Shown here: one piece after another, positions 1 through 27,023 of the stretch
How positions within the stretch are numbered: the stretch's first letter is position 1
How the letters are laid out: each line of letters begins with the position of its first letter
IMG/VR virus record: IMGVR_UViG_3300045020_000037
Coordinates: 1-27,023 of that record
Length of the DNA: 27,023 bases
Origin: a virus
Strand: one strand, 5' to 3'
Position numbers and translations under genes: made by a program
The notes under the pieces: model-generated
Told to the model about the DNA's origin: nothing
The model's input: the letters and a program-made list of their open reading frames with translations, nothing else
Databases searched by the model: none

Positions 1-2
1 GC

Positions 3-71
3 CGTTGCGCTATGGGGATGGTGGCCGCCGTTCGTGGCTCGCTCTATGAGACGATAGATGCGCTTCGATAA
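3..71 (+). CDS. 3' end of an upstream gene (partial)
   Basis: An open frame enters from the left edge and stops with TAA at 69-71, overlapping the next start by 14 bases. Its last residues (ending SLYETIDALR) look like an ordinary amphipathic helix. Another open frame (1-57, TAG at 55-57, immediately before the ATG at 58) would end in a Trp-rich tail and cannot be excluded. Too little is present to name a function. Confidence 0.3.
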   Translation, partial: RCAMGMVAAVRGSLYETIDALR

Positions 72-255
72 GGGTCCGCCCCGCGCGGTGCCGCCGGGCG
101 TCAGGATGCCGTTCTCCGGGCACTATCCGCTGAGCGCGGCAAACCGGATGGCGTTCTGCGCGCTGTGCGGCAAGCGCGACCCGACGGTGTCGTATTGGAA
201 GAGCAACAGCAAACCGACCTGCGCGAGATGCCGCGAGCCGAAGGGTGTGGCGTGA
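58..255 (+). CDS. Small Cys4 zinc-ribbon-like protein
   Basis: This 65-residue basic protein has two CxxC pairs, Cys34/Cys37 (CALC) and Cys55/Cys58 (CARC), 17 residues apart. That spacing is typical of a structural zinc ribbon. Small phage proteins of this type are common and usually of unknown role; zinc binding is inferred from the cysteines alone. The gene runs rightward, and its TGA (253-255) shares one base with the ATG of the next ORF, suggesting translational coupling. It converges on the leftward control operon that ends at 441. No DNA-binding or catalytic signature beyond the cysteines is visible. Confidence 0.6.
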   Translation: MRFDKGPPRAVPPGVRMPFSGHYPLSAANRMAFCALCGKRDPTVSYWKSNSKPTCARCREPKGVA

Positions 256-395
256 TGGTGGCGATTGCGCTATTGCTCACGTTCCTGCCGATTATAGTCA
301 TCACTTTCCTGTTGGACATGCGGGACTTGCGGGACAATCGGCATCGCAAGATCGCGGCTGCTTCAGTCGAATACGACTGTTTTCGGCGACCTTGA
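255..395 (+). CDS. Small single-pass membrane peptide
   Basis: This 46-residue ORF starts at the ATG that overlaps the preceding stop codon (TGATG junction). Residues 2-20 (VAIALLLTFLPIIVITFLL) form one hydrophobic helix, followed by a charged Asp/Arg/His-rich tail (DMRDLRDNRHRK). The topology fits a one-pass inner-membrane peptide. Phage small membrane proteins include spanins, exclusion factors and holin regulators, but nothing here separates these options. A longer frame beginning at 165 exists but would run through the previous gene, so the coupled start is preferred. Confidence 0.45.
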   Translation: MVAIALLLTFLPIIVITFLLDMRDLRDNRHRKIAAASVEYDCFRRP

Positions 396-428
396 CCGCG
401 CACGCCGAGCCGGCTATCAGCGCCTCAT

Positions 429-451
429 GCCGGGCGCAACCTAAGCCCGGC
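429..451. terminator. Hairpin between convergent operons
   Basis: GCCGGGC (429-435) and GCCCGGC (445-451) form a perfect 7-bp GC stem with a 9-base loop. The loop holds the stop codon of the leftward HTH gene (441-443). It lies where the rightward 58-395 genes meet the leftward operon. No T-run follows on either strand, so intrinsic termination is uncertain; it could instead block read-through or protect the 3' end. Confidence 0.35.
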
Positions 452-608
452 GCAGCAGCTCCAGGTACGCCACGGCATATTGCGGCACCGGAGCGAGCCC
501 GCGCGCCCATCGGTTGACGGTCGTGACGGCGACCCCGAGCGTGGACGCGAGAGAGCGCTGAGTGAGCCCCAGCGCTTTCAATGCCTCGCGGAATTCGATG
601 GGCGTCAT
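441..608 (-). CDS. XRE/Cro-type helix-turn-helix regulator (55 aa)
   Basis: Reading the minus strand from the ATG at 608 gives 55 residues beginning MTPIEFREALKALGLTQ. Residues 16-37 follow the XRE pattern: TQRSLASTLGVA as the first helix and turn, then TTVNRWARG as the recognition helix. The C-terminus (AVAYLELLRRA) forms a final helix. Sixty-residue-or-shorter XRE proteins are typical Cro-like or antirepressor-type phage regulators. It is the last gene of a six-gene leftward operon whose promoter holds a palindromic operator, so autoregulation is plausible, though binding is not shown by the sequence. The fold call is strong; the regulatory role is inferred. Confidence 0.8.
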   Translation of the reverse strand: MTPIEFREALKALGLTQRSLASTLGVAVTTVNRWARGLAPVPQYAVAYLELLRRA

Positions 609-617
609 GTCGTTGGG

Positions 618-821
618 TTAGAGGGGCATTGCCTCTGGGGCAGGGACACGCTCAGCTTGGCGCAGCATGAGTAGTTGACGCTGCGTATTTTTCAAATGCG
701 CCATGTAGAAACTAACGCGGGAATGTTCTGATTTCGACCACTGACGATAGCAGATAGCCTTGTAGAGCAGTGTTGTCCTTGCGGCCAAATAAGTTGACTG
801 ACTTACTCTCTGGTCGATCAT
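618..821 (-). CDS. Unknown small basic protein in control operon
   Basis: This 67-residue protein begins MIDQRVSQSTYLAARTTLLY and is rich in Arg, Gln and Ser. No recognisable domain, signal peptide or membrane segment is visible. The ATG at 821 lies downstream of a GGAG-type ribosome site in the leftward direction. It stops 9 bases before the HTH gene start at 608, in the same operon. It may be an early-expressed host-interaction protein like other small genes in phage immunity regions, but that is only positional reasoning. Confidence 0.5.
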   Translation of the reverse strand: MIDQRVSQSTYLAARTTLLYKAICYRQWSKSEHSRVSFYMAHLKNTQRQLLMLRQAERVPAPEAMPL

Positions 822-835
822 GGCTCACTCACTCC

Positions 836-1015
836 TCACCCTTGTACGATCCGCCGCGCGGCTTTGATGCGCAGCTTGTCGAGTGCTTCGAAGGCGCGTG
901 AGGGTTCCGGTGCGGCTTTCCATGCTGCGGTCAGCGCGGAGAAAGCCTTGGTTACATCATCGACGGAGTGCCGAGACGGCGCACGGGCAATCGCCTTCGC
1001 TTCATCCAATGTCAT
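836..1015 (-). CDS. Unknown 59-residue helical protein
   Basis: The start is the ATG at 1015, which overlaps the preceding tiny gene's stop in an ATGA junction. A longer in-frame start at 1063 would run back through that gene. The protein (MTLDEAKAIARAPSRHSVDD...) looks fully alpha-helical, with charged residues alternating with Ala and Leu and a basic C-terminus (LRIKAARRIVQG). No family is recognised. The tight junction supports its being translated as part of the leftward operon. Confidence 0.5.
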   Translation of the reverse strand: MTLDEAKAIARAPSRHSVDDVTKAFSALTAAWKAAPEPSRAFEALDKLRIKAARRIVQG

Positions 1016-1089
1016 TTTTCGTCTCTCCACTCGCGTTTCGCCGAGTCTGCTTGTGATTTCCATGTCTCGCGGAATTCAATAGGTGTCAT
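1012..1089 (-). CDS. Tiny ORF sharing the HTH gene's N-terminus
   Basis: This 25-residue ORF starts at the ATG at 1089 and begins MTPIEFRE, the same eight residues as the HTH protein encoded at 608-441. The remainder (TWKSQADSAKREWRDEK) is a short charged helix with no HTH. Its TGA overlaps the next ATG (ATGA). It may be the remnant of a duplicated regulator, a truncated competitor peptide, or a leader that couples translation of the next gene. The three base differences over the shared eight codons are all silent. Confidence 0.4.
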   Translation of the reverse strand: MTPIEFRETWKSQADSAKREWRDEK

Positions 1090-1102
1090 CCGCGTGCGAC
1101 AG

Positions 1103-1294
1103 TCACGGCTCGGTCCACTCGGTCACGCTCAACACACGAAGGGCGCGGGCCACGTCAATTACGCGACATTCGCAAGCGCTTCGCGCGTCACCTGCGAGGG
1201 GCATCAGGGCGGCTATTTTTCGCACGATTTCTGGAGTGCTAAGCCACCGCGATAGCGCGGCCAACTGCTCCGGCTCAAGCTGGAAAGAGGCCAT
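1103..1294 (-). CDS. Unknown 63-residue protein in control operon
   Basis: The protein begins MASFQLEPEQLAALSRWLST and is predicted to be mostly helical, with a Leu/Ala-rich middle and two cysteines near position 40. It is not recognised. The ATG at 1294 shares a base with the TAA of the gene upstream (TAATG), strongly suggesting coupled translation as the second gene of the leftward operon. A regulatory or anti-host role is possible from position only. Confidence 0.5.
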   Translation of the reverse strand: MASFQLEPEQLAALSRWLSTPEIVRKIAALMPLAGDARSACECRVIDVARALRVLSVTEWTEP

Positions 1295-1488
1295 TACGCT
1301 GCCCTCATAAGGCGGCGCGCAACCCTGGCTGCTTCCTTAGTCAGCTGGGCTCGGCTATCGAACGCGACCAGGCCGCCGCCAACATACTTGGTGAGTCGGA
1401 CCCAGGTTGTGCCACCATCGACACTGATCCGACCGAGCCATCCCTCGTATGCGTTTTTCGGCGCTGTCATACGAATTTTGTACGTCAT
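1294..1488 (-). CDS. First gene of leftward operon, unknown 64-residue protein
   Basis: The ATG at 1488 is chosen because a good ribosome site (AAAGGGAG) lies just upstream and the predicted promoter start point falls about 18 bases before it. An upstream in-frame start at 1545 lies within or before the promoter and is unlikely. The protein (MTYKIRMTAPKNAYEGWLGR...) has an N-terminal beta-rich half containing ISVDGGTTWVRLTKY and a basic helical end (KEAARVARRLMRAA). No family is recognised. As the promoter-proximal gene it should be the most strongly made product of the operon. Confidence 0.6.
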   Translation of the reverse strand: MTYKIRMTAPKNAYEGWLGRISVDGGTTWVRLTKYVGGGLVAFDSRAQLTKEAARVARRLMRAA

Positions 1489-1512
1489 CAATTTCTCCCT
1501 TTGCACAACACC

Positions 1513-1541
1513 AACATAGGCGTGGCGCCTATCCCTGTCAA
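1513..1541 (-). promoter_or_regulatory. Near-consensus sigma70-type promoter, leftward
   Basis: On the minus strand a perfect TTGACA (1541-1536) is separated by 17 bases from TATGTT (1518-1513). The predicted start near 1506 leaves a short leader, then a purine-rich ribosome site and the ATG at 1488. This is the best-matching promoter I found in the window. Confidence 0.75.
1516..1532. promoter_or_regulatory. Palindromic operator inside the leftward promoter
   Basis: ATAGGCG-CCA-CGCCTAT is a perfect 7-3-7 inverted repeat. It covers the -10 edge and most of the spacer, where a bound repressor would block RNA polymerase. The small XRE protein at the end of the operon is the obvious candidate ligand, but the pairing is inferred. 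Confidence 0.6.
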
Positions 1542-1750
1542 TCACAAAATGAGCGTGACGCGTATTTTATTGGATGCTTGACCGGGCACGGCGAATTGGC
1601 TACCAGCGTCGGACTGGGCAGCGGACGATACCGCCTGTAGACGCCGGCCTCTGCGACCCCGCTCACCCCAGCCCGATACCGCGGAGCGACGACGCTCGAA
1701 GGTCGGAACCCAGCAGCGACACAACGCTGCGGCAACCCGCCAAGCTCCAC

Positions 1751-1773
1751 GGGAAGGGGGTAAGGGGGATGGG
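1751..1773 (+). other. G-quadruplex motif
   Basis: Four G-tracts with very short loops are arranged G3-N2-G5-N3-G5-N2-G3 on the plus strand. Such motifs can fold into stable intramolecular quadruplexes in single-stranded DNA or RNA. It lies in the non-coding region upstream of the packaging genes. Confidence 0.55.
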
Positions 1774-1804
1774 CCTTCTATCGACTCGCGCCAGCGCAGC
1801 TAAC

Positions 1805-1822
1805 GCCACGCCCTTGCGTGGC
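1805..1822. other. Perfect 7-bp hairpin
   Basis: GCCACGC (1805-1811), a CCTT loop and GCGTGGC (1816-1822) form a perfect GC-rich hairpin. There is no T-run, so it does not look like a terminator. It may be a protein-binding or RNA structural element. Confidence 0.4.
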
Positions 1823-1830
1823 ATGCCCGT

Positions 1831-1911
1831 GTCAGCGTATCTGTCAGCCTTCGATCCCAAGCTCTGCGCCGCTTACATGGTCGCGTCAGCAGAGCGCCAC
1901 TGGCCTGTCAG
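1831..1911 (+). repeat. Cluster of GTCAG words, possible packaging-recognition repeats
   Basis: GTCAG occurs at 1831, 1843, 1885 and 1907; the first two are part of TGTCAGC copies 12 bases apart. The cluster sits directly upstream of the small terminase gene, near where pac/cos recognition sites are often found. The role is a guess. Confidence 0.25.
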
Positions 1912-1988
1912 AACGCACAGCGCTTGTTTTGTCGCGTCGTTAGTGGCATCTAAGGCGCCGTCAATAGGCTGTGTTTACAGGCGAGCCA

Positions 1989-2465
1989 GTGCCGATTCTC
2001 CGCAATGCCAAACACGAGCGCTTCTGCCATGCCGTCGTCGATGGTCAAGCTACTACAAAGGCATACGAATTCGCTGGCTTCAAACCCGATCGCGGCAATG
2101 CGTCAACGTTACGGAGCAAGGACAGCATAGTACGACGCATAGGTGAGTTGTTTGAGGAAAGGCAACGTGAGCGTGATCGTGAGATCAAAAAGGCTACAGA
2201 AAAAGCCGCTTTTGATCGTGCGGACGTAATTAAGCGCTTAATTCACTTATCGGTAGTTGCCGAAAAGGACGAGCAACACGGCCCCGCAGTGCGAGCAATG
2301 GAATTGCTCGGCAAGGAACTCGGGATGTTCATCGACCGTCAGTTGCGCAAGGATACCGACGACATCTTTGAGACGATGGATGACGCGGAGCTGCGGCGGT
2401 TGGCGTTGGAGAGGGCGCGTCAGTTGTCGAGCGACGACAGCGAATCGGATGCGACGCGGCACTGA
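1989..2465 (+). CDS. Terminase small subunit
   Basis: The protein recognises the phage DNA packaging site and hands it to the large terminase. The N-terminus has the usual small-terminase layout: a short lead with LRNAKHERFCHAVVDG, a helix-turn-helix-like stretch (TTKAYEFAGFKPDRGNAS), then a long charged coiled-coil segment (EERQRERDREIKKATEK) for oligomerisation. The C-terminus is acidic (SSDDSESDATRH). I prefer the GTG at 1989 (MPILRNAKHERF, 158 residues), which matches typical family starts; a GTG at 1971 would add six residues. It lies one gap upstream of the large subunit. Codon use is more AT-rich than in the large subunit. Confidence 0.8.
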   Translation: MPILRNAKHERFCHAVVDGQATTKAYEFAGFKPDRGNASTLRSKDSIVRRIGELFEERQRERDREIKKATEKAAFDRADVIKRLIHLSVVAEKDEQHGPAVRAMELLGKELGMFIDRQLRKDTDDIFETMDDAELRRLALERARQLSSDDSESDATRH

Positions 2466-2472
2466 GGTCGAC

Positions 2473-2488
2473 ACACTATATATAGTGT
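2473..2488. promoter_or_regulatory. Perfect 16-bp AT-centred palindrome
   Basis: ACACTATATATAGTGT is a perfect palindrome 8 bases after the small terminase stop. An adjoining inverted repeat, TCGGAC (2488-2493) with GTCCGA (2505-2510), follows. It could be an operator or a regulator's binding site at the start of the 354-base gap before the large terminase. No neighbouring consensus promoter is seen. Confidence 0.4.
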
Positions 2489-2585
2489 CGGACGCTCCGC
2501 AACTGTCCGAAACGGCGATACAACCGAGCGCTCGACAAGAATTGCCAATGATATCAATGGGTGATGATGGCGCGTAAGGTCCATT

Positions 2586-2711
2586 ATGGAAAATCGCACT
2601 GCACAACGAACGGAAGCGGTACGCCAGCACAGGTTGTGCGGGGTCGATTCGGCCGGGGACCCGGATGCCAGAGAGACGGTGGGGGCCGGCCAGAGCGACG
2701 GGACTCCTTGA
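2586..2711 (+). CDS. Possible 41-residue ORF in the terminase gap
   Basis: In the 2466-2819 gap an ATG at 2586, preceded by an AAGG-type ribosome site, opens a 41-residue frame. It begins MENRTAQRTEAVRQHR and ends in an acidic Gly/Asp-rich tail. The composition (soluble, charged, helical start) looks more natural than the 88-residue frame at 2567-2830 that overlaps it, but neither is recognised. The rest of the gap holds a CCGGG/CCCGG hairpin (2653-2664) and an AT-rich patch near 2750-2775, with no clear promoter. Confidence 0.3.
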   Translation: MENRTAQRTEAVRQHRLCGVDSAGDPDARETVGAGQSDGTP

Positions 2712-2819
2712 GGCTGGCGCGAACTCCCTCCGCATCCGCGCTGATTTCGTACAAAATTTTTTGGGCGATAAATCCCGAAGAAACCGACAGTCTCGTGATC
2801 TTCGCGCAACTTGGCGGCG

Positions 2820-4457
2820 ATGAGCGCTGATCTCTCGACATTGGGCCGAGCTGGCTTGCTGGCGTTTCTGCGGGCTGACGCGGCATTGCGGCGGCGGCAG
2901 GAGAAGCGGGCGGCCGAGGAGAGCCTGTACGAGTTCGTGGCGCTGATGTGGCACGCGGTTGAGCCGGAGACGCCGTTTGTGGGCGGGTGGGTCTTGGAGG
3001 CGGAATGCCGGCATTTGGAGGCGGTGACTGACGGCGAGGTGACGCGGCTGCTGATGAATGTGCCGCCGGGGAGCACCAAGAGCCTGCTGACGAGCGTGTT
3101 TTGGCCGGCGTGGGAATGGGGGCCGCGCCGGCGACCGCACCTGCGGTATCTGTGCTGTGCGTATGCCGGGCACTTGACCTTGCGGGACAACCGGCGGTTC
3201 AAGTCGGTAATCGAGGACGAGGTTTACCAGCGGTATTGGGGCGACGTGTTCCGGCCGCGAGCCGACATGTACTCGACTGTTCAGGTCGGGAACGACAAGA
3301 CGGGATGGAAGCTGGCCTCGTCGGTTGGGGGTGTGGGGACCGGGGAGCGGGCTGACCGGGTGATCATCGACGACCCGAACAACCCGCTGGAGGTCGAGTC
3401 GGAATTGATCATGAAGTCGACGACGACGTGGTTTCGCGAGGTCATGCCGGATCGGTTGAACGATCTCCAGCGGTCGGCGATCGTGGTCATTCAGCAGCGC
3501 ACGCACGACATGGATGTATCTGGGACGATCCTCGAGCTGGGGTTGCCGTACTGCCATCTGTCGATCCCGATGCGGTTCGACGTGCAGCGCCGGATATTGG
3601 CGACGGATGTCGGATGGGTCGACCCGCGAGCACTGGACGGGGATGGGGAAATCCTGCCGGGGCTGGCGGACGACGGCACGGTTATGCAGGGCTCGCCGCT
3701 GGCCGAGCGGGATGGGCTGCTGGCATGGCCCGAACGTTTTACCGAGGACGCGCTGCGAGAGTTGGAGGAAGCCAAGGGTTCCTACGCTTGGTCATCACAA
3801 TACCAGATGCTTCCGGTGCCGCGCGGCCAGGGGATCATCCCGGAGCACTATTGGCAATTGTGGGCGCGTGAGGAGTTTCCCGAGTACGGGACGTGCGTGG
3901 CGTCGCTCGACACGGCGTATGAGGAGCATGCCGAAGCAGATTACAATGCGCTGACGGTGTGGGCGGCGTTTGAAGACCCGGAGAGCGGGCGGCCGAAGCT
4001 GATGCTGCGGGATGCGTGGCAGGTGCGGTGCAAGCTTGCCGAGCTGGTCAAGCGCGTGATCGCGAGCTGCCGGGAGCACAAGGTCGACCGGCTATTGATC
4101 GAGAAAAAGACGCGCGGGACCGATGTGCGGGACGAGATCGAGCGCTTGACGCGCGGACGCGAGTTCGGCATTGAGTTGATTCTGCCGTCCGGCGACAAGG
4201 TATCGCGACTGAACGCGTGCCAGGCGATTTTCGAGAACAAGGTCATCTATGCGCCGGACAAGGAATGGGCGGATATGGTGATCCGGCAGGTGGCGGCATT
4301 CCCCTACGGGCGGCACGACGACTTGGTGGACACCTGCTCGATGGCCCTGATCTACCTGCGGGCGCACGGCGTTGCAGTGCGACGCGAGGAGCACGACATG
4401 ATGGTGACGGAGCGGCGCCGGTATCAGAAGCCATTGGCGGCGATTTACGATGTCTGA
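2820..4457 (+). CDS. Terminase large subunit (packaging ATPase-nuclease)
   Basis: This motor protein pumps phage DNA into the prohead and cuts it. Residues about 82-88 (PPGSTKS within MNVPPGSTKS) form the Walker A-type loop. Residues about 181-186 (VIIDDP) form Walker B with the catalytic acidic residue. The C-terminal RNase H-like nuclease has its first Asp in SLDTAYEE, a middle acidic segment near LIEKKTRGTD and the final HDDLVD motif near residue 499. The length (545 residues) is normal. ATG 2820 (MSADLSTLGR) is chosen over the TTG at 2811. Its TGA overlaps the next gene by 8 bases at a sequence repeated 458 bp downstream. Confidence 0.95.
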   Translation: MSADLSTLGRAGLLAFLRADAALRRRQEKRAAEESLYEFVALMWHAVEPETPFVGGWVLEAECRHLEAVTDGEVTRLLMNVPPGSTKSLLTSVFWPAWEWGPRRRPHLRYLCCAYAGHLTLRDNRRFKSVIEDEVYQRYWGDVFRPRADMYSTVQVGNDKTGWKLASSVGGVGTGERADRVIIDDPNNPLEVESELIMKSTTTWFREVMPDRLNDLQRSAIVVIQQRTHDMDVSGTILELGLPYCHLSIPMRFDVQRRILATDVGWVDPRALDGDGEILPGLADDGTVMQGSPLAERDGLLAWPERFTEDALRELEEAKGSYAWSSQYQMLPVPRGQGIIPEHYWQLWAREEFPEYGTCVASLDTAYEEHAEADYNALTVWAAFEDPESGRPKLMLRDAWQVRCKLAELVKRVIASCREHKVDRLLIEKKTRGTDVRDEIERLTRGREFGIELILPSGDKVSRLNACQAIFENKVIYAPDKEWADMVIRQVAAFPYGRHDDLVDTCSMALIYLRAHGVAVRREEHDMMVTERRRYQKPLAAIYDV

Positions 4458-4460
4458 GCG
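4448..4460 (+). repeat. Left copy of 13-bp direct repeat
   Basis: CGATGTCTGAGCG spans the large terminase stop and the next gene's start, encoding ...DV-stop in one frame and MSER in the other. An identical copy at 4906-4918 performs the same stop/start role. The pair brackets a two-gene AT-rich cassette. Confidence 0.8.
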
Positions 4461-4710
4461 TGATCTAGAGCGTGATCTAGAGCTTCCCCATAATACACAG
4501 TTAGTGGAACGGGTACAAAAGGACATAGACGAAACTGATGAGAGGGGTCGCGCAGAATGGTTGCGGCAGGCGTCGGCCGCGACCAGAGATTTTACTGTCG
4601 CCGAGGCAATAACATTCATTGCGTTGAAAGAAAAGATATCGGCTAGAGTGGCGCTTCGTATTATTTTAGAGAAAATTATCTATCCAGAGGAGGCGCGTTA
4701 CGATGCCTGA
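4450..4710 (+). CDS. Unknown 86-residue cassette protein
   Basis: The protein starts MSERDLERDLELPHNTQ; the repeated RDLE comes from a tandem 12-bp duplication (4456-4479). It is charged and helical, without a recognised domain; residues about 40-75 (ATRDFTVAEAITFIALKEK) could form a small helical bundle. The gene overlaps the large terminase by 8 bases. It is clearly more AT-rich than the neighbouring structural genes, with many A/T third positions, which suggests a separate origin. With the next gene it forms a cassette bounded by 13-bp direct repeats. Function unknown. Confidence 0.65.
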   Translation: MSERDLERDLELPHNTQLVERVQKDIDETDERGRAEWLRQASAATRDFTVAEAITFIALKEKISARVALRIILEKIIYPEEARYDA

Positions 4711-4915
4711 CCACGAGTGGCATTATGAGACCTACGGTGTTGCGATTCGGATCACCGATAGTGGTCAAAAGTCACTCTCGCAAGGCGGTCGCGGCTCATT
4801 GGCGCTAATGGAATACCAAATCAGGCGCACTCAGGAAAAGCGCCGGCGGCAGATGGAGCGGGATATGGCGCGATGCTTGTTCGCTGGGTATAACCCGAGA
4901 TATGTCGATGTCTGA
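4703..4915 (+). CDS. Unknown 70-residue basic protein
   Basis: A strong AGGAGG ribosome site 9 bases upstream supports the ATG at 4703. The protein has a short beta-like N-terminus (HEWHYETYGVAIRITDSG) followed by a long basic helix (QIRRTQEKRRRQMERDMAR). The basic helix could contact nucleic acid or an acidic partner, but no family is recognised. It overlaps the upstream gene by 8 bases and ends NPRYVDV, using the second copy of the 13-bp repeat as its stop/start junction. It is the second member of the AT-rich cassette. Confidence 0.65.
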   Translation: MPDHEWHYETYGVAIRITDSGQKSLSQGGRGSLALMEYQIRRTQEKRRRQMERDMARCLFAGYNPRYVDV

Positions 4916-4918
4916 GCG
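4906..4918 (+). repeat. Right copy of 13-bp direct repeat
   Basis: Identical to 4448-4460 (CGATGTCTGAGCG). It carries the stop of the 70-residue gene and the ATG (4908) of the next gene, which, like the gene at the left copy, begins MSER. Confidence 0.8.
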
Positions 4919-5102
4919 CCGCTACATCACGATCGGGACGCAATTGGTCGACGACCCTTACAGCGCCACCACGGCGACCGAAGTCCTGATGCCCGAGGAT
5001 GACCGTCCGCAGCCGACGGGGCTGTTCGATGCGCTGGGACGGCAACTCTACCGGGTGCGCGACACAGTGCCGATCGGGTTTCACGGAAGGGCTAAGGCAT
5101 GA
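4908..5102 (+). CDS. Unknown 64-residue protein
   Basis: ATG 4908 (MSERRYITIGTQLVDDPY) is chosen because it matches the repeat-junction start used after the large terminase; an in-frame ATG at 4902 adds two residues. The protein has a beta-like front half and a C-terminal stretch (LFDALGRQLYRVRDTVPIGF). No family is recognised. Codon use is high-G+C like the terminase, unlike the two genes before it. It overlaps the next gene by four bases (ATGA). It was probably the original gene following the large terminase. Confidence 0.65.
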   Translation: MSERRYITIGTQLVDDPYSATTATEVLMPEDDRPQPTGLFDALGRQLYRVRDTVPIGFHGRAKA

Positions 5103-5455
5103 GCCGCAACGGCACGCCGCCGGATATCCCGGAACTGGAGATTGCGGGGCATATCGCCGAACGTCTCCGGCCGGGAACGCCCGGTGGCGCACAACCGTCG
5201 TGCGAGGCCTGCGATTTCATGCGCCGCGAGGGCAATGCGATGCGGTGCTACTATGAGCCCCCGACGCCGATGTTGATCGCGACCGTCCCGAGCAAGATCG
5301 CGGGCGGCCCTCCGCAGCTCGTCATCGCCGGCCTGTCGCCGGAAGTCCATGCGGCGCGGTTCTGCCGGCATCATCCGATGCTGGAGGGGCGGGCGCTCGG
5401 GCCATTGGGGGCAGCCCCAATGTCGCCCGGCTACGGTGCGGAATCGCCGAATTGA
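5099..5455 (+). CDS. Small Cys4 protein, unknown
   Basis: This 118-residue protein contains Cys35-x2-Cys38, Cys50 and Cys89, the last in FCRHH. The set could bind zinc or an iron-sulphur cluster. The middle (PPTPMLIATVPSKIAGG) is beta-like and the end is Gly/Pro-rich. No named family is recognised. The ATGA junction with the upstream gene and the TTGA junction with the head-tail adaptor place it inside the tightly coupled late operon. A virion or assembly role is possible. Confidence 0.65.
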   Translation: MSRNGTPPDIPELEIAGHIAERLRPGTPGGAQPSCEACDFMRREGNAMRCYYEPPTPMLIATVPSKIAGGPPQLVIAGLSPEVHAARFCRHHPMLEGRALGPLGAAPMSPGYGAESPN

Positions 5456-6174
5456 ACTACGCCGACAACCTGATGTTTTTGATGCAGTACACGGGCGACA
5501 GCGGGTACGCGGCGAATACCGACTGGCTCGCCCAGATACCAGCCTTCATCTTTTCGGCCGAAAACCGCATCCTGCGCGACCTCGACCTGTTGGCGGCGCG
5601 CGTGACCGATTCGTCGGCGCAGATGACGCCGAACAGCCGCATCTTCTTCCTGCCGACGATGATCGGGACGTTCCAGGTCGTCGAGACGATCGCCCTGATC
5701 GACCAGAACGGCTACCATCACGCGCCGTTGTTGCCGGTGTCGAAAGAATTGCTGGACGCGATGTATCCGAACGAGGGCGCGGTCGGCGACCCCAGCATTC
5801 CGCGCTACTGGGCGCCTTATACCGACACGGCGGTCCTCGTCGGGCCGGCCCCGGGCTTCGACTTTTTCGTCCAAGTCTACGGCGTGCAGCGCCCGGCGCC
5901 GCTGAGCGCGTCCAATCCCGACACCTTCATCTCGGTCAACCTGCCGGACTTGATGCTTGCTGCCGAGATGATCGATTCGTCGGCATGGTGCAAGAATTTC
6001 GGCGCGATGTCCGACAACCCTGCTCAGGCGCGCGACTGGAACCAGGAATACGAACGCCTGAAAGGCATAGCCAATGTTTGGGAGCTTCGGCGCAAGGTTC
6101 AGTCGAGCGGATGGTCTACCCGGATGCCGAACCCGGTAGCGAGGCCAGTTCCGGCTCGACCGGCTGCGGCTTGA
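5452..6174 (+). CDS. Head-tail adaptor, SU10-type
   Basis: The protein resembles the phage adaptor family typified by phage SU10, which forms the ring beneath the portal to which the tail attaches. Support comes from the start MNYADNLMFLMQYTGD, the helical IPAFIFSAENRILRDLDL segment near residue 30, and the later QVYGVQRPAPLSASNPDTF with LAAEMIDSSAW, a helix-turn-helix-like pattern seen in such adaptors. The length (240 residues) fits. The start is a TTG overlapping the previous TGA, so it probably depends on coupled translation. It precedes the gp10-like protein, as expected for tail machinery. The family assignment is from memory of conserved patterns. Confidence 0.65.
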   Translation: MNYADNLMFLMQYTGDSGYAANTDWLAQIPAFIFSAENRILRDLDLLAARVTDSSAQMTPNSRIFFLPTMIGTFQVVETIALIDQNGYHHAPLLPVSKELLDAMYPNEGAVGDPSIPRYWAPYTDTAVLVGPAPGFDFFVQVYGVQRPAPLSASNPDTFISVNLPDLMLAAEMIDSSAWCKNFGAMSDNPAQARDWNQEYERLKGIANVWELRRKVQSSGWSTRMPNPVARPVPARPAAA

Positions 6175-6237
6175 CAAATCTGCAGTTTCGTTTGAGGGCA
6201 TAACTCCCCGCCGTTGGTACCCGAGGGAGAAGCGCGC

Positions 6238-6297
6238 GTGAGCCGCAAGGGGACAGGAACACCGATCGGCTCCGCGCGCTGTTCGCCGTGCCGTTAG
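6238..6297 (+). CDS. Possible 19-residue leader peptide
   Basis: A GTG at 6238 follows a very good ribosome site (GAGGGAGA) and opens a 19-codon frame (MSRKGTGTPIG...CSPCR). It stops with TAG at 6295-6297, overlapping the GTG of the tail gene at 6288. The tail gene itself has no clear ribosome site, so this may be a coupling leader. The rest of the 6175-6287 spacer shows nothing definite. Confidence 0.25.
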   Translation: MSRKGTGTPIGSARCSPCR

Positions 6298-7712
6298 TCT
6301 CGATCAAGCTGAAACCCGGCATAAATTCCGTTCAGACGCCCACGCTCAATGAATCGGGCTGGGTCAGCGGCTCGAATATCCGGTTCTTTCAGGGCTTGAT
6401 GCAGAAGGATGCGGGGTTCGTCGACCTGTTCACCAGCACGGCCGGCATCATCAAGGCCCTAAAGGCATGGACGGCGCTGTCGGGGCAGTCATACCTTGGT
6501 GTCGGCGCGCAGAACGCCCTTCAACTTTGGAACGGTTCCACTTTAACCGACATCACGCCGTCGTCGGGATGGGCGATGCCGGCGGCAATCGTCACGCTCG
6601 ACAACTGGGGCGAGTTCCTGATGGCTTGCGCGCAAGCCGGTCAGATTTTTGTCTGGCAACCCGAGCTTGGGGGTCCGGCGCTCCCGATCGGCGGCGAGGC
6701 GCCCGCGCAGGTCGGTTTCATCTTTGTTGCGACACAGGAACAGCAGCTGGTTGCCTGCGGCAGCACGAACGAGACGACCTTCACTTACGACCCGATGCTC
6801 AACAGCTGGTCGGATGTCGGAGACTACACGACTTGGACGGCGGCGGCGGACAACGAGGCCGGGACTTTCCGGCTGGCGATTGGATCGGCCCAGCGTGCTG
6901 GCCTCGCGATGGTCGGGCAGAACCTGCTCTGGACCGATACGGCCCTCTATTCGATGTCCTACATCCAGCCTCCGCTGGTTTACGGCTTTGTGCCGCTGGG
7001 AGTGAACTGCGGAGCCGACGGCCCCCATGCGGTCGGCATTCTGGCCGGTCAGATTGCCTGGAAAGGGCCAAACCAGTTCTTCACCCTTGGCCCCGCCGGC
7101 CCCCAACAGATCGAATGCCCGGTCTGGGATCAGGTGTTCCCGAACCAAGACCCGGAGAACCTGATCAACACGACCTGCCAGACCGACAGCTACTACGGTG
7201 AAATCGGCTGGATGGTATTGCAGCTTTCGGGCGAGTACGTCTTTGCGCGGGTCAATCTCGCGACCGGCGCCTGGACGGTGGATGTCTATCACCCGCACAC
7301 GGCCTGGATCGACCAGAGTGTGTTCGGGGCGCCGATCGGCGGTCATTCGACGGGATTAGTCGATCAACACGATATCGGTTATGACGCCAATGGTGCGCCA
7401 GCCGCGTGGAACGCTATGACCGGCGTTATGATGCTCTCGGAAGGCACGCAGGTCATATTCGTGCAGGATTTTCTTCCCGATATTGCTGCCCAAGGAACCG
7501 CTCCGACGATCCAATGGACATTCTTTTTTTATGATTACCCGAATTCGCCGCCGCGCTCTCACGGGCCGTTCGTAACCACACAATCGACGCCCGTCATCCA
7601 TCCACGCGGACGCGGGAGGGGATTTCAAATCCAGATAGCCGGCAATGACGTGGGCACATTTGCGCGCCTTGGAAATTGCCGCTATCGCGGCAGCCCGGAT
7701 GGGGGCAGATGA
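6288..7712 (+). CDS. Tail stabilisation / nozzle protein, P22 gp10-like
   Basis: This 474-residue protein matches the length of P22 gp10 (about 472), which plugs the portal channel after packaging and forms part of the tail hub. The N-terminus carries the pattern KLKPGIN...ESGWVSGSNIRFF...KDAGF, seen in podovirus tail proteins of this class. The C-terminus ends with an HPRGRGRG strand and RLGNCRYRGSPDGGR, also typical. The body is Trp/Gly-rich beta sheet, consistent with a propeller-like fold. GTG 6288 is the start. The last 180 bases are more AT-rich. Gene order after the adaptor fits. Confidence 0.75.
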   Translation: MPLVSIKLKPGINSVQTPTLNESGWVSGSNIRFFQGLMQKDAGFVDLFTSTAGIIKALKAWTALSGQSYLGVGAQNALQLWNGSTLTDITPSSGWAMPAAIVTLDNWGEFLMACAQAGQIFVWQPELGGPALPIGGEAPAQVGFIFVATQEQQLVACGSTNETTFTYDPMLNSWSDVGDYTTWTAAADNEAGTFRLAIGSAQRAGLAMVGQNLLWTDTALYSMSYIQPPLVYGFVPLGVNCGADGPHAVGILAGQIAWKGPNQFFTLGPAGPQQIECPVWDQVFPNQDPENLINTTCQTDSYYGEIGWMVLQLSGEYVFARVNLATGAWTVDVYHPHTAWIDQSVFGAPIGGHSTGLVDQHDIGYDANGAPAAWNAMTGVMMLSEGTQVIFVQDFLPDIAAQGTAPTIQWTFFFYDYPNSPPRSHGPFVTTQSTPVIHPRGRGRGFQIQIAGNDVGTFARLGNCRYRGSPDGGR

Positions 7713-8011
7713 TGGCTTACGCACTACTGAAAATTTTCGGGGATGAGAAAGGCATCAGGGCAGCCTATGACGCCAATCCATCGGTAATCAAGAGATGCAT
7801 AGAAGAAGAAATAGCTGCCCATGCACCACTGCTGCCGCGCGACTATGTCTCGCGCGAATATATGATGATGTTGCGGCGCGTGCTTGGTATTCACGGAGAA
7901 AACCTTCATCAGCAGCATGAGAAGCAAATGCGGGACGCATTGGCGAGGGCGGGCATTACGAAAGAAACGGTCCTGGCCAATATCCAGACCGAGCTGGCGA
8001 AGAAGTCCTGA
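7709..8011 (+). CDS. Unknown 100-residue helical protein
   Basis: ATG 7709 forms an ATGA junction with the gp10-like stop; ATG 7712 is an alternative. The protein (MMAYALLKIFGDEKGIRAAY...) is highly helical with many charged residues and a Met run (REYMMMLRRVLG). The C-terminus (TKETVLANIQTELAKKS) is a further helix. No family is recognised. Base composition is more AT-rich than the flanking structural genes, suggesting a later insertion. It could be a small tail chaperone or an unrelated accessory gene; position alone does not decide. Confidence 0.6.
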   Translation: MMAYALLKIFGDEKGIRAAYDANPSVIKRCIEEEIAAHAPLLPRDYVSREYMMMLRRVLGIHGENLHQQHEKQMRDALARAGITKETVLANIQTELAKKS

Positions 8012-8652
8012 TGTCTGGGGCTCCTGGAGGCGGTGGGCTCGGGGGAGGGGGGCTGTTCTCCGGGCTGGTCACACAACTCAATCTGATTGCCCAGAATCTC
8101 GGGCGCCTCGTCACGCAGACGGCGCTTGCGGTCGTAATCCCGGTCCCGCAGGGCGGCACGGGCGCCACCACGCCAAGCCAGGCGCGCACCAATCTCGAAA
8201 TTACGACGCCGGGCACGCCCAATCACCTGGCGGCCTTCGCGACCGCGAACTCGTTTCAGGACGGCGGTCTTGGCGGTTCCTACCAGCTCGGCGCGCTGCT
8301 TGGGGCAAATTTCAACGTGACGATCGATCAGGCAATCCTAGTCGCGTTGCCTCCGGGAGCCTCCGCTTATGTCATCGAGGCCGTCGTGGCGTCACATGCC
8401 AGCGTGTCGCTGACGACTGCGGTTGGGGGCATCTACCTTGGCCCGAGCAAGACCGGGCTCCAGGTGGTCGCGGCAAGCCAAGCCTATTCGGGGTTGACCG
8501 GGACAGCGATTAACACGGCAGGGAGCGCATTGCCCCTGACGGTTTACCAAGGGGCTTTTTTGAATGTCGGCACAGCGTATTTTTCATTGACAACGCCGCA
8601 GGGTGTTGCCGCCACGGCTGACCTGCGCGTATATGGCAGGGCATTGTTCTAG
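8011..8652 (+). CDS. Short tail-fibre-like protein
   Basis: This 213-residue protein opens with a Gly-rich linker (GGGGLGGGGLFSG) and a hydrophobic helix. It then has the tail-fibre signature VPQGGTGATTPSQARTNL near residue 46, the GGTGAT...ARTNL pattern repeated in many phage fibres. The remainder is Ala/Thr/Gly-rich beta strands, consistent with a trimeric head or tip. It may attach a receptor-binding element to the tail or be a short fibre itself. The ATG shares one base with the previous TGA. No enzymatic motif is seen. Confidence 0.65.
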   Translation: MSGAPGGGGLGGGGLFSGLVTQLNLIAQNLGRLVTQTALAVVIPVPQGGTGATTPSQARTNLEITTPGTPNHLAAFATANSFQDGGLGGSYQLGALLGANFNVTIDQAILVALPPGASAYVIEAVVASHASVSLTTAVGGIYLGPSKTGLQVVAASQAYSGLTGTAINTAGSALPLTVYQGAFLNVGTAYFSLTTPQGVAATADLRVYGRALF

Positions 8653-8695
8653 GAGACAGTCGATTCCGCTCGCGCCAGGACACAGCCGGGGTATC

Positions 8696-9589
8696 GTGAG
8701 CCGGAATATTTCCGAGATGGTTCACAGTGGTCATCCGCAGGCTCAGGCGGTCGCTGCAGCATTGTCCAATGCGCGCCGCCATCCTCATGCGACAGGCGGC
8801 ATCGTCGGTTATCAGGGCGGCGGCGGCATGCCGATCGAGCCCAGCAACACAAACCAGAACCCGATTTCGCAGGGCGTCATCCAGCAGATATCCCAGTTGC
8901 CGACCGAGAAATTGCAGGAGCTGGCGTCCTCCGGCATCGCCGGCCCGCAGACCGCGATCATCCAGCGTGTCCTTCAGGCGCGCCACATGCAGCCGCCAAT
9001 GCCCGCGATGCCGGCCGCTCAGTCGCAGCAGCCTCAGCCCGCAGCCCCCCCTGCAATGCAGGAGGGTGGCGATGTCGACTGGATGGAGGACGCGAAGCTC
9101 GCGCGCAATGTTCCACGTGGAACATCCGGTTTCATCCACTCGCCAGTCCCCGGCCGTACCGACCTGATCAATGCGCAGCCGCTGGTGGGGAGCTATGTCG
9201 TCCCGGCCGATGTCGTCTCGGGTATCGGCGAGGGCAATTCGCTGGCCGGCGCCGCTCTGTTGCAGCGCGCGATGTCTGTCGGGCCTTACGGAGTGCCGCT
9301 GCCGCCGCATCGCGGGGGCGGGGTCGGCATCCCTCGGCCTCCCGCGCGCTTTACCGAGCCTCTGATGGGTCCGGCAGCGGCGCGCGGAGGACGCACCAAG
9401 GAACGCGAGGGCGACCCGACGCCGATCCTCGCGGCCGGCGGCGAGTACATCGTGGCCCCGCATGTCGTGCGCGCGTGGGGAGGTGGCAATTTGAAAAAGG
9501 GCCATGACGTTCTTGACCATTGGGTTGTGAAGAAGCGCAAGGAAATAGCTAAAAAGATGTTGTCATTGCCGCCGCCGAAAAAGAAATGA
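8696..9589 (+). CDS. Virion-associated protein with GG-rich motifs
   Basis: I take the GTG at 8696 (MSRNISEMVHSGHPQAQAVAAALSN, 297 residues) because upstream codons back to 8603 overlap the previous gene. The protein has Gly-rich patches (GGIVGYQGGGG), a Gln/Pro-rich linker, PGRTDLINAQPLVGSYVVPADVVSGIG (quoted in two parts: PGRTDLINAQPL and VGSYVVPADVVSGIG), and near the end GGEYIVAPHVVRAWGGG with a Lys-rich tail. Such GEYV/PADVV motifs occur in internal or tape-like virion proteins of podoviruses. The role is uncertain. Its coding sequence contains the parS-like palindrome at 9108-9125. Confidence 0.65.
   Translation: MSRNISEMVHSGHPQAQAVAAALSNARRHPHATGGIVGYQGGGGMPIEPSNTNQNPISQGVIQQISQLPTEKLQELASSGIAGPQTAIIQRVLQARHMQPPMPAMPAAQSQQPQPAAPPAMQEGGDVDWMEDAKLARNVPRGTSGFIHSPVPGRTDLINAQPLVGSYVVPADVVSGIGEGNSLAGAALLQRAMSVGPYGVPLPPHRGGGVGIPRPPARFTEPLMGPAAARGGRTKEREGDPTPILAAGGEYIVAPHVVRAWGGGNLKKGHDVLDHWVVKKRKEIAKKMLSLPPPKKK
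9108..9125. promoter_or_regulatory. parS: parS-like 18-bp perfect palindrome
   Basis: ATGTTCCACGTGGAACAT is a perfect palindrome whose inner 16 bases fit the broadly conserved bacterial parS consensus TGTTNCACGTGNAACA at every fixed position. ParB binds parS to nucleate DNA partition complexes. The site lies inside a virion gene, around codons 138-143. No parA or parB gene is present in the window, so it may be read by host ParB or by a phage ParB encoded elsewhere. Confidence 0.75.
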
Positions 9590-9780
9590 CAGTTCCGTCG
9601 TCCGATCCTTTGTGGAAAGAAATGCGCGCTGGCATTCGGTCGATTTGGGCGCACAACCCAACCCGCATGCGTGCAGAATTGGGATATTTGGAGAACGCTC
9701 GTCAGCTCAGTCTAATAGACGAGAAAACAAAGGCACGGGGGTCGCTCTGGAAACAATTTCTACGTAATTGTCTGCCATGA
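9586..9780 (+). CDS. Unknown 64-residue protein
   Basis: The ATG at 9586 overlaps the upstream TGA (ATGA). The protein (MTVPSSDPLWKEMRAGIRSI...) is basic and helical, with Trp residues and the segment NPTRMRAELGYLENARQLSL. No family is recognised. It is more AT-rich than its neighbours and overlaps the acetyltransferase start by four bases. A small accessory or coupling role is possible but not supported by any motif. Confidence 0.55.
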   Translation: MTVPSSDPLWKEMRAGIRSIWAHNPTRMRAELGYLENARQLSLIDEKTKARGSLWKQFLRNCLP

Positions 9781-10307
9781 GCGCCATTCGCAGCATCTTC
9801 GAGCGCGCCGCCGAGGCGAAGCCAGTCACTGGCCCGACCTCGCGTCCCGATGGCGTGCGGATTGCCGTCAAGGCTGACGAGAGGGCGCTCTTCGATTTGC
9901 TGATGACCCGCGCGGCCGAGGAAAATTCGATGGCCCCGGTCAACGAATTCAAGGTGCTCAATGGCATTCAGGTCGCCACGGAGCGCAAGGGCGGCGTAAT
10001 CGGCATTATCGACACGGCCGAGGGCGAGGTTGCCGCATCGGTGTGCCTAGTCATGGCGCAGCTGTGGTACACCGAATCCTGGCACTACGAAGACCTTTGG
10101 TGCTACGTGCATCCCGACCGCCGCAAGGGAGCCAACAATTACGCACAGCGGCTCATCCAGTTCGCGAAGTGGTTCGGCGAGCAAGCCGGCTGCCCCGTGC
10201 TTCTGGGAGTCGCGTCCAATACCCGGACGTTGGGCAAGATCAGACTCTACTCTCGCAATATCCCGCTGATCGGGGCCGCATTCTTGTGGCGAGGGGCAAA
10301 TGGGTAA
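9777..10307 (+). CDS. GNAT-family N-acetyltransferase
   Basis: This 176-residue protein fits the GNAT fold: beta strands around GGVIGIID and VAASVCLVMAQLWYTE, then WCYVHPDRRKGANNYAQRLI, where RRKGAN (residues about 115-120) matches the acetyl-CoA-binding (R/Q)xxGx(G/A) loop, followed by a helix. The C-terminal strand LYSRNIPLIGAAFLW resembles the usual last motif. The enzyme would transfer acetyl from acetyl-CoA to an amine; the substrate is unknown. It sits between virion genes, sharing an ATGA with the preceding gene and 8 bases with the next. ATG 9777 is chosen over TTG 9768. Confidence 0.75.
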   Translation: MSAIRSIFERAAEAKPVTGPTSRPDGVRIAVKADERALFDLLMTRAAEENSMAPVNEFKVLNGIQVATERKGGVIGIIDTAEGEVAASVCLVMAQLWYTESWHYEDLWCYVHPDRRKGANNYAQRLIQFAKWFGEQAGCPVLLGVASNTRTLGKIRLYSRNIPLIGAAFLWRGANG

Positions 10308-13300
10308 AGGGAGCGGCGGGGGCAGCACCAATACGGTTGTACAGAATTCCCAGCCGCCGCAGCAATTCCTCAACGCATACCAAAATGCCGTCACGCAGGC
10401 GCAGGGCGTCGCATCGACCCCGTACCAGCCGTATGGGGGCCAAATCGTAGCGCCGCTGACAGGCTCCCAGCAGGCCGCAATCGCGAACGCCCCGTCCAGC
10501 TCGGGCGATTGGTCGCCTTACGCGGGACAAGCGCAATCTTATCTCGGCCAAGCGACCGGCACAGACTTTGGCGGCACTTTCGCGCCATACGCAAGCAACG
10601 CAATGGACAGCGTGTCCGCTGCGGCGACACCGTTTTATGACACGGTCAACAATTACCTCAGTCCATATGTCGGCGATGTCGTCAATTCCACCGAGCAACA
10701 GTTCAACAACCAGAATGCCATTCAGCAATCGCAGGTGCAGGGCAACGCCGTGTCTCAGGGTGCATGGGGCGGCGACCGATCGGCTGTAGCGCAGGGCATT
10801 GTCGCGGGCCAACAACAGGCGAACGAGGCCCCCGTTATTGCCGGGTTGTACAATTCCGGTTATGGGCAGGCAATGAGCGCTGATGAGGCGCAGGGGCAGC
10901 TCAATTTGGGAGCGGCGCAGACGACGGGCCAGATTGGCTCGCAGATGACAAATGCGCAGGAAGCCAATGCCTGGTTGGCAAGCAACGCCGCTTCGCAGGA
11001 AGGCCAGCTCGGGCTGGAAAACTTCAACGTCGACCAGGGCACCCTCAATCAGGAGATGCAGTTCGGCAGCCTGGCCCAGGCGCAAAATCAAGCAGAACTC
11101 AATGTTCCTTACGAGCAATATCAAGCCAGTCAGGCGTACCCGTTCCAGACGGCGGGGTGGCTCGCCAACATCGAGGAGGGGATAGGGTCGGGGGCTGGCG
11201 GAACGTCGCAGACAACGAGTCCGGGCGCTTCGCCGGTCAGCCAGGCGCTCGGCTTGGGCGTTGGCGGCCTCGGTATCCTCGGCGCCACAGGTGCGTTCGG
11301 GTCGTCGGGCTATCTGACTGGCGCGGGGGGACTTCTCAGTAGTCTTGGCAGCGGCGCGGACATAGCGGGGTTGGGGGCGGACTCCGCCATTGACGCAACC
11401 GGCGTCTCGTCGGCCGCCGACATAGCGTCGGGGTTGCCGCTGCTTTTCAGGCGGGGCGGCGTCGTGCCTCGCCGAGACAATGGCGGCTCGATAGCCGATT
11501 CCGGGACAGCGGCGCTCTTGAATGCAATCAGTGCCACCGGGAAGGCCGATGTCGATGCGCTGCTTCGGGGCGGGATCGTGCGTCGGCAGGGCGGCGGCGA
11601 TGTGCCGACTCAGATTGGCGCGATGCCGTATCAGCAGATGCCGCAGTCGTCCGACGTGCCGAATGTCGGCATCTCGATCGTGCCGCAACTGCCGCAGATG
11701 CGCGGCGGGACCGGGCCTCCGCGACCGCCGCAAGCGGCCCCGAACACGTCGAACCTGACGCCGCAGGGCATCATGGGGATGCTCCAACAGTCGGGCGGCT
11801 TTGGACAGAACGGGTGGCTTGGGCAATTGTCGTCCGGCATCCAGGGGTCGCGCCGTGGCGGAGGGGTCGCGCCGCCGCGCTACCAGGATGGCGGCGACCT
11901 TGTATCCGGGCTGCCGCCGCCCGATCAGCCGACCTATCTCGGAATCTCACCGGACATGCGTTCCGGCAGCGGCCCTCCGGCCCTGGCAGCGGCACCCGCG
12001 CCTTCGGTTCCCGCGTCGGGTCAAAGCGGTGCGGCACCGTCGATACCGGCAGCAGCCCCGCTTGCCGATGTCATCAGCGGCGGCGGTTTGGGACCGTTGG
12101 TCAACCAGGTCATCCGCAACGAGGGCGGCTCGCCCAAAGGTGTTGCCAATAATCCCGGCAACATCAAGTTCGCCGGCCTTCCCGGTCAGGTGGACAGCGG
12201 CGTGCGCGCGACGGATGGTGGCACGTTCGCGTCTTATGCGTCTCCCGAGGACGGCCGCAATGCGGTCGCGCAACTGGCGGTCAACGCCGCGCGAGGCGCC
12301 TCGCCGTCCTACGGAAAGAGCCCGACCGTCGCCTCTTTCATGGATACTTACGAGGGCCACCAGGAAGGCGCCCGTGCATCGCAGACGGGACACTCCGTTG
12401 GAGAGCGACCGAGCAACGGCCCGTTGGGAACGGCGCCCCCAGGAGCGCCCCCGCTTGAAGCGCCAGTTACCAGCGAGCCGGGCGCGGGCGTCGTTCCGTC
12501 TTCGATGCCGTCCGGGGGCATTTCCGGCCAGCCAGCCGGCATGTACTCGCCGGGCGTCAACCCGTGGCTGGCGCTCGCGGCGGCGGGGTTCGCGACGGCT
12601 GCCGGCCGCTCCCCGCAGGCGTTGCAGAATATCGGCGCCGGGATGCTGACCGGGGTGCAGACGCTCGAAAGCGAGCGTGCGGCCCTCCCCGACCAGCAAT
12701 TAAAGCTGGCACAAGGCCAGATGGCGAATCTCCAGGTCCAGAACGCGCAGGCAATGCGGGCCTATTTCAACGGTCAGCATGCCGACCCGTCGCCGGTCGC
12801 CGACCAGCTTGACCGCAACATCGACGCGGCCCGCACAGGTATCGCGAAGTCCGGCGAGACGCAGGCCGTCTCGACGCCGACAGGTGCGATGGCGCCTCTT
12901 GCCGGCACGACGCAAGGGACGCCGTTGTCGACCGACGAACAGGCAATGTCCGGTCAAGTGCAAAGCCAGATCGCCAATATCGACCGGATCATCGCCCAGC
13001 AGTCCGATTTGGCACGGTTTGCGTCGACGCCTGAGCAGATGAGCTCGATGCAGGCGAATTTGGCAAATCTGGCAATCCGGCGCTCGGAACTGTTGAAGGA
13101 AGACCCGGCCTATCTAAGGGCCGCCTCTCAAGCCGAGGGCGAAGGAAAGGTCGGGCCGGCGATCCAGCAGGCTGCCGGCGAGGCCGCCGCCAAGCTGCCG
13201 TACACGGTCACAACCGCGCGGCCGGGCAGCTATATTCTTCAGGGCGGTCAGCCGGTGGCCGCTACGCCGCTTCAGCGGCCGGCGATCGACCCGGCGACCG

Positions 13301-14118
13301 GCAATGAGTATCCGCGTTTCGTGACGCCGCCGTTGCCGGGACAGGTCGCTCCGACAGCGACAGGCGCGACAGGCGCGTCTCCTCCTCCGGCTGGCGCGCA
13401 GGGTGTCCCTCCCAATGGTTCGGCGGCGGCCGGCATTGCGCCGGGTGAGGTTCCGAGCAAGCTGGGTGTCGGACCCGAGACGGCGCTTCGTGAGCGCGCC
13501 GAGGCGGAACAGAAGGACCGCCAGGAGACGATCGAAGGCGGCGAGTCTGCGCAGACGCAACAGGCCATCCTGTCCAGGCTGAAGGACGATGCGCCGCAGT
13601 TCACTCAGGGGCCGTTCGCCGGCTACACGCAGACCGCCAACACCTATCTGCGTGCGCTGTTCGGCACGCAGGCCCCGCAGGTCGCTTCCTACGAGGATTT
13701 TGTCAAGAATGCGGGCTCGCTGACCCGCGCGGCCGTGCGGGAAACGTCATCGCGCGCGGCGGTTCAGGAATTTCGGCTGATCGATGCGACCTTGCCGAGC
13801 CCCGAGATGTCGCCGCAAGGACTGCAACAGGTCATCAACGAGTATCAGGGCCTGAACGACTTTAAGCTCGCCAAGGTGCAGGCTCAGCAGCAATGGGAGC
13901 AGCAGCACGGCGGGATCGGGAACGTTCAGGGTTTCGAGACAGACTGGCAGGCGAAAGTCTCGCCCTATGCCTTCGTGTTCAATCGGATGGACCCGGCCGA
14001 GCAAACCGGGCTTGTCAGCCGGTTGAGCGCAACGCCTGACGGTCGTGCCGAGCTAAGCCATCTTGCTCAGCAGCTTCAATACGCCAAAAGCGCCGGGTTG
14101 GAGCCCTATATTCAGTGA
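10300..14118 (+). CDS. Large internal virion/ejection protein with hydrolase-like segment
   Basis: This 1272-residue protein is probably a tail-lumen or ejected protein. The N-terminal third carries NPYxxxVV/GAWGGDR-type features (NNYLSPYVGDVVNST, then GNAVSQGAWGGDRSAVAQG near residues 149-167), seen in large podovirus structural proteins. Four or more RGG-type patches follow (FRRGGVV, LLRGGIV, SRRGGGV). Residues about 600-690 look like a peptidoglycan lytic domain: VIRNEGG with candidate catalytic Glu608, then NNPGNIKF and FASYASPEDGRNAV. The last third is Gln/Ala-rich helical coil. Start 10300 has a GAGGGG ribosome site. The GTGA junction couples it to the next gene. Hydrolase activity is inferred. 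Confidence 0.7.
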   Translation: MGKGSGGGSTNTVVQNSQPPQQFLNAYQNAVTQAQGVASTPYQPYGGQIVAPLTGSQQAAIANAPSSSGDWSPYAGQAQSYLGQATGTDFGGTFAPYASNAMDSVSAAATPFYDTVNNYLSPYVGDVVNSTEQQFNNQNAIQQSQVQGNAVSQGAWGGDRSAVAQGIVAGQQQANEAPVIAGLYNSGYGQAMSADEAQGQLNLGAAQTTGQIGSQMTNAQEANAWLASNAASQEGQLGLENFNVDQGTLNQEMQFGSLAQAQNQAELNVPYEQYQASQAYPFQTAGWLANIEEGIGSGAGGTSQTTSPGASPVSQALGLGVGGLGILGATGAFGSSGYLTGAGGLLSSLGSGADIAGLGADSAIDATGVSSAADIASGLPLLFRRGGVVPRRDNGGSIADSGTAALLNAISATGKADVDALLRGGIVRRQGGGDVPTQIGAMPYQQMPQSSDVPNVGISIVPQLPQMRGGTGPPRPPQAAPNTSNLTPQGIMGMLQQSGGFGQNGWLGQLSSGIQGSRRGGGVAPPRYQDGGDLVSGLPPPDQPTYLGISPDMRSGSGPPALAAAPAPSVPASGQSGAAPSIPAAAPLADVISGGGLGPLVNQVIRNEGGSPKGVANNPGNIKFAGLPGQVDSGVRATDGGTFASYASPEDGRNAVAQLAVNAARGASPSYGKSPTVASFMDTYEGHQEGARASQTGHSVGERPSNGPLGTAPPGAPPLEAPVTSEPGAGVVPSSMPSGGISGQPAGMYSPGVNPWLALAAAGFATAAGRSPQALQNIGAGMLTGVQTLESERAALPDQQLKLAQGQMANLQVQNAQAMRAYFNGQHADPSPVADQLDRNIDAARTGIAKSGETQAVSTPTGAMAPLAGTTQGTPLSTDEQAMSGQVQSQIANIDRIIAQQSDLARFASTPEQMSSMQANLANLAIRRSELLKEDPAYLRAASQAEGEGKVGPAIQQAAGEAAAKLPYTVTTARPGSYILQGGQPVAATPLQRPAIDPATGNEYPRFVTPPLPGQVAPTATGATGASPPPAGAQGVPPNGSAAAGIAPGEVPSKLGVGPETALRERAEAEQKDRQETIEGGESAQTQQAILSRLKDDAPQFTQGPFAGYTQTANTYLRALFGTQAPQVASYEDFVKNAGSLTRAAVRETSSRAAVQEFRLIDATLPSPEMSPQGLQQVINEYQGLNDFKLAKVQAQQQWEQQHGGIGNVQGFETDWQAKVSPYAFVFNRMDPAEQTGLVSRLSATPDGRAELSHLAQQLQYAKSAGLEPYIQ

Positions 14119-16070
14119 GTTTTGACGACGCGCTCGCCGCGATCAACGCGGGGCTTGTTCAGCCGCCGCCTAATAGCGGCAGTCCCGCGCCTGCACCGCC
14201 GCAAGGCAGCATCGACCGCTCGCTGAGCATCTTGCAGGGCGCTTCCGCGCCGCCATCCCAGAATCCCCCGCCAGCTGCCTCCAATGCGCCTTCCTCGCCG
14301 CCGCAACGGCCGATTGGTGCTGCCGCGAGCATGGGCGAGGGAGTGATGGACACGCTCGCCGCCGGCGTGCAGGGAACCTCGCCCGTCGTCGGGACGGCAA
14401 CCGGGCAGGCGAACTACCAGCCGGCATCCGATCAGGATCAGTGGACCTTTCGCGAAACCGGGCAGGTGCCGAACCAACAGACGCAGGTGGCGCTCCGCAA
14501 CCCCGCGACCGGCCAGTATCAGGTCTACCAGCGCAATCCCGCGATGGCGGAAGGTGCGGCACCGGCAGTCGGGCGCATGCTTGCTCTTGGTGTTCCCGAG
14601 GGCGGCATTCCGAACGTCGCGGATCAAACGCTGTCACGCACTCAGGCGCTGCTGCAGGATTTCCAACGCTCGGGGGTGGCGCCGAATATCCCGACGATCG
14701 CGCAGGGTCCGGCCTCCGGCTATGCGGCGTCGATCATGAGCAAGCTGCCGGGCTTTGCCGGACCGATCGTGCGCGGCACGCAAAACATGGCGGCGCAGAC
14801 CGGCAATGCCGCCGAGCGCATCGCCTCCGGCATGGGGCAGGCCACCAACCCGGAAGAGGCCGGCGAGGCGGCACAGCAAGGCATCGCGAGTTTCGCGAAA
14901 GCTCCGGCCCCCGCAGGGATGACGGCAGGCGACATTATCGCATCGCCGACCCGCGCCTCCAGTTTTGCCGCCAAGTCGGGCGCGCTCTACGACCGCTTTT
15001 GGTCGCAGATGGACCCAAACGCGCAAGTGCCGCTGACGAACACGCTCGACGCCCTAAAGGGGCCGATGAACCGCTTCCCGACCGCGCCGGCGCTTGGTGC
15101 GGCGATCACCAACCCAAAGCTCAACCAGTATTACCAAATCCTGCAAAACGGCGGGACACTGACGGTTCCTGAGCTTCAGGAGTTCCGGTCTTTCGTCGGG
15201 CGCTCGCTCAGCGACCCAACGCTCGTCAACGACATCCCCCGCGCCGACCTGTCGCGCGTCTATGCTGGGATGTCGCAGGACTTGGGAAATGCCGCGCAGG
15301 CACAAGGGCCGTCTGCCGCCCGCGCCTTTCAGGCGGCAAACAACTACTACAAGACAGGGCAGCAGCGCATCGACCAGATCGAGCCGCTGCTGTCGGGCTC
15401 GCCCGAGCAGACCTTTGCGAAGATCAACCGCGCTGCGGGCCAAGGGGCGTCGGCAAATGCCGGGCTTCTCACCTCGCTACAGCGGTCGATGCCGCCTGAC
15501 GACTGGGGAAATGTCGGAGCCGCCGTGATGCGCCGGATGGGCGAGCCCACGCCCGGCGCCAAGGATGTCGTTCACGGCAGCGACTTTTCGCCCGCGAGCT
15601 TCGTCACGAATTGGAACAAGCTGTCCGACAGCGCGAAGGACACGCTCTTCGGAGCGGAAGGAACGGCGCAGCGCGACAACATCGAGGCGCTGACGCGTGT
15701 GGCCGGGGCGCAGAAGAACGCGACCCGATTTGCCAACCTGTCCGGCACGGCTCACATGGGAGCGGTCGGAGCGGAAGCCGGGATAGGTTCCTCTCTCATG
15801 TTCGAGCACGGCGAGGAGCTTCTTCACCATCCGATCGCAACAGTGATGGCGCTCGCTGGGGGTTACGCCGCTCCCCGGATGCTGATGAGTCCAGCGGCTG
15901 CTCAGTGGCTTTATCGGCTTCCTTCGGTGATAAATTCTGGGAACACGCCCGCGCAAGGCGTACAGCGGGCACTTGGGGCGCTAGACACTATTGCGAGGAC
16001 AGACCCGGCATTGGTTCCTGTCGCTGGGAATTTACGAACCGCACTTTCGCCTAACGGCCAGAATCAATGA
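14115..16070 (+). CDS. Probable internal/ejection virion protein
   Basis: A GTG start overlaps the preceding stop (GTGA). The 651 residues begin with a Pro-rich tail (QPPPNSGSPAPAPPQ) and then form long Ala/Gln-rich helices. The centre (YQILQNGGTLTVPELQEFRS, then LSRVYAGMSQDLGNAAQ) and the late motif FSPASFVTNWNKLSDSAKD resemble ejection-type proteins of rhizobial podovirus-like prophages, as I recall them. A hydrophobic Ala/Gly-rich segment near residues 545-600 (LLHHPIATVMALAGGYA) could enter membranes. No enzymatic motif is seen. It pairs with the large protein upstream, as internal virion proteins usually do. Confidence 0.6.
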   Translation: MSFDDALAAINAGLVQPPPNSGSPAPAPPQGSIDRSLSILQGASAPPSQNPPPAASNAPSSPPQRPIGAAASMGEGVMDTLAAGVQGTSPVVGTATGQANYQPASDQDQWTFRETGQVPNQQTQVALRNPATGQYQVYQRNPAMAEGAAPAVGRMLALGVPEGGIPNVADQTLSRTQALLQDFQRSGVAPNIPTIAQGPASGYAASIMSKLPGFAGPIVRGTQNMAAQTGNAAERIASGMGQATNPEEAGEAAQQGIASFAKAPAPAGMTAGDIIASPTRASSFAAKSGALYDRFWSQMDPNAQVPLTNTLDALKGPMNRFPTAPALGAAITNPKLNQYYQILQNGGTLTVPELQEFRSFVGRSLSDPTLVNDIPRADLSRVYAGMSQDLGNAAQAQGPSAARAFQAANNYYKTGQQRIDQIEPLLSGSPEQTFAKINRAAGQGASANAGLLTSLQRSMPPDDWGNVGAAVMRRMGEPTPGAKDVVHGSDFSPASFVTNWNKLSDSAKDTLFGAEGTAQRDNIEALTRVAGAQKNATRFANLSGTAHMGAVGAEAGIGSSLMFEHGEELLHHPIATVMALAGGYAAPRMLMSPAAAQWLYRLPSVINSGNTPAQGVQRALGALDTIARTDPALVPVAGNLRTALSPNGQNQ

Positions 16071-16278
16071 GTCTGGCAACATGAGAAATGATGTTTACTG
16101 CCCACATTCCAAACAAAGCCATCAGTATTATGGGCCACGCCAGAATAAATGCAGCATATATCGTGTAGAGCGCCATGAATGCATGGAGAGCGATGTTTTG
16201 GAATGTTCCGAATATCAGGAGGTAGCCGAAGGCAGCGAGTCCGATGCCGATACCCCAATTTGCGATTTTAACGCGCAC
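16051..16278 (-). CDS. Antisense small membrane protein
   Basis: This 75-residue protein is read opposite to all neighbouring late genes. A GTG at 16278 has GGAGG just upstream. It has two or three membrane helices: about residues 8-24 (WGIGIGLAAFGYLLIFG), 30-46, and 47-64 (AWPIILMALFGMWAVNII), with few charges and a short basic end (ARLIDSGR). Its stop lies within the last 20 bases of the ejection-protein gene. Composition is AT-rich. Candidates are a holin-like or superinfection-exclusion protein expressed independently of the late operon; neither is shown. No strong promoter is visible upstream. Confidence 0.6.
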   Translation of the reverse strand: MRVKIANWGIGIGLAAFGYLLIFGTFQNIALHAFMALYTIYAAFILAWPIILMALFGMWAVNIISHVARLIDSGR

Positions 16279-16403
16279 GACGCCTCCATATGGAACGGAC
16301 CAGAGGTGGTGGCGACACGATTTGCAGTCAACGGGAACAAAACGCGGAAACTGTCTCGTTTGGCTTGCGTTCCCAGGAATCTGTTTTACTACCTAGGAAT
16401 AGC

Positions 16404-16447
16404 GAGCCGGCCCGAGGGGTCAAAACTCCACCCTCAAAGGCCGGCTC
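16404..16447. other. Strong two-stage stem-loop
   Basis: GAGCCGGCC (16404-16412) pairs with GGCCGGCTC (16439-16447), nine GC-rich base pairs. Inside, GAGGG (16414-16418) pairs with CCCTC (16431-16435) around a 12-base loop. No T-run follows on either strand, so it is not a standard terminator. It could be a structured RNA element. Confidence 0.5.
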
Positions 16448-16695
16448 TGGAGATCAGTCGTGGTAGCGGCCTGATTTCCTGTCGGGGATATACGCGATGA
16501 TCCCGCGTCTCGCAAGCCTCGAATGCCCGATCGCTGCTCACGGTCGCCCATGCTCCCGTAAATTGAAGCGTGGTGGAGCAAGCGCTGGAGAGGGCGGGCA
16601 CTTCACCCCGAGAGGGGGCTTCCGACCGCTGCATTTCCGACGCCAGCTAGGATTGCGGGCAACACTGCGACGATCCTCGCCTACGGCTTCCTGCG

Positions 16696-16711
16696 CCAAA
16701 CGGCCAAACGG
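16696..16711 (+). repeat. Tandem 8-bp repeat
   Basis: CCAAACGG occurs twice head to tail in the non-coding gap upstream of the portal. It might be an activator site; nothing else supports this. Confidence 0.3.
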
Positions 16712-16812
16712 TCATAAAGCAGGGGTGAGCGGCTGGTCTCCGTTATCAGACAGCAGTGCTATACCCTCTAAGCTGGCTCCTCATCGTGAGGTGAGGATAC
16801 GGAAGGCGGATT

Positions 16813-19011
16813 GTGTCTGAAGCAAAGGGACTCTCGCGGTTTCAGCCTGTCGTCGCGGATGGCGGCGTCGGCACGCCTCGCATTCCGACACAGACAAGCG
16901 CCGACCTGCTGACCCTGCGCCGTGTCGCCGATGAGGTCCGGCGGGTTGCCGACGACATCGAGCCGGCCGAGCCAGAGGGTGGCGAGGATGACGATTTCGA
17001 CCAAAATCTTGCCGAGGACATGGATGCGACGGCGCATGCCAAACTGGCGAGCGAGTTGCTGCTGGGCATCGACGCGGACCTGAAGTCGCGCGAGCAGTGG
17101 GAGAAGATCACCGAGAAGGCGATCGAGTACCTTGGGCTGATTTTCGAGGGTGCGACCGGGCAGGTTTCACCGCAAGGCAGCATCGCGACCGTCTGGCATA
17201 CCCTTATGCTGGAGTCGTCGATCCAATTCTGGGCGAATGCGCAGGCCGAGTTCCTGCCCGCCGAGGGGCCGGTCAAAATCCGCGACGATAAGCTGCCGGC
17301 AACACGCGGCGGCGTCGGAGACAATGGCGGCCCTTCGCTCGACGACAGCGAGGATCAGCCGTTTGCGTCGCGGGATGAGAAATCCGAGGCGCTGGAAACG
17401 CTCTTCAACCATTATCTGACGGTCGGCGACAAGCAGTACTACCGCGACTTCTCGCGGATGCTGTTTGCGCTCGGCCCGATCGGGACGCAATTCCGCAAGG
17501 TCTACTACAACCCGCTGCGCCGGATGCCGGTCAGCGAGTGGGTAAAAGCCGAAAACCTGATCGTCTCGAATGACGCGGTTCACCTCGCGACCGCTGGCCG
17601 CGTCACCGAGAAGATCATGGTCAGGCACGCCGACCTGCGGCGCATGCAGTGGCTTGGGCTATGGCTCAAGCAGCCGGTCGGGACTCCCGTCGATCGCCCG
17701 ACCGGCATCGAGGAGATAATCGGGCAGGTCGAAGGCATTCAGCCCGGCCCGGAGCTGCCGGCGGACTTCCGGCACACTGTCTACGAATGCTACTGCGAGC
17801 TCAATCTCGCGAACGACGAGCATTTGGATGAGGACGGGGAGCCGACCGGCATTCCCCGACCCTATCGGGTGTCGATCGACAAGGACAGTCGGCGCATCCT
17901 CGAAATCCGCCGCAACTGGCGCAAGGAAGACGAGAATTTCGAAGCACGCCAGCGCTATGTGATGTTCGGGATGATCCCCGGATTCGGCTTCTATTACCTC
18001 GGCTACGTTCATGTGCTCGGCAACACTGAGCGCGCCCTGACGGCGATCGAGCGCGAGATGATCGATGCCGGGATGTTCGCGAGCTTTCCGGGGTTTCTGT
18101 GGAAAAAGGGGGCGCGCCCTGACACGACACAAACGCGTATTCCGCCGGGCGGTGCTCAGGAGGTCAACATCGGAATGGCGGACGACATTCGGAAGGTCGT
18201 CATGCCGGTTCCGTACAAGGACATCTCGCCGCAACTCATGGCATTAGCCGAGAAGCTGGAAAGCAACGGCCGCAAGCTCGGGTCGATCCTCGAGATGCCG
18301 GTCGGCGAGGGCATGGCGAATGTCCCGGTCGGCACGATCCTGTCGATGATCGAAGAAGGCACCAAGATCGTCGCGGCGGTTCACAAGGGGCTGCATTTCA
18401 GCCGCACCGAGGAATTGCAGCTTCTGAAAGAACTGATCGCCGAAGACCCATCGGTTCTGACGCGGGGCAATCCGACGCAGCGCGACCGGGTTATCGACCA
18501 GCAGGAATTCGACGATGCCAACCTAGTGCCGTCGAGCGACCCCAATACGCCGTCGCACATCCACCGGGTCATGCGGGCCACCGCCTATGCGCAACTCAAG
18601 CAGATTTTCCCCGAGATCAACTCGCCGCTGGCATTGGAACGTATTTTGCGGATTATCCGCGATCCCGACCCGATGCCGATGATCCTGCCGCAGCAGCCCG
18701 GAGCCGGGCAGCCTGCCCCGCAGGCCATTACCGCGCAGGCTCGCGTTCAGACGGCGCAGATTCAGGCGCAGTCCCGGCAACAGTCCGATCTTGTCGACGC
18801 GCAGACGAATGCGGCCGATCGCGCCAGCAAGGAGCGCATTGCCCAGATGGGCGAGATTACTGAGCGGATGAAGGACGCGACCGATGCGCAGACGGAAACA
18901 GCAAAGCTCAATGCCGATCGCCAGGATGCGCAACTTGACCGTGACCATGAAACGGGGCTAGAGAGACAGCGACAGGCACAACCCGGCATTGCGCCGCAGA
19001 GGGTTTTGTGA
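16813..19011 (+). CDS. Portal protein
   Basis: The portal forms the twelve-fold ring through which DNA enters and leaves the capsid. At 732 residues it is close to P22 gp1 (725). Support: the N-terminal helical region, EQWEKITEKAIEYLGL, WHTLMLESSIQFWANAQAEF with FLPAEGPVKI (the stem/wing hallmark of this portal class), the long middle with GMIPGFGFYYLGYVHVLGN, and a Gln/Ala-rich helical C-terminus (residues about 640-720) resembling a barrel. GTG 16813 has a GGAAGGCGG ribosome site. It sits after the tail and ejection genes, not next to terminase, which is unusual. Confidence 0.85.
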   Translation: MSEAKGLSRFQPVVADGGVGTPRIPTQTSADLLTLRRVADEVRRVADDIEPAEPEGGEDDDFDQNLAEDMDATAHAKLASELLLGIDADLKSREQWEKITEKAIEYLGLIFEGATGQVSPQGSIATVWHTLMLESSIQFWANAQAEFLPAEGPVKIRDDKLPATRGGVGDNGGPSLDDSEDQPFASRDEKSEALETLFNHYLTVGDKQYYRDFSRMLFALGPIGTQFRKVYYNPLRRMPVSEWVKAENLIVSNDAVHLATAGRVTEKIMVRHADLRRMQWLGLWLKQPVGTPVDRPTGIEEIIGQVEGIQPGPELPADFRHTVYECYCELNLANDEHLDEDGEPTGIPRPYRVSIDKDSRRILEIRRNWRKEDENFEARQRYVMFGMIPGFGFYYLGYVHVLGNTERALTAIEREMIDAGMFASFPGFLWKKGARPDTTQTRIPPGGAQEVNIGMADDIRKVVMPVPYKDISPQLMALAEKLESNGRKLGSILEMPVGEGMANVPVGTILSMIEEGTKIVAAVHKGLHFSRTEELQLLKELIAEDPSVLTRGNPTQRDRVIDQQEFDDANLVPSSDPNTPSHIHRVMRATAYAQLKQIFPEINSPLALERILRIIRDPDPMPMILPQQPGAGQPAPQAITAQARVQTAQIQAQSRQQSDLVDAQTNAADRASKERIAQMGEITERMKDATDAQTETAKLNADRQDAQLDRDHETGLERQRQAQPGIAPQRVL

Positions 19012-19673
19012 TGGCCCATCCGCACGAGCATCTTCGCGCCGAAGAGCAAAAGCACGCCGAGCGCCACGTTCGCCGGGCTGGCTACAAGGCGGGAGGCCGC
19101 ATCTCAGACGAGAAACAGGACCGCAAGCTCGTTGCCGAGGGCGTTCACAAGCACGAGCGCCATGACCACAAAGGCGAGCCATTGACGCCACTGCGCGGGG
19201 GCGGGTCGGTCAAGGGCCATGCGGGGCGCGCTCGCGCCGACAAGATGGCGCGTGGTGGCGAGGTGAAGAGCCGAGGGCCGGCCAAGATCAACATCGTCAT
19301 TGCGACCGGCGGAGGCGAACCGGAGCGCCAGATGGCTTTCCGTCAGGGCACGCAGGTCGGGACGCGCCTTGGTGCTGCAGCAGCGCGGCCAATGCCGCCT
19401 GGCGCTGGTGCACCTCCGATGCCGCCGCGCCCGCCGATGGGGGGAATGCCTCCGGGCGGTGCTCTGCCGATGGGGGCGCCCCCGCCGGGTGCCGTGCCGC
19501 CGGGTGGCGGGATGATGCCGCCACCGCGCCCTGGGATGATGAAGCGCGGCGGTGCGGTTCTGACGGCTGGTGCCGGAGGCGGCGAAGGGCGACTCGAAAA
19601 GGCCGGCATGGAAGACAGAGTCAAAGTGCGCGGCCATACGCGGCGAAAGGCAGGCGGTCGTATCTGCGAATGA
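19011..19673 (+). CDS. Basic His/Gly/Pro-rich protein with RGG-type motifs
   Basis: ATG 19011 shares a base with the portal TGA; a GTG at 19008 is an alternative. The 220 residues start with a His/Lys/Glu-rich segment (MAHPHEHLRAEEQKHAERH). They continue with RGGGSVKGHAGRARADKMAR near residue 63, related to motifs in two proteins at 26189-26874, then a Pro/Gly/Met low-complexity region (residues about 125-180) and a final RRKAGGRI. The protein is strongly basic and probably largely disordered. It could bind DNA or bridge structural proteins; no known family is assigned. Position between portal and scaffold suggests a head role. Confidence 0.6.
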   Translation: MAHPHEHLRAEEQKHAERHVRRAGYKAGGRISDEKQDRKLVAEGVHKHERHDHKGEPLTPLRGGGSVKGHAGRARADKMARGGEVKSRGPAKINIVIATGGGEPERQMAFRQGTQVGTRLGAAAARPMPPGAGAPPMPPRPPMGGMPPGGALPMGAPPPGAVPPGGGMMPPPRPGMMKRGGAVLTAGAGGGEGRLEKAGMEDRVKVRGHTRRKAGGRICE

Positions 19674-19870
19674 TCCCGCTGCCGGAATTCGTGCATCTGC
19701 TGCGCAAGGGCATCGACGAGCGCATGGCGGAATTGGCCGCGCCGCTGGTCGAAGGGCAGGCTATAGACTTCGCCAGCTATAAACAGCAAGCGGGCGTCAT
19801 CGTTGGGCTGCGTGAGGCGCGCCAGCAAATCGACGATCTAATCAAACGAGTAAATGAGGGACCACTTTAA
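19670..19870 (+). CDS. Unknown 66-residue protein
   Basis: The ATG overlaps the upstream TGA (ATGA), and its TAA is immediately followed by the next ATG. The protein (MIPLPEFVHLLRKGIDERMA...) is helical with a Gln-rich centre (FASYKQQAGVIVGLREARQQ) and ends IDDLIKRVNEGPL. Small proteins with an LIKR-type end occur next to head genes in many phages, but the role is unknown. The compact junctions support real translation. Confidence 0.6.
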   Translation: MIPLPEFVHLLRKGIDERMAELAAPLVEGQAIDFASYKQQAGVIVGLREARQQIDDLIKRVNEGPL

Positions 19871-20479
19871 ATGTCGAAGGAATTATACGCAAATTCCGCG
19901 CTGCATCGGTTCGTCCGCTATAATGCGCGCAGCGAAATCATGAAAGCTGTCGGCGACATTTCCGGCATTGAGCTGTTCGGCACGCAGCTGCTGGTGGCCC
20001 CGTATGTGCGGTCGGGCATTCTGCTGTCGCCGACCCTCGGCATCCCGGAAAGCGAAGTCCTCTCCTGCGACGCTCTCGCCGAGCTTTACGAGTCCGGGCG
20101 GGGCTTCATGGCGCAGAAGTTCGCGGTGGAGGATCTTTTCCAAGGCAAGGTCTGTCTCGTTTTGGCGCTCGGCACCGGGCTTCTCGAAACCGAAGCGCGG
20201 CGCAAAGAGATCGCCGAGCGCCTGGACAGCGATTTATCGCCGGATGAATACGCTGATCTTCAGGACGAGGCGGCGTCATTAAAGCCGCTCGAATTTGGTG
20301 TCGGCGACTGGGTGTTCACCCTCCAAGAAAACACTCGTGGCGTCTCGATCAGTGCGCCGGGAGCGCAACAGAGCCGCGTCCTTAAGGCACTTGGCATTGA
20401 CTATGTTGGTTGGCCGTCCAAATTTCTGTATGCATCTGATGTTTACGGCCGGCTGAATGATCCTAACATTTTGGCGTGA
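19871..20479 (+). CDS. Putative GroES-like (co-chaperonin-fold) protein
   Basis: In 202 residues the order of segments follows GroES. IELFGTQLLVAPY (33-45) stands where GroES has its first PLHDRVIV-type strand, QGKVCLVLALGTG (91-103) where GroES has GEVLAVGNG, KPLEFGVGDWVF (138-149) where GroES has KPLDVKVGDIVIF, and LYASDVYGRL (186-195) at the C-terminal strand. Two insertions make it about twice the usual GroES length: residues 46-90, where the mobile loop would be, and 104-137, which are helical. Lying between portal and scaffold, it could assist coat folding with host GroEL. This is a pattern argument; a generic beta-barrel head protein is the alternative. Confidence 0.4.
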   Translation: MSKELYANSALHRFVRYNARSEIMKAVGDISGIELFGTQLLVAPYVRSGILLSPTLGIPESEVLSCDALAELYESGRGFMAQKFAVEDLFQGKVCLVLALGTGLLETEARRKEIAERLDSDLSPDEYADLQDEAASLKPLEFGVGDWVFTLQENTRGVSISAPGAQQSRVLKALGIDYVGWPSKFLYASDVYGRLNDPNILA

Positions 20480-20485
20480 GGCCAG

Positions 20486-21514
20486 ATGAGCGAGCGACTC
20501 CCCAATCCCGACACACTGACGCGGCAGCCGTCACACCCTTCGGCCGGCGGCGATGCGGCGGTTATCCACCGCGATGCGGTGTCGCCAGAAGATGCGGTCA
20601 AAGAGGCTCGCGAGGCCCGCGAGAATGCAGAGCGGGAGCGGGACGCAGCCAATGCCCGCGAGCAGGCGGCGCGCCGCGAGCGCGACGAAGCGCAGCGGCG
20701 GGCGACCGATGCCGGATCGCAAGCCTGGACCGCGCAAGGACAGGCGATCGAGACTTCGATTTCGGCGCAGAATGAGATCATCAAGCAGGCCCGCACGGCA
20801 ATCGCCACGGCACAGGCAGCCGGAGACGCCGAGGCGGTAGCGGATGCTTTTGTCAGGCTCTCCCAAGCGCAAGCGGCACTGCTGGACTTCGGCAATCGAA
20901 AGGCATGGATCGAGCAGCAAAAGGCGCAGAAGCCTGCTGCCGAAGCACAGCCCCGCACAGACGGCACGACGGTAACGACGCCCGGCGGGACGATGCAGGT
21001 CGCGGCGCCCGCAAAGCAGTGGATGGACACACATCCGCGCTTTTACAATGATGCCGGCTATTACAACCATGCCGTCGCGGCGCACTCGACGATCACGGCA
21101 GACGGCATTCAAGAGGGCACGCCGGCCTATTTTCGCGCCTTGGATGACCACATGACTCGTTTCGAGCGGTTTGAGGCATTCGAGCGCGGCGACGGAGGAG
21201 ACCAGGTGAGCAATAGCCAACAGCAGCGCCCCGCTCCCCAACGCCGGGCATCCTCGATGGGCGCGCCGGTCTCGCGGTCTTCCGCTTCCGTCACGAACTC
21301 CAATGGGCAAATCGACCCTCTGCGGATCGCACAGCGCCTCGGAAACAACGTGACGATCGACGATTTGCGCGAGGCCGGGCGTATCGCCGGGTTTATGAAG
21401 AATCCCCAGGACGAGGCGGGCTTTCAAAAGTACCTCGCGGCACACCAGGAAATTTATGAGATCGACCGCGCGGGCGGCGACACCGGGCTTCGCAGCGACC
21501 AGGTTTACCGATGA
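20486..21514 (+). CDS. Scaffolding protein
   Basis: A 342-residue coiled-coil protein just upstream of the coat genes. Residues about 35-75 are an almost continuous Glu/Arg/Ala helix (AREARENAERERDAANARE). The middle contains MDTHPRFYNDAGYYNHAV and EGTPAYFRALDDHMTRFERF, patterns seen in podovirus scaffolds. A flexible Gln/Ser-rich region follows near 240-270, then a helical C-terminus (IDDLREAGRIAGFMKNPQDE) likely to bind coat. Scaffolds guide prohead assembly and are then released or degraded; no protease domain is visible. It overlaps the next gene by four bases. Confidence 0.75.
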   Translation: MSERLPNPDTLTRQPSHPSAGGDAAVIHRDAVSPEDAVKEAREARENAERERDAANAREQAARRERDEAQRRATDAGSQAWTAQGQAIETSISAQNEIIKQARTAIATAQAAGDAEAVADAFVRLSQAQAALLDFGNRKAWIEQQKAQKPAAEAQPRTDGTTVTTPGGTMQVAAPAKQWMDTHPRFYNDAGYYNHAVAAHSTITADGIQEGTPAYFRALDDHMTRFERFEAFERGDGGDQVSNSQQQRPAPQRRASSMGAPVSRSSASVTNSNGQIDPLRIAQRLGNNVTIDDLREAGRIAGFMKNPQDEAGFQKYLAAHQEIYEIDRAGGDTGLRSDQVYR

Positions 21515-22176
21515 CAGACGAAAGCCGCATCCTTTCGGAGCCGCTGCGCCCGAAACTGAGCGCAGAGCATAAGCGCAAGATGGCGATAGGTCGCGAGAGG
21601 GCGCGACTGGCCCGTCAAGAAAAAGCTGCTCGCACTCAGACCCGTGGCCGCCCCGCATCTGTCGAGGGCGAGCGGCCGATGCCGCGCGAGATACCGGCGG
21701 ACATGACGCCGGAAGAGCGTGCCATCCAGGACATCATCGACAGCGGCGGCACGGAACTAACCCGGCAGTCGATGCAGGCCGGCGCCGATTTCGACATCCC
21801 GCTCAGAGGGCGCACGCCGGGCTGGGCTTATTGCTATTGGCCGGTCAAAGTCATGGGGCAGGAGGTCGATCCCTCGACGATGGTCGAGTACCGCCGAGGC
21901 GGCTGGATTCCCGTGCCCGCGTCGCATTTCCCGCAACTCCGGGCGCCAGGGTCGCCCGCGACCACGATCGACCGGCATGGGCAACGCATGTTCATGCGCC
22001 CCACGCGGCTGAACGACGAGGCGCAGGCCGAGATGCACAAGCTGGCATATGAGCAGAAGTCCAGTCGTCTCGCGGCAGCGCAGGCCGGCGACGGCGGTCG
22101 TGAGTTTGCCCGCCGGGTCAATGCCGACGGCAGTCCGGCAGCGCGGATCGACGTGGATATAAAGCCACTCATCTAA
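21511..22176 (+). CDS. Unknown head-region protein
   Basis: The ATG overlaps the scaffold stop (ATGA). The 221 residues open with a basic helix (LSAEHKRKMAIGRERARLAR), suggesting nucleic-acid or scaffold contact. A folded centre follows: GWAYCYWPVKVMGQEVDPST, then YRRGGWIPVPASHFPQL, and a short QRMFMRPTRLND segment. The tail is helical with a charged end. Similar proteins with a RRGW.PVP-type core occur beside coat genes in phages, but I cannot name a family. It is the last gene before the structured 136-base leader. Confidence 0.6.
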   Translation: MTDESRILSEPLRPKLSAEHKRKMAIGRERARLARQEKAARTQTRGRPASVEGERPMPREIPADMTPEERAIQDIIDSGGTELTRQSMQAGADFDIPLRGRTPGWAYCYWPVKVMGQEVDPSTMVEYRRGGWIPVPASHFPQLRAPGSPATTIDRHGQRMFMRPTRLNDEAQAEMHKLAYEQKSSRLAAAQAGDGGREFARRVNADGSPAARIDVDIKPLI

Positions 22177-22312
22177 AATACTTATTGACAAAATGTCCGG
22201 GCGATTTTAGCGCGAGCCTATGTAGGCGCTCCTTGCGCTAAGGACGCGCCTTAAACAGCGGTTCCGGCCTGACGGCGCTCTGAGGGTTACGGGTCCGGCA
22301 TAGGACAATGCC
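22177..22312 (+). promoter_or_regulatory. Structured leader and candidate promoter before capsid genes
   Basis: A perfect -35, TTGACA (22185-22190), is followed 17 bases later by TAGCGC (22208-22213), a poor -10. Downstream, TTAGCGC (22207-22213) pairs with GCGCTAA (22235-22241). Inside it GCCTA-TG-TAGGC (22217-22228) forms another arm; an alternative AGCGC/GCGCT pairing is also possible. AAGG/CCTT (22240-22252) makes a further small hairpin. It may boost or stabilise capsid mRNA. Confidence 0.4.
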
Positions 22313-22963
22313 GTGGCAACATTGACCCTAGCGCCCTTTGGGCTGCGGCCGACTCGGCTGCTCCAGGGAGCGGCGCCGACTTATCAGGCGAACCTTTATT
22401 ACATCAAGAAGGGCTACGGCTCGGCGATCGGCTTTGGCGATCTTGTGCTGACGCAGGGCTCTTCGACGAATTACGGCTACATCGGTATCTACACCGAGAC
22501 GGGGACGCACACTCTCGGCGTATTCGGCGGCTGCCTCCCGTATTTCGACACGGTGCTCCAGCAGGTCGTCAACAAACAGTGGTATTCCGGTTCGGAAAAC
22601 CCCTCTGGCGACATTCCGTGCCTGATCTACGACGACCCGACGATGGTTTTTACTGCACAAATCGGCGGCACCAACGCGTCGAACCCCGGCAATATCCTCG
22701 ATCGCGGCGGCAATATCGATGTCGCACAGAACGGCTCGCCAAACACCTCCACCGGCATTTCGACGGCATATCTGGACGCCACGTCGTACAACAACGTCAC
22801 CGCGACCTTGCCGCTGCGCATCGTCGGCGTAAGCCAGATGTTCCAGCTCGGGTACGACCCGGTGTCCACCTATTATTCTTGGGCGCAATCGGGACAGCCT
22901 ACGAACAACTACCTCGAAGTGGTGCTCAATACTTCCGAGTACCGCACGTCTACCGGCATCTGA
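22313..22963 (+). CDS. Capsid-associated (possible decoration) protein
   Basis: This 216-residue protein has the usual start MATLTLAPFGLRPTRL, then AYGSAIGFGDLV-like features (GYGSAIGFGDLVLTQGSS), LGVFGGCLPYFDTV, IYDDPTMVFTAQIGG and a C-terminal LEVVLN strand. Small beta-rich proteins with this GY...GDLV...GVF.G.Y...DDP pattern lie directly before the coat gene in many podoviruses and probably stabilise or decorate the shell. GTG 22313 follows AGGACA at a good distance. It would be co-expressed with the coat protein from the leader at 22177-22312. Confidence 0.65.
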   Translation: MATLTLAPFGLRPTRLLQGAAPTYQANLYYIKKGYGSAIGFGDLVLTQGSSTNYGYIGIYTETGTHTLGVFGGCLPYFDTVLQQVVNKQWYSGSENPSGDIPCLIYDDPTMVFTAQIGGTNASNPGNILDRGGNIDVAQNGSPNTSTGISTAYLDATSYNNVTATLPLRIVGVSQMFQLGYDPVSTYYSWAQSGQPTNNYLEVVLNTSEYRTSTGI

Positions 22964-22975
22964 GGGAGTTGACCG

Positions 22976-23884
22976 ATGGCAATCACGACTGCCCAGATCC
23001 CGGCTCTCTTGCTTCCGGGCGTGCGCAAAATCAAAGGCGACTACGCCGAAATCCCGATGCAGCAAAGCCAGGTGTTCGCCTGGACGCATTCGGACCTTCA
23101 GGTCGAGCGCACTGTGTCGGCGCGCTATCTGCCGCTCGCCGGCCTGAAAAATCAGGGAATGCCGACGAATTTCGACAATGGCGCCGGTCAGCGCTACGTC
23201 TACTCGCACATCCATGTCGCGATCGGGCTCGGTTACTCGTTCTCGCGGGAGTCGATCGACGACAATCTCTACAAGCAGCAATTCGACCCGACCAACCTCG
23301 GGCTCATCAAGTCGTTCCGTCAGACCAAGGAAATCATCGCCGCCGACGTGTTCAACACCGGCAACGTCTACAATGCAGCGATTGGCGGCGATGGGGTAGC
23401 CCTGTTTTCGACGGCCCATCCGATCGACGGCGGCACAGTCGCCAACACGCCCGCGAACCCGATCGGCCTCAATGAGGCGTCGCTGCTCTATCTGAACAAC
23501 CTCGTTCGCCGGTTCCGCGACAATGCGGCACTCCTCATTGGCGCGCAGGCGAAGAAGCTGTTGGTTCCGGTCGAACTGCGCCACGTCGCCAAGCGGCTGC
23601 TCGAAACGCCGCTCCGCCCCGGCACGACCGACAACGACACCAATGCCGTCAAGGAATACAACGACCTGACCGACGGCTACCTGGTCATGGACTTCCTGAC
23701 CAGCCCCTACGCGTGGTTCCTGTGCTCCGACCAAGGCGGTTTCATCGGCCTCGATCGCGTGCCATTCGAGACCAGCATGCAGGTTGATTTTACGACCGAC
23801 AACTTGCTGGTTAAGGCATACGAAAGATACTACATTGGGTTCGACGATTGGCGAGCTGGGGCCGGCTCGTTCCCGCTGAATTGA
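22976..23884 (+). CDS. Major capsid protein (HK97 fold, gpT-like)
   Basis: The shell-forming coat protein: 302 residues, near the length of Mu gpT-type coats (about 305) and much shorter than P22 coat (430). Support: an N-terminal arm, YSHIHVAIGLGYSFSRESID (spine/peripheral region), a central FSTAHPIDGGTVAN, the LIGAQAKKLLVPVELRHVAK segment, YLVMDFLTSPYAWFLCSDQG, and the end YERYYIGFDDWRAGAGS. A GGGAG ribosome site precedes ATG 22976. It lies after scaffold and decoration genes, as expected. The HK97 fold is inferred from the pattern; gpT kinship is tentative. Confidence 0.85.
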   Translation: MAITTAQIPALLLPGVRKIKGDYAEIPMQQSQVFAWTHSDLQVERTVSARYLPLAGLKNQGMPTNFDNGAGQRYVYSHIHVAIGLGYSFSRESIDDNLYKQQFDPTNLGLIKSFRQTKEIIAADVFNTGNVYNAAIGGDGVALFSTAHPIDGGTVANTPANPIGLNEASLLYLNNLVRRFRDNAALLIGAQAKKLLVPVELRHVAKRLLETPLRPGTTDNDTNAVKEYNDLTDGYLVMDFLTSPYAWFLCSDQGGFIGLDRVPFETSMQVDFTTDNLLVKAYERYYIGFDDWRAGAGSFPLN

Positions 23885-23902
23885 CGCGGGGATTGTAGCC
23901 AG

Positions 23903-25195
23903 ATGGGTGCCACCAACCTCACCGGCCCGCTCTTCGTCAGCGGCGACCTAGAGCAGCTAGAGGCGTCGCCGGGCGGCGCGATCCTGCTGCCGGACCCGAA
24001 CCCTGATCGCGGGCCGTCAATGCTGTTCGGCGGCTACGGCCTGCCGGACACGCGCTACACCTTTCTGAAAGACACCGTGCAGGGTTACGCGGGGCGGGTT
24101 CCCGAATTGCTGGTTTCGCCCAGCGTCGTCAGCGTCAACGCTATTCCGGCCGCCCATGGGGCCGCAGTTATCGCGGCAGCAGCCAATGTGACTTCGGGCA
24201 CGGCGATGACGCTCGTCACCACGGCATCGTTCGGCATTGCCCCCGGCATCCCGATCGTCCCTTTCACCGGGACGTTGAATGGTGCTGCTCCGGTCACGCC
24301 GGCAATGGTGCTGGACTTCGGTTTTGCCTATGGGACGACGACGACCGGAGCGACTGCCCAAACCGTCACGGTGCTGGATTCGACGCTGTTCCCGGTCGGC
24401 ATGCCGCTTGTTATCGCCAATGCCGGTGCGGCCTCTGGAACGACCCCGCTGCTGACTTGGGTAACGGGGCAGCCGACCGCCACGACAATCACGATCAACA
24501 ACCCGGCACTCCAGGCGGGCAGTTTTCCGATCGGTTCCGGCAATCTCTGGTCGCCGAGCGAGTTCGGTCAATTGATCCCGACCGCGCACCTACCGATGGT
24601 CAATGCCGGGCCTGGGCTCTTCATGGACCCCCGTCAGTCGATCGCTCGCGGCATCGTCGTGACCGCCAACAATGCGGCCGGCGTGGGGGGTGCCGTCGTC
24701 GTGCGCGGGTACGATGTCTATTGGCAGCCGATGGCCGAGTCGATCACGATCACGCCCGGCACTGCACTGGCCGCTTACGGCAAGAAAGCCTTCAAGGCCC
24801 TCGCATCGGTTACGCCGGCCTTTACCGACGGCACTTATACCTACTCGATCGGGACATCCGACGTGTTCGGCTTTGTCGAGCGCACGGATTACCTCGAAGA
24901 GACAATGGTGTGGTGGGGCGGAGCATTGAGCGCCGGGGCCAATTACGGGTTTGTCGCCGCCGACACCACCAACCCGGCGACGGCGACGACCGGCGACGTG
25001 CGCGGCACCATCCAAACCTCGGCGATCGGCGGGGGCACCGGCCTCGGCTCGACCGCATCCAACGGCTCCGTTTCGACCATCACGGTTTCCGGCAACCGTC
25101 TGCGCATGGCATCGTCGATGACGGTCTGGCAGCAGACGCAGAACCGCCTGGCTGCGCCGCAGTACGGCTTCGGCCAGGTCAATTTCACGGAATGA
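23903..25195 (+). CDS. Beta-rich structural protein
   Basis: This 430-residue Ala/Gly/Thr-rich protein is probably a virion surface or fibre-base component. The N-terminus (GPSMLFGGYGLPDTRYTF) is followed by a long Ala/Thr/Val stretch. Around residues 255-330 lies a domain (RGYDVYWQPMAESITITPG, then KKAFKALASVTPAF) that resembles the centre of the next protein. The C-terminus (TVWQQTQNRLAAPQYGFGQ) is different. Domains of the pattern V.G.d..G....E.i....G....K.Fk...sv.P are common in phage head-decoration or fibre proteins. No catalytic motif is visible. Confidence 0.6.
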   Translation: MGATNLTGPLFVSGDLEQLEASPGGAILLPDPNPDRGPSMLFGGYGLPDTRYTFLKDTVQGYAGRVPELLVSPSVVSVNAIPAAHGAAVIAAAANVTSGTAMTLVTTASFGIAPGIPIVPFTGTLNGAAPVTPAMVLDFGFAYGTTTTGATAQTVTVLDSTLFPVGMPLVIANAGAASGTTPLLTWVTGQPTATTITINNPALQAGSFPIGSGNLWSPSEFGQLIPTAHLPMVNAGPGLFMDPRQSIARGIVVTANNAAGVGGAVVVRGYDVYWQPMAESITITPGTALAAYGKKAFKALASVTPAFTDGTYTYSIGTSDVFGFVERTDYLEETMVWWGGALSAGANYGFVAADTTNPATATTGDVRGTIQTSAIGGGTGLGSTASNGSVSTITVSGNRLRMASSMTVWQQTQNRLAAPQYGFGQVNFTE

Positions 25196-25196
25196 C

Positions 25197-25949
25197 GTGA
25201 ACCCGGTCAAATGCTCTCTGTCGCTGGCCGCTGCATCGGCTAATTCGATCGCGCTCAGTCAGACGCCGGTATCCGGGACTGTGCTGACGATCAACGGTTC
25301 GGCAGCCAGCGGAGGCATCGCGACTCTCGACGTGGCGCGCCGCGTCCTGCTGACTTACGGCAATGAGGCTGCCGCCCGCACGCTGATCGTCACCGGGACG
25401 AACCGCAGCGGCAATGCTATCTCCGAGACATTGGCGGTTCCGAGCGGCGCCGGCGGCACGGTTTACACGCTGCAGGATTTTCTGACCGTCACCAGCTTAC
25501 TGCCAGAGGGCGGAGGCTGGACGGCCGCTGTGACGGTCGGGACAAACGCGGTCGGCTCGACGCCGTGGTTCTATCGCGAGTGGGGTCAGATTGGAAAGAT
25601 GGGCGTGTTGGTGTCGATACCGGCAAGCGGCCCCACAGTGCAGCTCGAAGTGACTTGGGACGACCCGAATGCCAGCCTTCAGGTTTACCCCTACGGGGCA
25701 TCCCCCGAGCCGCTGAGCGCAGTGCCGCCACTGGCTGTTCTGGCGCCGGCCTCCGAGGCGATCTTTGCGCCCACGACCGGGCTCGCATTGGCGACGCAGA
25801 GTTGGGCCGGCATCACGTCGACTGGCGGCGGCGCTGCTGGGGCATTCGACGTGCCGGTGTTTGCCATGCGGATGACCAATACTGCCGGAACCGGCACGGC
25901 CACCTTCTACATGATCGAATCCACGGCCGATCGCAAAAACGCTTCCTAG
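25197..25949 (+). CDS. Beta-rich structural protein, related domain to previous gene
   Basis: A GTG at 25197 begins one base after the previous stop. The 250 residues contain ARTLIVTGTNRSGNAISETL and LQDFLTVTSLLPEGGG, matching the VxGxxxxGxxxxE...F..xxSxxP layout of the upstream protein, so the two may share a duplicated domain. Later strands include TVQLEVTWDDPNASLQVYP, and the end carries FAMRMTNTAGTGTATFYM. Probably a virion structural protein near the vertex or tail. The function is unknown. Confidence 0.6.
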   Translation: MNPVKCSLSLAAASANSIALSQTPVSGTVLTINGSAASGGIATLDVARRVLLTYGNEAAARTLIVTGTNRSGNAISETLAVPSGAGGTVYTLQDFLTVTSLLPEGGGWTAAVTVGTNAVGSTPWFYREWGQIGKMGVLVSIPASGPTVQLEVTWDDPNASLQVYPYGASPEPLSAVPPLAVLAPASEAIFAPTTGLALATQSWAGITSTGGGAAGAFDVPVFAMRMTNTAGTGTATFYMIESTADRKNAS

Positions 25950-25959
25950 GAGATTGGCA

Positions 25960-26202
25960 ATGAACGACGAGATGCGCACGAAGCTCAAGAAATTACGGGA
26001 TCGCATTGCCGGCCACGATCCTCAACCGGTCCCGGCAATGCTGCTCGCCGAGCTGATCGACCACATGCTGGCTGCCGCAACGCCGGCCGAGCAAAAGAAA
26101 GCTCCCGAACCAACCGGGGCACCACACGCACAATCCCCGGCTGGCACCCCAGTCGTTTTCGGGCCGGCTACTGGAATGGAGAGCGGCAATGAAAAGCGGT
26201 AG
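25960..26202 (+). CDS. Unknown 80-residue protein
   Basis: ATG 25960 is preferred because AGGAG (25948-25952) lies 7 bases upstream; a TTG at 25954 is too close. The protein has a helical front (MNDEMRTKLKKLRDRIAG) and a centre PAMLLAELIDHMLAAATP, then a Pro/Ala linker (PTGAPHAQSPAGTPVVFG). No family is recognised. It overlaps the next gene by 14 bases. Confidence 0.6.
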   Translation: MNDEMRTKLKKLRDRIAGHDPQPVPAMLLAELIDHMLAAATPAEQKKAPEPTGAPHAQSPAGTPVVFGPATGMESGNEKR

Positions 26203-26572
26203 TCACGGCCACGTCGGCAAGCACGAGGAAGAGCACAAGGCTCATAGCGAGCACCACCATCACGCCGGCCACAAGGGCGCTGTCGTGCATGTCCACGCCA
26301 AGGCGGCGGGCGGCCGTATGGAGCCCCCGGAGCCGAAGGCCAAGGAGGACGAGCGCACGAAGGAAATGGTCGCCGAGGAAGATCGTGGCGAAAAGCGCGG
26401 CGGCTCCGTCAAGGGCAAGATGGCGAAGCCTCGCGCCGACCGGCGCGCTCGGGGGGGCCGGATGACGCCGAAGGAGCCGTTCTCGGGCGCCGGCAGCACG
26501 CCAAAGATGTCCTACGAGTCGAAGCTCAGCCACGTCGACGTGGGCGGCAAGGGCAGCGAGCCGCGTCCCTGA
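26189..26572 (+). CDS. His/Lys-rich basic protein with RGG-type module
   Basis: The 127 residues start with a remarkable His-rich segment: about 12 histidines in the first 36 residues, including four in a row (SEHHHHAGHKG). After AKAAGGRMEPP comes KRGGSVKGKMAKPRADRRAR and then GGRMTPKEPFSG, which matches a module in the portal-adjacent protein and in the next gene. The segment may bind metal or DNA; it is probably disordered. A GGAGAG ribosome site supports ATG 26189. The function is unknown; virion association is guessed from context. Confidence 0.6.
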   Translation: MKSGSHGHVGKHEEEHKAHSEHHHHAGHKGAVVHVHAKAAGGRMEPPEPKAKEDERTKEMVAEEDRGEKRGGSVKGKMAKPRADRRARGGRMTPKEPFSGAGSTPKMSYESKLSHVDVGGKGSEPRP

Positions 26573-26583
26573 GAGGTGTCGAT

Positions 26584-26874
26584 ATGGTGGCGAGAACGCC
26601 TAGCGGGTCGGTAAAAGCGTCGGCGCGCCATGCTGCGGAAAAGCGCGGGCACACCATGCCTGGCGGGTCTTTTCCGATCAACAATGCGGGAGACCTCCAA
26701 AATGCCAAGCACGACATCGGCCGGGCGAAAAACCCGGCGGCGGCGCGTCGATGGGTCAACAAGCGCGCGCACGAGATGGGCGAGCCCGGCGTCGGCGAAA
26801 AACGCGGCGGCAAGGTCAATGGCCGTGAAACGATGCGGCGCCCTGACCGGCGCGCACGCAAAAATGGCGACTGA
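26584..26874 (+). CDS. Small basic protein with DUF6582-like and RGG-type segments
   Basis: The 96 residues contain SFPINNAGDLQNAKHDIGRA and NPAAARRWVNKRAHEMG, a two-helix module resembling a short domain (DUF6582-like, from memory) common in phage capsid-maturation and rhizobial phage proteins. The C-terminus GEKRGGKVNGRETMRRPDRR repeats the basic RGG-type module of the preceding gene. GAGAGGTG provides the ribosome site for ATG 26584. Possible roles include DNA or capsid contacts; no activity is predicted. Confidence 0.55.
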   Translation: MVARTPSGSVKASARHAAEKRGHTMPGGSFPINNAGDLQNAKHDIGRAKNPAAARRWVNKRAHEMGEPGVGEKRGGKVNGRETMRRPDRRARKNGD

Positions 26875-26876
26875 CG

Positions 26877-27023
26877 GTGCAGGGCGTTCCCGGCACACCA
26901 AGCGGGACTTACGCGTTCCAGTTGCCCTATGGCGGGGTCATGCTGGAAGCGTTCTCGCGCTGCCAGATGCGCCCGACCGAATTAGTTACTCAGCACACCC
27001 AGGATTTCACGGTTTCCATCAAC
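26877..27023 (+). CDS. Start of another structural gene (partial)
   Basis: A GTG at 26877, two bases after the previous stop, opens a frame that runs off the window (49 codons). It begins MQGVPGTPSGTYAFQLPYGG and continues EAFSRCQMRPTELVTQHTQD. The SGTYAF...A..R....RPTEL..QH pattern resembles the N-terminus of adaptor-type or head-completion proteins of rhizobial phages, as I recall. If so it may be a second adaptor-like protein. The remainder is outside the window. Confidence 0.5.
   Translation, partial: MQGVPGTPSGTYAFQLPYGGVMLEAFSRCQMRPTELVTQHTQDFTVSIN

Follow-up and report, generated by a model that had tools for sequence, protein, structure and literature searches.

Two models of phage mosaicism stand side by side, recombination at boundary sequences and illegitimate recombination (PMC3029335, PMC2327257). 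For the Cluster C1 mycobacteriophages LRRHood and Cali, a difference of 1.35 kb has been described which comprises four genes and is flanked by 29-bp direct repeats that occur as a single copy in close relatives; the authors considered both gain and loss and preferred gain by recombination (PMC3029335). In lambdoid phages, short conserved sequences at gene boundaries serve as recombination points (cited in PMC3029335). T4-like phages lose blocks of genes between direct repeats of 5-10 bp (PMC5449768), and in Cluster K mycobacteriophages a 13-bp start-associated sequence is repeated at gene starts (PMC3203893).

The locus described here comes from a viral sequence of 27,023 nucleotides (IMG/VR record IMGVR_UViG_3300045020_000037), the whole of which is referred to as the window. 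As in LRRHood, an extra segment is absent from a close relative and is flanked by a direct repeat (here called the seam) which is found as a single copy at the empty site. The type of event is thus already known from this precedent. However, the genes of LRRHood have known relatives, whereas the segment in the window has 458 bp and carries two orphan genes for which no homologues were found, and its 13-bp repeat is itself a stop/start overlap. The seam resembles the lambdoid boundary sequences in its position but is a stop/start overlap that occurs twice and does not belong to a set of boundaries conserved in numerous phages. The deletions in T4-like phages were selected in the laboratory and have imprecise gene ends, while the joint which distinguishes the window from its relative keeps both neighbouring genes intact. 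The Cluster K sequences are distributed genome-wide at start codons; in contrast, the 13-mer of the window occurs only twice and includes a start codon together with the overlapping stop.

A duplicated stop/start overlap behind the terminase gene

The large terminase gene is found at 2811-4457 on the forward strand, as are all other features of this locus (548 aa; PHROG phrog_38, terminase large subunit, E=3e-75; Pfam Terminase_6C, E=2.9e-5). Its last codons lie inside the first copy of the 13-bp sequence CGATGTCTGAGCG (4448-4460), and a second exact copy is found at 4906-4918, with a start-to-start distance of 458 bp. When both strands of the 27 kb were searched, no third exact copy was detected; there is one match with two mismatches, on the other strand at position 13347. 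Each copy spans an 8-bp stop/start overlap, ATGTCTGA. In the first, the terminase ends with Y-D-V-stop (at 4457) and orfA starts with MSERD (at 4450), while in the second orfB ends with V-D-V-stop (at 4915) and the next gene starts with MSERRYITIG (at 4908). The original prediction, made from the bare sequence, had pointed out these two repeats and their spacing, with DV-stop for one gene and MSER for the next in each copy, and all of this could be read at both positions. The downstream gene (4908-5102, 64 aa), here called the MSERRYITIG gene, has an alternative ATG at 4902 and a weak match to phrog_23102 (function unknown, E=0.0022). An assembly artefact is unlikely, as the k-mers used in assembly are usually longer than 13 bp.

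The two enclosed genes

The two enclosed genes, orfA (4450-4710, 86 aa) and orfB (4703-4915, 70 aa), were taken from the list of open reading frames. They tile the insert and overlap each other by 8 bp. The prediction that the enclosed pair is more AT-rich than its flanks holds: the insert (4461-4905, 445 bp) has a GC content of 51.2% compared to 62.7% for the window, which places it in the lowest 0.2% of 445-bp stretches, and the GC3 values of orfA (0.46) and orfB (0.62) contrast with those of neighbouring genes (about 0.77-0.83). The start of orfA carries a 12-bp tandem duplication, detected by repeat search, with two copies of GAGCGTGATCTA at 4456-4479 that result in a repeated ERDL. A probable ribosome-binding site of orfB, AGAGGAGG, was recognised by reading the sequence (4686-4693, 9 nt upstream of the orfB ATG).

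The junction between orfA and orfB, GGAGGCGCGTTACGATGCCTGACC with its ATG at 4703, is likewise an 8-bp overlap, which the original prediction did not mention. At this middle junction (4703-4710, ATGCCTGA), the stop of orfA overlaps the start of orfB, and the sequence resembles the first seam copy. When 4689-4712 is compared with 4436-4459 at the terminase/orfA junction, 19 of the 24 bases match in the same reading frames, the peptide ends at the two junctions being AIYDV-stop and ARYDA-stop. Among pairs of 8-bp-overlap junctions taken from different loci, a likeness of this degree is seen in only about 0.16%. It may go back to an earlier insertion into the same seam.

No match to orfA was obtained from Pfam, PHROGs, PADLOC or the phage searches, and nothing meaningful from NCBIfam or the PDB sequences; for orfB, the family, PDB and phage searches gave no match of note. 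Homologues of note were also absent from phage tblastn, from peptide-pattern scans of viral contigs (which cover close relatives only) and from 385 genomes of the class of G003, a Rhodospirillales bin. A structure prediction for orfA is all-helical at low confidence (pLDDT 61), and a low-confidence model of orfB retrieved no fold match at E<=0.001. No RNA families or tRNAs were found in the window.

As with the morons of mosaic phage genomes, the two genes differ in base composition and are placed between core genes which adjoin in the relative. They differ from a classical moron in that a consensus scan of 3900-5600 for terminators and promoters of the sigma-70 type revealed neither promoter-like nor terminator-like sites. 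The natural reading is therefore that they are co-transcribed with the terminase gene and that translation is coupled through the overlaps, and we infer that orfA and orfB are accessory genes.

A flanking duplication is also expected of a self-mobile element, be it an IS, a homing-endonuclease gene or an element like MPME1/2 of mycobacteriophages, in which case the 13 bp would be a target-site duplication. The MPMEs are insertions of about 440 bp between near-identical phages, and the 445 bp of the insert are similar to the 439 bp of MPME1 (PMC3029335). However, terminal inverted repeats, a 6-bp addition and occurrence at multiple sites, as known for MPMEs, are not seen for the window segment. 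A comparison of the two terminal 60-bp stretches of the insert showed no inverted repeats of at least 6 bp, and protein searches gave no match to a transposase, a nuclease or an MPME. No second copy exists in the window or the related contig, and neither neighbouring gene is disrupted. We consider this explanation highly improbable.

The empty site in the closest relative

The closest relative, IMGVR_UViG_3300027029_000001, has the same operon (94.1% identity on the left and 96.4-96.9% on the right, with 97% for the MSERRYITIG gene in its locus L002). The original prediction had stated that recombination across the repeats would remove both genes and join terminase to the downstream gene, and had suggested looking for genomes where the two are directly adjacent. 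The relative has exactly this joint: its terminase gene is connected straight to the MSERRYITIG gene via a single copy of the 13-mer (...GCGATTTACGATGTCTGAGCGCCGCTACATC..., L002 5005-5017). In the alignment to its locus L210, window 2279-4460 corresponds to L210 5122-7303 and window 4906-10591 to L210 7291-12982, the two blocks overlapping by 13 bp in the relative. The difference is therefore an exact presence or absence of 458 bp with both breakpoints within the repeat; if the first seam copy is kept, the missing segment is 4461-4918. Within the four aligned blocks (about 17.6 kb) there are only three other indels of at least 2 bp, all of them multiples of three.

This is the one relative with a clean empty site that the collections searched contain for the lineage of the window, and it rules out the pattern in which all relatives carry both genes with non-repeated junctions. 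Other genes between copies of this 13-bp repeat, which had also been envisaged, were not found in these collections, nor was a second carrier or a donor of orfA and orfB. Neither gene was detected elsewhere in the contig of the relative or in the next relative; taken alone, this negative result is weak, but a phmmer scan of the ORFs from all loci fetched at that time agrees with it. The 15-mer TACGATGTCTGAGCG is present in 47 viral contigs, a number near a rough chance expectation, and in the part of these matches that was inspected no terminase-end seam was recognised beyond the relative.

Within the terminase gene, at 3720-3780 and 4080-4300, there are short patches which are 75-90% identical to the relative amid sequence with 95-100% identity. 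This patchiness suggests fine-scale recombination within the gene.

Gain or loss

The best outgroup, locus L003, has a terminase of 67-68% identity and is devoid of orfA and orfB. It shares the terminase end TTTACGATGTCTGA with the window and L002 and has the same 8-bp overlap, but its terminase gene is followed by a different 48-aa ORF and then by a relative of the 118-aa gene. The terminase-end seam is thus of old date, and the slot up to the 118-aa gene is variable. Gain in the lineage of the window is thus favoured over loss in the relative, though not proven; this polarity rests on few taxa and on an outgroup in which the slot is filled by another ORF. The repeat by itself does not settle the direction.

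Our preferred reading, which we regard as rather likely, is that 4461-4918 represents an acquired two-gene accessory cassette, similar to a moron, within a tailed-phage late operon, and that recombination at the 13-bp seam converts the occupied into the empty state and vice versa. The cassette would sit exactly in the stop/start overlap between the terminase gene and the MSERRYITIG gene. Through duplication of this overlap, the terminase would keep its own end and the MSERRYITIG gene its own start. The start of orfA (MSER) would then be a borrowed copy of the first codons of the downstream gene, and the end of orfB (DV-stop) a copy of the last codons of the terminase. The cassette may be gained by annealing, template switching or a crossover with a cassette-carrying phage at the seam, and it may be lost by slippage between the two repeats. 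We infer that the seam was used as homology and that, most recently, the lineage of the window gained the cassette. Several points weaken this reading. No donor was found, so that the reading gives no origin for the right-hand seam copy. A homology of 13 bp is short for ordinary homologous recombination, and the scanned part of the relative's contig encodes no annealing recombinase (a VRR-NUC nuclease, a DnaA C-terminal domain and a methyltransferase are present).

Alternatively, the cassette may be ancestral: the common ancestor would have carried both genes flanked by the repeats, and the relative would have lost them through slipped mispairing or recombination of the two 13-bp copies. This would be the mechanistically simplest single step, its product would be identical to the observed joint, and T4-like phages under selection have deleted 6.5-10 kb between direct repeats that measure no more than 5-10 bp (PMC5449768). 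We nevertheless judge loss to be the less likely course, although a serious candidate: it leaves the register-matched 13-bp repeat at both junctions unexplained, the outgroup is devoid of both genes, and their composition is foreign, which an older acquisition would fit too.

How much of the repeat is forced

A clean insertion of genes into a stop/start overlap must duplicate this overlap, whatever the mechanism. Thus, 8 of the 13 repeated bases are forced, and only the excess of 5 bp informs on how the insertion occurred. At least five extra matching bases beyond the forced eight are expected in about 0.6% of cases (p ~0.006). Among about 1.6 million random breakpoint pairs at distances of 200-1500 bp, the longest repeat was 11 bp and none reached 12 bp or more, but this sampling ignores the forced-overlap constraint. 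Given the modest 5-bp excess, the seam probably, though not certainly, served as recombination homology. The view that the locus is a clean insertion module with a junction sequence as its seam is supported by the clean and exact presence or absence, with the two reservations that the repeat does not decide the direction and that only 5 of the 13 bp count as evidence for homology at the seam.

It could also be that constraint and coincidence produced the repeat. Coupled overlaps and common ATG-TCT-GAG starts would then account for it, and the insertion would be illegitimate, with a repeat that never acted as homology. The eight forced bases fit this, as does the recurrence of the ATGTCTGA start context in these phages (47 of 69 occurrences are at gene starts). 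Moreover, little or no repeat is seen at other insertions directly behind the terminase gene: a 71-aa gene gained or lost between L026 (5273-5498) and L029 (6603) has a repeat of 3 bp, and a 217-aa gene gained or lost between L068 (4371-5071) and L072 one of 6 bp. As the loci were fetched by their terminase, this position is over-sampled. The 5-bp excess argues against such an origin, as does the cassette described in the next section, with its larger excess and a repeat copy that is read in another frame. We consider coincidence unlikely.

A comparable cassette in an unrelated phage group

An analogous arrangement was found in an unrelated group of marine phages, called HMO-2011-type according to the matches of the group. 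In these phages, a 4-bp overlap normally joins two small genes; 31 of 43 distinct loci are of this cassette-free kind with a single seam, and the close relatives have the overlap (ATGA) at TTACAAATGA. In three loci (L180 3215-3973, L192 and L305), a CTP-transferase-like (cytidylyltransferase) gene (PF01467, E=4.7e-14) is located between two copies of TTACAAATGAA across the ATGA overlap; the right-hand copy of L305 differs at one base. The inserted gene reads the right-hand copy in a different frame, so that similarity at the protein or coding level cannot explain the repeat. The excess over the overlap is 7 bp (p ~0.0004-0.0013).

In trees of the flanks, the cassette carriers are scattered among non-carriers. 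For L299, which is on the same contig as L180, the right flank has zero distance from the cassette-free L298 and the left flank is closest to other phages. Crossovers at or close to the seam would give such a pattern, though repeated loss could have contributed to it.

Other gene-scale differences

Among the gene-scale indels between all fetched loci, junction repeats mostly have at most 6 bp, and the 13 bp of the window seam are the longest. The relative has an additional 1.29 kb (L211 8157-9439) directly after the gene stop at window 22176, flanked by the 8-bp sequence CATCTAAA which includes the stop. The longest ORF of this segment (247 aa, reverse strand) has no match in PHROGs or Pfam. 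A further 212 bp with a 72-aa ORF (TTG start) occur in the relative after the portal gene (window 19011, L211 4773-4991), without a clear repeat; the portal gene and the next gene adjoin in the window and in the outgroup. A gene of 1272 aa has internal repeat units which differ in copy number (window 10549-11012, L210 12920-13700).

Overlaps as possible docking sites

More speculatively, and with a likelihood that we put well below even, overlapping stop/start junctions could be general docking seams in phage operons, through which genes enter and leave by way of a duplicated overlap, with repeats longer than required. The cassettes of the window and of the HMO-2011-type phages would be two instances, and the middle junction would go back to a previous insertion at the seam of the window.

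In a narrow search of the open-access literature, no paper was found which states that the overlap acts as seam with a partly forced repeat. What the present case adds to the known type of event is a seam that coincides with the translational overlap, and a repeat of which one part is obligatory. Comparison of the window with its relative gives a before-and-after view of how genes are gained or lost in a phage operon, in which the breakpoint is narrowed down to 13 bases. It also suggests a reason for the placement of such breakpoints in stop/start overlaps, as both neighbours are spared only when the insertion duplicates the overlap. Should repeats in excess of the overlap turn out to be general, one could screen phages with overlapping genes for seam cassettes at their mosaic junctions, and the old dispute over homology-guided versus illegitimate recombination at gene boundaries could be addressed by counting.

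Follow-up and report, generated by a model that had tools for sequence, protein, structure and literature searches.

parS palindrome in the window

The locus described here raises the question of why a phage carries, inside one of its virion genes, an exact copy of the bacterial chromosomal parS site, and whether the ParB protein of the host reads it. Direct reading of the window, by which we mean the whole 27,023-base record that was analysed, gives a perfect 18-bp palindrome, ATGTTCCACGTGGAACAT, at positions 9108-9125. The chromosomal parS consensus, TGTTNCACGTGNAACA, has one match in the window, at 9109-9124, with 0 mismatches and 14/14 fixed positions, which confirms what the sequence-only reading had noticed; the exact 16-mer is TGTTCCACGTGGAACA. 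Complementarity also extends to the two N positions and to the outer A/T pair, neither of which follows from the 14 fixed parS positions. Even when 3 mismatches are allowed, no second parS-like place is found in the window. Dinucleotide-shuffled sequence already contains 0.53 places per window at up to 3 mismatches, so that the signal is the exact match and not the number of near matches. The rarity of such a match, put by the same reading at about 1 in 10,000 per window, proved somewhat greater: the number of exact parS expected per window is 3.4e-5, 1.8e-5 and 1.9e-5 under Markov models of order 1, 2 and 3, respectively, and 7.7e-6 when the proteins are fixed and synonymous codons are redrawn from the phage usage, all of this last value coming from the 9109-9124 position. 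These raw expectations overstate the surprise, because the first reading screened many kinds of motif. The window site is an exact, symmetric and single chromosomal-type parS.

Gene context and coding constraints

Judged by its terminase, adaptor, portal, capsid and ejection genes, the window belongs to a tailed phage. Its features are the following.

2811..4457, + strand, terminase large subunit (phrog_38, E 3e-75)
5452..6174, + strand, SU10-type adaptor protein (PF24175, E 6.3e-15)
6288..7712, + strand, virion structural (stabilization-type) protein (phrog_3287, E 6.9e-35)
8011..8652, + strand, upstream neighbour of the site-bearing gene (ORF, no family match)
8603..9589, + strand, site-bearing gene, virion-module protein (ORF; phrog_2423, unknown function)
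9768..10307, + strand, acetyltransferase-like gene, next downstream of the site (weak match, phrog_1249, E 0.00025)
10300..14118, + strand, DNA ejection / internal virion protein (phrog_4287, E 2.3e-22)
16813..19011, + strand, portal protein (phrog_1216, E 1.8e-13)
22976..23884, + strand, major capsid protein (phrog_371, E 2.3e-07)

The capsid protein of the window matches the major capsid protein of MW202675 at 54.6% and is about 35% identical to those of HTVC023P, DSL-LC04 and the Alcaligenes phage vB_Af_QDWS535. Ahead of the terminase, positions 1-2279 form a variable region, whose alignment to the near-identical relative G001 (IMGVR_UViG_3300027029_000001, 66,965 bases) is limited to short pieces.

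As had been proposed from the letters, the palindrome lies within the coding sequence of a virion gene, the ORF at 8603-9589 being placed among virion genes. Its product has 328 aa as listed from the GTG at 8603. This GTG overlaps the preceding gene, and the homologue in MW202675 (51% over aligned columns) starts opposite an isoleucine codon near 8663, a comparison by which the real start may be close to that position. From 9107, the codons of the site are AAT GTT CCA CGT GGA ACA, which encode N V P R G T in phase 2. Over the 15 genes of the window, GTT, CCA, CGT, GGA and ACA each represent 7-17% of the usage of their residue, and the six-codon stretches beginning at 9107, 9110 and 9113 rank as the 15th, 6th and 3rd rarest, respectively (n=6326). 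The site occupies one end of a linker that is variable among homologues, where other residues, for example SLPHQ or QLFHE, are found at the site; the MW202675 homologue is without the linker segment that holds it. The presence of other residues in the homologues indicates that the protein does not demand this sequence. A decayed parS in the relatives having LFHEG in the linker was considered and dropped, the phase being different and the differences too many. No promoter-like or terminator-like site was found at 8600-10400, and the RNA fold at the site is ordinary (z-score -0.46), the palindrome forming a 7-bp hairpin in the predicted fold.

The near-identical relative and the search for partition genes

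G001 is 94-97% identical to the window in six long aligned pieces, which span the window from 2279 to its right end, and it carries the same 16-mer once, at 37502, with no other place within 3 mismatches. The site-bearing genes of the two phages differ at 28 of 927 bases (23 synonymous and 5 non-synonymous codons), none of them within 9101-9156. An unconstrained 18-mer survives about half the time at 3% divergence, so that the copy in G001 is no test of conservation.

The sequence-only reading had seen no ParA or ParB gene in the window, and this holds in profile searches. Neither ParB (ParB_N, PF02195) nor ParA (AAA_31/PF13614) was matched in the window or in G001 (27 kb and 67 kb, possibly fragments), and neither record has a further parS copy; the window site, on a phage record, is linked to neither parAB nor oriC. 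ParA was absent from all 15 records searched for it, which include the window, G001 and phi29. G001 encodes a tyrosine integrase and an Erf-type recombinase and is therefore probably temperate. In the same relative (L125), a tRNA-Leu gene (9923-10005) and the tyrosine integrase gene (12408-13538) lie about 2.4 kb apart and form a possible attachment region, and an ORF at 19206-19892 has a weak match to a PEP-CTERM sorting motif.

Conservation among diverged relatives

A query with the site-bearing gene only found the near-identical G001 alone, and a two-family alignment query gave 267 loci, of which the best 80 were retained. The site is absent, at up to 2 mismatches, from all 79 of these loci that carry a diverged gene homologue (G001 excluded). 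Conservation in homologous genes, which had been set as the test of a selected site, does not extend beyond G001. Among the loci related by the portal (80 loci, G001 excluded), exact sites number 0/79 and one-mismatch sites 2/79 (L145 and L202), neither of these two being within a homologue of the site-bearing gene of the window. The scan of whole records, performed for 50 out of the 80 relatives, gave 0/50 with an exact site and 4/50 with a one-mismatch parS (L145, L152, L180 and L202), the reversed control giving 0. The one-mismatch site of L145 (position 5963) stands a few hundred bases before terL, and that of L202 beyond the portal. Seen against these relatives, the window site appears to be either a recent lineage-specific gain or a product of chance.

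Exact parS sites across viral contigs

The exact 16-mer was scanned over 2.9 million viral contigs together with two control palindromes of equal composition. TGTTCCACGTGGAACA (C variant) is found in at least 120 viral stretches and TGTTTCACGTGAAACA, the other common parS (T variant), also in at least 120, whereas the 16-mer read backwards gives 0 and the second control, with the same CACGTG core, 10 stretches. Exact parS is therefore in at least 12-fold excess over controls from the same viral collection, and the share of chance among the exact C-variant matches is at most about 8% on average (10/120) and could be lower. This excess is an average, and it may be concentrated in some phage families.

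Grouped by flanking DNA, the 127 C-variant sites of the 120 loci listed form 97 groups and the 145 T-variant sites of the 119 loci listed form 103. The outer A..T pair present in the window also flanks 37/127 C-variant and 48/145 T-variant sites, and 0/10 control sites. Among the groups whose site is within an ORF of 150 aa or longer, 33/52 of the C variant (VPRGT) and 33/44 of the T variant (VSRET) use phase 2; reading in either other phase would bring Cys and Trp, or Phe and His, into the peptide. The use of the same phase for a different peptide would fit selection on the DNA, with the least disruptive reading being tolerated. Outside ORFs of at least 150 aa are 45/97 of the C-variant groups.

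When site-bearing ORFs of 250 aa or more were scanned against PHROG (74 of 75, one being left out for a coordinate error), 177 families were matched, and the 25 listed include large terminases (phrog_38, 6 members), helicase, polymerase, head-tail adaptor, lytic tail protein and endolysin, which indicates that at least some of the site-bearing records are true phages. ParB_N was detected in 1/50 C-variant records (50 picked among at least 120, mostly long contigs). These counts suggest that an orphan parS is a recurrent and apparently selected feature of some phages; none of the papers listed in our searches of the open-licence PMC literature describes it as a general phage feature, which does not prove novelty. 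Several individual loci are worth recording. An exact parS stands beside a terminator-like hairpin, with diverged flanks, in L030, L033, L046, L056, L075, L091, L096 and L097, and in L096 it adjoins the major capsid gene. One viral contig (L106) has five exact parS in 11.5 kb, and three to five clustered TGTTTCACGTGAAACA sites are found in L321, L328, L355, L364 and L374; these may be phage-plasmids that have a partition locus of their own.

parS sites upstream of terL

In one group (L003/L072) two parS sites are located upstream of terL. A search by similarity of the TerL protein gave at least 600 loci, of which the best 80 (84-100% identity; L433-L511 and L430) were taken as a terL family. 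Its query was taken from a site-bearing phage, so that shared ancestry favours finding sites. An exact site is present anywhere in the stretch in 43/80 of these loci, or in 36/69 groups at 95% nucleotide identity, and among the loci having at least 150 bp upstream of terL, 37/74 have 1-2 exact sites within 220 bp upstream of its start. Over the 449,048 bases of the family, 53 exact, 5 one-mismatch and 0 two-mismatch sites were counted, against 0, 0 and 1, respectively, for the reversed pattern and a random expectation of 0.002 exact sites.

The upstream sites vary in position, from -32 to -134 relative to the terL start. In the ten loci with double sites (L433-L440, L442 and L444), one TGTTCCACGTGGAACA and one TGTTTCACGTGAAACA are associated in 10/10, in either order, the starts of the two sites being 23-24 bp apart. 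In the six double-site loci displayed, the parS sites follow a TATAAT-like element, a position from which host ParB could act at a promoter. When nine loci, picked for having the site, were aligned on it, the 16 bases were intact while the 40-base flanks were identical at a median of 82% upstream and 50% downstream, gaps being uncounted. A motif that remains exact although its position shifts and its variants are exchanged has the look of a protein-binding site under selection.

Searches for ParB gave 0/32 records (24 IMG/VR records of the terL family and 8 named phages). The exact site is found in 14/24 of the terL-family records, 13 with one and 1 with two; among the long ones, those of 48,952, 51,861 and 58,115 bases have one site and those of 56,049 and 77,651 bases are without. 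The terL family and the window thus share an exact chromosomal parS with no ParB found. They differ in that the site of the family is mostly upstream of terL and in half of the lineages, whereas that of the window is inside another gene and in one lineage.

Named phages and known systems

The TerL of HTVC023P and DSL-LC04 is close to the terL family, and no exact site was found in the named phages nearest to this family (023Pt_psg01, HTVC027P, DSL-LC04 and HTVC023P). More broadly, the exact site is absent from 7/8 named records retrieved by the terL and capsid searches, Pelagibacter and Roseobacter phages included. The exception is the Alcaligenes phage vB_Af_QDWS535, whose single exact site, of the C variant, is at 47934 within a small gene that opens the block leading to terL, beside a divergent block. 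Three protein queries for named phages with intragenic sites gave no match or partial matches only.

In phi29 (L432), four exact TGTTTCACGTGGAACA sites were located at 10445, 15903, 17243 and 18760, and ten sites lie within 3 mismatches, compared with 1.34 expected. The exact sites fall in collar, endolysin and replication genes and in one intergenic place; 3/3 intragenic sites are in phase 2 and 3/4 sites are flanked by A..T. To our knowledge, phi29 is the sole natural precedent for a virus using host ParB, and by analogy we take it as the precedent for capture by the host Spo0J/ParB. Its parS sites reportedly mediate the Spo0J-dependent entrapment of its DNA in the spore. The window resembles phi29 by an exact host-type parS, the lack of any ParA found, the intragenic phase 2 and the A..T flanks. 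In contrast, phi29 has four mixed T/G-variant sites and a spore-forming host, whereas the window has one C/G site and a relative, G001, with an integrase. An exact host-type parS with neither ParA nor ParB of its own was found in the window and in G001 (both possibly incomplete), and several parS per genome were not, there being one in the window and one in the 67-kb G001. The entrapment of phi29 DNA in the spore by the host Spo0J (ParB) is described in PMC9437464, which cites Meijer et al. (EMBO J, 2005) for it.

The window site corresponds to the chromosomal consensus, presumably not to a plasmid-type parS. With the ParABS phage-plasmid P1 the window shares a centromere-type site on a phage genome, but ParA and ParB encoded by the phage next to the site were not found in the window. 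According to PMC7022226 and PMC4368675, the parS2 and parS3 of P. aeruginosa and the parS of P. putida are TGTTCCACGTGGAACA, the identical 16-mer; these Pseudomonas sites belong to a host chromosome and are served by the host parAB, whereas the window site is on a phage in which no parAB was found. When phage lambda is engineered with parS, ParB gathers into a focus during infection, according to PMC13190303; this site is artificial, with a supplied CFP-ParB, and not a natural phage feature.

Host and parS variant

In the class to which a beta-proteobacterial MAG (G052) belongs, 36 genomes gave 32 sites, of which 18 are the C/C variant. In the order that includes a Rhizobiales genome (G051), the 63 exact sites found in 61 genomes are all the T variant and none the C/C variant; the latter is found in 3/142 genomes of the class of G051. 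ParB may not read the variable base of parS strictly. Relatives of the portal were found in cellular genomes on a Rhizobiales contig (40%) and on a contig of the beta-proteobacterial MAG (35%). Since the parS variants point to the beta side and the better portal match to the alpha side, neither was assigned as the host. Placement of the host by the integrase was abandoned, the matches being too distant.

Possible roles of the window site

Taken together, these data point to the palindrome as a chromosomal-type parS that was gained by this phage lineage, is kept at the DNA level and recruits the host ParB, a reading to which we give a probability of about 0.6. The exact orphan site, the viral excess and the phi29 precedent all support the earlier proposal that host ParB is recruited, and the part of it that did not stand is conservation in the diverged homologues of the gene. 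The window site is probably a selected and working, although putative, ParB-binding site, as judged from comparison of sequences. The ParB of the host, a CTP-dependent clamp, would load at the single parS of the phage DNA in the cell, and the clamps would slide from there over the neighbouring virion genes. The phage DNA would then pass for a replicon marked by a centromere: the host ParA would place it in the cell and distribute it to the daughters, and the host SMC could possibly compact it too. Such a benefit would apply while the phage DNA persists unreplicated or slowly replicating. We hold only tentatively, at somewhat less than even odds, that partition or positioning is the main use of the site. 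An integrated prophage would not need a partition site of its own, and a parS at an ectopic place on the chromosome can upset segregation (PMC4368675); both count against this use since G001 has a tyrosine integrase.

The sites near the start of terL in other phages suggest control of late genes as the main functional rival: ParB, at parS or spreading from it, would damp or time the transcription of late virion genes, and partition would not be the point. This role would agree with the 37/74 terL loci and the TATAAT-like element of the six double-site loci, with the single site of vB_Af_QDWS535, placed where the terL-side block begins, in its first small gene beside the divergent block, and with the position of the window site within the virion gene block. 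We regard it as unlikely for the window, where the site is intragenic and a promoter-like site is lacking at 8600-10400, all the more as the phi29 sites are dispersed over collar, endolysin, replication genes and an intergenic place, and as sites elsewhere lie in ORFs of terminase, helicase and polymerase families, among others. That the 14/14 match was simply met by chance while many motifs were screened, and has no function in the phage, is rather unlikely. Such an origin would account for the 0/79 gene-homologue loci and the 0/50 whole-record relatives with an exact site; a variable linker tolerates many peptides, descent alone would keep the G001 copy about half the time, and one control 16-mer does occur 10 times in viral contigs. 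It conflicts with an expectation of only 2e-5 to 3e-5 per window, with the viral excess of at least 12-fold over controls, and with traits that match the sites found elsewhere, namely the use of phase 2, the occurrence as one copy and a dyad extended by the N pair and the A/T flank. Chance keeps this minority share because conservation within the lineage of the window could not be shown.

Other readings have less weight. The multiplying phage DNA might soak up ParB or misload SMC and so disturb host segregation, an improbable role: one high-affinity site per replicated genome would compete with the host origins, but a single site per genome would be few for a sponge and damage to segregation would be slow. 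Ectopic chromosomal parS can disturb chromosomes and their segregation, according to PMC4368675. It is very improbable that the site is the cognate of a ParB encoded elsewhere in the phage, as in a phage-plasmid ParABS, beyond the sequenced stretch. The records of the window and G001 may be fragments, and the viral record L021 does have both parS and a ParB domain; against this, no PF02195 or PF13614 was found in these near-identical phages (27 kb for the window, 67 kb for G001), G001 possesses an integrase, and par loci normally adjoin their own parS. That the palindrome acts as an RNA hairpin or terminator, or as a VPRGT peptide motif, and not as a DNA site is hardly credible. The predicted 7-bp hairpin would suit an RNA role, but the fold is ordinary and terminator-like sites are lacking, and for this the hairpin, terminator and promoter readings were rejected; the peptide motif was rejected as well, since the T variant encodes VSRET and the gene homologues have other residues at the site, and the 45/97 C-variant groups outside ORFs of at least 150 aa speak against both.

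Wider meaning

The recruitment of host ParB by the window site may be one case of a general phage strategy, a mimicry of the host centromere in which many separate lineages each acquire one or two exact copies of a chromosomal parS and retain them, and we consider this slightly more probable than its contrary. Most of these lineages would lack ParB, and their sites would either occupy the least disruptive phase of a gene or stand close to a late promoter; clamps of the host ParB would then place the viral DNA in the cell, distribute it to the daughters or control late transcription. Bacterial chromosome segregation by ParB/parS, which is also a CTP switch, is very widely conserved. Should orphan parS prove frequent and under selection in phages, the segregation system of the host would be a general viral target. 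This could account for the maintenance of non-integrated phage DNA in dividing cells (carrier state, pseudolysogeny), and it could link late transcription to host ParB. The parS variant, compared with the host clade, would offer a sequence-based hint of the host, and the sites would provide a natural ParB label for watching infection.
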